Source of the DNA: Halocafeteria seosinensis
Lineage: Eukaryota; Sar; Bigyra; Bicosoecida
NCBI GenBank assembly: GCA_001687465.1
Contig: LVLI01000172.1
Location: forward strand, 62,001 to 126,000
Direction: 5' to 3'
DNA length: 64,000 nt
Shown: one piece after another, positions 1 to 64,000 of the stretch
Numbering within the stretch: position 1 is the stretch's first letter
Layout: each line of letters opens with the position of its first letter
Made by a program: the position numbers and the translations under genes
The notes under the pieces: model-generated
The model's database searches: none
What the model saw: the letters and a program-made list of their open reading frames with translations, nothing else
What the model was told of the DNA's origin: nothing

Positions 1-423
1 TTGCATGATTCCATAGTGGATGGAAAGCGAATGCACGTTCCTTGCAATCTAGTTATTCTTTTTCGATGCGTTTGTCGAATGGAATGTTCTCAACTCGCAA
101 CTATTATCATATACTATGCTTGAGTATGTATTCCGCTCTTGGAAGTACCGACAGGGCTCACTGGGTTCACTCTGTTGGCACGCATGGATTGAACGAAGAT
201 ACTTACTTCATTTTCACCAGAGATGCTTTGCTGAAACATTAATATGACGATACCTTGGGCCATGGATAGAATCCAGTACGTATTTAATTACTGTTTTTGT
301 ATCTAGCTGAGAGTTATTTGGATTATCTGGCGCGCTTTTCCGAGTGTGTCAGAACAAGTATCAGGGTGGCACCAGCCTAACAGAATTGGGCGGGCAAGCG
401 AGTGTTTACTTGGAGTTCAAACG
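1..423. other. Window edge, no gene seen
   Basis: Upstream flank of the first Zn2Cys6 gene. It has only short unsupported open frames and no recognisable RNA gene or repeat. The promoter of the downstream gene presumably lies here. Confidence 0.5.
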
Positions 424-1096
424 ATGGCGGCATCAGAACATAAAGCAAGGAATTCACCGTCCGTTAAACGAACCCGAGGTACGGTTCAACGAGCATGCGA
501 GCCTTGTAATAAGCTCAAAAAGCGGTGTGACTCTGGGAGACCGTGTGAAGTGAGTGCGCTAGAATCAATTCATGATGAAGAATGTACGCTACAAAGGTCT
601 ATCTTCTATACAGCGTTGTATACGTAGGGGTATGGAATCGGAATGTAAGGATATAGTGACGAAGGCGGAAGAGAAACGCAAGATCCGCCGAAACAGAGTG
701 ATCGAAGCCGCAAGATCTGGCCTCTGGGGATATGAGAGTAGCCAACGGCTTTTACAGCAATTGGAAGAACCATATATAGCTACAGACGTGAATAGCCTTC
801 TACAAGTGACCAATTCGCGAACAACCGCTGCGGTGCCGACCACGACGTACAGCACCACTACCACCCCCACTTCTTCCCTACAATCCCTAGCCGTATCTTC
901 GGCGACTTCCGCTGAGGCATCTATATCAGAATTCATACCTCGAAATCGGACACTAATGGATGAGATTAACTATGAACTAGAGTGTCCGCTTTTTCCAGCA
1001 ACTGCTGATTCGGAAACGGAAACTTCTGGGGAATCCCGCGGATCGGTGACTCAAACGAGTCATGGGGTTCCTCCATCTGGAGGCGACTCACTCTGA
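424..1096 (+). CDS. Small Zn2Cys6 binuclear-cluster protein, copy 1
   Basis: Two exons, 424-549 and 614-1096 (64-nt GTGAGT..ACAG intron), give 202 residues. The joined reading restores a complete zinc cluster of spacing C-x2-C-x6-C-x5-C-x2-C-x8-C at about residues 21-50, beginning CEPCNKLKKRC; the intron cuts the cluster just before the fifth cysteine. In fungi this fold binds two zinc ions with six cysteines and recognises DNA, so a nuclear transcription-factor role is inferred. After the cluster come a basic helical stretch (EEKRKIRRNRVIEAARSGLW) and a Thr/Ser-rich tail ending in an acidic segment, which could be an activation region. There is no fungal middle-homology domain. ATG 424 (MAASEHK) was chosen because it lies just before the basic region; an upstream in-frame extension is possible. 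Its tandem paralogue at 2665 shares cluster, basic helix and intron position. Confidence 0.85.
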
Positions 1097-2664
1097 CGAT
1101 GCCAATAAACCGTCGTAATGCAAAGTCAGCCATACATTTGTATTTGGTGTGCTACACTAGTATGCACATTAAGAGACAAACAGCTGCATCTACCTTGTGT
1201 GCACCATTCGGCCATGAAACGGCGTGCTGTACGACTCCTGGGCTCCGGCGGACAGACTGGACGACGTCGCCGGCTGGTTTAGAAAAAATACACACGCTTG
1301 TCTGTCGCTTGTACTGGTGCTTTCTCTCGGACCGAGCCTTCTCTTTCATTCTGTCTAATTTTGCGTCACGGGCTGGGGATAGGCTAGACCGACATATGTA
1401 CCTTGCTAACGACAACAGCGAAATATCAATCCACAGAATCACAGTGGTACAGAATATATTTTACGATCTCATTCCTCTGAGTTAATCCATCGTCGATACA
1501 GTACAGTGTTATGCAGACCGTCACCACTAGCTTCTTGTGGAAGCTTCGACTGTTCATGGTATACTCCGGTCAGTCCGGTGTACTGTACCTGTTAATCGCC
1601 CTGACTAACAACTGAACCAAGGAGTATTACGTATCATACAAAATCAAATACCACATATTTAAGAGAGCATCGTGATATCTACTATCTGTTTAGAGACGAA
1701 AGTCAAATCTGGTGGTGTTTCGCGGGCGATGATGAATTTGAACATTCGTGCTACGGTGTAGTGACATGTGCGCTTGTACTCCCTGTCGGAGCATCCTTTG
1801 CCTAACGACCTTACCAAGTAGGAATATCAATGTCTTCTAAGATGTCAGCATGATTCTTCCGATAATGTTGCTCCCATCTGTTGGTCCAAAATCTTGGAGG
1901 ACATGTGACACTGTACCTACCGGCCTACCCATTGTTCCTTCGTACCCGTCGTTCACTGACCCGCTTGATTAATCAATCCCTGATATGATGTTGCATCTGT
2001 GATGTTGACCTAGCGCTCTTGGCGGGAGGCGTCAGTTGTGTGGAATTCTGCTGGACTCCTGCGCTTCTGCGCCCTCAGTAGCTGAGGCTGTCATGCACGA
2101 CGATAAGTAGGAGATAGAGAGCGTTGTCGCAACGACTTGTACTGGCATGGGTCACCTTTAACTGGTGTGAACATATGGAACCATTATAACAAACGATGAT
2201 GTCCGGCGGGGTAGCATTTGCTGAGTCCCCTGAGATCGAGTTCCAGAGTTCTGGACATCAAGTTGGCTGGTGAGGTAAAGCGCAGCATAGGGAATAAAAT
2301 GAGGGCGAAAGGTATGCATGTCTTTCAGGAAATGAATATTCCTTTCTCGTTTAGAACAATTCGCGGAAAGAACCCTTTTGTAAAAATCTTTCGTACTCCG
2401 CAACTAGGCGTACATTGTCCAGGTTTCGACGGGTTGATATTCCATCTTCTGCTAAAGCCTAGGACCAGCGATATTAAGAGGCAAATTGAGGATGAGACGA
2501 AAGTTTATGCTTAAATAAATTTCCGGTCATAGGGAGGTCAGGGTTGCTACTTATACTAGAGTTCAATTTTGATTATCTTCTCGACCTACCCAACCCATCT
2601 CTCATTGGCCCGCGCGCGCATAGTGCTGGCTTGTGTCTGCACTGGATGGCTGTTCGTAAATACA
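1097..2664. other. Intergenic region between the Zn2Cys6 paralogues
   Basis: About 1.57 kb between two same-strand paralogues. Open frames of up to about 130 codons exist on both strands (for example 1099-1485), but they overlap one another, lack recognisable domains and show no convincing splice context. I see no repeat, RNA gene or mobile element. It most likely holds the 3 prime end of copy 1 and the promoter of copy 2. Confidence 0.5.
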
Positions 2665-3319
2665 ATGGAAAGCAATGCCAGTTCTCCTGGATCGGCGTCC
2701 TCTTCTGCAAAGAAGCGAGGCACTAAGGGGATCCAACGTGCATGCGTGCCATGCAGCGTCCTGAAGAAGCGGTGTGACTCAGGCCGACCCTGTGAAGTGA
2801 GTGATCGCATTGTATATAAAGCGTTTGTGAGCTGCTAGACTCTAAGGATACTCTTGCGATGTCCCCTTACAGCGCTGTATTCGTCGAGGAATAGAATTGG
2901 ATTGCAGGGATAAACCTACGAAAGTGGAAGAGCGCCGTCAGATCAAGAGACAGAGAGTTATTGAAGCAGCGCGCTCGGGCGTGTGGGGGAAAGAAAGCAG
3001 CGAGGCCTTACTACAGCATATGCGCGAGCATCCAGAGGTTACAGAGATTAACAGTCTTCTGCACCATAAGGAATACCCCCACTCGGAACAGATGCCAGAG
3101 TCATGGCCACCCGCGACTTCTAACGCCAGCCACTCCGCTTCTCCGGAGGAGTGTAGGACTACGCACACAGAAACGACCGTAGAAACAAGCATACCTTCGG
3201 TATACGAGCACCCGCCATCTACCGCTCCAACAACCTCCGAGCATTCTGTCTCTACCCAGCGATCATCCGGAGAGTGCCGCCATGTAGGAACTCCGGCAGA
3301 GTCAATGAGCCGCTCCTGA
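2665..3319 (+). CDS. Small Zn2Cys6 binuclear-cluster protein, copy 2
   Basis: Exons 2665-2796 and 2873-3319 (76-nt intron) give 192 residues starting MESNASSPG. The cluster is again C-x2-C-x6-C-x5-C-x2-C-x8-C, beginning CVPCSVLKKRC, and is split by the intron at exactly the same codon as in copy 1 (after CE, before RC). A basic helix follows (VEERRQIKRQRVIEAARSGVW), nearly identical in pattern to copy 1, then a Ser/Thr/Pro-rich tail. The two genes are clearly a tandem duplication whose tails have diverged. Zinc-dependent DNA binding is inferred from the family; the target is unknown. The protein is very short for this class, which in fungi usually exceeds 500 residues. Confidence 0.85.
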
Positions 3320-4028
3320 CATATGACCAGCAGGACACCAGCTGCAAGCATGCCTTAACAAGGTTAAGAAGTTCTCAGCTGTATCAATACGTAGAGGGCA
3401 TATGACTGTTTGCCTGATTGGGTGATCATCTTTGTCGAAACCAATTGAACTGAAAAAGTAGAGCGTGTAACTGTCTGTCTGCTGAGACTGCTGAAAAAAT
3501 AGCCAGTGCACAGCACAGAGTCAACCCGTGAAATACTCCGGCGACGTTACAGAATGTGCGAAGTGAAGAAAAGAAGTATTTCAGCCTTCATAGGGTGGGT
3601 TGCCATTCTTATGACTGTTACTATATTTCGATGAACAACTGATAGTTCGTGGAAAGCGCTCTTGGTAGCGGAATTGAGGTTGTAGGGCGTTGGATACTCC
3701 CGGATATCCTCACTTTTCGCCATGACAGCTCCCTATGTACTTGTCTATATGCACCAGTAATCATTGTCATATTCTATTATTGGTCAACATAGAATAAGTT
3801 AATTAAACACGACTGTGTGTAGCAGCGCAACGAAGGTATATGCTCTAGGCTTCTGACAGAGCCGGGACTTGCCAACACGAAGGCCCTGCGTCAGCGGCGC
3901 AGGGCCAATAGCGCGATAAACGTACCCCTATTAAGCAAACCACATATATAACATACACATATGGGATTCAAGTGAATTCACATGATTTACCTTATTCGGA
4001 TATTAGGTTTAGCAATCTAGCAAATGTC
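3320..4028. other. Convergent intergenic region, no gene seen
   Basis: About 0.7 kb between the 3 prime ends of the second Zn2Cys6 gene (+) and the first TMEM223/WW gene (-). It is AT-rich in places, with only short unsupported open frames. No RNA gene or repeat was recognised. Confidence 0.5.
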
Positions 4029-5184
4029 TCAGCTTGTCGAGACATCGGAGACAGGAGGCTCCCATCTAGTCTCCCGGGTAATTTCATGCCACCAGTATTC
4101 TCTCCCTTCTTTATCATGAGCCTTCTTCCAATACACAGAAGGATCTTCCTTCTTTTTTCGCCCAACAATTTCAGTATTTCCATCATGGTGTCTGGTTTCC
4201 AGAGGACTCCCGCTGAGTACAAGGTCCAGGATCTGGTCGTCGTGTACGAACACCTCATCATTTCTGAAATCTAGGATCATATGATGCATTGTTTTTTGCT
4301 GTCCTGGATCCTTATCACCTTCCATAGTGAAGAGCCTTGCCTTCGATGCTTTATCAGAGCTTTGCCGCTTTTCTCGCAGCAGTCGAATGGGCACAGTTAC
4401 ATCTGGTTTTCCTGGCCTGCCAGCTATATTAAATGGACGCATGCGCACATGAGTGCCTCCACTACAGAGTACCATGCTTTCTATTTCTCCTTTCTGTTAT
4501 GTTCCGTATCAGGAGAGAGCATATGAACAGTGTCTCAAAGCAAGCAGGAGCGACGACATACCATTGCTCTCCAAGACATCCCGTACAAGACAATGGACGA
4601 ACCAATTCCTAGGGTAATTTGCCAAGGAGGTAAAGGATATTGTGCTCCGGATAAATTCATAACTAGTTCTAAAATCCCAAAGATACCAGGGACAGCACCG
4701 GTAACCACCAAGACTTTATACTTTCCCTGCATACTATGAAAAATGTGTAGCATAGAAATTCCTATGATCATTAGGAACAGAAAGCACTCACTGGTTTTCT
4801 TGTTTGGAATAACAAGACCTCATCGTCCTTCATCGGCGGCGGACTTAGTTTATTGGTGGCATACCTGGCGAATGCATCCTCTACGACGCTTCCTCCTCCT
4901 GGTCGACCAAGAATTGTTTCGTGTTCGTTCTCCTTGACCGCGTCAGTGGAATCCATGGCCGCGGTACCAGATTCTAAGTTTTGTGCAGGTTTATTGTCTG
5001 GATCTTCCTTGGATTCGTATTGTTTCACTCGATCCTTCCTGAATAGTTTCGGAGCCGACCGCGCCTCGGAACTCTGAGAACTGAAGCCTTTTGCGGATCT
5101 GATTCCCAAGCAGTCCATGTGTGGTTGACGCATGGCCATCAGCCTCCACCAGATACGATTGGTTCTGTTGTTGAATATCCTCAT
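4029..5184 (-). CDS. TMEM223-like membrane protein with C-terminal WW domain, copy 1
   Basis: Three exons on the minus strand, 5184-4792, 4726-4562 and 4493-4029 (introns of 65 and 68 nt), give 340 residues. The N-terminus (MRIFNNRTNRIWWRLMAMR) is basic and free of acidic residues, like a mitochondrial presequence. Exon 1 ends with DDEVLLFQTRK, resembling the DVLLFEHER start of the TMEM223 core; two hydrophobic segments and a VTVPIRLL motif follow as in TMEM223, a mitochondrial inner-membrane protein. The last 30 residues form a WW domain (HDKEGREYWWHEITRETRW, then EPP), a proline-motif binding fold that I do not know from TMEM223 proteins. GTG 5250 is in frame upstream, but ATG 5184 is the first ATG. 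The head-to-head neighbour at 5356 is a paralogue with the matching first intron. Confidence 0.72.
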
Positions 5185-5355
5185 CCCTGAATGTGCTTCC
5201 CGTGTTCCAATTGACACCCTATTAAAGTCCTTGAATGAACTCAGCCTCACTGCACCACGTAGACAACACTTCTACTGGAGAGTTGATTTCCCTAATTTTG
5301 TTCTCTTATATAATTGAATATAATTTTGCTTCTTATAAATACGACCGAATCAACA
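5185..5355. promoter_or_regulatory. Shared divergent promoter of the TMEM223/WW pair
   Basis: Only 171 bp separate the start codons of the two divergent paralogues, so both promoters and 5 prime leaders must lie here. It includes an AT-rich stretch (about 5307-5345). Co-expression is inferred from the spacing, not shown. Confidence 0.5.
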
Positions 5356-6509
5356 ATGCTTTCGCGTTCGATTCTCTACAGTGGACGATGGCGTCTCTCG
5401 GGAACTCTACGCAACACAGTCACTCCTCTTCGGAGTAGCTCTGTTATGATGGCTAGACCATTCACGACCTCTTCTATACGGCACCAACAGAGTATGTCAA
5501 TGTGCATCTTGCATGAACCAGATATGGCACTCACACCATGTGTTGACTGCACAGGCCGACATGAACCTCAAGACGATGAGCTAACGAGGTCGTGGAAGAA
5601 CGCTATAGTGTCCAAAGGCTTTTTCGGAAGCGCGAAGCCGGAGGATGAGAGCACCTTACGACAACGAGGAGAAATGCTCCTGTACCGAACCACGAATAAG
5701 GTAAAGGGAGCATGCAGTTGGAAGAGTGTATTGTGGATGAGTTCACGAATGAGTTTGGATGCAGAATCGTATCTGGATGGCTGCCTCATCGGGTTTATTA
5801 CCGCTCATCTTTGGCACGACTGGATTGGTACTGCGTTTATTCGACTTTGTACCCATGGAGCAACAGTTCAGCTACCTCACTGTGTCGCTACTGTATGTTA
5901 CCGGAGCATTCTTTACCAGCCTCAGCATGAAAATAGCGAACTTCACAGTTCGGGAGATTGTCTTGACCGACAATGGATCCAAAGCACGGCTTAGAACTTT
6001 TAGGCTTTTTTGGGTGAGTGTTACTCATAACAATGAGGATTCAACTAACGGTATATTGTATGAGAATGCTTCGCAGGGATACGGTCCGAGCGTGACGGTA
6101 CCTGTGAGCTTGCTTATGGAGAAAATCCCTGACAAGGAAGATAATTTCCGCTATATTGGTATTGCTGAGGACCTGGGCCACATGATGGTAGGTTGATATG
6201 CCCCTGTGTTTCTGGCTTTTCCAAGACGTCTTACCTATACGTATACGTGCACAGATCCACAAACGGGGCCAAGTTTATAATGAAGAGTTGTTCGAGAGGA
6301 TTTTGCAAGGCCAGCCTGTGGATTTATCTGAAGCGTCTTCTACGAAAGATGACAGTAGTTACGAGAGCGCAGGCAATGTCGCGGTCAACCCTGATGATTG
6401 GGAACGAGATGTAGATGACAGAGGAAGGGCGTACTATAAGAATAAGCATACTGGCGAAACTCGGTGGACTAATCCTTCGTTCTCGGCCTCGGAAGACCAA
6501 GACAAGTAG
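5356..6509 (+). CDS. TMEM223-like membrane protein with C-terminal WW domain, copy 2
   Basis: Four exons, 5356-5700, 5765-6013, 6077-6187 and 6255-6509 (introns 64, 63 and 67 nt), give 319 residues. The first 45 residues are rich in Arg and Ser with no acidic residue (MLSRSILYSGRWRLSGTLR), typical of a mitochondrial targeting peptide. The core has LLYRTTNK, then two hydrophobic segments, a TVREIVLTDNGSK strand pair and TVPVSLL, matching the TMEM223 layout. Residues about 285-313 form a WW domain (DDRGRAYYKNKHTGETRW, then TNP). The first intron falls at the same place as in copy 1 (after the LLFQTRK/LLYRTTNK motif); the third intron is specific to this copy. It is a divergent duplicate of 4029-5184. 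A role in respiratory-complex assembly is only suggested by the family. Confidence 0.72.
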
Positions 6510-7135
6510 CTGCATCCCCTCTTCTCTTTGAATACATTGGGAAGAGAGTGTATCATCTATACACCACAGTCAACTGAGTGGAAACGTGAACCACGGATTT
6601 GCCACAAGTAGCTGGTAACTATCAGCGATGGTGCTTCCGGCAATGTCTTCGGGAACGAAGGCTAATACATATTGGCACGATTAGCAGTTCCGACGGAACT
6701 GCTCCGTGCTTTGAAGATTAATCATCTCGGTCTACACGATGTAGACTACATGGTGCCCGCGATGGCTCTCATGCCTCAGTCGATCGGGTTAAACAATACA
6801 TCACAATTACTCTGTACGTCTAATAGGATGAAAAAAGTCTGCATATAACAAGGGCGCTGTCTTATCTGGATGTGAACTTCATTGTGAAGTTCCGAGATTC
6901 ACACTCGCTGGAGATATCCAAAACAGCATAAAATTTATGCCATAAATGTGATAAAAGGTTTCGGTTTGATTCGAGGACGAATTTTACATTTTGCCTTCAA
7001 AAAGTGAACAAGTACCCCTTTTCCCCATTTAACTAAAAGAACATTTGCTCATACCAGCGTTCGAGCCAAGAGTTTTGTTGTCCTGTGCTTCGAACGAGGT
7101 GAATTTTCTTCTACTTCAACTGAGCTCGGAAAACA
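6510..7135. other. Intergenic region, no gene seen
   Basis: About 0.63 kb between two plus-strand genes. It contains the local palindrome-like stretches gcagttccgacggaactgc (about 6684) and gtgaacttcattgtgaagttc (about 6870), with no coding or RNA-gene evidence. The promoter of the VWA gene presumably lies near 7000-7135. Confidence 0.45.
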
Positions 7136-8908
7136 ATGGATTTCAAGGCTGCACGCTTATGTGTGAACGATCAATCGTTTCTGAACTTTTCATGGAGCTG
7201 TCCGGAAGTGCCGAATACAGGATCAACCAGCAATGGCGAGGGAGACGGGGCACCCGGCGACAGCAAACCGCAAGAGGTTGAAGAGGAATCCCAACAAACT
7301 TCTCAGGAGGACCCATCCGATCCTCGAGAAGCTCGAAATGCTGGAAAAGAGAAGGAAACTGGCTTCATGGAAAAGATTTCCAGCTGGGTGTATGGCAACT
7401 CATCGACGAACAAGAGCATTGAGGTTCCGAAGAACTGCAAACGACACTACGTCTTTGTAGTGGACTGCAGCGGCAGCATGAGTGATACACCCATCGAAGT
7501 GGTTCAGGAAACGTTGATTTCTTTTTTTGAGATGCTCCAGCCTACGGATTTGCTCAGTGTTGTTACGTTCAGTAACAGCGCGAATCTGGTCTTCCATTGT
7601 AGAACCCAAGCCGACTCAGCGGAACTCAACGCATCAGTTCAGCAGATCAGGGCGGGCGGTGGAACCAATCTTTGCTCCGGACTTGTAGAGGGAATAAAGG
7701 CAATGGAGCCCTCACATTCCTCCAGCCGCGAAATCCAAAACGTTATGGTTCTCTTGAGCGACGGATGTGCCAACATCGGCATCACCAGCCCCGCGAGTAT
7801 ATCCGCAGAAATACAAGCGGACGCAGACCGACTGGAAGCAGTCGTCTATTCCATTGGAATTGGACATTCCTACAACAATAACCTCCTCCAGGAGATTACC
7901 ACGAATTTTTCAGGGATGCATTATCACTTGGATTCTTCGGAGAACATCCCGTATGTGATTGGTAACATCATCGGAGACATCCAACCTATCTTGTTCAAGG
8001 ATGTTACGCTAACACTGTTGCTTCCACCACAGTGTGTGAAGGAAATTCAGTCTCCCACGCATCTAACATGCCAGAAGAATAGCAATGGGGTTGAGATCCG
8101 TATGCGATCGCTTCGGGCGCGCGACAGCCATAATGTAAATCTTCGCCTCAACGACGCCGAAGTCTCCAGACTCCCTAATCCGTTACCTGTTCAAGTGCAA
8201 GCGAAGAGCGCAGCAGCAGGAGTTTTCGAAGTCACTAAGAAGGACGTGGATGTCTTTGATGTAGAAGATACGAATCCTGAGCATGACATTTATCGTTCTA
8301 ATCTAGCAAGAATGCTGTTCGTAGAAGGTACCAAGGGCAACTCGGGCGACCACTCTGTCGAGCGACTCGAGGAATTGAGGGGAACACTGGCCAAACTTCC
8401 GAGGGCGTCGGAAAATGCGACGGTCACAAGCGTAGTGGATGACTTAGACGATCTGGTCAATGGCCTTAGGAATCATGATCTCGGGGCTTCCTATGACTAC
8501 ATTTGCTCGAACGCTCAGAATATGCACAGCAAGGCCCGTGGATTGAAGTCCAAGGGGGGCGCATGTCTCAGCGCCTATGAGAGTCCAGTTCAGGCAGCCA
8601 GCAGTGCGACAATGTCAGCCAAGGTGAGGTTCAAGAGGGCCAACAAGCGGCAAACTTCAGGGACCATTTCCGGTCCACCAAACATGGCTCGCCCGCAGGC
8701 ACCTCGCAAGCCTCCAAGAAATGGTTCCGCAGCTGCACAGACGGCGGTGTGGGGATTCGCTCCGCCTTTCCATGATGAACAGCAACATACGCAGAACTAT
8801 GAGCCGTTTGGTGCAGCCATCCAGCAGCAGGAATGTCAGTTTCTTGAGGAAAGCCCGGAGCAAGCAGACGAAGACATGGAGTCTCCCGAGGATCAGCGAT
8901 CAGTGTAA
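7136..8908 (+). CDS. von Willebrand factor A domain protein
   Basis: Single exon of 590 residues from ATG 7136. Residues about 103-280 are a VWA domain with a complete metal-ion-dependent adhesion site: DCSGSMS (D-x-S-x-S), the Thr of GGGTNLCSG and the Asp of LLSDGC. A beta-rich region follows (DIQPILFKDVTLTLLLPPQ onward) and then a helical segment around residue 420-480, the arrangement seen in the soluble VWA proteins of plants and protists. The tail is Gln/Pro-rich and acidic at its very end. There is no signal peptide or membrane segment, so a cytosolic scaffold or ubiquitin-linked role is possible but not shown. No introns interrupt it, unlike most of its neighbours. Confidence 0.8.
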   Translation: MDFKAARLCVNDQSFLNFSWSCPEVPNTGSTSNGEGDGAPGDSKPQEVEEESQQTSQEDPSDPREARNAGKEKETGFMEKISSWVYGNSSTNKSIEVPKNCKRHYVFVVDCSGSMSDTPIEVVQETLISFFEMLQPTDLLSVVTFSNSANLVFHCRTQADSAELNASVQQIRAGGGTNLCSGLVEGIKAMEPSHSSSREIQNVMVLLSDGCANIGITSPASISAEIQADADRLEAVVYSIGIGHSYNNNLLQEITTNFSGMHYHLDSSENIPYVIGNIIGDIQPILFKDVTLTLLLPPQCVKEIQSPTHLTCQKNSNGVEIRMRSLRARDSHNVNLRLNDAEVSRLPNPLPVQVQAKSAAAGVFEVTKKDVDVFDVEDTNPEHDIYRSNLARMLFVEGTKGNSGDHSVERLEELRGTLAKLPRASENATVTSVVDDLDDLVNGLRNHDLGASYDYICSNAQNMHSKARGLKSKGGACLSAYESPVQAASSATMSAKVRFKRANKRQTSGTISGPPNMARPQAPRKPPRNGSAAAQTAVWGFAPPFHDEQQHTQNYEPFGAAIQQQECQFLEESPEQADEDMESPEDQRSV

Positions 8909-9170
8909 CTCCAAGCATAGCGTTTGCGATGGAACATAGCTCTTTTTCTTCAAGTAATGAATAGCCATGTACATGTACAATACAGAATAATCTATCGTTG
9001 ATATACTCTTGTCTATTGTTGCAATAAGATAGTACGCATTCGCCCGTATACCCCCTCTGTCATAGTGGATGGCCCTGCAGAGAGTAGGACCCAAATGCAA
9101 CCAGCTCGCCAACTCTGTATTCCGACGGAAGTTCTAGGGAGAGATGCCGTACTTCTCAGTGGCTCGCCCA

Positions 9171-10607
9171 TCAAGTAGAAGAGGATAACGTTCGTTGAAC
9201 TGACTCTGTGATTTCATCAACACTTGCCATGGCTCCCGACCCTGCAGCAAGACGAGATTCAAGGTGCTATACTGCTAAAAAATGTTTCGAGAATCATCCG
9301 CACGTACCTTGATCCCCACAAGCAAGTATCTTATCCATTGGGTTTATAATCTCCATTTGCAAGTCCTTCTGTAAGGTCCGTAAATGTTTCCGCGTGAACG
9401 GATGTTCCCACATGTGGGTGTTCATCGCGGGAGCAAGTAGAATGGGTTTTCTAGCGTTGAAGTCCCACGCTCTCACAACAGAAGTCTGAGTATTCAACGG
9501 AACAAAGTTTATATAGACTGTAGATACCAATTAGTTCTGATAATAGCCACCAGGAATGCGCTTACAAGTAAATTGTCACATTGCCCCGTTGCCATCTTGG
9601 CGATTGTGTTCGCAGAAGCCGGAGCAATTATCATTAAGTCTGCCCATTTTCGCATCTCTATGTGAAGCACAGGGTCCTTGTGCACATCATGATACTCTCG
9701 CCACTCATCCTCATCCGAATACACCGATATCTTGCCGCTTTGTTCCATCTCCCTAAACTGCTTGTATGATTCCTGATCATACGAGGGGGAAATATCTAGA
9801 AAATGCTTCGACCGATAAGTTGTAATAATTTTCACCTGCACCCAATCAACAATTTTATGAAATTCGCCATGTAACCGCCTTACTGGCGATTTAAAATGAA
9901 GGACTCACATTAGCAAAGCAGCCTAATGAGTGCGCCAATTCATGGCATTTCACGCTCGCTACACTACCTGTCACTCCGAGAATGACGTTCTTTACCCTCG
10001 TTCCTGTCATCGCTTCTTCTGAGGCCGCGCTCTCTGCCGAAGCGAAAAACTGTTTGCTCTCGTTTGCCGAATGGTTTCCTTTTCGCGATTTTTTGGAGCT
10101 GAGCTTGGCTAGGAAGTCTTGCCAATGGCTCTTCCCTAACACGCTCAGCGGTATTCCTTCTTGTGCAAGGTTGCTGATCAAGTGGCTCTGGATATCACCT
10201 GGCAGATGGCTGACATCCTTAGTGTGGCTTGCAGAAGAACGCTTCCGCTTTGTTGGCTTAGGTGCTGCCGGCGAGAAGTCTGCAAACGCGTCTTGGTACA
10301 GGGGTTCAAAGGCGGCACCAGCGTCCGAAGGGGGAAATTGGCTGTCTGATTCAGGTCTCACTGCTCCTTCAAACTTTGTTTCTGGTCGTACTTGGTCAAT
10401 ATTCTGTTCGGCTTTCTCTCTCCACCCTGGGTGCCTTAAATTTAAATGGGATCGTAGAGGCGAAGTCGAGTATCCACTGGTTCGAACGAGTTCATTGCAA
10501 ATTGAGCCATCTTCTTTGGGAAATTTGCATACGCAAGTCCCTCGACCTTCAACCATATGGTCATGGCGAAAGAAGACCCACACGGGGGAGCACTCACTTC
10601 CAGGCAT
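9171..10607 (-). CDS. PPCDC: BED-type zinc finger fused to phosphopantothenoylcysteine decarboxylase
   Basis: Four exons, 10607-9909, 9835-9566, 9485-9308 and 9241-9171 (introns 73, 80 and 66 nt), encode 405 residues. The C-terminal 200 residues are a complete PPCDC, the FMN enzyme that decarboxylates 4-phosphopantothenoylcysteine in coenzyme A synthesis: flavin loop ILGVTGSVAS, catalytic His in DPVLHIEMRKWAD, PASANT, substrate motif PAMNTHMWEHP and the clamp ACGDQGSGAM, the last assembled across an intron. The N-terminal 205 residues are extra. They begin with a BED-like finger (VWVFF, C-V-C, a third Cys, then LRSHLNLRHP) and continue into a basic, Ser-rich linker that includes PKPTKRKRSS, a possible nuclear signal. 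Both halves share exon 1 without a break, so the fusion is not an annotation artefact of splicing. ATG 10607 is the first plausible Met; the frame stays open upstream through an A15 tract. Confidence 0.85.
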
Positions 10608-11001
10608 CGTTGGTTCGGAAACCGAAAATTTCGTTCGTTCGGGTTCTCCTTTGCAATCTATGCGTTTTCGTGTCAAGCCACCGAAAATCCGGATTCCCCC
10701 CAAAAAAAAAAAAAAAGAATATTTGGTGGAAGTGTGCCTACGGATGCAGCAATCATTTCGCACTTTTGGCGAATGTCAGTTACGAGCGTAGGGATCTTTC
10801 AAAGGGGAAATCCAAGGGGGACAAAAAAGGTCCCCAAACCTCCTTCAACTTGCGCCCACACTCCAAAACCTGCCACAGCTGTAACAACTGTTCTTTTGAG
10901 GTTGTTTGAGACACGAGAGCCACCAGAACGAGACCAATACTTTCTCCGCAGGCAGCTGCATAGAAGAGCAAGGCTTCAGGAACCGCATATATTGTGAATA
11001 T
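10608..11001. promoter_or_regulatory. Divergent promoter region between PPCDC and SLC44-like genes
   Basis: About 394 bp separate the two divergent start codons. It holds an uninterrupted run of 15 A (10702-10716). No coding evidence beyond open-frame extension of the PPCDC frame. Confidence 0.45.
10702..10716. repeat. A15 homopolymer
   Basis: Fifteen consecutive A on the plus strand in the divergent intergenic region; poly-T relative to the PPCDC gene. It may act as a nucleosome-free promoter tract. Confidence 0.9.
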
Positions 11002-13634
11002 ATGTCTTCGGACCTATCGACGCCATTGAGTGCATCTAACCCTGCAAGGTATCCTTACGCAAATACAATGGGTAACGACGATAAGCCCAACAAGGGAGCT
11101 GACGAGGACGATGAGGAGGTGCTCCTGCCCTTGCACAATGACCGAGGGAAGCGCAAGTGCACGGACGTGCTCTGCCTCATCCTCTTTATCGTGGCCATGG
11201 GAGCCATGTTTGGCGTGTCTATCTTCGCTTGGAGCGAGGGAGAGCATGAGAAGATCACCAATGGCATGGGTACGTACTGTACATAGGTATTCTATTGCTG
11301 TCCAATGAACATGTCGTCGTTGCACCTCACTGTTGTTGTTTTCTTGGTGAACCAGATTATCGAGGATGCATTTGTGGGCTAGAGTGCGACGAAGCTGGAA
11401 ACAAGCAACTCGGAGACCTAGCTGTAGAAGGGAAAATTGGCGGTAGTCTAGAAACCCTTTGTGCGGATAAGTGTCCGGGCGAGTCTCCAATATGTTACTC
11501 GAAGACCAATCCCGAAGTGTTACTGTCAAAGCCTTCGCCTGGTGAATGTGTTCAAGATGAAGATGGAGACGAAGTAAAATTCGTACGTGGTGAATTTTTC
11601 TTCCGTGATTGTACTCGTTAATTTCAATGCTACCCCACTGTTCTTAAACAGACCACGGTACCGTCGAGGAAAATTTTTACCCGCTGTATCCCTCAGGAAG
11701 ACAGTTCGGATTTTGGCGGCGGGGACTCGAAGTCATGGACCGAAGCGTTGAATAGCGTAAGCCTTGGAGCTGGGTTTCTTTTTGCATTCTCTTGTATGCA
11801 ATGGTTAAAATGTGCAGGTGGAGAACGGTGCTGAGGTGATCGTGGCCTCCGCGGTGGTGGCTGTAATCGTCGCGTTTCTGTATTTGTAAGTATATACGAT
11901 CAAAGGACTCGACGTTTGATGCTGGAAACAAATGCCATATTCTTCACAGAGTTTTCCTTCAAGCATGCGCAAAGGTGTTCACTTACATTGGAATGGGCTT
12001 GGTTCTTATTGCGCTGCTTGCGTCGGGCGCCTTCATGTTCCAAAGGTAATTTGCAGCTGTTTGAGTTATGGGTATGTTGCACGTTGTATCCACGCTATGT
12101 GGCTCAATGCTCACAGCTCCGAAGACTTTAAGGAAAAATACGGTGACAATGAAGACTATAAGAGCGATCCGAACTATCAGATGAGACTAGGGGGATCCAT
12201 CATCGCGTTCATTCTTGCATTTCTATATATTTGCTTCCTTCTGTTCATGTGCAAGCGGATCAACTTGGCGATCAAGGTTATTCAAATGGCCTCTAGGGCT
12301 GTCCGGTCGGCGCCCTTTTTGCCCGTGGTTCCGGTACGCATAAGTTTCCACTAGATAGGATCAGTGATCTGATGACATGTTTGTCTGGAATTTTCTTTTG
12401 ACTTCAGACTTTACTGTTCCTTCTGACTTTGGGGATTGCTGCGGTGTGGGCAGTCTCTTCTGTTTTGCTCTTCTCCATTGCCGATGTGAACAGCACGACC
12501 GTGAATGGAGTTACGGTGCGAACCTTAGAGGTCAACGACAACATCAGATACGCGTTCCTCTACATGCTTTTTGGCTTCTTTTGGGTAACTATGTTTATCG
12601 TTGCACTGGTAGAAATGACCACAGCGTTTGTGGTCACATCGTGGTATTTTGCGCCCCGCGAAAATGGGGAACGGAAAACAGCTGACAATCCTGTCCGGAA
12701 GGCGTTCTGGTACAGTTTACGATACCACTTTGGATCCCTCGCATTCGGGTCTCTTTTGATCGCCATTATCAAGACAATGCGCGCTGTCTTGGAGTATGTT
12801 GAGCAAAGGTAAGTGTTGATATGCAGCCCCAGGTCGCCTTGCTTAACTATAATAACTGGCGGTATCCTACTGGCAGAATTAAGAAATCCGGTCAAGAAAC
12901 CAAGTTCGTCAAATGTGCTTTTTGCTGTTGTCGATGCTGTCTTTGGTGCCTAGAAAAGTGCATGAGGTTCATCAACAAGATCGCCTACACCATCATCGTG
13001 CTCACGAGCAAACCGTTCCTTACCTCGGCATTCAAAGCGGGAAAAATGATTTTTAATAATTTTGCCCGAGTTGGAGCCCTAGCGGTAAGAAGAACGAGTC
13101 CCCACTGAGCGGATGTAATGTTTTGTTTCACCGTTCGGTCCCTCTGCTTCCAGATCGTCTCGGCTGGATTCCTCTTGCTTGGGAAGATCGTCGTAGCAGC
13201 CGTAAGTACGTTGGTGGGCTATGCCATTCTGACGAAGGCGGACAGATATGCAGATGAGGTAAGTCACTTTCGAAAGTCATACGATATACCAAATTTGTGT
13301 GTACTGTTGGTGCTGTGTCCAGACAAAGGATACTGCCGTTGCTAATCCCTTGCTTGTAGCTGTGATCATCTTCCTTGTTTCGTGGACCGTCGGTTCCCTC
13401 TTCATGAACATCTTAGATTCTGCAATGGACTCAATGCTCGTTGCATACATATATAACGAAAAGATGGGAATAATCGATGATGCCGAGTCCAAGGAGCTAC
13501 AAGATGTCAATGAGGAAGCTAAACAAGCAGGGTATGGAGAAAAAGACACCCAGCAGACGAACAATGCATACAAGCAGAAAGAGGGGCAGGTTGCGGGCGC
13601 ATCAGGAACAAATGAAGCCAACTACGGAGAATAG
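11002..13634 (+). CDS. Choline transporter-like protein, SLC44 family
   Basis: Ten exons: 11002-11269, 11356-11582, 11652-11756, 11818-11885, 11950-12045, 12117-12333, 12408-12808, 12877-13084, 13154-13258 and 13323-13634. All nine joins keep frame, giving 668 residues. Family hallmarks are the first membrane segment preceded by RKCTDVLC, the DYRGCICG motif at the start of the large extracellular Cys-rich loop, and the C-terminal core VTSWYFAP followed by RYHFGSLAFGSLLIAI and LEYVEQR, which closely match SLC44 proteins. About ten hydrophobic segments are visible. A Cys cluster (FCCCRCCLWC) follows the signature and could be palmitoylated. These plasma-membrane or organelle proteins move choline and related amines. 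The N-terminus is acidic, and the tail is hydrophilic and Gln/Glu-rich. Its 3 prime end converges on the next gene with only 90 bp between stops. Confidence 0.88.
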
Positions 13635-13724
13635 TTACATCGCGATACATTGGCAACGAATAGTGGTAGGATGAAAATATGACAAATAAGGGTTTAGAGT
13701 TGGATTTTGTTTCTCCTCTCCTTG

Positions 13725-14982
13725 TTACTGCCCGTCTTGCTGGCTTTGATTCGCTCTGTTTTGTTCTTGTTCAGCGATCAACTCGTTCATCATTAACTCG
13801 TTGAGGATGAGCGCACAATCATCCTTGGATACATCTACTTCGAGTACCTCGCGCATTACTGCGCTAAGAGTGTCCCATTTTTCCTCACAGAAACTGATTG
13901 CCACATCTACTGTCGTTTTGCTTGCCTGTAGAAATATTGAATTCGTTCTTTATCTTCTGAAAGTGCAACGGTGGCTAAGTGCGATGCTTACCGGAAAATC
14001 CACATCGTAGCTGGTGCCTGCCACCTGGATGTTGAGAGCCCTAGACTCCTCTGTTGCCTCACCGAATTTCAAAGTCAACTTTTGCGTTTCTTCCGAGAGA
14101 ATTTTCGCCCGAGAGCGTGCAATCGCCATCTGAGTTCGAATGTTCCTCATCCTTGTGGCGTGTTCCTGTAGAAAGAATCATTGTGCGTCCCAGCTCCGAC
14201 GTCTTGGTCGGACCATGAAGTATCTTACTATGGCAAGTTGCTTTTCTTCCCCAAGGGCTTCGATCCTTTGCTTGATATTTTCGGAAACCGCATCGCTCAT
14301 GTTTTTCAAAGACTCATGATCCTCCTGCAAGAGAAAGATAGAACGTTCTGAACTTCACTATCGAGTGAGCGGGGCATAAGAAGTTACGTACAGGTACTCC
14401 TACTGCCTTCAAGAATTCATATGCTACAGCTTCCTCGTCACCAATCCGATCTGAGTAAACATTAAGGAAGTTGGTGCTGTTGTCAATGGTCACTGGCATC
14501 TGGAAGAGGACATAAGGAGCATCCTCTGACGAAACCTTCCTCATAATTGAAGCAGACAAAGGCAGTGCATTGTCTAAGGAGAGATTATGCCTGAAGCAGA
14601 ATTCCTCTGCAGCAGTTTGAGCATTTTCTCCGTCGTGGACTCTGAATTCTATCACCTTGTCCTCTCCTAGATTGACTGAAATAGAAGCAGCAACTGGTTT
14701 CTCTAACCAGCTCAAATCGACGGATTCGTTTCGTCTTCGGCGTATATCGAGTGAGATTGCTCGCAGATGAGTGTCATAGTTCACCTGCTTGTCTAACCCT
14801 TTATCTTGTAAAAAGCTTCGAGCGGCAGCTTCTGGGGTGTTCTCCCCACTGTAATGAAGTATTGATTCCTCTCCATCTACAGTCACTGAGACGTCGAATG
14901 CGCTGGGAAGAGCTTCCTGCGCTGAGGCAGTAAGGGCAACTGACCACGCAGCAGCCACTAATAGTGTTCCGAGAACGCGCAT
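13725..14982 (-). CDS. Secreted protein with four internal repeats
   Basis: Four exons, 14982-14392, 14324-14229, 14165-13992 and 13925-13725 (introns 67, 63 and 66 nt), give 353 residues. MRVLGTLLVAAAWSVALTASA is a clear signal peptide with an AxA-like cleavage site. I do not recognise a named domain. The chain contains four weakly similar units, near residues 30-80, 95-150, 155-215 and 270-330. Each has a beta-hairpin pattern (V-x-V-x-hydrophobic, then G-E/D) followed by a helix with A-A-x-x-F-L/C: TPEAAARSFL, AQTAAEEFCF, DEEAVAYEFL and VDVAISFCEE. A charged coiled-coil segment separates units three and four. The protein enters the secretory pathway; no membrane anchor or ER-retention tetrapeptide is visible. 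Function unknown. Confidence 0.75.
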
Positions 14983-15584
14983 TTTAGTAATTTTACTGTA
15001 GTATATATGGATTTATACTTCTGCAAATACGGGGGAAGACAACACATTGTATACCAGCATATATAGAGCAAAAAGAACCGAAATATCCGAAGAACAGTTC
15101 CTTTTTTTGTTTGAAAGCAAAGATACTTACCAAAATCACCCTGTAAATATGTACCAATTCGCCTACAAACGAACTTGGTACTCCAATGTTTTCTTTTAGG
15201 TGTGTTCGAAGCTGTTCAATTTATACACGGTTACATATTGTATAGAATTGACAACACAGTGAAATTCCTCTTGAATTCTTTTTTGTGCCTCGGAGTCACT
15301 GATGCGTTGCACCACCTGAGCGGTCAGGCAGGAATTGAGCGCACCACTGGAACTTAACGTCGCTCACGCCATTGTGTGGAACTTCAATGAATCAGATCAG
15401 TAGTAGCTAAGAACAACATTATGGGAAGAAGCACCCGAGCATGAGAATCAGGCTTGTGAGAGCTGATATTAACGAGCTAGGATAGCCCTTCATGAGACTT
15501 TCGGATTTGGGAATTTAGGAATCCAAAAATTTAAGGCTCTTATGGTATGGTATGTTCGGTTTATTTTCAGTAAGAAAAGGCGAT
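14983..15584. other. Intergenic region, no gene seen
   Basis: About 0.6 kb upstream of the secreted-repeat gene and downstream of HMBS, both on the minus strand. It is AT-rich, with only short unsupported frames (such as 15175-15357). Confidence 0.5.
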
Positions 15585-16882
15585 CTACGCTTTCCCGTAC
15601 GTGATTGGCCTCTCACCTTCTAGGCTACCTAATATCTTCTCGACGCCGTCGTCAATCATTTGCCGAGCAATCGACGCACCAAAGTGTTCGGCACATGAGT
15701 TAAGCTCATCGTCCACTTCCAGCGAACAAAGTCCCGTCAAAGAATGACGACTTCCTGATTGGTGCGATTTGAAGTAATTCCTCTGTGCCATAGCATTGCG
15801 CAAAGTATCTGTTATCCCTGTGATATCACCTTGTTTCTCACATGTCATCCTTTCCTTCCCATCTCTCGATAATACAACAGCCGAAAAACTAATTCGCAAT
15901 GAATCTGTAGCACTGTCTCCTTGAGGACACGATACCGAGGTGTGTACTCCGATGGGAATCTGGCATCCGCCTTGAAGCGTCTTCAGAAAGCCGCGCTCAG
16001 CCAAGCACCTAGCTGTTGATTCTAAATTCATCGCGGCTTTGGAAACTGCAATTGCCTCAATATCATCGATTCGGCATTCGATACCTAACGCTCCCTGGCT
16101 AACTCCGTAAGGGAACTCCTCAGCTGGTAGCTTCCTGGTGATTCTGTCGTAGAATTCGAGTCGCTCTAAACCGGCTGTAGCTAACACTATAGCATCGTAT
16201 TGGCCAATAGGGTCATCCAACTTTTTTAGCCGAGTGTTCAAATTTCCTCGTATTGTATCTACTCTAAGTTGGGGATAATAATGTCGAATGATGGCTTCGC
16301 GGCGCAGTGAACTAGTCCCAACCAAAGATCCATTAGGTAACTCTGCTAGCGACGGAAACTTTCCTTCATGCTTTGAGGAAAGGACGAATGCATCCTCTGG
16401 AGCCGCGCTCTGGATAACATCATACAAAGTCAATGTCTTAGCAATTATTGTACATGAACGCAAGGTCGGGGTACTTACCTCTGATATGGCCGAGAGTATC
16501 AAGCCTTCAGGAAGCGAAGTTGGGACATCCTTTAAAGAATGAACCACCATATCCACCTCTCTCGCCAGTAAGAGTGCTTCCAGTTCCTTCGTAAAAAGCC
16601 CAGGATTATTACCTACTAGTTTCGCCAAATGCTCCTGCAATTGCTCATCTCCCCGGGTAGGTTTAGTTTTGATTTCGAAAGTAAGTTCCGGGTAAGCACT
16701 CTGCGGTGCCAATCACAGGAATCATTTCGGAATCATTGTAAGTTCCATCCACTGTTAAGAAGCATTGATGTGTAAATAAGGGGCTCACATACCTCTAATA
16801 ATGCTTTTACAGTTCTTGTTTGGGCGAGGGCAAGGTTGCTCTCCCGCGACCCAAGGACGAAGTGTTTTCTCGTGGTGCTCAT
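15585..16882 (-). CDS. HMBS: Hydroxymethylbilane synthase (porphobilinogen deaminase)
   Basis: Exons 16882-16793, 16700-16479 and 16409-15585 (introns 92 and 69 nt) give 378 residues. The enzyme joins four porphobilinogen units into hydroxymethylbilane in haem and chlorophyll synthesis. Diagnostic sequence: FVLGSRESNLALAQT at the start, the domain-1 motif VDMVVHSLKDVPT, GTSSLRRE, DTIRGNLNTRLKKLD, and the dipyrromethane-cofactor loop LQGGCQIPIG with its invariant Cys. The 69-nt intron is in frame and reads through without a stop, so it is easily missed; removing it restores the family spacing. From ATG 16882 the protein has almost no leader. A possible further 5 prime exon at 17141-17091, spliced to 16933, would add a short hydrophobic leader (MQLSFSLVSQTSAFVQS), but the implied 157-nt intron is long for this locus. 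Confidence 0.9.
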
Positions 16883-17243
16883 GACGGGCTGGCTTATGAA
16901 GTCTTCACTATTTACGGCAAGGTCAATCCCATACTATCTTATCACTCCATCATAAGACGCCATGCTGCTTGTACGCAAAGTGGGGTCACTGATTGGCGTA
17001 CTACTGCGATGCTTCACGTGCGCTTCAAGTTGAAACTAGGGCTTCACAGACCGATTCACAGTTCGTACTACGTATGGACACCAATCTTACAGATTGAACA
17101 AATGCACTGGTTTGACTCACGAGGCTGAAAGACAATTGCATGAAGCAGAGAAGAGTGAATTTAAACGATTTTCTAGTCCTAACAATCAAGACAGAAACGA
17201 CCTTGTTCTTCAAAGAGAGAGTTGTTTGTCCCGCTGAGTAAAA

Positions 17244-19312
17244 ATGACGGTATTTTCCGTGGTGCAGCACTCCTTGGAGACCTTTTGTGGGTTCTTTTCC
17301 TGGCAGCTCACTGTAGCTTCGCTAGTGACGCTGGTTGTGGGTGCATTGACTGTCCTTGTGCTCATTTTGAAGGCTAAACTCGCCCCGCCTTTCGACCTTT
17401 ACCAGCCTGTAAATGGCAAGGCGAGATTTGAGTAAGTCCTGTCCGCACGCCCCTACCCACGATGTCTTTCGAAATTAAGCTACTGAAGCACCTTATGAAG
17501 CGTCATTAGCTTCAGATAATGAGGGTTTTATCTTTCTGGTGGGGGTCCGCCCTAAGAAACGCTATATGCGAATTGTGGTATACGCCTTCAACCTGAGCGG
17601 TTCAACTGAAGGTCACCAACATTTCACTTCACATTTTCTGCTTCGAACTTGCAGAAACGACCGTGACAGAGCGCTGGTAGCAATAATGGAAGAGTCTCAG
17701 CATAAAACTATCAACTTTGAGGGAATCATGGCAACGTGTGACCCCGAATTGGTTAAGGAGATTATTCCCAAGCCCGTCCACTCTAAGCCGCGTTCTATAC
17801 TCTACCGCATACTGGCTAACGTCTTGCCGTATTCCGATGGTTTATTGTTTAGCGCCAATGAGAATTGGGAAAAGCAACACCGCATGCTCACACCAATCTT
17901 TCAATCGGGCAATTTCGAGAGGTTGTCGAAAGTGTCAATGGACCAAGCTGAAGCCGTGTGCAACCTCATGGCACCAAACTCTCCATACGCGGAATCTGTT
18001 GAGCGCCACAGACAACGAATGAGGAACATTGAGGACTCAAACGGCCCACGCGTTGCTCCCTACGCTCCTGAAGAGTGGAAACATGAACCTGTGGGTGTTG
18101 ACGGGGCATACGACCTGTGGACAACACTCCGGTATTGCGCCGTCAGGTTCGTGGCTTACTGGGGTTACGGGCTTGATCCAGAGAGTGAGCTCGGCCGGCT
18201 TCTGGCTCGACAGACAGATTGGTACTCGCGAGTGAGCATTGACATACTGATGACTCTACAGAGTATCTTAGGTACGGCGCTTGTCGTGGATATTGCTATT
18301 TGCTCATGGTTTGAACACCATGCAGATGTGTGTCTCTTTGCAGAGAAACTGAAGTATTACCTAAAATTGCGGGCAGTAGGAAAAGACATTAGGGACTCAG
18401 TAGCCACACTCTGTGAACAGCAACTGTATCTCGAAGATCCCCACAACCCTGGACGCAGCCGGGGTGGAGGTGCTTATCCTAATTTCGTTTCAACAATGGT
18501 TGAGCAGGGACAATCTGTGGAAGAGATTGCAAGTCAGATTAACCACATACAAGGAGCGCATAAGGCTATCGCATTAGCCACTGCGCTCACTTTGTTTGAG
18601 TTGGAAAAAAACCCTACGTACAAAGCTGCAGTGAAAAATGAACTTGGGAGAGTGAGTGCACATAATTTTATGTTTGAAGGATCTTTGCTGCCAATAGTAT
18701 CACGTTGATGCAGAAGTTCAATGATAACGACCGTCTCCCTTCTTCGAAAAACATGAACTCGGATGACTTGCCGGTTACACACAATGTGTTCCGAGAAGCT
18801 GTGAGGCTCCATCCAGTTACAATGGCTGTGACGAGGAAGTAAGTGATGTATCGACTGCTATCCCTTGTTTGAGTAAAGCCCACGTTTTGTGGATGAAATG
18901 CAGGACCGGGGAACCGATTGCTTACCAAGGAAAGACGATTCCCAAAGACACAGAAATTGCAGTATGGATACAGGCGCTTCATCAGCACAGGGACTTTTGG
19001 AATGAGCCGCAAACGTTTGATCCCAGTCGTTGGGAGAACAGACCACAAAGGAACACGTATATTCCTTTTTTGGAAGGCACCAGGTATGTTTGACGTTCCA
19101 CTGCATTCGTGCGGCAAATTCCGAAACCTAGCTGGGTCCTTTGCAACAGAAAATGTGCGGGGTATTCTCTTGCTCACATGGAGTTCTTGTGTATGATGTA
19201 CGTCTTTTTGACAAAAAATAATGTCAAGGTTTACAGAGAAGATATCACGAAGGCAGCTAACATGTTTACCGGTATAGAAGAGTCCATCCCGTATACTTTG
19301 AACCAAGAGTAA
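17244..19312 (+). CDS. Membrane-anchored cytochrome P450
   Basis: Best model has five exons: 17244-17431, 17655-18651, 18714-18838, 18904-19083 and 19150-19312, total 550 residues. One N-terminal membrane segment (LTVASLVTLVVGALTVLVLI) is followed by APPFD. Helix C HRMLTPIFQSGNFERL, the ExxR pair in FREAVRLHP, FDPSRWEN and the haem loop FLEGTRKCAG (assembled across intron 4) identify the family. P450s insert oxygen into lipids and other hydrophobic substrates, typically on the ER face. The I-helix reads QGAHKAIALAT, where the usual acid-alcohol pair (D/E-T) is replaced by H-K. The first intron is uncertain: the 223-nt join used here keeps frame and has a good polypyrimidine tract, but the region usually present between PP and DPELVKEI is short, so a small internal exon may be missing. 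Confidence 0.82.
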
Positions 19313-19389
19313 TATACTTCGTTTGGGGTATTCGCCTGTATTCTATTGGGTTTTTGGCACCGAATATCGACAGTTTTTCATACAACGCC

Positions 19390-20310
19390 CTAAAAGGAAA
19401 AGCGTTTGGAAGCGTTCGATCCATTTGAGTACGGGGTGCCTCCAGAGTTCAAACTGGTGGCATCCATTTCCAAATTTGAAGTAAGGGATTCTTCTAGAGC
19501 CCATGTGTTATGGTCATACAAGGCTACTACTGAGGTAGAGTCAGCAGTGGGGAATATGGGCTGCCCGACGTTTCGTCTGTTCTTGATTTCGAAGGCGGGA
19601 TACAACGTCATAGTGCTCTCTTCAGGAGGTGGTGTACCTGGTCGATTGTGGCCCCATAATTCCCTGCTTTTATCCGACCCAAATGAACTTGAACTATGCA
19701 CTTCCGAAAACTGAGAATGCGAAGATGAAACCGAAGGGTCGTTTGTACCGCTATATCGCTTGCTTGGCAGAGTTTTGTTGTCTTCAGAGTCCGCAGGATT
19801 TCGAGGATGCCAATGTTCGGACGAGTCATTGACTTTCAAAACCCTGACGTTGACGGGCCGGGGAGCAGACAAGCGCTTTCTATGGTTCGCCTGCCGCTTT
19901 CTACCCTCTTGCCTTCGTTCTTCAAACCCTGAGGGCTGCTCTTTCACACTCTGCCATACACACAGAAATAGATACTTGTAGGAACTCCGGTGAAAGGAGA
20001 GTAGGTTTCCTCGCTGCTTTCACCAGGCACTTACACTTTTTTGCTCTACTGCGGTTCCAGTACAGCAAAATAGATCCTTCCAACTGTGTTTCACTTTCCT
20101 TGACTCCCTATGCTTTCGTCTCTCTATTTGCTTTCCCTCGAGTTGCTCGGCATGGCTTGTATGATGCCGAGATCCCTCGCTCTCCATGGTCAGCCCGATA
20201 TCTGAAGCCACCGCACTATGTTGTGAGGACGAATGAGGGTCTCCAGCAGAAGGGAAGACCTTGCTCTCGCCAATGGCATTTGAGCTAACTGAGGCGCTAA
20301 ACTTTTTCAT
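19390..20310 (-). CDS. Ser-rich protein of unknown function
   Basis: Exons 20310-20035 and 19950-19390 (84-nt intron, phase 0) give 278 residues. The protein is rich in Ser, Lys, Arg and Glu, with basic patches (QIERRKHRESRKVKHSWKD, GFEERRQEGRKRQANHRKR) and a CC pair at WKDLFCCTG. There is no signal peptide, membrane segment or named domain. Composition suggests a largely disordered, possibly phosphorylated protein. The gene converges on the P450 gene with a 77-bp gap. Moderate confidence that it is real: both exons are open, the splice sites are good (GTAAGT, GGCAG) and the start lies next to a TATATAA-containing region. Confidence 0.5.
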
Positions 20311-21736
20311 CGCTATCGTGGACTATATAAGATGCAAATATGTCAGGAATCGAGTGCGAACCTATTACTATTCCGTTTGAGTCACCCAAAAAGCGGTTAC
20401 AATACCAATTATTCTACCCTGCGGATAGACTGCAGGCATAAGACAATCGTGGTACGAACATGTATTCCTTTAGAGGATACAACGCGAAGAACGGTGCGTA
20501 CCAATGCCACTGCGATGTTTCTACTTTATAGACTGTTGAAGCACCATCGTACCTGCAACGGCTTTTTGTGTCTTTCCGCTTATCTCCGGTGCACTTTCCC
20601 GAGTCAAGTGCTATGCAAACTGCCGCAACAACCAATGTCTCTCCCCTGACTACGAGAACATGTTTCAGTCTTACAAAATGAGCCCTGACCTTGCTTCGAA
20701 CTGGATGAGGACTTGCGATATCCGCGTAAGTCAACAGAGTACAGTACCACCACTATCGAACCGATTCCTCACTTCCTACTTTGCGCAGCTTCCGGAAACA
20801 TCCGAATGCGGGTTATACAGAAGCAGCCGAGGGCTCAACACGAGAAGCTACCCAACGAAGATTCTTTCCTGGAAACATCAGCTCGTGTGAGCCGGGATAG
20901 ATCCGAGCACACACACACCGAGCCGAATCGCCTGATTCTTGAAGGTGGACAACGGACTTGGCAAGACTTCAACAAGTTGCGCCCATGTCCTCGATTCGAG
21001 GATCTTTGGAAGCACTTCTGTTAACCATTGTGCTTTGTTACGGCAGTTCATTGCGAAACGGTGGGTGGAGAGCGAGATTGGGATTTTCTTAGTGCACAAG
21101 GCTTGACTCACCACACGGACAGCATGAGTCAAAGGAATCACCGCAACAAAATCCTCATATTCGGCGATGTCTGCTATCATAGCAGTGCTATGCCAGAGAC
21201 TTCACATGACATGGATTGGATCGATCAACATGAGCGTTGGACGGCAGCGACATGGTAAACGCAGCACAGCGAAAGCACGGGGTAATGCAAGTGTAGCCGA
21301 GGCACCGAGTCCACTCTCACCTCTTTTCAGGGCTGTGCCGCGTTCTCTTGCACCTTGGCATTCCCTATTCTCCGAAATGTTGCGTGACAAAAGCAGTGTT
21401 CTCCTCAGAATGGTGAGAAGGCTGCAGATGTTGACGCCGTAAGAGATGAACCGAGGCCACGTTGAAGAGCGAACAGGCAGGTGGGAACCTCAGGGGGAGG
21501 TATGTGTAACGTCGACGGTCGAGAGAAATATGAAAGACGCAGATATTGTAATGCTACATGAATTTGGTAGATATTCATATCAACAGCAAAGGGGTCCTTT
21601 GTTTTCTGTGCGATATCTAATACAAGCCGCTCTATACTGATACATTGGTGTCCAGAACCTAACTCCGGTTCGCGGTACTTGTATGTGGTATTACGTACGA
21701 TATAAGAGCGAAATTGATCGTTAGTTGGGCACAAAA
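20311..21736. other. 1.4 kb region without a confident gene
   Basis: The plus strand has several open fragments that resemble exons but do not join cleanly. One is ATG 20340 (MSGIECEPITIPFESPKKR..). Another is a segment reading CYANCRNNQCLSPDYEN, then MFQSYKMSPDLASNWMR, at about 20618-20727, with a good GTAAGT donor at 20728 and an acceptor near 20790; its frame closes at 20890. No connecting splice between the first two could be found. A further cluster of short frames lies at 21124-21440. It may be a rapidly evolving or decayed gene. No repeat or mobile element was recognised. Confidence 0.35.
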
Positions 21737-22308
21737 ATGGCTGCCCAAACATCAGATGAGTCGCTCCTAACCAAACTGTCAGTGAAGATCAAACCAAACA
21801 AGCGATACCCCTCGAAGAACAGCCTCTCGGGTGTAAGTGAAACAGACTTCGGTTGGATGTGTTATCAATGGCTGTCATTGGCAATTTTCATTGAGTGTTT
21901 CTATCCCTTATACAGACCGAGGATAATGAAGGCAAGGAGGATGAAGCATACAGAGCATACGGTACGGTTCCCTGGACAACCTGCGTTGTAACTGAGGCGG
22001 TCGATAGAACGGAGATTACTGAGTCAGGACCACTGACAAACTCTATAGGGAACCAACAAAAAGGCACCGAAACCAGCAATGGTCCACCACTGCCAATACT
22101 CCCTGAACCTAGTTTTCCCCCGGAAGATTTCGTAATACGTCCGTGCACTACTCCCAAAGATGGGGATTTCGGAGGGCATACAGAACGGTGGCACAGCTCT
22201 TTTGGAACTAAAGATCTCGAGCATGATATGACAAGTCTAAGTACTTGTGATGAAGAAGATGAGTCTTTTTTTTATGGGACCAAACGTGAGGCCCCCAGAG
22301 AGCAATGA
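21737..22308 (+). CDS. Small acidic protein of unknown function
   Basis: Exons 21737-21832 and 21916-22308 (83-nt intron, phase 0) give 162 residues starting MAAQTSDESLLTKLSVKIK. No domain is recognised. The N-terminus is basic (KIKPNKRYPSKN); the rest is acidic and Pro/Thr-rich, ending with CDEEDESFFYG and a basic tail. No signal peptide or membrane segment. It converges on the lectin gene, with 125 bp between stops. It is likely disordered; a regulatory or adaptor role cannot be argued from sequence alone. Confidence 0.55.
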
Positions 22309-22433
22309 TATCTGTAGGAATCGCGCCTAAATGCCTTCATTGGATGATTCCATGACACAACCGATTGCTATCTTAACTAATGCAACGCCAAGAAAAATCA
22401 GTATATCGAGACAAGGATAATCGGCTATCCTTG

Positions 22434-23951
22434 TTAAGGAAGGTGCGCTTTTGTAACCTTCGTGTATGCTTTCCAGCCCCATACCGCCAAGCCTCCCACT
22501 AACAAAGTCAAGATAACGAAAGGGATAATCCACCCTCCTTGCTTACTTTCTATGCGTTCGTCTATGGAAGGCCCAATCTCTTTATCAAAAGTTTTCTGGA
22601 CGTTGCTGCTCATGCTCTTTTCGAGTCTTTGAATTCTTTCCTCCACCGATTCCTCAAGTTTATTGTCCATCCGCTGGTTCAGATCCTTCTCTATTTTGTC
22701 TATTCGCTTCATGCTTCTTTCTTCCTGCTCTTGAAGCTTCCTAAGAGTAGCTCTGACTTCGCCATGCATTGACGTCAACTGATGTTCAAAGTTGTGATGC
22801 AAGAATTCGATTCGTTCTAGCAATTCAGCCTTTTCTTGTTCAACAGCAGTCGTGATAGCCTTATCTACATCATCATTCCCGCTCTTTACGTCCACCTTCT
22901 CGGGTCTACTAAACTGGTACCGCTCATTCGGATCATTGCTAACCATCAGAGCCAAAATATCGTGGTTGTCCGCAAGTTGGCCAGTAGTAGCAGTGAGTCC
23001 TAAATGTGCCTGTTCATACCACTTGTCGGGCAGAGGAATGTCGACATCCTCGAAACAGGTCTCCCAAAATCCAAGCCCTTTAGCATCGATATAGAGACTA
23101 GCCTTGTTGTTTTCGAATTTCAAATGTGCTAAGGAATGGCTGTTGACACTGAAATCATCGCGTCGCTCGTAAAACCTGTAGATCATACGACACGTCTCAA
23201 GAAACCCAATCAGACCATAGGCAGTAACTCGGTCACCTACCTGAAATCGGCGTCGCAGCCTACGCTTCCTTCGGGGATTACACCCCCATGGGGTACATCC
23301 AAGGCCTCTTGGCCATCGTTCGTTACCAAAGCTATATCTTTGTGGGAGTGTCTGGCTTCTTTGTTGACAAATGTATCAAATATAATTCCGAAGCCCTTAA
23401 ATTGTTCGGCATATCCGTGTAGCTTCCCCTTGCGGTACTCCGGATCTTCCGTAAACCATAGAGCAAATCCATCCCCAAACAGCCTGCACTATACAGTAAA
23501 GAACGGTGAGTACCACTTGTCCCCGGACTGCCCCATAGGAAAGTCTTACCTCTCTCCTTGACCAGAAACTCGAAACTTAAGCGTGGCGCTCCACTGGTTC
23601 AATCCCACAGGTTCCTCCGACCACGCCCATCCCTTTTTCGACTGCATCAGCGCAGAAGTAAATACGCATGCACAGAGACGAAAGGGGGTCATACTCAGAA
23701 CTTACAGCCCGATCCATCGTCAGTCGTAAAAAGTTGTTGAAAACCTCGGCATCCCCGCCGACGTCCCATTTGTCGATGATGCGATTGCCGGATTCATCGT
23801 ATTTTGTATAAGGAGGCTGCAAGGACAGACCTTTCTGGAATGTGGATACTACCGAATGCACATGGAAACACAGCAGAAGAGCTATCGAGAGCAGAACAGG
23901 AACAGCAATAGTCTCGCGGCGTCTGCGAAAAGTGGTGTCTCTCAATATCAT
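22434..23951 (-). CDS. L-type lectin cargo receptor, ERGIC-53/VIP36-like
   Basis: Exons 23951-23706, 23641-23550, 23483-23241 and 23175-22434 (introns 64, 66 and 65 nt) give 440 residues. A signal anchor near the N-terminus (VLLSIALLLCFHVHSVVS) precedes the leguminous-type lectin fold: FQKGLSLQPPY, WSEEPV, FGDGFALWFTEDP, GFGIIFDTFVN and HLGLTATTGQLADNHDIL, in family order. A long coiled coil (about residues 280-395) and one C-terminal membrane segment (WIIPFVILTLLVGGLAVWGW) complete the type-I topology. These proteins bind high-mannose glycans on cargo leaving the ER. The short cytosolic tail (KAYTKVTKAHLP) lacks the KKFF motif that retrieves animal ERGIC-53, so recycling signals differ or are absent. 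Confidence 0.88.
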
Positions 23952-24218
23952 AATTGCTCCTTTCTAAACAGATACGATAACAAAAGAGTTTAGGGTTTCT
24001 TAAATAATACTACGGGCTGTGCTCTATCCTCTCCGCGTACAGCCGGATACGCATCAATCCTACTGGACTCTCTAGCCTACCAAGATGCTCGTAAAGACAC
24101 TTACAGACTCTCCGTCGCAAGGCGAACAAAGGCCTTTCAGTGACGTTATCGCACTTTACTAAGAAATGAAGTCATTGAAGAAATTAAGTGCATCATAGCG
24201 GTGTATTGATGTGCTAAA

Positions 24219-25614
24219 TTACGATTGGAGAGAATGTCCGGAACCTGTGGCAGCAGATCCGCCACCACCAGAGGCAGGTCCTGATGCCTCCTCTTCGTCG
24301 TCCTCAACCTCCAAAGGTTCTACAAAGAGAGCCGCCTGAGAAGGTACTTCAGCTTCAGCGATCGTAACATCCCAGCCAGGGTCTTCTCTCGTCCATTTAC
24401 GCTTTGGAAAGTTATTAGAGAATTCTACATCTCCTGCTAAAACGCCGCACTGGTTCAAGATCGCCAAGCTATAGTCTCGCATCAGCTGCAGTCGCTCGTG
24501 TTGTCTAAATCGCCTTCCCAATCTACTGCCGTTAGGAAGGGTAAAGCGTAGGCTAATCGTCGATCCTTCAGACTTATCAGGTTCTGGATGCTCTACCACT
24601 CTTTGATGAGCTTTTTCAACTTCGTTGCGTTTCGCCTGCATCCATGAAATGAGGTAACTTGATGAAGTCGGCAGAAACGCTTCTGTCCAGAATGTACTTA
24701 CGTCTATGCGGGACTGCTTTTGGGCCTCCTCTAATTGCTTCCTTTCCTCTTGCTCTTGTTTTTGCCGCTCGCGTTCTTTATCTCGCTCCAACGCCTCCAT
24801 ATATCTTCTGTTTTGCTCTTCCCGGATAGTTCTGTCATGCTCCATTGCTATCTGTTCCGCCCGCATCGATTCTAGCGCTGGCCTGGCACTATTTATTGCC
24901 CTTTGTATCACATCTACTAGTTGTTCCTTTGTTAAAAGGCCTTCATTAGACACCATTCTGTTGAAACTAGAATTACCGGAAGGGCGATAAACACCAACGA
25001 AAGGGAAGGAATTTACAGCGAACTCGTGCATTGCCATGAACCCTTGCGGGCTCATAACATCACCACCCCAAATGGCACAATTCTCTTGTTCCAGAACATT
25101 ACGCACCGCCTCCGTACATAGAGTATTTCTGCGTTATACAAAGAACCGAAAATGAGTACTACAACCGGAGACAAGACCCACTGGCAACACCTGCTACGTA
25201 CCTGCAAAACTCCTCCGTATCCTGATGCTCGGAGGAATGCAAATAAACAACAAGAATTTGAAAATTGTCTCGGGCCTGCGTAAGAGCATTTTTGTATGAC
25301 GTCTCCAAGAACTCAGGGCAATTTCGGCCATATTGCGTGTTCATCATCTGCCGAAATTGCCGTGCTTCAGCTTCAGGGTGCAAGGGGCTACCTCCGTTGG
25401 ACGAAAAAATCGAGTTCCATAGGGACGAGAGCATGCTAGTCTGTGTGTGATCCTCTGATCCTGCGTTGCGTCTTTGCGCATCATCAGCTGTAGTGTTCGT
25501 AGCATTTGGGCTTCCACTGGACTCCGAGGATGCATGACGTCGGCTTTTCGGCGAGTTGTGTCCCCCGTTATTATTATCCGAAGGGATATTTGAGTTCACA
25601 GCGGCCGCTGCCAT
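24219..25614 (-). CDS. UAS-UBX domain protein, FAF2/UBXD8-like
   Basis: Exons 25614-25202, 25128-24702 and 24635-24219 (introns 73 and 66 nt) give 418 residues. The middle part (about 85-205) is a thioredoxin-like UAS domain: FLETSYKNALTQARDN, ILVVYLHSSEH, then CAIWGGDVMSPQGF and SFPFVGVYRPSGNS. A long charged coiled coil follows, then a UBX domain (TISLRFTLPNGSRLGRRF to about residue 395). UBX domains recruit the AAA ATPase p97/Cdc48; FAF2 works in ER-associated degradation and on lipid droplets. The N-terminal UBA and membrane hairpin of animal FAF2 are not visible; instead there is a Ser/Asn-rich leader, so either an upstream exon is missing or the protein is soluble, like FAF1. The tail is Gly/Ser-rich. 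Confidence 0.85.
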
Positions 25615-26037
25615 TTTGTTGAGTATTGATCAGGAGTTCAACGATTACACTGAAATATCAATCATGGAGAATAAGGCCCATTGAAGGCTCATAAAACTGG
25701 TCTGCTGAGCTTGGAAGGCAAACAAATCTTTCACTTTCTATTTCTCGTGAGAAGCAGCAAACCAACCAATTACGGTAAACTCCTCTCCGCTGTGCGAAAT
25801 GCAGACAACATTGGTAATGTTCGATGCCTCTTTCGTTTCCTTGCATTGTGGCTCATATCATGAGTTATATGGCTTTCCCCAGTCCCGATTCACAGCTTCA
25901 ACTTCCATGGAGGGACCCTCAGGGACCACTATTACGGCATTCTAGGGATTGATAGCGTGATATCTCTGTTGTGGTGGTGGTGACACAGTATCGGTTTGAG
26001 CAGTTTTGACTAGGAAAAAAGGAACAGCGCAATAGAA
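25615..26037. promoter_or_regulatory. Divergent intergenic region
   Basis: About 0.42 kb between the divergent starts of the FAF2-like gene and the 191-residue protein. It contains a short GTG-rich run (about 25972-25981). No coding evidence. Confidence 0.4.
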
Positions 26038-26613
26038 ATGGTGGTGGGAGCTCCTGTGGCCCTGCTGGCCTACAGTCGCCGGGCTCGAGACTTTGTCAAG
26101 GCCAATAAACAAGGGTTTTACAACCTGTTCATGGGGACTATGGCGTGTCTAATGTGTCTCAGGAACATCAAGTATCAGTATAACATCTCGACTCTCCAGA
26201 AAAAGTTGGATGAAAAGGATGGAGAGATCCAGTACTTATATGACTCCTTATGTTCAGAGCAGGGAACTCGGTGGATTATGGAGCAATTACTATCAAGAAA
26301 TAAAGAGGAAGATGTCAAATATGTATTTCAGTCGTTATTTAAGGCCGCCCAAACGGAAGCTAAACTGCGCCACCAAACAAAGATAGAAAAGGGGAACTCA
26401 ACCAAGGCCACAGAGGGTAGTAGCGAAGAAGAGGATCAACTGATGGAAGCTCTTGGAGAAGGCATGAGACAGGGAGGCCAAGCATCGCAATCTAATTTAC
26501 AGTCTTCCTCCTCAACACATACAGTAAACGACACTCGTGATAGTCAGGCTGCTGCCAAGTCAGAGAAGACAGATGAAAAGAAATCTTTGAACAACTACAA
26601 AGGGTGGCTGTAA
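26038..26613 (+). CDS. Membrane/coiled-coil protein of unknown function
   Basis: Single exon, 191 residues from ATG 26038. The N-terminal half has one moderately hydrophobic segment (FYNLFMGTMACLMCLRNI) preceded by basic residues, then a predicted coiled coil starting at ISTLQKKLDEKDGEIQYLY. The C-terminal third is Gln/Ser-rich and acidic, ending with a basic KSLNNYKGWL. No family recognised. It could be a tail-facing scaffold on mitochondria or ER. Its stop lies 18 bp from the stop of the convergent MAP kinase gene. Confidence 0.55.
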   Translation: MVVGAPVALLAYSRRARDFVKANKQGFYNLFMGTMACLMCLRNIKYQYNISTLQKKLDEKDGEIQYLYDSLCSEQGTRWIMEQLLSRNKEEDVKYVFQSLFKAAQTEAKLRHQTKIEKGNSTKATEGSSEEEDQLMEALGEGMRQGGQASQSNLQSSSSTHTVNDTRDSQAAAKSEKTDEKKSLNNYKGWL

Positions 26614-26631
26614 TGGCCGACGAAGATTTAA

Positions 26632-29145
26632 CTACTCCATTAGCGTGTCCTCTTCCATGCTCCAGCGAGTCATACGATATGAATTCGGGTTTTCTTTCGA
26701 AAAATCGTCATGACCTTGACGATCGGAATGTGCCCCTCGAAGTTGAACGGCGCCTTGATACAAGTCTTCAGAGTTGCCGAAAGACCTCCCATGGAAGTAG
26801 CCTGCACGATTATCTTCAACAATAGTTGCAACATCCTTTCCGTATCTATCAGTGTCGTAAGATGTACCACTCTTGTTGTGAAGTATTGCCGCCGCTCCAC
26901 TATTGACGGGTGCGCCAAATGCATAGCGCAATTGGTTTCGGTTGGATTGCGAGTCCCCCCATGGATCGTGCCTTACTGGACCACGGTCACTTTGGCTTCC
27001 CCCAGTAATATTGACCACGGTTTGGACTGGTGAGTTTGGCAACCCAGCCCTAGTGTTTCGAATGTGCTCAGGAGCCGAAGGGAGAGGCTTGTTGGGAGGG
27101 CGACTACGGGGTCCACTACTGGGACTAGGACTCGAGTTCGTCAAACTTGGGGACCTGCAGTGATCGGAATTGCGACCGAAGTCAAAGTCATTGCTTCCAT
27201 GGGAAAGCGGTGTCGGCGACGTATCCGCCGGTGTCTCCAGGACCATGTCGCAGCTCCCGGCGGTGGAAGCCGTAGACCTCTCAGAGTGATACGCGTTGGC
27301 CCATAAACGGGAGGTGTCTGCAGTGGCCCATGCATTGGTGTGTTCAGTGTTCCCACCGGGTACTGAAGAGAAGTTGACATTATGCTCCTCGTTGTCCCCT
27401 ATTTGCGCTAAAATATTTGCCAGTCGATCACCGTTGGTACTTGGGTTCGTCTGATCTTCTTTTACTTTATCCAGTGCTCCTTTCACACTCTCTTGTGCGG
27501 CTCGCCAATAATGAGAATTCGCTTCTTGATCGATTGCCGAGTCGACGGAGTTGTAGAAGGTGGCCGATCCCTGCTGTTGATTCTGTTCCCTTGATATTTC
27601 CTGAGATACTTGTTCAGATTCTCTATCCATGTCGAGATCTTCACTATCTGTGCTCTCCTCGTCGCTGGTTGTACCGCTCTCATCCCACGGTTCATCGCTG
27701 CACAGAATTTCGGCAAACTTTGTTTTCAACTCTTCCACCCCGAGGGTGGACAAGCGCGCTCCTACACGGAACGTGTGTATGGCATCAAACTCGTGAATGT
27801 GCTTCCGAGAAGTTCTCACTCGTTTAAGAAACTCATGCCGCAAACATTCTTCTACTGTAATCCGTTGTGTTGGATTGAAGACAAGCATGCGCTTTAGTAA
27901 GTCTAAGACTGGACTCCTTATGTGAGGAAATAGCTCGCGAAAGTCCTTTCGCTCGTATTCCGGCATGGATAAAATGAACGCTCTAGCTTCTTTATCTTCG
28001 ATGAAATCCAAATCCTTGGCTGAAGGCTTGCCGGTTACTTTCGCGATGAGGTGCAGCTGATGCAAATAGTCCTTTCCAGGAAAAAGAGGTTTCCGTTGGA
28101 GCATCTCTGCCAGGATGCATCCAGCCGCCCACACGTCAATGGCGCCTGTGTATCGCCCTTTGCTGAGCAATACTTCCGGTGCACGATACCAGCGTGTTAC
28201 AACGTACTCAGTAAGTGCGGTGGACAGCGTGACATCCGTTTCGCGTGCTAATCCAAAATCACACACTTTCAAGGAACAATCTCCGTTTACCAACAGATTG
28301 CTGGGTTTTAAGTCACGGTGAAGAACTCGCGCGCTGTGCAAGTGTTTAAGCGCACATAGTATCTGATAGATAAAGTAGGAAATGTGATCGGAAGTGAGCG
28401 CCTGAGGTCCGTGAATAACTCTGTGTAGGTCTGTTTCCATAAGCTCTGAAACAATGTATATACCCGCAGTCCGAATATCTTTTTTCGGGGGCAGTACATC
28501 CAGCAGGCGAATGATGTTAGGGTGTCCCACAAAGTGCTTCATGACTTTAATCTCTCTGTATAGCCTTCTGGCGTCCATTGTGCTGGTGAAGGCGTTTACG
28601 ATATGCTTTACGGCTACTTTCGTTCCCGAGCTATCCTTGGCGAGGTAAACCGCTCCAAAGCCTCCTTTTCCAATGCAACGGATCAGCTCATAGTTCTTCC
28701 CTTTATCGCTGTATTTCTCTAATACAGCTTGAGCTTGCCCGATTTCGTTAGGATAAATGTTTGTAATTTTTTCTCGATTCTCGTGGGGCTTTCGCGTGCC
28801 ATCTGCTGCTCTGCTTTGCTGAGTTTGAGTAGGAGCCTTGGGGAGTGCTTTCCGTGGAGGTGGTGAAGTTGGGCCAGTGCTTTGTTGGTCCTGAGCACGG
28901 ACTAGAGAGCTTTTTCGGGGTTTCTTTTTCTCATTCAGTTGATAAGAGCTATCGGGACTCTCTCCCTGATTACTGTTGTTTTCTCCCGTCGCCCTACTAG
29001 CATCATTTTCATCGTTCCGGGAAGCATGCTTATTTTTTGGGGGTTTCTTTCTGCTTTGTACCACTTTAGTTGAACCTTGATAGGCTGAATCTTGCTCCTC
29101 TGGCTGAGGAGTAGGCTGTACAGCCTTCACCTGGGCGTTTCCCAT
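26632..29145 (-). CDS. MAP kinase (TEY type) with long C-terminal extension
   Basis: Single exon, 837 residues from ATG 29145 (the in-frame GTG at 29160 is not needed). The kinase domain spans about residues 150-440: glycine loop GKGGFGAVY, Lys in VAVKHI, HRDLKPSNLL, DFGLARETD, activation loop TEYVVTRWYRAPE with the dual-phosphorylation motif T-E-Y, and CMGC-type features (LFPGKDYLHQL). MAP kinases are activated by MEKs on T and Y and phosphorylate S/T-P sites. The N-terminus MGNAQVKA has Gly at position 2 and could be N-myristoylated, though Val at position 6 is unf favourable. About 400 residues of Ser/Asn/Gly-rich, probably disordered sequence follow the kinase, resembling ERK7/8 layout more than ERK1/2. 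Confidence 0.9.
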   Translation of the reverse strand: MGNAQVKAVQPTPQPEEQDSAYQGSTKVVQSRKKPPKNKHASRNDENDASRATGENNSNQGESPDSSYQLNEKKKPRKSSLVRAQDQQSTGPTSPPPRKALPKAPTQTQQSRAADGTRKPHENREKITNIYPNEIGQAQAVLEKYSDKGKNYELIRCIGKGGFGAVYLAKDSSGTKVAVKHIVNAFTSTMDARRLYREIKVMKHFVGHPNIIRLLDVLPPKKDIRTAGIYIVSELMETDLHRVIHGPQALTSDHISYFIYQILCALKHLHSARVLHRDLKPSNLLVNGDCSLKVCDFGLARETDVTLSTALTEYVVTRWYRAPEVLLSKGRYTGAIDVWAAGCILAEMLQRKPLFPGKDYLHQLHLIAKVTGKPSAKDLDFIEDKEARAFILSMPEYERKDFRELFPHIRSPVLDLLKRMLVFNPTQRITVEECLRHEFLKRVRTSRKHIHEFDAIHTFRVGARLSTLGVEELKTKFAEILCSDEPWDESGTTSDEESTDSEDLDMDRESEQVSQEISREQNQQQGSATFYNSVDSAIDQEANSHYWRAAQESVKGALDKVKEDQTNPSTNGDRLANILAQIGDNEEHNVNFSSVPGGNTEHTNAWATADTSRLWANAYHSERSTASTAGSCDMVLETPADTSPTPLSHGSNDFDFGRNSDHCRSPSLTNSSPSPSSGPRSRPPNKPLPSAPEHIRNTRAGLPNSPVQTVVNITGGSQSDRGPVRHDPWGDSQSNRNQLRYAFGAPVNSGAAAILHNKSGTSYDTDRYGKDVATIVEDNRAGYFHGRSFGNSEDLYQGAVQLRGAHSDRQGHDDFSKENPNSYRMTRWSMEEDTLME

Positions 29146-29613
29146 GGTACATAGAGACACGCAGAACTAGACAAAATGATCGATCCCTCAATGGAGCGAG
29201 ACGTGAAAGGCAACTGTAGAGCGTCTCCAAAGCACGCTTTGCAGCGTGTGTCCTGTATGGAACTTCGATTCAAGGCTCTAACTGTTGTGTGAATTGTCTA
29301 CTAAAATAGCAGTTTTACACAAAGACATTGACTGCCATGAGCGTGCATGGATTATCAAACTTGCTTTGGGAGCATTGTAATCGCCTTATTGGACGTGGAT
29401 GCCTTAGATTCAACTTTGGGCCTTGTGGACAAGTTGTGGCGGAATCCGTTACTGAGACTGGCGCATTCAACCTACCTCGTCATTTTGTAGCCCGTTGCTC
29501 ACTTTTCCCAAAGTTTGATTCGTTATATAGGGGCTCTTTGAGTGTATGCCCATACGACGAAGTCGTACGTAAATAGTATTTCTTGGGCGACATGCGTGCG
29601 TAAGATAGAGAGC
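29146..29613. promoter_or_regulatory. Divergent intergenic region
   Basis: About 0.47 kb between divergent starts of the MAP kinase and the ankyrin/coiled-coil gene. Frames on both strands run through part of it without ATG support. No RNA gene recognised. Confidence 0.4.
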
Positions 29614-32538
29614 ATGGGAAGCAGAGATAGGAGGTATCGGTCGTATACCGATACTATCGGCAGTACACTGCGTCTGCATGGGGATCTTCGGGATAATGAA
29701 GCAGAAGTCAAACATCTTCAGGGCATGGGGGCCATCGAATCCGCAGACCAAGAGAAGCCAGACATCTCCGTGGACTTTAAGAGATGGAATATGCACACTT
29801 TGGCAGGAAAGTATCATACATTTCATATTAAGAACAAATACCCCATTCCCGGAGCTGCTATAGCGGATGACTTCTACAGAAAGCATCAGATAGATGACAC
29901 GACCAAAGTACTTGAACGGCTTCGAGATGAAGACACTGTTATCGCTCGAAAAATCGACTCGAAGGTGCAGGTGCACGAGATGACGGAGTTGTCAATGCCA
30001 CAACCTCATTGGATGACAGTAGCAGAACAAACGGAAAAGGTTCTTCAAGATAGACAAAAGCGCTACGAAAGCATAATTGACAGGAAGACCGAATTCATCG
30101 GAGAGCCAAAACTAGTGGCCAGAGTGTTTACTTTGATCAAAGAGAGGAATATCGAGGAAGTAAAGACTCTGTTGACGCAAGGAGAACTCAATGTTAATAT
30201 GTGTGATGAACGTATGCATACAACCTTACTAATGCAAGCATGCAGTGCAGGAGTTCTGCCGCTGGTTGAGGTAAGCAGTTTGGTGCATTCTAGATTACTA
30301 AAACACTGACAGCTAAACCTGCTGCTGCAGATATTCTTACAATTTGGAGCGGATCCTGATTTAGTGAATATTTCAGGGAACTGCGCGCTGCATTTTTCGT
30401 GGGATTCCTGGCTTCAGGTAAATCCACACTTGCCACGGAAAAAATATCAATATAAGGTGGTTTGCAAAATCGTAGAATTATTGGCAAGTTTCGGTGCTAA
30501 TCCTAATATACAGCAATGCGACGGATGGTCGCCGCTGCATTTCGCGGCAATGTATGGACACGAAGAAGCAATTCTTACTTTGCTGAGAACAGGAGCAGAT
30601 GTCACAATCAAGGACGACGATGGAAGAGATGCTCCCGGAATTGCATCCACATTAGTTGAACGGGGATTTGGAAATCCGAAGAAGAGAGAAGCTGCCATTG
30701 GGCTGTTGAACAATTGGCAAGTTATCCAAAAAGAACAGGAGATACGCAACTTTCGCTTAGCTTGGCAGCTGACGTTAGAGAAAAACATACGGGAAATAAA
30801 ACATGCTAACGACATTTCACAGAGAGAAACACAAGTTGGATCTCCTCCCAAAGCCGGTTCAATAGACTTGATGTCGCGCGAAGGAGCTGGAGGACCTGTT
30901 TTCGTTGCTCATCGCGACGCTGATGAGCGGATGTGGGGAGAGAGTACCAACATCAAGCAAATGTTCAAAGATTTTGAGCTAAATCGCAAACTAAAAGGTT
31001 TAGAACATAAAGAAGGTCTGAAAGTAAGCGAGTACAACAAAACACTTCCTGTCCTGCCAAATCAGCAGCAACGGAGGTACGAGCAGGAAACTCGAGAAGT
31101 AGTCTCCTTTGATATTACGTCAGCTTCACCAGGTAGAATGGGCTCTCGCAAAAATACGAAATCGAGTTCAAAAATGCATGATCCGACAATAGAGGACGAA
31201 GAAGTCCAAAAGAGAAGAGCTAGGGCTCAGTGGAAAGAGCACTCTACCTCGACTGCTCCGTCTACAAATGAACTGGTTCGCAGACAAGCCAATGAGGCGG
31301 CCAACATGCTAGCTAGTCAAAATAAAGTAATCAGCGCTGTTAACATGGCAGAGAACGAGTCAGAGAAAGATATTATGAAAAAAGTAAATTTGATGGAAGA
31401 AACCCAGGATGCAATGGAACGCCACCACAAGAAGCAGAAAGCTCAGCTCAAGGAACTTGAACAAGCTAGCGAACAAGTGTCAATAGAAGCTGTTGAAAAG
31501 GATGCAAGCATTCCGAAGAGCCACAGAAATGCTTTCGTTGCTGTTCGCGGTTTATCGAACAGACTAAAGAACGGGGCGAGGAATGTGCTAGAAGACACGT
31601 ATGGCTCTGAAGTTTCCAAGAACATCATGGAGATGACAACAGGTGAAGTGTATCAGCGGAGAAAAACGCAAAATTCCATCCTAAGAAAACCTTGGAGATA
31701 CAGATGTGACCATCGAACGAAAATAGGCTTACCAAATGAGCCAGTGGAAGGATCCATTCCGGGTGTCTCTGCAAATGCCCGAGAAAAAATTAAAGCAGCC
31801 CGACAGGAGAAAGCAGAAAAAGAAGCCGCCTTGGAGGTCGATAACGCCAGTCTCCGCGTTGTACCGCCCGAAGACAACGTTCGCCGAAAGAAACAAACGA
31901 CTCAAGACGATGCTGTCAACAGTGATAGTTTATCCTCCATGGTAGGGGCATATTCCCTGGAGCATAAACGGATGATGGACGGGGAGTTCAAGAAGAAGTC
32001 AATGGATAGTGCGCTGTTACCCTATGAAGGAGACAAAGACCAGCAACAGCTGAAAAAATCAGCAGAAGAGCGCAGCAGGGCATTGCAATCGCTTGGGTCA
32101 GGGTCTAGCGATGTCCCCACTCCATCGGTTGCCTCACAACCATCTGAAACAGCACCACTGAAACGAAAGCCTCCACATGTTCCGAAACTAGTGCCTGCTA
32201 AGCTCCAGGATCAGCTATATGGTGATGCGAGTATGCTGAACGACGAGCCGAGTGCGCTTTCTGCGCAGTCGTTGCATGATCGTGGAGGACTCAAACTCGG
32301 AGAGGGGCAGAGCCTGATGGATCTCGCAAAATTTGACACCGTCGAGTTAACATCGGTAAACCGTGAGGCAGTGACCCCAAATTACGGAAAACGATACGTA
32401 AGGAGGAACACTAAAACGAAGAAGAACTACTACAACCTCGTTCACAAGCAGCCAAAGAAGACAACGGAGATCTTCGGAAAGATTGAAGAACCGTGGGAAT
32501 ATGACGTCTTCAATGCGAAGCTGGGTAACGTCGATTGA
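29614..32538 (+). CDS. Ankyrin-repeat and coiled-coil protein
   Basis: Exons 29614-30270 and 30331-32538 (60-nt intron) give 954 residues. About 200 unassigned residues, starting MGSRDRRYRSYTDTIGS, precede ankyrin repeats spanning about 180-330: TTLLMQACSAGVLPLVEIF, NCALHFSWDS, then DGWSPLHFAAMYGHEEAIL and LLRTGADVTIKDDDGRD. A 25-residue insertion interrupts the repeats (WLQVNPHLPRKKYQYKVV); it begins with a GTAAAT that could be a donor, but reading through fits better. The remaining 600 residues are charged, Gln/Glu/Lys-rich and mostly helical, ending in a conserved-looking block (YVRRNTKTKKNYYNLVHKQ, then EEPWEYDVFNAKLG). No signal or membrane segment. Function unknown; a cytoskeletal scaffold is a guess. 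Its last 29 bp overlap the EDRF1-like coding sequence on the other strand. Confidence 0.75.
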
Positions 32539-35500
32539 CCTCTCCGAGCGTCTGCGCTGTAAGTCGGAACACGGAGATGAACGACCCTCCAGACGTGTCG
32601 TAGAGAAGCCGCTTGTAGCACTGCTTCACCGTTTCAATTGCTTTGGCTCGAGGATCTGTTTTCGTTAGCTTAGTGAGGAGAGACTTCACAAACAGTGTAC
32701 AGCAATCTCTCATCTCAGCGGCCTTGTTTGCTGATTCCTCGCTGGTCTCACTATCAGGTAGCACCTCCTTAAGCTCACTTTGTTCAAACACACGTACACA
32801 TTCAACCAGTCTTTTATGGAGTATGGAACCTAGCGTGTGTAGCGTTCCCATGTCGGCGTTCGACAGAATTCGAGAAAAAAGGCTTTTACACGATCCAAGG
32901 TCGGCATTGGAAGCAAGATCCCGCGCAATCATCAAACGCTCCACAAGTAGGGCCACAACGCAATCTAAAAGAACGGAGTCAATGAAGATACTGGTTGAAC
33001 GGAGCATTATTCCCGCAGTTTCAGGAGATTTGCTTTGCGACATATTTAAAAACATACGCCGACACTTTGTAAAGTATGTACTCGAAAGGCGCAACGCTAC
33101 GAATGCCTTGTTGCTCTGAATGTTCCTTGATGATCCTTCGTTGCCATCGAGAGCTGACCTCAGAAGCGCATAGAAAAAATGCATCCGAGCGACGTGAAAA
33201 TGAGTGGTGAATATCTGCATATCAATATTGGCCCTACAATCTCCTTGAGCGAGGGAAGGGACAGATTCACTGGCCACATTGTGCGCCTGACCTGCGCGCA
33301 CAGTACCTGCCTTGTACAAATCCTCCAGGTGAGATCGTAGTACCTCGTTAACTTGAACGAAACTACCCTCAGCATCCCGAAGAGTTTGAACAGCTCTTAG
33401 CGAGAAGCTCCATATCTGAGATACTGCAAGTATGTAACATTTAAACATGCATTGTAACACTGCATAAATAACATTTCGATCGCCGAATCCATTTGTCGTG
33501 CTGAGCGCTTCCTTTATGATGGATGTTCCAATGTCAATGATCGAAATCTCAATAAACGTATACCTCAAGTCTTCATACAGAGCCGAAGTTATCCCAGAAT
33601 CGTCACTTGTGAAGTCTCGGAGACTCCTTCCTATCAACAGAACAGTATTTACCATGTTGCAACGGACTAAGGCAGAATTGAGGCTATCCCCGCATCTGTC
33701 AAACGCTCTGGCCGCTTCAGCATAGTACCTTAAAGACTCTGTGAGAGACGACTCTCCCAGTACAAGTGCTTCGTCTTCCGGGTGTGTCATCCAGACGTGC
33801 GGTGAACCTGTCTCATGAAACTTTTGCCTACCGTACCGGTTCAGAGCGTCAGCGTACTTTCTGCAGCAACGGACATAGACCGAGTGAAGGTTTGTACCTT
33901 CGCATCTCCACATGACGGCTCGGTAACTGGCTATAACGGACTGAAGAAGACTGTGTTCACTGTCATAGTCGGCGGACCAACACTCGTCCCATCTCGGCAG
34001 AGTGGAGCCGATCATCAGCTTTTGCACTTGAACACAGCAGCGAGATATATAATCATTAGTTTCAGGTTCAAAATCATTTTCGGTTTCAATTGACACAGGA
34101 ATATCCTTTCGAAAATAGGTAAATACGCTTCGCAGAGAATCCAGTTTCGACATCGCCGATTTCTGAAGCTGTGTTTCCACATCGCTTTTCTGATTTAGAA
34201 TGGTAAAGAACATATCGCCGACCAACTCCATAAGCTCAACATCTGCATTCGTCTTCTGCTGGGAATCCGCGGATTTCCTTTGATAGAGCAGCTCTGTAGT
34301 ATCGTTGACTATAACCACAGGAAGTATATCGTCGCATAGAGAAGCGATAGAAATAGACGAGTCAAGATACTCCTTCAACTCCAAAATGGTATCACGAAGT
34401 ACAATAGAAAATTGTTCATCATAAATGATCTTGTTGTCGCCGGCACAGTGATCTGATTCCTCCATCAGCACTCTCGGTAGCTCTAGCATAACCTCACTCT
34501 GCATTTGTGAACAATGAAACAAATCCGGTTGCCCAGTCCCACCCTTCACGAACGATGTATCGTCGAACCGCTCTGCTGCCAGAAACGTTCCTAGCGACTG
34601 GGTCCCGATAATGATAGCATCGTTCAAGGATCGCAATCCCAAACGAGGCATTGATTCCCGTTGCAACGCCCGGGAAATGAGGAGCGCCACCTGGAACACT
34701 TGTTTACGCAGCTTGAGAACTTTCTCCATACAGTCCGATAGTTGCGGTCGACGTAAAACATTTTCAGCTATTTCTGAGGCCACATTTCCGCGTATTCCAC
34801 ATCGGATCTCTTCCTCTTTTGTAGCGACAATCGAAGCAATAGAAGAAGCAATAACATTCCGAACTCCTTCGGCGAACAACTGCAGAGATGCAAATATGTG
34901 CCGCATTGCTTCATTTAGATACTCTACAGATTTCGGCAGTCCATGCCCAGCCGTGTCCGAATCTCCTTGAGTGCTTTGACCCTCAATCAGGAAAATCCCC
35001 GAGCAAAGACGATTCTCAGCCAATTCTTGATGGACTGCCGCGCGCATAAACGCATTTTGCTGACGATTAGATCGACTAATACCGCGGCGGTTCCGTTCAA
35101 TATTATTTTCACCTGATAGGCCGCTATCTGCCCCGATTTTGGGCGGTTGTTGATCCTCGGCGTATTGGGCCTCTTCTTCTAATTCCAACAAAAGGGAACT
35201 GCATCTTCTCAACAGTTCACCCCTCTTGGAATACAGCTGAGAAATATAGTGAGAGGAGACATGTGCGTTGTCCCGTGAGCAATAGATTTCTTGGTCTAGT
35301 TGTTTGGCGAAGCGATAGCACATCATCGCAAGCATATATCGCCACTTCCGCCTCCTGGTAGGATTGGTGGCGTCTGAAGACAGGGTGTACAGTCTGAGTA
35401 CTGATTCATTTGCTTCACGCAGTAACCAGTAGCTGCTGTTATCCTCCGAACAATTCACGCGTAGGAAATCCAGCAGTTCTTTTGCTTGGGCTTTGAACGT

Positions 35501-37195
35501 CTCCTCTGAGAAGCTAGTTGCCTGAGAGCCCACGTTTGCCAAGTTTAGAACTTGGGAGGTTGGCACTAGCTCGTATCCTTGTATATTTCCAGCTTTATGG
35601 TAGCAGAACGCTACATCCGATACTCCAGCAAGTTCATTCTCAAGGTACAGGTCTAAGCATTCATCTCTACTGAGAGGGACAGAGGTATCACGCAGGGCCA
35701 GGGACATTATACCACTGTCTGGATCGTTGCAAAACGTCATCAAATCCGAGCCTAGCACGATGGAATGACTTCCAAATTGCCATCGCGTCACACGTTGGTA
35801 TCTTCGCAAAGATGCTGGAGTAGTTACTGGGGTATTCAGAGACTCTTCTACGTTTGGCCTAGCAGATTTACCCTCGCCTTTATAAGCGGACGCACTTGCT
35901 ATGGCTTCAATTTCATGACCATCCAAATCACTCCGAGGAAAGGAGTTAGAGACGAGAGCCGTTTCGGAGGATTCCATTTCTGTTTGCCTGATACGTGTTG
36001 GGCTATTTCTACTATCCGGTTCGGGCTCCGTAGGGGCACGAAGGAGTATAGTGCTCCTTTCGTTTATCGAGTCATCTGGGAAACTCGCTGACCTACGAGT
36101 TGTGCGAGGCCTATCCTCGCCTTTGCTAAGGGACGGATCAGTATCATGACCAATGCGTTTCACTGCCTCAACGTATGAGGAGCTCTTTTCAGGTCCTAGC
36201 TGAGAGTTAGAATACTCAAGTATACCTCGGATTAGATTTTGGTTCACCTGCTCATCAGCCTTTCGAATAGACGGTGTAGAGTTCTGTTCCTGGGATTCTG
36301 AAGTGTTTACGACGAACATTGCCGCTTTGCTAGCCTCAGAAAGACTTGGCGAAACATTAGAAGAATTATTGCCAAATTCAGATGCAGCGGAGTCTGCTAA
36401 TAAATTGTCCAGTGACTGCATATCTAAAGCACTAGACCCATTATCATCCTCCAAGTCACCCTCACTGCTGTGGTCTCCATCATTTTGTAGTTTAAATTTT
36501 TCTCCCTCTGGAAGAGAATGCCGAACACCATCGACGAATTCTTCAAGGACATGCTGATACTGCTCCTTTGACGGAGGTGCCTCAACAAGAATAGTTCCTC
36601 CAATTCGATGCAACGAGAGCGAAACAGGGTCTCCGGTGAAAGGGGCCTTTAAAATATTCTTGAAATAACTTGACGGAGCGAGGAAATCTGATTCTCCGAC
36701 GTGGTTTGCAAGAAAGGAGCCAAGGGGTCGTCGCTCCAGCGTAGGAACGGAATTCGTAGACGCCTGTTGTATTTGATCTCCACTTGTAGATGACTCCTGC
36801 TGTTGTTGCCTAGACTGTTCCTCCTGCATATATTCTGTATAGCGCTTCCTGAGTTTGTTCGGGAAAATCATTTCCGATACAGCCTCTATGGCAGCCTTAT
36901 TAGGCTGTATGCGCTTTCCAAACCCTCCATGTTGATGCCTTGGTGTTCCATGGTGAGAAGTCTGTTCAGTGTTATAGCCAGGTCCGCGTACAAGGGCATT
37001 GTTGTCCGCGGGAACTACAGGCTCATTCTGCTCCGGAGGACTTGGAGTCCCTCTCCCAGTTTCCTTTCCTTTAGCTGCAGCCCGTGGAAGACGCTGTAAG
37101 TGCTTTGCCGGAGCAGCATGAAGTACAATGGAGCTATAAGCGCCGGTGCCGCTTGAAGCCCCTTCCGAGGATAGCGTATTAGTCTGATTATCCAT
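32510..37195 (-). CDS. EDRF1: EDRF1-like protein
   Basis: A single exon of 1,561 residues, the longest uninterrupted frame in the window. The N-terminal block SSYFKNILKAPFTGDPVSL and the core TRWQFGSHSIVLGSDLMTF, RDTSVPLSRDECLDLYLENE and VAFCYHKAGNIQGYELV match the conserved N-terminal region of erythroid differentiation-related factor 1, a protein also present in plants and protists. KELLDFLRVNCSEDNSSYWL continues the same alignment. The C-terminal 900 residues are helical and TPR-like in pattern, as in EDRF1. Its cellular role is poorly known; a transcription-related function is reported for the animal protein. Long Ser/Asn-rich linkers occupy residues 60-420. ATG 37195 opens directly into a Ser-rich leader. 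Confidence 0.8.
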   Translation of the reverse strand: MDNQTNTLSSEGASSGTGAYSSIVLHAAPAKHLQRLPRAAAKGKETGRGTPSPPEQNEPVVPADNNALVRGPGYNTEQTSHHGTPRHQHGGFGKRIQPNKAAIEAVSEMIFPNKLRKRYTEYMQEEQSRQQQQESSTSGDQIQQASTNSVPTLERRPLGSFLANHVGESDFLAPSSYFKNILKAPFTGDPVSLSLHRIGGTILVEAPPSKEQYQHVLEEFVDGVRHSLPEGEKFKLQNDGDHSSEGDLEDDNGSSALDMQSLDNLLADSAASEFGNNSSNVSPSLSEASKAAMFVVNTSESQEQNSTPSIRKADEQVNQNLIRGILEYSNSQLGPEKSSSYVEAVKRIGHDTDPSLSKGEDRPRTTRRSASFPDDSINERSTILLRAPTEPEPDSRNSPTRIRQTEMESSETALVSNSFPRSDLDGHEIEAIASASAYKGEGKSARPNVEESLNTPVTTPASLRRYQRVTRWQFGSHSIVLGSDLMTFCNDPDSGIMSLALRDTSVPLSRDECLDLYLENELAGVSDVAFCYHKAGNIQGYELVPTSQVLNLANVGSQATSFSEETFKAQAKELLDFLRVNCSEDNSSYWLLREANESVLRLYTLSSDATNPTRRRKWRYMLAMMCYRFAKQLDQEIYCSRDNAHVSSHYISQLYSKRGELLRRCSSLLLELEEEAQYAEDQQPPKIGADSGLSGENNIERNRRGISRSNRQQNAFMRAAVHQELAENRLCSGIFLIEGQSTQGDSDTAGHGLPKSVEYLNEAMRHIFASLQLFAEGVRNVIASSIASIVATKEEEIRCGIRGNVASEIAENVLRRPQLSDCMEKVLKLRKQVFQVALLISRALQRESMPRLGLRSLNDAIIIGTQSLGTFLAAERFDDTSFVKGGTGQPDLFHCSQMQSEVMLELPRVLMEESDHCAGDNKIIYDEQFSIVLRDTILELKEYLDSSISIASLCDDILPVVIVNDTTELLYQRKSADSQQKTNADVELMELVGDMFFTILNQKSDVETQLQKSAMSKLDSLRSVFTYFRKDIPVSIETENDFEPETNDYISRCCVQVQKLMIGSTLPRWDECWSADYDSEHSLLQSVIASYRAVMWRCEGTNLHSVYVRCCRKYADALNRYGRQKFHETGSPHVWMTHPEDEALVLGESSLTESLRYYAEAARAFDRCGDSLNSALVRCNMVNTVLLIGRSLRDFTSDDSGITSALYEDLRYTFIEISIIDIGTSIIKEALSTTNGFGDRNVIYAVLQCMFKCYILAVSQIWSFSLRAVQTLRDAEGSFVQVNEVLRSHLEDLYKAGTVRAGQAHNVASESVPSLAQGDCRANIDMQIFTTHFHVARMHFFYALLRSALDGNEGSSRNIQSNKAFVALRLSSTYFTKCRRMFLNMSQSKSPETAGIMLRSTSIFIDSVLLDCVVALLVERLMIARDLASNADLGSCKSLFSRILSNADMGTLHTLGSILHKRLVECVRVFEQSELKEVLPDSETSEESANKAAEMRDCCTLFVKSLLTKLTKTDPRAKAIETVKQCYKRLLYDTSGGSFISVFRLTAQTLGEVNRRYPASH

Positions 37196-37483
37196 CTCTC
37201 CTCAGACTCAGGCGAGAGAAATTTTATTCACACAGCACACAATCAAACGCATTACACTCAGGGTACTGGAACGGTCTTAACTCTCACGAATACAACAGAA
37301 TGTGAAGTTCGGACGTTGGTCCGTACCAAGTGCCATGCTCCATCGATTACGAACGGGGAAAATTGTAGGTTTGTTCTTGTCATTGGGTCGTTAAATGATC
37401 ACCCGGGCAAATGTGGTTTATTTTATAGCACACAGATTTTTGGCGGAATATGAATTGCCACGTCATATACATAGAAGTGTAGG

Positions 37484-38763
37484 ATGTCTCTTCCCACCGA
37501 TGACGTCCACATGGGCGAAGAGAGCTCTTTTCGGTCCCGTACAGCGCAAGAAGAAGCTCGTAGTACTCATGAAGAAAGGACAGAGTCAGATATTACACGC
37601 CTGCGATTGGTCGTCATTGCTGATGACTGTGGATACGACGCCGTCCGCGACACGGGTATTGTAAGCATCTTCATTCGAGTCCTATCACATCTTGAAATAT
37701 ACGCCCTTCCTCTTTTATTTTACAGCTGGAGTGTTTCGAAGAAAGTGGTGTCATAAGTGGGGGATCTCTGTTGGTAAATGGCAGCTCGGCCGCCCAGTTC
37801 GTGGAGAAGGCCGTTGGGCTCAAGCGAGCTCCCGCAGAACAGGATTCGGGAGAGGTTTATCAAAAGGCAAATCCAGAGACAGACACCAAGTTTGTGCCAC
37901 AAGTCGAGCGAGAATGCAATGACTCAGCATTCTCTCTGGGTTTGCATCTCAATTTAACTGAAGGGGTACCGTGCTCTTCAAGCTGTTTCTGTGAAGAAAA
38001 CGGACTGACTGTTCCAGAGAAGCAAACCGACGGCAGCTTCATCCAATGCTTTCGAGGCAAATATGGTTTTCGGAGGGCACTTCAAGCAGGAAGCGTATCC
38101 GATGACAGTGTAAGAAGCCTCGTTCACTAATCGTTTGCGCTCTAGGGATATCCTAAACTCTGTGTTCGATGGAATCCTTTGCAGATGATATGTGAAATGT
38201 GTGCCCAAATTGATCGATTTGTATATCTCCGTGGTGGCCCGCCGTCGCATCTTGATGGTCATCAACATATTCACGTCATACCAGAAGTTGCGAGCTGTAT
38301 CATACGTGCTTTATCGAGGTATTCTTGGGCGAACGGGCTGTGGATACGTGTGCCACATATGATGCCTGAGGAGCTTGACCACTGTAGTAAAACTCAGCCA
38401 TGTCATGTATCTGATTTCCTGCACAACGTCTCCTATAATGCGTCAGTTACCAAGGCAATGTTTGCCGAAGTAAAGCTACGTACCTCGGACTACTTCATGG
38501 GGTGTGGTGTCATGGGGAAGTGTATGTCGACGGATACGGTGCTCAACCTGCTCAAGTGTGCAATCAACAGAGCAACCAGGAGCCGTAAAAATGTACTGGA
38601 GTTTATGTGTCATCCTGGAAATGCTAGCTCAGGAGAGGGAGGATGTGGTGTCGGTCCTGATGAATTCTCCATGGCCGCTGACCGAGAACACGAAACACGT
38701 GTACTAAAAGGTGAGTCACTGACGAAGCAGAAGATTGCTTATTATTCGCGCCCCGAAGTTTGA
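37484..38763 (+). CDS. ChbG/YdjC-like carbohydrate deacetylase
   Basis: Exons 37484-37660, 37726-38109 and 38185-38763 (introns 65 and 75 nt) give 379 residues. The metal-dependent deacetylase motifs appear in order: VVIADDCGYDAVRDTGI, GGSLLVNGSSA, LGLHLNLTEGVP, the His pair in PPSHLDGHQHIHVIP, and FMCHPGN, with REHETRVL near the end. Bacterial ChbG removes acetyl groups from chito-oligosaccharides; eukaryotic YDJC homologues are poorly characterised. No signal peptide: the first 40 residues are acidic and hydrophilic, so it is probably cytosolic. The loop between exons 1 and 3 is longer than in bacteria and Cys-rich (CSSSCFC). Base composition and introns match its neighbours, so any transfer from bacteria would be old. 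Confidence 0.88.
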
Positions 38764-38990
38764 GGCAAATGCTGCAGAGTTAGGAAGAAAACTACATCAT
38801 TTGAAAAGGAACATGCGGAAGGACAATGTGCACTTAGAGGTTGCATATTTTCCTGACCCATGACACTTGCCGCATCTGCCAACTCCGCACGAGTGAGCTT
38901 CACACGAGCAGACGCCCCAGCTGGAGCCGAAGCCAGCACCGCGGAGATTGCAGTATACAACGCACGAAAAGCATTGTTTCTTGTTTGCAT
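38742..38990 (-). CDS. Possible small protein with signal-like leader
   Basis: An 82-codon frame from ATG 38990, overlapping the last 22 bp of the deacetylase on the opposite strand. It starts MQTRNNAFRALYTAIS followed by an Ala-rich stretch with AxA sites (VLASAPAGASA), which resembles a signal or organelle leader. The plus strand is also open here, and the GC-rich composition could explain both. No homologue recognised. Weak call. Confidence 0.22.
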   Translation of the reverse strand: MQTRNNAFRALYTAISAVLASAPAGASARVKLTRAELADAASVMGQENMQPLSAHCPSACSFSNDVVFFLTLQHLPQTSGRE

Positions 38991-39159
38991 ATCAGACGTA
39001 TTCAGTTTCAATCGATTACAGAGGGGTTGTGTCCTGAACAGATAGATATTGCGACGTGTTTGCTTTGACAGCGAGTACATACATACTACCATAACTCCGA
39101 TCGATCGCGGGAAAAAGCGAGGAACTTGTGCTTGTTCAACTGGGCTGCTACCGAACAAT

Positions 39160-39850
39160 ATGCCGGAAATCGAGAAAACAAAAGCACCTGCAGGGGGGCA
39201 TGCGGAAGCAAACCAAAAGGATGGGGCGGAAGCGACCCCTGTTAGCGCTTCTCAAGATGTGAATCTGCTTTTGACCCCGTCCGAGTTTTTCCCGACGGAT
39301 CACCACCTGCTTCACCAGGCTTTGAGGTACGTCACTCATTATTGCTCTTCTCGAGCTAGCATATGTCTGTAGGTTTGTCTATGTGACGTTGTTTGTATAC
39401 AGTGGTTCGGAAAAGTTAGAACGCTATGATATTGTCTGGTTTCCGGAGCACAAAGTTGTTCAAGCCCGAGTACTGTTTGGCCAAAACTTGAGTGGTCATC
39501 CCGGCATTGTACACGGGGGAGCCATCGCAAGTGTGTTCGATGACGTATTTGGTGTGCTATTTTTTGCGTTAAGGATGGGGACAGGCTTTACTGCTAACCT
39601 TAATGTAAACTATAAACTTCCAATCCCGGCGGGAAGAGACGTGCTGTACCAAGTTGAGTTGCAGAAGGTAGAAGGTAGAAAGGTGCAACTCAAAGCGTTT
39701 ATTTACGATGCGGACAATACCTCAAGGAAGCTCGCTGATGCCACTGCATTGTTCATAATGAAGAATGTCCCATCGAGTGGCGATGCCATTCATAGAATGG
39801 AGTCTCACCTAGCGGACCTGGAAACGGAGGCGTATCGCCGCCATTGGTAA
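39160..39850 (+). CDS. Hotdog-fold thioesterase (4HBT/THEM4-like), short form
   Basis: Exons 39160-39326 and 39403-39850 (76-nt intron) give 204 residues. The hotdog core includes SGHPGIVHGGAIASVFDD, where the HGG loop and the following Asp are family features, then GTGFTANLNVNYKLPIPAG and ADATALFIMKNVP. Such enzymes hydrolyse acyl-CoA thioesters. A short hydrophilic leader precedes SEFFPTDHHLLHQALR; it lacks a targeting signal, so a cytosolic location is inferred. The paralogue at 47213 shares the core at high identity and has its intron at exactly the same codon (within the AGT of LR-SGS). The large ankyrin-kinase gene lies between the two copies. Confidence 0.88.
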
Positions 39851-40246
39851 GTGTTTACGAACTTCCGTAGTGGTAATTGACCGAAGCTAAATCTTATCAT
39901 CGCGACCACCGAGGGCGTTGCATGTGGGCACAAGTGGAAATATACTACCTTCCACTGGCTGTGTTTGAGGCGGCGAGTCTCAGATACACCCCGTTGCTGT
40001 TTCAATGAACACACCATCTGTTTTCCGTTCGGTGTTTAGACTTTTTACACTTCTTCCGTTCATTCTCACGCAAGTTCCAAGTCTCCGAGGAATGATTGTT
40101 TGCTCGTTCAGATAGACCTTGGAGGGAGCAAAAATACTCTTGTCAATTCGTGCAGTTGTTATTTTCGGCTGAAATATGCAACGTCTTTATATCCCCTTGT
40201 TTGTGCTCGGTGGCCATTTTGCTCCGTAGCTTGTTTTAGGAGAACA
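39851..40246. other. Intergenic region, no gene seen
   Basis: About 0.4 kb between the thioesterase stop and the first exon of the ankyrin-kinase gene, same strand. Presumably holds the promoter of the latter. Nothing else recognised. Confidence 0.45.
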
Positions 40247-43200
40247 ATGGAGAGGCCTTATCGCCTACTGGGGCGCCAGACACTCTTGGCGGAGGTGAGG
40301 AAGATACACGGTGTCATTTGCCGCAAGGAAAGCGCGAGACGGCGTATTGACGCATTTCTGAAGAAGTACTCCATCCAACATGTAGACAACATTCGGAGCG
40401 AGTCTGTACGTATACTTCTTGGCTTTGAGGTGGCGTGCAAAGAAATTTCGCAACGTAGCATGTACAGAAGGGTGGAACGCTGCTGCACTACGCTCTTCTT
40501 CTGGAATTCCTCGATCTTGCCCGGCTCCTAATCGATGTATACAAAGCAGATCCTCATATCCGAATTTGGGTACGTCGTGACTCAATTATGAAATGGGGAT
40601 GGACACGTAGTGGTACCAATCAGTGCTGCCCGGCAGACGGGGGATACATCAGTACACATTGCCAGCCGGACGGGCAACTGTAAGGCTCTCACAATGCTTG
40701 TGGATGAATACAAAGTCGAGCCGAACACCCCAGCCTCGGTAAGTAGCATTGGGACAGAGTCCACTTGATCTAGCCCACGTGGAAGGATTACATGCACTTC
40801 TTCCAGAATGGGAAGACTGCGCTACATCATGCGGCTTCAAGCGGTAAGATGGAATCTGCAAAATTGCTTATGGAAAACTATAAAGCTGACTGCAAACTGG
40901 GCGACAACGTGAGTCCATGATATGAAGCTTGGTAGGCTGGTAAAAAAATACATCGCTCTCCGTGGTCTCAGTTCGGCTGTACTCCATTACATGATGCTGC
41001 CGCACATGGAAGGAAGGAATTGCTCCAGCAACTGATCACAAGCAGTGATGCTGCTCTTTGCACTAGTAGGACACAGGTACGATGGTCTGTTATCTCACTA
41101 CATACTCGTGAGTCTTAATGGGTTGACTCTTGGCAGGAGGGTCTAACACCGTTGCATTTGGCATCCAAGGAAGGACAGACAGCAGTGGTTGACCTCATGC
41201 TTAAGTACTACATCAAAGATGCTAACATTAAAAGTCAGGTTAGTCTAAGGACGTGCAGATTGAATTTTAGACTGATGTGGTGCTCTACTTGTCCTTACTA
41301 TGGTGGTGCAGCATGGCTGGACCCCGTTGCACATGGCCGCTCGAGCCGGACACATGAAAGTCATTCAAACACTGATAGATACGCATCAAGCAGATAAACA
41401 GTGCCAAAGTGTGGTACGTGGCCACTTGTGGATACAAAGATTCGCTTGAGAACCGGTAGTACAGTATGCTCATCTGTGGCCCTTTCAATTTACAGGATGA
41501 GTTTACACCTTTGCATTTAGCGGCACTGAACGGGTATAGCCATGTTGTCCAGTTGTTTGCGGGAGATTACAAGGTGGATGTCAACGTTGTGTCTCAGGTA
41601 TTTTCATGAGTTCAGTCGTGTAGACAATGGTCCAGAAGTGCAACCTGACATTTTATTTCATGTATGTCCAGGGGGGATGGACTGCTCTTCATCTAGCATG
41701 TCAAAATGGGCATTCGAATGTAGCACGAATGCTTACGGAGAAATACTCGGCGAATAGCATCCCGCGAAGCCAGGTAAGAGAGGGCCCCATTTTCGCTTCA
41801 GGTACCGCTGAATTGAGCTGATCATCTTTACATGTTGAGTCTTCAGCTTGGTTTGACTCCATTACACTTGGCGTCTGCGGGCGGCCATCAAGACACCATA
41901 AGAATGTTAATAGAGGAGTTTGATGGGGACGTCAATAGTACAAGTTCTGTAAGTTGAAATTGCTGCTGATGAGCTGTCTCCGCACATGCACTTGCCCATT
42001 TTGCACTCACGAGACAGTTTGGGGCTACACCCTTGCATTTGGCATCTCAAGGAGGTCATAAGAAAGCCATAAGAATGCTTGTTGATGAATATAGGGCGAG
42101 CCCAAAGGCAAAGGTGGTACGTTGCATCAAAACCTGTTGGCGTCAAACGGAGCAGTGCTGCATTTGGGATCGGATTGCAGAACGGCTTGTCCTGCCTGCA
42201 TTTGGCATGTATCCGTGGACATTCGGATTCTATCCGCCTTCTTATAAATGAGTATAGCGTGGATCCGCATACACCGGAAGAAAACGTTAGTCGGAGTATT
42301 GGAACCTTGATGTTGTGTTGCGATGCTATGGTTAAGAGTACCATGTGATGTGCAGTGCTCGAAGACACCCTTACATCTCGCTTGCGAGAATGGGCATGTG
42401 GCGGTCGTTCGACTCTTGATTAACGAATATGGTGTTGATCCATGTACTAAGGATAGTGTGAGTGAGCATCCACTTCTCATTGGCAATCGTGAGTCCCTCT
42501 TTTATTGTACTACTCCTATATCCAGAGTGGCTGTATCCCGTCCGATTCTGTCACCGGTAGAGACTCCAGTTCTATAGTGGCGTTCCTGACACCTGTAATG
42601 GAAGACGAAAGACCCCTATCTGCTATATCGCGTAGCCAAACAATGCTGTACTCCCGGCATCCGAATTGCTCCAGAGAAATCTTGGATCTGGTTGCCAATA
42701 TATCGAGGAAAGGCAGACATGCCATCCAGGAATTCTTAGCCTCAAGCAATGAAGTTCAAGCACTTCGCTCCCTGGAAGAATTGGAAGATTATCTCGTTCG
42801 TAGCCTTCTTGATGATCGAGGCGAACGTGAGCAGTTATTAACGGATATTATCAAACTTGGAACAACAGAAGACAATATTGCAAACGTTCAGGGTGTCCTA
42901 CGGCAAGTCAGCAACTGTAACGGTTCGCAGCTCGCTGCAGTTTGCGAGGAGAGAGGACTTTTTCTGAAAGCTGCTCAGATGTACGTCAGTGTTGATGACG
43001 TGGGGCGCTGTCTACAAAAGGCGGAAAACGTTCCCTACAGTGCCTTATCCAATCTCTTGTCAAAGTACAACTCCAGAGAAGCGAAGCAACTTCTTTGCAT
43101 GATAGCTCAAGCTGACTCATTTGACATTTGTGGGTTTCTTATTAAATTCATTCAGGAGAATGGACCCTCTGCGTGTGACTCCCTCGTGGGGCTATGCCAG

Positions 43201-46200
43201 GACGAGACGAGCGCACAGTGCCTTATTGGAAGTGCCGAACATGAGCCCAATGGTAGCCCTTGTCCCAAGCAACTTAATTTGTCTCGCTTGGAAAGCTGTC
43301 ATTTCGAAGCCCAAGAATTGCGTCGAAGCCTTTCAGAGCAAGATTTCCTATATCCAATTTTACTGCACTGTCTTAAGATATTCCAAGATCTTAGAGCAAG
43401 CATCGAGCGGGAGAAGCGAATGTTGGGCGAAGGACGAACCATCCTGCAGAGGGCGCAAGCAGAATTGGCAGATCGCCGCCACCATTTGCATGAAACCGTT
43501 CGATGTAATTTAGAAGCCCATGAGTCACATCTTCAGCCAGACGAGATCGACAAACTGGTGGCTCAGAGAGAGCAAGCGGCTTTGTACTTGCGCACCACTC
43601 TGACTGACATGATTGAACGAGCACAACAGCTCCAAACACTGGAGCAAAAAGCTGTGACACTATTTGATTTCCTGTCACGGTTTGGAAAGAAAATGGGTGA
43701 GCCTCTGGATGAGGAGCTTCGAGGCGAACAGGATCAACATACCGTAGTCGGAGATGAAGGGCATTCAAGAGGGAAGGAAGATTGCATTCAGCAGCTTGAC
43801 ATAAAGGTGCACTTGGAGAAAATTCATCATCTGAGGCATCGGCAGGAGGTGTTGGTTAACTATTGCGAAGAGAAATTGAATTCTGAAAATGTGAACCTTC
43901 GGCAACTCTCTAGAGACTTTGCACACGCTAGGCGTTCGGTATTAAGTCTTACTGAGTGCTCTTATCAGTGTCTTGCAACGTTCAAAACTGCATGGACAGA
44001 AACCTGGGACCCTCGTAACGGTGGTCTCCTAGGGGATGAAAAAGTGCCACAACTGTTGGCGGACTGGGATATAAAGTTGAAACAAGAGCACAAGATTCTA
44101 GAGCAATTTGAAAACGCAAAACAACAATTGAAGACGCTGAAGGAGATCGAACCGAAACTCCAGCAGTTGTATGATGAACGGGATGACTTGCAGAATGAAC
44201 TCAACAAAGCACGGAGAAAGCAGCAACGGTCGAGAGTCTCTCTGCTGCAGGAGAAATTAACTGCCATGAATGACGAAACTGATACAGCTGAGAAACACAA
44301 AGAAGAGATCTATGAAATGTTTTCTACTGGTCCCATCCAGGGATGCTTCCCAGAACTATCATACCAAGCTGCACATATCAGAGACGTGGCGACTAACCTT
44401 GCTGAGGTAGATGTGGATGGCCTGGATTGGAATGTTTCCTTGGAGGACTTTATTGTGGACAAGGAGATCTATTATGGTGGGTCCCGTCTATTAATTTGTC
44501 GAAACTCGATTGGGGTGTCATCACGAAACTGGGCGTTGAAGGAGATTCCATTAAGTATGGGTAACTCCAATTCTTTCAATAGTCGGTTCCGCAGGGAGTA
44601 TCGCGCACTGCGTGCATTCCGTCGCCATCCGCTTCTAATGCAGGTAGAAAGAGCTTTTATTGATGAACGAACGAATAATGCGTATTTGCAAATGCCGTAC
44701 TACGAACGTGGGAATCTTCGCTCATGGGTCGAAGGGATGCAGGAAGAAGTGAACAGTCATCAGCAGCAGGCTGGTGCTACTTCAGAGGAATGGTGGCAAA
44801 ATCTTCAAGTGTATTTTCGCCAAATCCTTCATGCATTGAGCTATGTCCACTCTTGTGGCTTTGCCCATCGGGATATGAAACCTGAGAACGTATTAATAGC
44901 GGAGGAAGGGAGACTAGTTATCACTGATTTCGATGTCTGCCGACCGACGCACACCTGTGCCGGCGCGAACATGACGACAACAACGACCACCAACTTTGGT
45001 ATACAAGGCACAATGGGATATGCAGCGCCTGAGTCCTTCCATGTTGAGAAACGACACCAATATCCAGAAGCGTTAGACGCCTGGTCAGTCGGAGTCATGC
45101 TATTGGAAGTAATTTGTGGAAAGCGGTTCGAGTGGCATAATGATCGCCAACAGCTTGTTGATCGTGCCAGCGGAGTTCCCTTCAAGCTTCCTTCGCATCA
45201 TTTGGATGAGGTCCAGATGGAAGCGTTCGATATTGCTTCTAAACTGACGAAACCCGAAGCTCAGAACCGTATGACAATCGACGAAGCCCTCTGTTCCTCC
45301 TTTTTTAGCGGGCCATTATTCTGCAGAGGGGCAATGGAAAAGAGCAGTTTAGATACCACACTTGAAATGGTCACGGATCATTTTAACATACTAAGGAAAA
45401 CGCGATCCACTGCGTCAACGCGTAAGATATCAATCCAAACCCACAGAAAAACATCTGGAGAAGATGCCGACGATGCTTCTGAGAGAGAAAAATCATGCTA
45501 TGCAATACTTCGCAAAATTAATGAAATGGAGGGTGCAGACATTACCAAGAAATGGGAATTTGTGATGGAAGAAGAGACATGGATGCTGTCCTCAGTTGTG
45601 CGCCAGGTAGTTGTTCCCTCCGTAGTTAGAAAGAAGTTTGGTCCCCTGTTAGTTTGTGGAACTGCTGAAGCCGAAGCAGAGGAGCAATCAGAAACCAAGG
45701 AGAGTGACTCCTTGCAACTTTTTGGATTTTACTCAGTTCCAACCGATAGCACCATCTCTGGGGAAAGGCGATGGCTGTTTCGTGCTCTTGGGCGTCTTCT
45801 ATACAAATGTATGCTTGAAAGCATTCTATTTCCGGTATCCTTGGCACCTTCCGTCTGCCGATGCCTCCTGGGACTCGACAAAATTGAGAACCCGTTGTAT
45901 ATTTCGCTTGGGCAAGCTCACGTGATGGCTTTACTGAAAGCGTTCAAGCCAGACTTCCTTAACTACTACCGCTCTATCCTGATACATTCCTATGGAAAAG
46001 GCTCTGAACACTTAACTGTGGACATGGTTCCTGGCTTCGATGCGAACATGGCGGAGGAGCACCTAGTGGAAGATACGCCTTTATCGGACGGGAACAAGGA
46101 GCGTGTCATTTTGGGAGCTATCGAGCAACAACTCGTTCGTTCAAGGAGGGATAATCTGTTGGAGCTCACTCAAGGATTCAGAGAGTGGGCGGAAGAGTGT

Positions 46201-46890
46201 GGTAGCCTTTCGGCATTGAGCCGCCTGTCAGAATGGCATATTAACAGCCTCTTTTTTGAAAATGACTTTATAGACCGAAAATCCTTAATGAAGACGCTAG
46301 AGTGGGACGATTCCTGGGTAGAGAAAGAGCGCAGTATAATGCAGGACCACTTTAAGTCGCTTTTCGAGAAACTTCCTGAGACAAGCATGCGTATGTTTCT
46401 TTTGAAGTCGACAGGGTCTTTGCGGATGGACACCTCAAACGCGTCTTGGACTCTAATTGTCCGAATTCCCAGATGTAAGACAAAGAAGGATACAGCAAAC
46501 ATATATTTTTCGTCTGCAAACAAGGCCATGTTTACTCCTTTTTTCTCAAACGTTGATGATTTTGGTAATGCTCTCTTGAAATCGCTCTCTCAGAGCGACG
46601 TTGAAACAGATTCTGAAAGCATGAATGTTGCAGAACAAGCCCGGCTGTTTCGAGTCCTGCGGGAAGCTGGAGATATTCGCTCCGGAGCCGTTTTTAGCTG
46701 CGGCAACTGTGGGTTCGCTTATGCTGTAGGTGAATGCGGTGGTCCTATGGAGATTGGATCATGCCCCAAGTGCGGTTCTCACATCGGGGGGCAACAACAC
46801 AAAGCTGTAGCGGGGAATTGTTATCGTCCTGACCTCGGTGATGCTGCCGCCGCTGCCTACCCCGGTGCAGCTCCTGCTCAAGAAGAATAA
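40247..46890 (+). CDS. Ankyrin-protein kinase-HECT-like-RZ finger multidomain protein
   Basis: Fourteen exons, all phase 0, give 1,916 residues: 40247-40405, 40468-40569, 40637-40738, 40807-40908, 40972-41076, 41137-41238, 41312-41413, 41496-41597, 41672-41773, 41847-41948, 42018-42116, 42181-42285, 42356-42457 and 42526-46890. Exons 2-13 each encode one ankyrin repeat (33-35 residues, for example GWTPLHMAARAGHMKVIQ). The last exon holds a helical region, coiled coils (about 750-1060), a kinase at about 1100-1365 (WALKEIP, HRDMKPENV, DFD, GYAAPE), a HECT-like region at about 1535-1845 (WLFRALGRLLYKCML, LSDGNKERVI, FLLKSTGS) and an RZ-type finger at about 1850-1895 (CGNCGFAYAVGECGGPME, then CPKCGSHIGGQQH). 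RZ fingers occur in RNF213 and ZNFX1. No Cys is found where the HECT active site would be. A ubiquitin-linked sensor or signalling role is inferred from the domains. Confidence 0.85.
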
Positions 46891-47212
46891 ACCACACAAA
46901 AAAGTTTGGTATCCGCCCTCTTTGGACCACCGAGTGGTTTTAGGCCCCCCAGTCGCCGTGTTGACTCGGCCCGGGGGCCCCATTCATCTTCACAAAGTCG
47001 AATACACAGTAAAACGGGGTATGTGGTAGTTTATAGAGCTAACTGTTTGTATAGCACCGGGGAGATAGTACATATGCCGAAAAATGTCCCTGTAGGGTAG
47101 AATTCGAGGTCTGAGTGAGGAGTGTATACTGTCAAATACGGACCTGTTCTGTGTCACTAGTAGTGTGTTTTTCCTGTAACCCATTGTTAGTGCTTCCTAA
47201 AGGCAGTCCACA
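46891..47212. other. Intergenic region, no gene seen
   Basis: About 0.32 kb between two plus-strand genes, with a GC-rich stretch (about 46935-46985) followed by AT-rich DNA before the thioesterase start. No gene evidence. Confidence 0.45.
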
Positions 47213-48156
47213 ATGGCGAGCAGGACCTATGGGCTGCTGAGCAGCTTGAGACCCATCGTGGCGGCTGGTACTGTGGCGACGACAACGGCATGGACGAGCA
47301 CCTCCAGGACTCAGGAATCGCAGAAGAATCTACCCAGTGTCGTTCGACAAGACGTGAATATCTCGAATCGTGAATGGCTGCAAATTGCTGAAGTTCTGCT
47401 TGATAACGATAAACTAGGCGATACCTCGAAAAGGAAGCAGCTGGCAACGCAGATATGCCGTCATGTCCAATCACAAATACCGTCAGCGGACACTTCCAAG
47501 AAGCGTCCGGACAAGTCAGTGCCTTCGGCTAACACTACAGTGGATCCAAAGAGAGACTTTCACCTTTCATTGAGTATGTCAGAATTCTTTCCCACCCAAC
47601 AGCATTTACTGCACCAAGCCTTAAGGTACCGTTTTGTTCCTCAAAATAAGCCGAGTTCGCACCTTCCGCACTGATGTTTTCTGCCTACTGCAGTGGTTCC
47701 GACAAATTAGAGAAATACGATGTAGTATGGTATCCTCGGCAGCAGCTCATTCAAGCTAAGGTTCGCTTTGGGCAGCATCTCAGTGGACATCCCGGTATTG
47801 TTCATGGGGGAGCTATTGCCAGTGTGTTTGATGATGCCTTTGGTGTACTCTTCTTCTCTCTTAGACTGGGCACAGGCTTCACTGCCAACTTAAATGTCAA
47901 CTATCGAAGCCCTATATATGCTGGTAGAGATGTGCTTTATCAAGTGGAACTAGAGGAGGTAGACGGCAAGAAAGTCAGGCTGAAGGCCTCAGCTTATGAT
48001 GCTAATGACACTTCCCACAAGTACGCTGACGCAACAGCTTTATTTATAGTGAAACATGTACCGTCTAGCAATGACGTCTTAGGAAAGATGAACGAGTATC
48101 TTAGTGAATTAGAGGAGGAAGCTCTACAGAGTAGGAAAGAGAAAGGAGGGCAGTAG
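47213..48156 (+). CDS. Hotdog-fold thioesterase (4HBT/THEM4-like), N-terminally extended form
   Basis: Exons 47213-47625 and 47694-48156 (68-nt intron) give 291 residues. The core repeats that of the gene at 39160 (SGHPGIVHGGAIASVFDD, GTGFTANLNVNYRSPIYAG, ADATALFIVKHVP) and the intron interrupts the same codon. It carries about 85 extra N-terminal residues. These begin MASRTYGLLSSLRPIVAAG, basic, Ser/Thr-rich and free of acidic residues for about 35 positions, which looks like a mitochondrial (or plastid) targeting peptide. The pair therefore probably supplies a cytosolic and an organellar acyl-CoA thioesterase. The tail is charged (SRKEKGGQ). It converges on lactate dehydrogenase with only 30 bp between stops. 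Confidence 0.88.
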
Positions 48157-48186
48157 ATTTTGGAACTACTACCCAATTTGGTTACA

Positions 48187-49679
48187 TTAGATGGACAAAG
48201 TATCCTGGATGCCGTGCAATACTGAAGCAGACTGATGAAGTTTCTGCAGCTCGTCATCGTTCAAATGCATTTGAACCACTTCGTGGATGCCTCCGGCACC
48301 CACAAGTGCCGGTACTGATAAGTACACTTCCTTGTCAACTCCATACAGACCCTGAACAACCGTGGAGACGGGAATGATTCGCTTCTCATTCCTCAATATT
48401 GCTGTAGAAATGTAGGCCACAGTCAATCCTGCAAGGCGCAATGATTCATAGCTCAATGTACAATTGCATCAGTGAGTTCTCCAACAGTGCATAAAAGCAT
48501 ACCTATCGCCCAGTTAGTATATCCTTTCCGACTAATAACGTCTTCAGCGGCGGAGACGACACTCCTGTATACAGCGTCCCAATTCTCCGAGTCGGATTGT
48601 GGGTCTCCCATGCTACTATTCAGGTTCTTCAATGATACTCCACCGATGGTAAGCTGACTCCAAGCGGGAACTGCAAAAGATTGCGTTGCAGGAATGAATA
48701 CCTCGCAGTAGCAGTCTTGAAAGGACTTACCGCTGGAATCCCCATGTTCACCGAGGATATACCCATGCACGCTGCTAGATGCCACACCAAGGCGCTTGGC
48801 AATTAGCGTTCTGAATCTGGAACTGTCCAATGCAGTCCCACTCCCGAACACTCGGTTCCACGGCAATTTAGATAGTTTCCACGTGACCCACGTCATAATG
48901 TCGCTGCGCAAAATAGAGCAAGAAACGCGATTGCCGTGCACACAATCCGACAACATCAAGAGCTCCAAATAACACTTCAACTCACCAAGGGTTAGAAACC
49001 ACCATGATACAGGTATGAGGGGCATACTTTACAATTTCCGGGACCATCCCTGCAAATTCATCAAGCAAGCCTTGAACACACGCACACACACACCTCTACA
49101 ACTGGATATCGATAGCGACATCGTGTCATTACCTTTAAAAATATCAACATTTCGCTGCACCAGGTCACGCCTGGACTCACCCAAGCGCTGGCGTACTCCT
49201 GCTGTAATGATCACTAAATTGGAGTCTTTGCACAAGGAATACTCCGTTCCGCCACTGTGTAATGCGGTAGGAGCAGGGTAGAACAAGAGGATCTGGCACC
49301 ACCAAGGAGGGAATAGAGCTTACATGATGGTTGTTTGCTTGCAAAAAGCCGATCCATGTTGCAGATCCATTACCTCTCCCTCAACCTTCTCCTTGGCGAC
49401 GTCAATGAGAGCGAGTTCAGAGCATACTCCCTGCAAGAGAATGGGCATGTCAGGCAAAAAAGCTTCAATAATGAGAAAAACCGCACCTACTTGGTTCAAG
49501 ATCGAATATGCACAGGCCAGTCCCACTGCTCCTCCTCCACCGACGATGGATATTTTCGTGTGAGATCGACGCAGGAAAGCATTCCCCTCTGCTTCTGCAG
49601 ATCGGCCTTGGCTGCTTGCCTCCTCGGAAAGTTTGGGACGGACGAAGAGTCCGGGGAGATACTCATCTGATGCCGACAT
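48187..49679 (-). CDS. LDH: L-lactate dehydrogenase
   Basis: Seven exons, 49679-49491, 49430-49324, 49254-49133, 49049-48986, 48903-48731, 48670-48503 and 48428-48187, give 354 residues. Six introns of 60 to 83 nt all keep frame. Motifs: NAD-binding [13 protein letters not shown], the substrate loop [20 protein letters not shown] where Gln after Arg marks lactate rather than malate specificity, NPCDIMTW (restored across an intron), and the catalytic [15 protein letters not shown], also split by an intron. The order and spacing follow animal-type LDH. About 45 extra N-terminal residues, Ser/Glu-rich and without clear targeting features, precede the core. The enzyme interconverts pyruvate and lactate in the cytosol. 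ATG 49679 is chosen; the in-frame TTG three codons upstream is not needed. Intron 3 holds a short CA repeat. Confidence 0.92.
49075..49093. repeat. Short CA dinucleotide repeat in an LDH intron
   Basis: An imperfect CA run of about 19 nt inside the intron between LDH exons 3 and 4. Confidence 0.7.
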
Positions 49680-50441
49680 TGTTTCCAAATCGTCATCAAT
49701 GCAAGAATGTTTGATATAAAACGCCCCTCAGTTGATCGAGCTCAATCAACTCGACTAACATACAATGTGTTGTATCAGCTTGGCTGCCGCCATCTTCACA
49801 AGGTGACAGACAGGATTTCCTCCAGACGGCCAGTATGCGTTGTACGAATATGGAGAAGGTAGATCGAAGTACCTATTCTAATCCATCAATGACGGGTAAA
49901 TAAAGAAGTTGTGCTTGGCACAGTACCAGCGGACGGAGAAACAAGCACTGGCACAGTAGTACACATACCAACGTCCGTACACAATTCACTCAGAATTTCC
50001 ATGTGGTTGGAAAGCAGCTAGGAATTTATATTAGCAGCTCACAGCGCCCTACATATGCCATGTATGCGAGGTCCGCGCGCATGGCAGATGATTCGCATTC
50101 AGACATTCAAGAAATTCCAATCGCAGCTACTCTGCAAGTAGAACGTAGATACCGGCGAGTGAGGGGCATTCGCCCTAATTTTTATTTTATTTTTGTATAT
50201 TGGGGAATGAACGCCTGACACAGTGGTCTGTCTCCTACAATATTAGGGTGCGAGAGGTCAAAGTGAGGTGGGCAGGTTGACTCTCCACGCCGTCGCGTTC
50301 ACTCATAAAATAAGAAAGGATTGTCAGCACAACTAGCAATATGAACCCACCATGTATGATTCGATAGTATCAAAATTTGGTTTTGCACACGAACCATTGC
50401 CGTATGGAATGAGAATTCTGCTCGTATTCCCATGAGACTGA
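49680..50441. other. Divergent intergenic region, no gene seen
   Basis: About 0.76 kb between LDH (-) and the first LE(N/K)D(L/I)TD-tail gene (+). Only short frames (for example 50003-50218), none with supporting features. Confidence 0.45.
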
Positions 50442-50920
50442 ATGGAGCAGGACGGAAAATCTCCTGAAAAACTCCCGCACCGGCTTTTCACGCCGTCCGG
50501 CGAGAAGGAAGTGTCCGTAGGCGATGTTGTGAATATCTTACAGAATCAGGTAAGCAGACTGCCAACCTGTTATTCATTAGGCAACAGCATCAACCATCCA
50601 GCTGGTGCGGACCGTGGGTAACGGTCGCGTTGACCACTACGAGAGTAGTGTTCTTCATATTTGCAGAGGGCTCACTCATTTGTTGTCGATTATTCCCGCA
50701 GAGTTGTCATAATTCAAGATTTATGGACCTAGCTGTTCCAGAACCTGTATTCAACGCTGCTCGTAGAGCTCTTTATGGGTGTTCTTTGGACACTGTTCTT
50801 CCCTGGCTGCAGGGAGCAACTGCGCATACTGCGGTTGTGCCCAGGACGACCGAAGACTCAGCTGCACGCCCATTTTTCGATACAGAAGCCTTAGAAAAAG
50901 ACATAACTGATATCGAGTGA
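50442..50920 (+). CDS. LE(N/K)D(L/I)TD-tail family protein, copy A
   Basis: Proposed exons 50442-50549 and 50702-50920 give 108 residues. I do not recognise a known family. Exon 1 (MEQDGKSPEKLPHRLFTPSG, then GDVVNILQNQ) corresponds to the short helical block in copies B and C. Exon 2 has DLAVPEPVFNAARRAL, aligned with LSIPEATVMACLRRA of copy B, and ends EALEKDITDIE, the family tail in its most divergent form. The 152-nt intron is longer than usual and an alternative acceptor exists at 50654, so the middle is uncertain. No signal or membrane segment. Function unknown; the conserved acidic tail suggests a shared binding partner or degradation signal. Confidence 0.5.
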
Positions 50921-50924
50921 ACGA

Positions 50925-51269
50925 TCAGATAATGAATGAGGCAACATGCAAGTCGAGGATCTCTGCAGAATTATCTGCCGCATGCTGAATCATTGCTGAT
51001 GGAGAGTCCATTGGAGCCGCAACGATAGCTGCGGTCATGCGTCTTCCGGTAGGAGTAATACCAATACACACGTCATGCCTATGGAGATGGAGCACCACGA
51101 AGCGAACTAGATGTGAGTCAAAGAGCGATTTCGATCTGCCCCACAAACGTAATCGAGGGTTGTTCCAGTGCCAAATGAGAAACCCCCAACCATTCACATT
51201 TGGATTTTCATTGTTTCTCCATTGATCCGTTTGATTAAACCAAGACTGACAGTCTGCATAGTGAAACAT
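50925..51269 (-). CDS. Possible small gene, 3 prime exon
   Basis: A minus-strand frame of up to 114 codons ending 4 bp from the stop of the copy A gene. The last 65 residues look coding, alternating beta-like and Ala-rich helical sequence (VRFVVLHLHRHDVCIGIT, then TAAIVAAPMDSPSAMIQHAA). An acceptor-like ATCTAG lies just before VRF, so the real gene probably has upstream exons, perhaps within 51290-51480 where a second minus-strand frame is open. No family recognised. Confidence 0.3.
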   Translation of the reverse strand: MFHYADCQSWFNQTDQWRNNENPNVNGWGFLIWHWNNPRLRLWGRSKSLFDSHLVRFVVLHLHRHDVCIGITPTGRRMTAAIVAAPMDSPSAMIQHAADNSAEILDLHVASFII

Positions 51270-51589
51270 TGAAGTTCCTGTGCTATAAAGTTAAAGAGAA
51301 TTGAATTTACTGACTCTATGTGATTCCATTGGATTTGAGACCTCTGCAGCTCCTGAAGTACTGATTGAGCAGCTGACCCTGCTTCTGTGATGACTCAGTA
51401 TAGGCATGAGTCCGCGAACGTGAATCCTCGAGCAATAAATATGTGAGGCTGCAGCGCTGGTATCTAATCTAGGTCTATACAAGGCCTGTCACGTCCGTCG
51501 TCTTCGCTCAGAAATCAGAGGAGGCGATACACACACAGCCGAACAAAGTGAAGACTATCGACTCGCTGTCCTGACAGACAGAGCCAGTG

Positions 51590-51827
51590 ATGGATACCAG
51601 CAGGTACTGCGCCGATGATATTGTAAGGATTATCACAAATTCAAGAGTGATAACAACTTAGGAAGTATAGTATGTATTTTGTGTAGACCATTGTGCCTGC
51701 GCCACGGAGTTACGACCATCCGGTAACCCGGTTATTTATACAGAAGTATGTTGCACTCTTCTCAAGATTATGGCTTGAACGGTGTGATTGCCGTTTATTA
51801 ATAAAAAACAAGCAGTCTTGGTTGTGA
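51590..51827 (+). CDS. Possible 57-residue protein
   Basis: ATG 51590 opens an 11-codon exon (to 51622) with a GTAAGG donor; an acceptor at 51686 continues 46 codons to TGA 51825. The reading starts MDTSRYCADDI and includes a hydrophobic helix-like RLFIQKYVALFSRLWLERC. The splice preserves frame, but the model is too short to judge. It may instead be the 5 prime end of a larger gene. No family recognised. Confidence 0.28.
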
Positions 51828-51856
51828 ATGCTCGCGCTCTATTAGCACGGCAGGAT

Positions 51857-51872
51857 TGTGTGTGTGTGTGTG
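51857..51872. repeat. TG dinucleotide repeat
   Basis: About eight TG units just upstream of the copy B gene. Confidence 0.85.
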
Positions 51873-51981
51873 GATTCCAAACAAGCGGGATTTGATCAGG
51901 GTATTACGGCAAAATCGTATTACGGGCAGCAAGCCAACAATCTGCGTTGATATATTTGCAAACGCGATATTTGGTAGCAAA

Positions 51982-52553
51982 ATGGAAGCCTATAATATTC
52001 GAGGGAAAGGGGAAGCGACAGTTTCCGAAGGCTCTAGGCCAGCTCTCGCTTGGAGTGACAAGACCACCACAGAAGCCCTGGTGTGGAAAGTTGAGAGCAC
52101 CATTCCAAATAGCCTTGACTCCATGGCTCCGGCTCAAAATAGTCACTCGATTAACGTAAGTGCATCGTTGTTGTTTTCATTCAAAACAGAATCTACAGTT
52201 TTATCTTCACGAATTTGCGTCGTGTATGATCTCAGCCCTCTACACCCAGACGAGAATCCTTTGGAGAAGCGGTTGAAAGAGACATGGCGCAATTCGTTAC
52301 AAACTTACTAAAACGAGACAGATCGCCAGAGCCTGCCGTGAAAATGAGCCCTTTATGTTGTACTTCCTACTTGTCCATCCCGGAAGCTACTGTCATGGCA
52401 TGCTTAAGAAGAGCCAATGTCGAGGAAGAAGAGGATCCGCATCTTCTTAAACATAACCAGCTCTGGGAAAAAGACTCAACCGTGAAGCTGATAAAAGCAC
52501 AATTTGATCTGGAAAACGATTTGACAGACCATGTAGAGGATGACACCTCGTAA
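51982..52553 (+). CDS. LE(N/K)D(L/I)TD-tail family protein, copy B
   Basis: Exons 51982-52155 and 52236-52553 (80-nt GTAAGT..CTCAG intron, phase 0) give 163 residues. No known domain. Exon 1 is Ser/Thr-rich (MEAYNIRGKGEATVSEGS). Exon 2 carries three features shared with its neighbours: a helical block VERDMAQFVTNLLKRDR, a second block SYLSIPEATVMACLRRANVE, and the C-terminal tail FDLENDLTDHVEDDTS. No signal peptide or membrane segment, so nuclear or cytosolic. Unlike copy D, the frame is intact with normal splice sites, making this the best-supported member. Function unknown. Confidence 0.6.
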
Positions 52554-53216
52554 TTGCATTGGTTCCCTACGTTCCTTAGGCCAGCAGGCAACGTTAACGT
52601 ACCCGCTTACTTCAATAGCGGTACCCGGTCTCGGCAAACACGAAACTGCAGTACGGTATGCAACCGACGGGATCCGGATTCAGTTAATAGCGAAAGTCGA
52701 CTAAGGAGCAAAGGTCACTACAGTCACTCGCAGTGCAGTGCAGTGCAGTTTTTACCCCCACATCGGGATATTACGATCGTCCGCACAGTGGATACGCACT
52801 GATGGGATACATGAGTATAGTACGATATGGCAATAATGGTGATGTGCTATATGGCATACACACCCCGCAGTGCTAATAGTGCTATTACTCCCTGTCAGGC
52901 TGGCAGTGTCAGCCTCTAACTGAAGTTGAACCACTTTGAACTGAACCGACTTCAACTTTACTACCGATAGTGTGACGTGGACTAACGAAGAAGCCAGTCC
53001 AACCGGCAGAAGAAGAATACTGAACACAGAACAGATTCGTGGCCGATTTGTCGAGTATTCAAAGGGATACATCTATATGCACTGAATAAGAAGCCTATAC
53101 CGAGCTTCGCACGAACACCAAATTACTGATGAGTTCATCATGAGATTCGAAACAAACAACAGCAACGGATACTCAACTGACAGACAACTGAAGGTACCGA
53201 GCATTAGAGATAACTG
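52554..53216. other. Intergenic region between family copies B and D
   Basis: About 0.66 kb. It contains a short pentanucleotide repeat (52731-52749). Only unsupported frames otherwise. The missing 5 prime exon of copy D could lie here. Confidence 0.4.
52731..52749. repeat. CAGTG pentanucleotide repeat
   Basis: Almost four perfect tandem copies of CAGTG in the intergenic DNA between family copies B and D. Confidence 0.85.
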
Positions 53217-53755
53217 CTAATGCGATACCGTGAAAATCCCTAGTAGTATAAGAGAGAGAGATAGCGATGGGCGTTACTCTTCTGAAGCACTCAGTACTCA
53301 TTCTGGCGAAACGAAGTCTCAAGTAGTGTTTACGCCACATAGCTATGGAAGTGTGACGGTAAGAGCTTTTTGACACTTATTGTGATCTCTGCTTACTTGA
53401 AATGCGATTGGCGCTTCCAGGCTGGTCCGTTGACAAGGGATGGAAACGAGAAAGAAACCGCTGGGGGGACAGCGTTGAGCTGGTAAAGACAGGGCTGTCA
53501 TTCGAGCACGTAGAAAGAAGTAGAAAACGAAGCTATCGCGACTTTATTGAACCCCGGAGAATCCAACAGGAGTAGCCACTTGTGTCCTCTTGCAATATCG
53601 GAATTCGCTCTTAATTCGTATTTAAGGAGAATCGCAAATGAAGAACGAGTACTGAAACCAGCAAAGTACTTAATCCGACCAATGACAGGAGTTTGGACTC
53701 CACGGATACGGTTGATTTAGAGAATGATCTTACAGATTCCTGTAGCACATACTGA
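53217..53755 (+). pseudogene. LE(N/K)D(L/I)TD-tail family, copy D, start not found and frame shifted
   Basis: Family resemblance is clear. A Ser-rich exon ends at 53358 (GETKSQVVFTPHSYGSVT, donor GTAAGA); exon 53421-53482 reads AGPLTRDGNEKETAGGTALS; after an 87-nt intron, 53570 onward reads SHLCPLAISEFALNSYLRR, aligned with the second block of copies A to C. The tail TVDLENDLTDSCSTY ends at 53755. Two problems remain. No in-frame ATG precedes the first exon, and the second block and the tail are in different frames. A 23-nt GT..AG segment (53666-53688) would restore frame if spliced, but it is far shorter than any other intron here; otherwise a 1-nt indel has broken the gene. I class it as a probable pseudogene, with a diverged working gene as the alternative. 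Confidence 0.5.
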
Positions 53756-54726
53756 GGTAAACATTTCCCTGCGATACATAAGAAACACTGTGCATTTGAA
53801 GTCCTCTGGCATCAGCGACACGGTTACCGAAGCTGACGGCATGTCAGAGAATGAGGAAGCATTTTCGCTATTTTGCGTGCCAGCAACTCTATTAGCTAAG
53901 ACAAAAGCAAAAATGAAATGGGTATAGTGTATGCAGACATTGATGCCTAACTACATAACTCATTGTTACCGTATCACGTGATACCGCGGTGCAGGACACT
54001 GCACTTATTTAAGTCTTATTAGACAAGAGCGTGCACTGAAACATAGACGACCCAAAGTTGTATGGATAACTTCCATTAAATGTAAGCGATGAATGGTTAA
54101 CATAGTTGAGCCATCTGGACTCCCGCCGGTAGACGACTCCCTGGTGTACACTACATACTCAAGGAAACGAACGGCTGCGTTGTACGCTTCCACCTGTTTC
54201 TGGATTAGTATGATTTTATCGTAATCTATGTTTGCATCGTAGCAGCGAAGTTGCGTTGCTAACTGTGGCAATGGCGGCATGCATAACCTCGTTGCGGAGT
54301 TTGAAGTCGGCTTCTAGAAACTCACCGTTACGAGTGACAACAGCGCTGACACTCGTCTCAAATTGCTTGTCTCTCCATCCAAACAGAATGATTCCCTGTT
54401 GGCACTGCTCTTACTGAAGTGGTTACCTTGACTGGTTGTGTCACCGTCTCACCTCCTTGCCTTCGCCCGTTGGGTATGTGCTGCACGGAGTTTAGGCTCT
54501 ACAGGGTGTGACGTGGTGACTAAAATTCCGATTGAGGACAGGTATACTCCTACCATACTTCAGTAGTGTTCAATTTTATCACGATTTGATACCACCTGAC
54601 TTAGGGATTGCCACTTTAAGAACCCCTATACCATCGGGAATCCTGTACGCAGAGGCCAGCTAACAGAGCTGCTGCTGGATTGACAAGCTGCACATTGCAC
54701 TTACGTGCACAACACCATAGAGGTAC
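53756..54726. other. Region between family copies D and C
   Basis: About 0.97 kb. The minus strand has two open segments, one reading EQCQQGIILFGWRDKQFETS then VVTRNGEFLEADFKLRNEVM (about 54410-54275) and one at 54280-54005 (IILIQKQVEAYNAAVRFLEY). They look partly coding but lie in different frames with no clear intron between them. Possibly a decayed or incompletely resolved minus-strand gene. Confidence 0.35.
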
Positions 54727-55266
54727 ATGCGTGGACGGAACAGTACCTGGTATACACAAGGCTCTACCAATTTGTCGAGTGCTGGTACAATGGAAGGAAA
54801 AGAAATACCAACTAATGATAGTCACACTGTAGCTGCACATAGATGTATGCATACATGTACAAACAGGAGGGAGAAGAACCCAAATCCGATGGACAGTGAC
54901 GATGACGTAAGTGCACACGTGGTAATCTGTCAACTTGAGGAAAGTTTATCACAGACTTCGTTTATGCAGCCAGTTCCTACGGGTCGGCAATATAAAGCAA
55001 AAACAGCTGACGATGTAATAATTGAGCAGTTGTTGAACAGGGAAACTGATATGCCTCCAAGGTACCCGCTGTCACCCCCCGTGTTCATTTCGGAACGGGC
55101 ATTCAATCAGTATTTGAGGCAACCTGACGCCGAGGAAGGCCCACGGGCTGTGGAGGATAAGCAGCCAAATTGTTTTGGAATATTTACGATACTATGTTCT
55201 GGAGCAGACAAAGGACCAGACGATGGTTTTGTGCTTGAGAATGACTTAACAGACAGCTTGGCATAA
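54727..55266 (+). CDS. LE(N/K)D(L/I)TD-tail family protein, copy C
   Basis: Exons 54727-54906 and 54970-55266 give 158 residues. The intervening 63 nt start GTAAGT and end TGCAG, match the usual intron size here and are open in frame, so retention would give 179 residues. Exon 1 is hydrophilic; ATGs at 54727, 54790 and 54889 (MDSDDD) are all possible starts. Exon 2 has a first helical block TADDVIIEQLLNRETDM, a second block PPVFISERAFNQYLRQ and the family tail DGFVLENDLTDSLA. A short Cys-containing hydrophobic stretch (NCFGIFTILCSG) sits between them. Function unknown; the paralogues lie upstream on the same strand. Confidence 0.55.
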   Translation: MRGRNSTWYTQGSTNLSSAGTMEGKEIPTNDSHTVAAHRCMHTCTNRREKNPNPMDSDDDVSAHVVICQLEESLSQTSFMQPVPTGRQYKAKTADDVIIEQLLNRETDMPPRYPLSPPVFISERAFNQYLRQPDAEEGPRAVEDKQPNCFGIFTILCSGADKGPDDGFVLENDLTDSLA

Positions 55267-55884
55267 TGCACTAAGAGCTTACTGGAACTATAGCATGTCA
55301 GTAGCGGTCTTGAGATCTTTCGTTTCCCAGTCCGTCAAAATGCCCTATGCTACCTGCTACCGTACAGTGCTACGGTATGCGTAGCTACTAAGTCTGTGTG
55401 CTGGATCCCTGCTACTGAGTTGTAGTGAGGTCTCCCGGGTTCGGCATCCCACGCGTGTACGTACATATCACGCAAGTCATTTCACGGGATGTTTAGGCAA
55501 ACTGAGGTCACAGCCGGAGGATTGGTTGATGTCAGTGAAACAGTGCGGGTTGGAGAAGGTATCGATTCTATTAGCGCAGTACGAGAATTCTTTTTCCGTG
55601 TTCGAATCTTTACCTCTTTCAACCAAATTAATACAACAAAGGCTGAGCTATTTGGTATCCTGCATTGTAGAAAGTCTGTATGTATGCGGACTGCATACTC
55701 GTACCTATTCTTGTCCAAGACGACAATCTTTTCGGAGTGTTACAAAATTCAAACAAAAATCGATTCAAAAACGCTGTTTCTATCGATGGTATACGCACTA
55801 CTGCGAGAGTTTGACAGGCCGATACCTTGTGAGATAATTCGTATCTTTCGCTCATTCTATAGTAGAGCTTTAGACTCCGCGAAA
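55267..55884. other. Intergenic region upstream of the RFC2-like gene
   Basis: About 0.62 kb. The RFC2-like frame stays open upstream to 55489, but the extension has no homology, uses unrelated sequence and is not required; ATG 55885 gives the expected N-terminus. Probably promoter and leader. Confidence 0.5.
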
Positions 55885-57217
55885 ATGTCTTCATCTGCTT
55901 CTGCAGCGGCCGCGGCCTCGGGAGGCTCACAAGACCAAGACGACGATATCGCCATGTTCGAGAGCAATAATGGCTCCAAGGGCTCTCATACAGCACAGAA
56001 CAACGATCAGCCCGGATCTAATGCTGACAATATCTTGGAGGCTCCCTTCGTAGAGAAATACAGACCGATCAAACTGGACGACATTGTGGGAAATGAGGAG
56101 ACATTGGAACGCCTTAAACTCATTGCCAGCGATGGCAATATGAATAACCTTATCATTGCAGTATGTACTACTTGGGAGTACCGCCACTCACGTATCGAGA
56201 CGGTGTGCTTGCTTGTTTTGTGTGATCTGAACAGGGGCCTCCTGGGACTGGAAAAACGACGTCGATTCTTTGCTTGTCCCATGAGATGCTTGGAAGTGCA
56301 TATCATGACGCGGTGTTGGAGATGAACGCCTCGGATGATAGGTATGTTGATACAACATAGAAATATACTACTGGGTACATGGGAGAATGTTAATGTGGGT
56401 TCATTGCAGGGGTATTGATGTCGTACGGGAGAAAATAAAACACTTTGCCAAGAGGAAGGTAACATTACCTGCTGGGAAACATAAGATCGTTATCCTAGAT
56501 GAGGCTGATAGTATGACGTCTGGTGCACAACAAGCAATGAGAAGGATCATGGAGCTATACAGTAACACGACTAGGTTCGCCTTGGCGTGTAACAATTCTA
56601 CCAAAATCATCGAGCCCATACAAAGCCGCTGTGCCATTCTTCGCTATTCAAGACTCACGGATGAGCAGATTCTTCGACGACTTGTTGAGGTATGCGATAT
56701 GGAAAATATCCCTAGAACTGATAAAGGGTTGGAGGCCATTTTATTTACTGCCGAAGGAGATATGCGAAACGCGTTGAACAATTTGCAGTCGACGTATGCT
56801 GGGTTCGGGCTTGTCAACGAGACGAATGTCTTCAAGGTTTGTGATCAGCCTCACCCTTATACTGTACGAGCGATTGTCCAATCATGTGTCGATGGGAAGC
56901 TTGACGAAGGGCTAAATTATCTCAAGGAGCTTACTCATGAAGGCTATGCCTCCGTCGACATCGTCGGGACCATTTTCCGAGTTGTCAGATCTATGGATAT
57001 GGATGAATCACTAAAGTTGGATCTCTGCAAGGTATGCTGATCATTATCTTGTTAGCTTGCGACATTTGTAAGACCCCAACATGAGTTTCTGTTCCTGCAG
57101 CAAATAGGACTCTTTCACATGAGAATTGCTGATGGAGCCGTATCGGCCCTTCAACTGCAAGGTCTGTGCGCTAGAATGTACTCAGTGGCTGAGGAAAGCA
57201 CACGGAAAAGCAAATAA
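55885..57217 (+). CDS. RFC2: Replication factor C small subunit, RFC2-like
   Basis: Exons 55885-56160, 56235-56341, 56410-57031 and 57101-57217 (introns 74, 68 and 69 nt) give 373 residues. The clamp-loader AAA+ core is complete: [19 protein letters not shown], Walker [27 protein letters not shown], Walker [19 protein letters not shown], and the SRC arginine-finger motif in [27 protein letters not shown] and the C-terminal collar region follow. These sequences match the RFC2 subunit (yeast Rfc4) more closely than the other small subunits. RFC loads PCNA at primer ends in the nucleus. An acidic, Ala/Ser-rich N-terminal extension of about 50 residues is extra. Walker A begins exactly at the exon 2 start. 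Confidence 0.93.
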
Positions 57218-57286
57218 TACATGGACTGAACGAACGCATATGTATATAAGTTTCCATGAATCTACATTAAGTTTGCTAACCTAGCG

Positions 57287-59539
57287 CTACCTTAGAGAAA
57301 GGGGTGCTAAAAACTCCCTACCTTCTTTCAGGGTCAGCGTCCATCCGGAATCAAGATGGTCACCTCCATATTTTTGAAGGGTAGTACCAGTAGGTTTCGA
57401 TAGTTGTCGAGCCTCTCTGGGAGTACCACCATTGTTGGAAGGAAGACCAGATGTCCTAGGAGGCGGAAGCGGTTGTGCGGTAGGCTCCATTTCCCGAGGA
57501 TAACGGTCAGTTTTCTCTCTAGCATTGGAAACCTTGTGTGTATGTATCCGGGGAGAGATGCCTCGAGGTGACACATCCTTAGACAAACCGTTTCTTCCAC
57601 TTGTTGGCTTCGACGAGCGGCCGCTCAGTGCGGCATCTGCTTGATGAGCTTGTTGTATCGGTGAGTGCAACTCGCGAGCCCGGTTATGCTTTCGAGGAAA
57701 TCGTTCCTGGGCTTCGTTCCTCGCGACGTCTTCTTTGGCAGCGGCAATTACGTTACGTGGTCCTAAGCCTCTTGCTGACCCGTGTTCATCGTCTGAAGTC
57801 CGTTGAGAAATCTGAGATGACTCCTCACCGCGACGAGGTGAGGATTCGACGCTCTTCTTGTTGGATGGAGAGTCCTGTTGGCCGCCAACACGTTGGTTTA
57901 CGGTCCTATGTACCAAGGGCTTTAATTGCAAAGGTGGCACTTGAGCGGTGGTAAGCTTGCCCTCATTCTTAGTACTTTGAGCAGCCGGTCGATTCTCATC
58001 CGGGGTATCTTCGGATGGCTGATTGCTATCTGCCAGGGCAGACGCTGCACGTTCAACTGTTCGAAGGAGATGTACGGGGGCCTCTTGAATCCACGGATGC
58101 TCGCGGGCCTTTTCTGGAGGAGCACGAAAACCCCCTACATTTACTATCCCCATCTCAAACCAAGTGTGCCGATGACAGTACGTACCTGGAGTTAACCGCT
58201 CTGTTGGGTCCCATTCCAAACAGCCTCGAATAAATGAAAGAAAGTTACCATCTGAGCAGCCTGAGAGTTCTTCTAGCGTCTGTTACACCACCCAAAATGA
58301 GACTACGTAGAAAGCTAGTAGAATCCACAAGGTACTCGATGCCACTTACTGTTGACGAGGGAAAGCGATAACGCCCCTGAGGATTTGGGCGTATAAAAGG
58401 TTGCAGGTTTGAGTCAAAAAACTGAGTTCTACGTTTGCAGCTTTCTCTCATTTGAAGCGGTGGAGGACCGAAAACTTCCATTATGCACGCAAGCTGTTCA
58501 CTTTCATCTTGTCCTGGAAATAACGGATAACCGGTGAATATCTCCACCAGAATCAGCGCAAAACTCCACATATCTATTCCCATCCCATATGATAGGCCTA
58601 GTATCACTTCCGGCGCTCGATAGAACCTTGATTGTATGTAACTGTACTTCCTTTGAGATTCGAAACATCCACTCCCAAAATCTATAACCTGCATTGCAAA
58701 AATAACTTAAATAGACTTCTTGCATTGGACAAGACGCATTAACGAATCAGTTTACATACCCAAAGGGAGTATCGATTAGGATACCGCAGCAGTACGTTCT
58801 CTGGTTTTAGGTCGCAGTGTACAATGTTCAAACTGTAAGCGGGTACGCCCTCGTAAACCAATGTCGATAGTCTTCCACTTGGAACAACTTGGTGAAACAC
58901 TTACCTTCGCATGAAGCACAGCGTAGTAAGCATTTGCGCGGCAAACTTAACCACAAGGGACAGGTTGAATCCTCTGAATTTATACTTCTTAATCAGCTCG
59001 TATAGATTCAAGCTTGCAAGAGGAAATACAATACACAAATGCTCCCGAAACGTAAAATTATTGTGCACTGGTATCACATTACTAAGTCCCTGAGGATCAT
59101 TTTCCTGCAAGGTAGTAAGTAGCTGTACTTCCACTTTGGCTTGCTTGTGGAAACGCCTCTTGTTCCGGATAATCTTGACAGCCACTTTGCTGTCGTCTTT
59201 GTGGTCTCGACATTCTGCCACTTGTCCAAAAGAACCTGAGCCCAGTTTCGTCAATACTTCATACCGGTAGAGAAGATGGTCGCGGATGGCAACCTTGTAA
59301 TCCCCTCGTTTATCGTCATAACCAAAATTATGGGGTGCATCAGCACTTGCGCTTGTCTTCTTAGGAGCTCTGGATCCCCAATAGTATACCTCCGAGTATC
59401 CCAGGATTTCCTCTTGCTCGTACGGGACCAACTCATGGTAATGGTCCTGCAACACTTTGTAAGGTGACATGGCATTGGAGCCGGCATCTGCGTTCTGCCT
59501 CCCAGACATGGCGTTCAAGTCATTGCCTTCGTCCGTCAT
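57287..59539 (-). CDS. DYRK-type dual-specificity protein kinase
   Basis: Exons 59539-58905, 58832-58760, 58688-58350, 58279-58186 and 58113-57287 (introns 72, 71, 70 and 72 nt) give 655 residues. A DYRK-homology box (YKVAIRDHLLYRYEVL) precedes the kinase at about 90-400: GSGSFGQV, VAVKIIRNKRRFHKQA, HCDLKPENVLL, DFGSGCFESQ, activation loop YSYIQSRFYRAPEVILG with the Y-x-Y autophosphorylation site, and CLEWDPTERLTP. DYRKs autophosphorylate the second Tyr during folding and then act on Ser/Thr. HCD rather than HRD in the catalytic loop is normal for this family. The C-terminal 275 residues after HPWIQE are Ser/Pro/Arg-rich and disordered. The short penultimate exon is needed: without it the frame stops early. 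ATG 59539 is the first Met. Confidence 0.92.
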
Positions 59540-60553
59540 GCTTGCAAGGGCTGGTTCCCCCCTCCACGTGGAAATCGAAACCAACTTCTCCGCCAACCGA
59601 GAACTCCAACAGAACTTCTACAATAGCGACATCCACCCTGAAGGCAACATCAAATGCTAAAGGGCGTTAAGAGGTGTACGTAAAGGGCATTGGACTCTCC
59701 ACGCTGGTTTAAACAGCGGAGATCTAAAAGGCGGGCAGTCGGGAGAATATCTTGGACAACTTCCTCCTCCGCTGCCTTCTACCTCGTCGCATACAGGGCT
59801 ACCAGTCAACTGAGTACCCCATCAAGATGACAAGCGATGCATACACCCAGACGGAATGTATCTACGTGGTACTTACTGGTTTCGCGTGCTGTGTCGACGT
59901 CTCGCTTTGTGCTTAACGACTACGCCGTCTGTTGAAACACAAAACCCCAAGACCTCTATTCACACACAAATAGTGAGAGACAATAGTGTCTCATGACTTA
60001 GGAATGCCACACGTACAATCTGAATCGACCTGGAAGTAGTATACTCCATCTAGATCGCGCACTGAAGGTTGCGACTGCTCTGGGACGCACCGGCTTCCCG
60101 AATCCAGGGCCTTGCGTCGCCTGCGACGGAGCTGCCGCCGAAGGCGCCTTCAACCGATAGACGATAAACACTGCAGTTGGCGTATGGACGCAGAGTGGTG
60201 CGCGGTATACACTACATTTTGTGTGTTTGTCAACACTGCCGACGCGAAAGTGTAATTTGGCTTGGAGTGTAAGAAGCAAGTGAATACGACCTTGCAACCG
60301 CCTTACCGGTAACTGTGGATGACTTCCGGGATCTGTTTATACAACTAGAAAACGAAGCAATACAGGCACTTCCATGGCCCATTCGAGGGAAGCAGTTTCT
60401 GTACTAATTCATTCAAACCGAATAAGCGGTGAGGTATGTCAAGAATCGGAAACAGGGGGTTGTGGAAGGCTTCTTCCACACAGGAAGCGTGCTGGAATGT
60501 GCCAATATAGTTGTACGTCATTCCTATATGCGTTTGTTTCCTTCAGGGAGAAA
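59540..60553. other. 1 kb intergenic region, no gene seen
   Basis: Lies between the DYRK-like gene (-) and the first claudin-like gene (+). GC-rich patches occur near 60060-60150. Short frames on both strands have no supporting features, and no tRNA-like T-arm was found by eye. Confidence 0.45.
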
Positions 60554-61822
60554 ATGCCGCAGCGAAAAGAGAAAGGGCGAAGTACCTCTGGGGACCAAGG
60601 AGCCCAAGCAAAGAGCAGTGAGAAACATCCCCGTATGAGCTCTAACCTCCTCTGGCAGTGGCGACTTTATCACAGGAGGCGATTCTTCTGGTATCGCTTG
60701 TTTGGTAGGTCTAGTAGGCGACAATTGGCTGCGCCATTTAGTTTTCACTGGATATGGAATTAATTGTTGCAGCTGGTCTCATTGCGGGGATGAACTTCTT
60801 GTTGACAGCATTCGCAACTGCGCTTCCAGCCTGGCTGCTTGCCGAAGTTCCACAGCAGGGACGTCTGAGGCCTGGCCGTGCGGGCTTATTCAATTTTTGC
60901 CTGGATGTAAGTTGTCCCGAACGTACTTAAGGTATGTAAGTGCATTCAGTTTGTACCCTTACTTGCTGCAGGAGGATCCCGAGACTACCCCTGTGCAACT
61001 GATTTCTCAAGACAAATGCAGTACCGTTAAGTGGGTTCTTCGTGCTCGTAAGTGGGTTCAACAGCTTGCGTGCTATCGCTGACGATACTGATACGCCTTC
61101 TGTTATATATCAGAAAATGAAGAGGTATCTAATGACGTATCAACGATTTACATCCTGTACACGGTATCGCGAATAGCTATGCTTTTTTGTCTCCTGGACA
61201 TGCTCATTGTGGTAATTCGCTGTGCCTTTTTCAAGAGTACCGTGCGGTTTGCACCCGACCTGGTTGTAACTGGTAAGGGAACGTTCTCACCATAGCGGAA
61301 GTATTCTTGCTTTTAAGATTTCGACCAAGATGAAATGCAGGAATGATGTACGCGCTCGCCAATGGTTTGTTCATCCATATGGAAACGAAACCCTTTGCAA
61401 CTTTACGGATGTTCCACTTCTTGGGCGCAATCCAATACACTGAAGCAGATAGCGGACAAGGAAGTCTGACGGCTCAGCCGGGTATGCAGTATGATGTCTC
61501 CTGGTATCTGACATGGATGACTATCATTATTCTAATATTAGTGTCCGTGTTCATGTTTTACGCGGGCAAGCATTATGATGAAATGAAGAAAATGGACTTG
61601 TGGTTGGAGTTGAGTGACGCGGTGGATCCCAACCACATCAACAACCCTATACACGGCGATAACCAGCCCTCAGCACCCCAGCAAGCTTCGCACTCGCAAG
61701 GCAACGCATCCCATCAACAAGAGGACAATGCGGAGTCAAAGCAAGTAACGCCAGTCGAGCAAGAGCACGCTCCTGAGGAACAGCGCGCTGAAGAAGGACA
61801 AGCGGCTTCTGCAGAGGCATGA
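60554..61822 (+). CDS. Claudin/PMP22-like four-TM protein, copy 1
   Basis: Exons 60554-60704, 60773-60906, 60972-61047, 61114-61272 and 61341-61822 give 333 residues. Four hydrophobic segments are seen, one in each of exons 2 and 4 and two in exon 5 (for example GLIAGMNFLLTAFATALPAW and DVSWYLTWMTIIILILVSVF). The first loop carries PAWLLAEVPQQG, then GRAGLFNFC and a later Cys, recalling the W..GLW..C..C signature of claudin/PMP22 proteins, which organise membrane contacts or act as channel subunits. Both termini are hydrophilic and probably cytosolic; the long C-tail is Gln/His/Glu-rich. The tandem gene at 62665 is a paralogue. Assignment to the claudin superfamily is by pattern, not by high identity. 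Confidence 0.65.
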
Positions 61823-62664
61823 TTCGGGGACCACCGTAGTTAAATGCTCATATACACGCATTACAGTAATGCACCTCATATTGTTTTGATATGCCGGCGA
61901 CGTGTCTTACCGGATGTAGCCTCTAGACTGTACACTTTACTACGTATTAACATTTAAGCAGTTTCTATGTTATTTCCCTGGCGGAGTTCATTACTCCTGC
62001 TTGCTGAGACAACGTTAAGAGCACGCTAGCGTTGACTGGGTATTATAGAGGCCCGCTTCTCATTGTCTCATCGAGTGGTTCCTGTGGTTCAACGAGGCGA
62101 GTGTTAAATTTCCACTTAGCCGGTAGGCCATAAATAATATACACTACTACCACTGGTACTAGTGCAACTACATTTCCACATAGTCGGTAGGCCATAAATA
62201 ATACACACTACTACTACCCTGGTGGTGTTGAATAGGAAGATCCCATTGCCAGATTGCATGTACAAAGTGCGGCAGAACAGGCAGATACATACCATGGGTA
62301 TATTTATATACCATCCAGTAAGCGTACATTCCCACAATGAGTAAGGTGACTGCAGATTTAGAAACATCGCCATGTAAAGTTTGATTTGTGGCTGAGGGCA
62401 AGCAATGCAATGCGCCTCCCACTCCGACCGTTTCAGCTTGCTATTGCCCGCGCGGCGCACCGGGGAGCCCGCTTTGCCTTTATGAGTTGGCAAATTGGAC
62501 ATACGTCTAGTAGCAGGCATAGTATAGACTTTGATAGAGTGCAGTTTTTATTTCAGTATTACCAGCCCTTACTGTTGTAGATCTAGAGCGTATAGTCCTT
62601 CCTGAATCAAGGAGGATCAGTGTGGTGTGGCCAGGGGGAGCACAGAGAAGTTGCATTAAGTATA
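61823..62664. other. Intergenic region between the four-TM paralogues
   Basis: About 0.84 kb containing an imperfect tandem duplication (62108-62217). Minus-strand frames of up to 134 codons exist but cover the repeat and have no domain. Promoter of the second four-TM gene expected near its end. Confidence 0.45.
62108..62217. repeat. Imperfect tandem duplication, period 64
   Basis: Two copies of a unit beginning atttccac and containing cggtaggccataaataat, at about 62108-62153 and 62172-62217, differing at a few positions and followed by short CTA triplet runs. Confidence 0.85.
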
Positions 62665-63848
62665 ATGGCTCAACAAGAAGAAAACGCAGAAAATGGAGGC
62701 GAGAAGGAAAATAAATCAGGGCATTTCGTTCGCTTATTAGGTATGTGCTGCGTAAGTGTCTCCTAGTGTGAACGTCGATGGTCTATCGTTGTCTTTTGTG
62801 CTGCAGGCATCGTCTTTGCACTACTGTTATTCGCATTGAACGTCATTACTCTCGGTTTACCAGCTTGGTTTGAAGCGGATGTACCCCAAAGCGGGACCAT
62901 CTTCCCTGGGAGGTAAGCATCCACTGTTGATTGCAAGCATGGATGCAACTTATGATACCGGGTATGCACCACTAGAGCAGGGCTGGGCTCCTGCAATTCT
63001 GTGAAGACATTCAAAGGAACGATTCCAACATTGCCGAATTCAACGTAAGCGAGCTTAGTGTAGGGGTCCAAATCATCGTTCTTTTGAAAAATTATCACTG
63101 CACGATGCAGGAGGACACGGACGTTGAGGCTTCCATGACGGATCTTCTGCAAGATTGTAACACCGTTGGTTGGACGCTAGCCTCGGACAAGGATGTCTCG
63201 TCAACTACCCGGCGCATGTACATCCAATACACTGTATCTCGTATCACAATAATCATCGGTATGGTTGTGACGTTCATATCATTCATTCGGTGTATATTCT
63301 GTAAGAAACAACAAGGTTTGCCGGGAGAGTTCCTGCTAGCAGGTAAGTGAAAGCGAAACGTGAACTAGGCATTGGGAATATTTTTCCTCGTTTCTGCGGG
63401 ATTGAGAAAACAGTTATAGCCTATATCCTGACGGGAGCTCTCATGACAGAGATGGAAGCAAATCCTCGGGAAGTACTGCAAATGTTTGACGGTAAGTTGA
63501 ACAGCACTATTTGCATGCCAACATGGATTGCTCAGTAATGACTCTCTGGGATTGGCAGCTCTGGATGCGTTGCACTATGATCCCAGCGAAGACGATGGCG
63601 ATGTGAGTCCTCAACTAAAGTTAGATGTATGCTGGTATATCAATTGGTATGTAGCATGTCCGTTGTATCTATGTCGCCTCGATACGCCTCCCATCCAATA
63701 CGTGTGTCCTGATGACAGGGTGGCGCTCCTGGTATGTCTTCCTGTTATTTTCTTTATGCAAAGAATTGGTAGAAAGAAGAAACATAAAACGACGGAAGCA
63801 AACAAGACTACCCAGGAATCTAGCACTCCGACGATATCTCAAGTTTAA
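62665..63848 (+). CDS. Claudin/PMP22-like four-TM protein, copy 2
   Basis: Seven exons, 62665-62740, 62807-62912, 62981-63044, 63111-63342, 63414-63491, 63559-63646 and 63719-63848, give 257 residues. Four hydrophobic segments (FALLLFALNVITLGLPAWF, ITIIIGMVVTFISFIRCIF, VIAYILTGALM and VALLVCLPVIFFM) and a first loop PAWFEADVPQSG, GRAGLLQFC, then DCNTVGW match copy 1. Several intron positions are shared with copy 1 (after the N-terminal exon, before EDxE/ED, and before the third segment); extra introns split the first loop (after the PGR) and the second loop after QMFD. The C-tail is short, basic then Thr-rich, unlike the long acidic tail of copy 1. Function is inferred only from superfamily topology. 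Confidence 0.65.
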
Positions 63849-64000
63849 TCCCCAGCCTACGTACTTCTTCGGCGTAACAAACCACAAACGCACAGCATAT
63901 GATCGGATCACTATCACATGATGTTGACGTAGTAACCTTTTCATCATTAGGATGCGCATGGTGGAGTCCCTGCGGCTAACGCCCAGCGTGTTTGTGCCCC

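Follow-up and report, generated by a model that had tools for sequence, protein, structure and literature searches.

HACE1 and HECTD1, like the protein described here, combine ankyrin repeats with a HECT fold; unlike it, both keep the HECT cysteine and are not known to have a kinase or an RZ finger. ZNFX1, which carries an RZ-type zinc finger, reportedly works by a ‘split-site’ mechanism, a term found in the title of one paper. In Arabidopsis, KEG (KEEP ON GOING) brings a RING ligase, a kinase, ankyrin repeats and HERC2-like repeats together in one chain (PMC11020294, in its available part). For RNF213, the accessible portion of PMC12075652 describes Cys4462 and His4483 as a catalytic pair without a role in zinc binding, gives Cys4451, His4455, Cys4471 and Cys4474 as the zinc ligands, and places E2 docking on the C-terminal domain, outside the RZ finger. 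At the level of gene layout, the brown-algal ROCO genes, as set out in the available part of PMC11378527, have a single leucine-rich repeat (LRR) in each 72-bp phase-2 exon and have been put forward as candidate immune receptors built by shuffling.

The locus we describe lies on the forward strand (40247–46890) of a 64,000-nucleotide window of Halocafeteria seosinensis DNA—the whole stretch that was analysed, and part of contig C116 in a genome of 30.6 Mb and 605 contigs, in which a 16-base 18S motif had no exact match. In our model, 14 spliced exons form a single open reading frame, 1,916 residues long, that brings together twelve ankyrin repeats, a protein kinase domain, a HECT-like domain and an RZ finger (Table 1). 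The 13 introns are all GT–AG, 60–82 nt long and phase 0; the splice model bears out the coordinates, length and exon number of an earlier note on this DNA, and the domains and their order also stand as given there, with Pfam matches above the respective cut-offs. On balance, and with modest conviction, we favour the reading that a single gene here encodes a multidomain RZ-type (transthiolating) E3 ligase with a HECT remnant, a kinase and ankyrin modules.

KEG, in which an E3 ligase, a kinase and ankyrin repeats share a chain as they do in the predicted protein, is the nearest precedent, so that the general idea of joining these activities is not new. It differs in its RING and HERC2-like repeats and in domain order, and no HECT or RZ domain is named in the available part of the source (PMC11020294); in our protein, Pfam gave no RING match. 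RNF213 and ZNFX1 share the RZ finger with its Cys/His pair, whereas the HECT remnant, kinase and ankyrins are particular to the chain described here, in whose 462-aa and 1,454-aa parts Pfam matched neither an AAA core nor an SF1 helicase. The combination, presented as novel in the earlier note, is therefore less isolated than was claimed, with KEG and RNF213 as partial precedents (PMC11020294 and PMC12075652, as far as these are accessible); what stands is the joining of an RZ finger to a HECT fold, no description of which was found in the open-access literature, represented mostly by titles and the openings of abstracts.

Table 1. Predicted features of the ankyrin-kinase gene (positions within the window)
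Feature	Position	Strand	Basis
Exon 1, 53 aa, start codon, without known domain	40247..40405	+	splice model
Exons 2-13, one ankyrin repeat apiece, all phase 0	40468..42457	+	splice model, Pfam
Ankyrin exons 2-5	40468-40569, 40637-40738, 40807-40908, 40972-41076	+	splice model
Ankyrin exons 6-9	41137-41238, 41312-41413, 41496-41597, 41672-41773	+	splice model
Ankyrin exons 10-13	41847-41948, 42018-42116, 42181-42285, 42356-42457	+	splice model
Exon 14, 1,454 codons + stop	42526..46890	+	splice model
Coiled-coil-like heptad stretches, exon-14 residues about 281-602	43366..44331	+	rough heptad score
Protein kinase domain	44521..45306	+	Pfam match from model position 24; motifs located
HECT-like domain, Pfam match over 35-244 of 306 model positions	45745..46428	+	Pfam, own-genome HECT profile
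Putative site of lost HECT catalytic cysteine, SSANKAMF	46510..46533	+	alignment with other HECT domains
RZ-type zinc finger	46681..46818	+	Pfam ZnF_RZ-type, motif alignment
RZ putative nucleophile Cys, residue 1866	46735-46737	+	alignment with mouse RNF213
RZ putative general-base His, residue 1887	46798-46800	+	alignment with mouse RNF213

The gene model was picked from among many open in-frame joins on the basis of splice signals and ankyrin register. Alternative in-frame acceptors are few and shift the length by a few residues: exon 2 could instead start at 40459 or 40471, and a start of exon 13 at 42365 would give a protein of 1,913 aa. At the 5′ end, 40247 is the sole ATG upstream of the exon 1 splice site in that open frame. 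Each of the twelve repeat exons (99–105 nt) holds a single ankyrin repeat at constant phase 0, and Pfam recognises Ank in 11 stretches across them, above cut-off. Repeat exons of phase 0 with lengths that are multiples of three could be skipped, added or swapped with the reading frame preserved; frame-keeping alone follows from the exon lengths, and it is the real use of such exchange that we infer. The resemblance to the brown-algal ROCO genes lies in the single repeat per exon and the constant phase; the differences are LRR, phase 2 and a GTPase core on their side, and ankyrin, phase 0 and kinase plus ligase parts on ours (PMC11378527, in its available part). A search of the open-access literature for an exon-per-ankyrin layout returned nothing.

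On either side of the gene, and on its strand, lies a thioesterase-like frame (39326–39847, with a 4HBT match, and 47650–48153); the two are 71% identical over 144 residues, an arrangement that looks like a pair of tandem duplicates with the gene between them. A neighbouring frame of 742 codons (30310–32535) also contains ankyrin repeats.

Moving along exon 14, the region upstream of the kinase contains coiled-coil-like heptads, as judged by a home-made and rough score uncorrected for the many windows examined; hints of clathrin repeats and of a CARD N-terminal to the kinase fell below Pfam cut-offs and were set aside. The kinase domain itself is matched firmly (Pfam Pkinase, E 2.7e-37, above cut-off), and the Lys of WALKEI, the HRD Asp (HRDMKPEN) and the Asp of a DFD motif are all present. 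DFD replaces DFG, and the glycine loop, which lies upstream of the Pfam match, is degenerate; we regard the domain as a probably, though not certainly, active Ser/Thr kinase. The NCBIfam matches were mostly to kinase domains, every one of them below cut-off.

The HECT-like region is a more delicate assignment. Pfam accepts it, as the earlier note had it (E 4.8e-9, above cut-off, partial), and a profile drawn from six of the genome's own HECT domains (for two of which the exons were joined only roughly) scores 15.8 bits against the region, where the best of 2,000 shuffles reaches 8.2, and 11.2 bits against the whole of exon 14; the best stretch of the match, which carries most of the score, is only 59 positions long. 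Against this, a single-sequence search of PDB chains with the region gave no match even at E 10, and a comparison of exon 14 with its own genome matched kinases and none of the other HECT genes among the 32 of 109 candidates that were scored. Setting the support from Pfam and the own-genome profile against these two missing matches, we judge that the HECT-like domain is real but strongly diverged. Elsewhere in the genome, the frames that carry HECT domains on C164, C406 and C57 and at a second locus on C116 (position 227983) run uninterrupted for 3,654 to 6,537 codons, unlike the studied gene with its many short introns.

At the HECT catalytic column our protein has Ala, where all eight of the other aligned HECT domains of the genome have Cys; the alignment covers eight of the 11 other HECT loci, those on C481, C27 and C567 being left out. 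A profile of the C-lobe, built from seven other HECTs, gives a marginal 4.7 bits (nine of 1,000 shuffles score as high, the best at 7.2), and its match ends just ahead of the catalytic column, with an ungapped extension by eye again placing Ala there; since the C-lobe match is marginal, it is uncertain which residue stands exactly where the cysteine was lost. The HECT fold is thus recovered by profile and the catalytic C-lobe cysteine is not, and by this comparison the region should not function as a HECT ligase. With this cysteine gone, it is the RZ finger that should account for whatever ubiquitin transfer there may be.

The RZ finger is matched by Pfam above cut-off (ZnF_RZ-type, E 1.3e-13), again upholding the earlier assignment. 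Its VGECG and GGQQH (GGxxH) motifs align with Cys4462 and His4483 of mouse RNF213, and the zinc ligands, as predicted from sequence, are four Cys arranged as C-x2-C twice, in place of C-x3-H plus C-x2-C; the same four-Cys form is found in a ZNFX1-like RZ finger of this genome. All six predicted functional residues (nucleophile Cys, His and four zinc Cys) are kept, as they are in that ZNFX1-like finger. The earlier note spoke of a ubiquitin module in the chain; of the two candidate parts, the RZ finger retains its predicted catalytic residues and the HECT-like region has Ala at the catalytic column. A search of the genome returned three RZ matches, namely the studied gene, a gene on C262 and, below cut-off, one on C258. 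The gene on C262 is called ZNFX1-like from a cysteine-rich, NFX1-like stretch read by eye, for which Pfam gave no match. That on C258 is a frame of 5,093 codons whose divergent RZ finger falls below the Pfam cut-off and has lost the general-base His; its size and RZ finger make it a candidate RNF213-like giant, and no other Pfam domain was found in the 1,055-residue piece examined.

What the sequence supports directly is thus the set of domains, a HECT cysteine missing by alignment, and an RZ finger with its catalytic residues retained; E2 docking, gating by the kinase and an ankyrin ligand are what we infer. The ankyrin solenoid would bind a ligand or substrate, and the helical linker and probably active kinase could then pass the signal on or hold it in check, through phosphorylation of either their own chain or a target. 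The HECT-derived fold, devoid of its catalytic cysteine, may serve as a scaffold or as a platform for E2 docking: given the plan of RNF213, where the RZ finger supplies the cysteine and another domain docks the E2, the simplest reading is that the HECT-derived lobe would do the docking. By analogy with RNF213, ubiquitin would pass from the E2 to Cys 1866 of the RZ finger and on to the target, with the help of His 1887. The sequence is silent on what the ankyrin repeats bind; the sensor of intracellular microbes proposed in the earlier note is a guess by analogy, and any antimicrobial role is conjectural. A model from AlphaFold with single-sequence input has a pLDDT of 36 and is uninformative.

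It may be asked whether the protein is a ligase at all. If both the HECT-like domain and the RZ finger were structural only, the chain would be an ankyrin signalling kinase, a reading with which the missing HECT cysteine agrees, as does the point that not all zinc fingers are ligase-active (PMC13061254, in its available part). We consider this unlikely, though a serious competitor: the finger keeps six of six predicted functional residues, among them the Cys and His that have no zinc role in RNF213, and retains the very His that the divergent copy on C258 has lost.

A separate question is whether the ankyrin exons and exon 14 belong to one gene, the junction between exons 13 and 14 being predicted from splice signals alone and the least secure link in the model. 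Two adjacent genes could instead be envisaged: an ankyrin gene that retains intron 13, reads through to a stop ending at 42577 and terminates there, followed by a kinase-HECT-RZ gene whose start codon would be the first ATG in exon 14. The strengths of the splice sites leave some room for such an arrangement, as the donor of intron 13 (leave-one-out score 4.4) ranks below 11 of the 12 others and its acceptor (3.0) below nine of 12; both nevertheless lie inside the observed ranges (2.6 to 9.7 for donors and −3.3 to 9.9 for acceptors). Across the whole window, scores as high are reached by 8% of all GT and by 16% of all AG. An exon-per-repeat ankyrin gene on C320 also seems, from the sequence read by eye, to have no effector exon at its end. 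Set against this, intron 13 resembles the other twelve (GT–AG, 68 nt, phase 0) and leads in frame into a frame of 1,465 codons, its acceptor being the sole one 40–139 nt past the donor that joins the exon-14 frame. Moreover, two genes would leave their coding parts only some 20 bases apart (42578–42597), with little space for the end of one and the start of the next, and for this reason fusion is favoured. We hold it very probable that the ankyrin exons and exon 14 form one fused gene, and the two-gene arrangement quite improbable. Exon 14 had been expected to open with a half-ankyrin, which would have lent the junction extra support; this was rejected, as 389 of 1,000 shuffles score as high.

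Least credible is transfer through another residue, with the HECT lobe docking the E2 and the RZ finger reduced to a binding module: the one Cys left in the C-lobe-like stretch (Cys 1779 of the full chain, residue 1317 of exon 14, and the only Cys between exon-14 residue 1271 and the RZ finger) lies 17 residues N-terminal of the aligned catalytic place and in no TCF-like motif.

Returning to the RZ-type ligase that we prefer, its possible origin may be framed more boldly, as a tentative and rather doubtful proposal. A HECT ligase would have lost its active cysteine, and an RZ finger added to the chain would have taken over that function, so that the HECT lobe would dock E2~ubiquitin and the RZ cysteine accept the ubiquitin; the kinase in the same chain and an exon-modular ankyrin receptor would exert control, giving a one-chain sensor that recognises, phosphorylates and ubiquitinates, assembled from ankyrin exons interchangeable across the genome.

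Searches for relatives beyond this genome were made with several parts of the protein. The HECT-RZ region, compared with a set of 5.8 billion proteins, matched two among 8,000 scored candidates, with 16–19% of the query aligned, both of which carry helicase-type Pfam domains together with RZ. No homologue of the HECT part was seen among the candidates scored from that set, none of the pre-kinase region among 7,997 scored candidates, and no orthologue of the RZ finger alone among 10; an orthologue of the whole protein was likewise not found among those scored. Such absences weigh little, because only candidates sharing common short words with the query were scored. Viral contigs gave 16 pattern matches in one search and 1 in another, of which not one was confirmed.

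The exon-per-repeat layout recurs elsewhere in the genome, with several ankyrin exons of one repeat each at five other loci (C320, C598, C27, C504 and C554) and one candidate exon at C523. When five ankyrin regions were fetched, four of them (C320, C598, C27 and C504) showed exon-sized repeats in a single register, running from AG to GT; the fifth, on C161, runs as one long frame of at least 3,187 codons. Among 14 further 3-kb ankyrin loci, one of which proved to be C598 again, C554 has four repeat exons, C523 one and C450 a single poor candidate, and ten have none. The best candidates at other loci are mostly 102 nt long; the scans sought only multiples of three without phase shift, so a universal phase 0 does not follow from them. 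A search of the genome with a single-repeat ankyrin model scored 150 of 644 candidates; of these 150, 101 fall in frames no longer than 200 aa, spread over 54 contigs, and 42 in frames of 400 aa or more, spread over 20 contigs. Given the many that lie in short frames, the exon-modular class may be large and genome-wide, a short frame by itself being no proof of the layout.

If these readings are correct, the exon-per-repeat layout known for LRRs in brown algae would extend to ankyrin repeats, and would do so in a genome where a single search for the light-harvesting family PF00504 gave no match. The pairing of an RZ finger with an E2-docking domain would become testable in a HECT-RZ piece of roughly 465 residues, far smaller than RNF213. 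The RZ finger itself would be a portable catalytic module, one that can be joined to scaffolds beyond those of RNF213 and ZNFX1—here, to that of another class of ligase.
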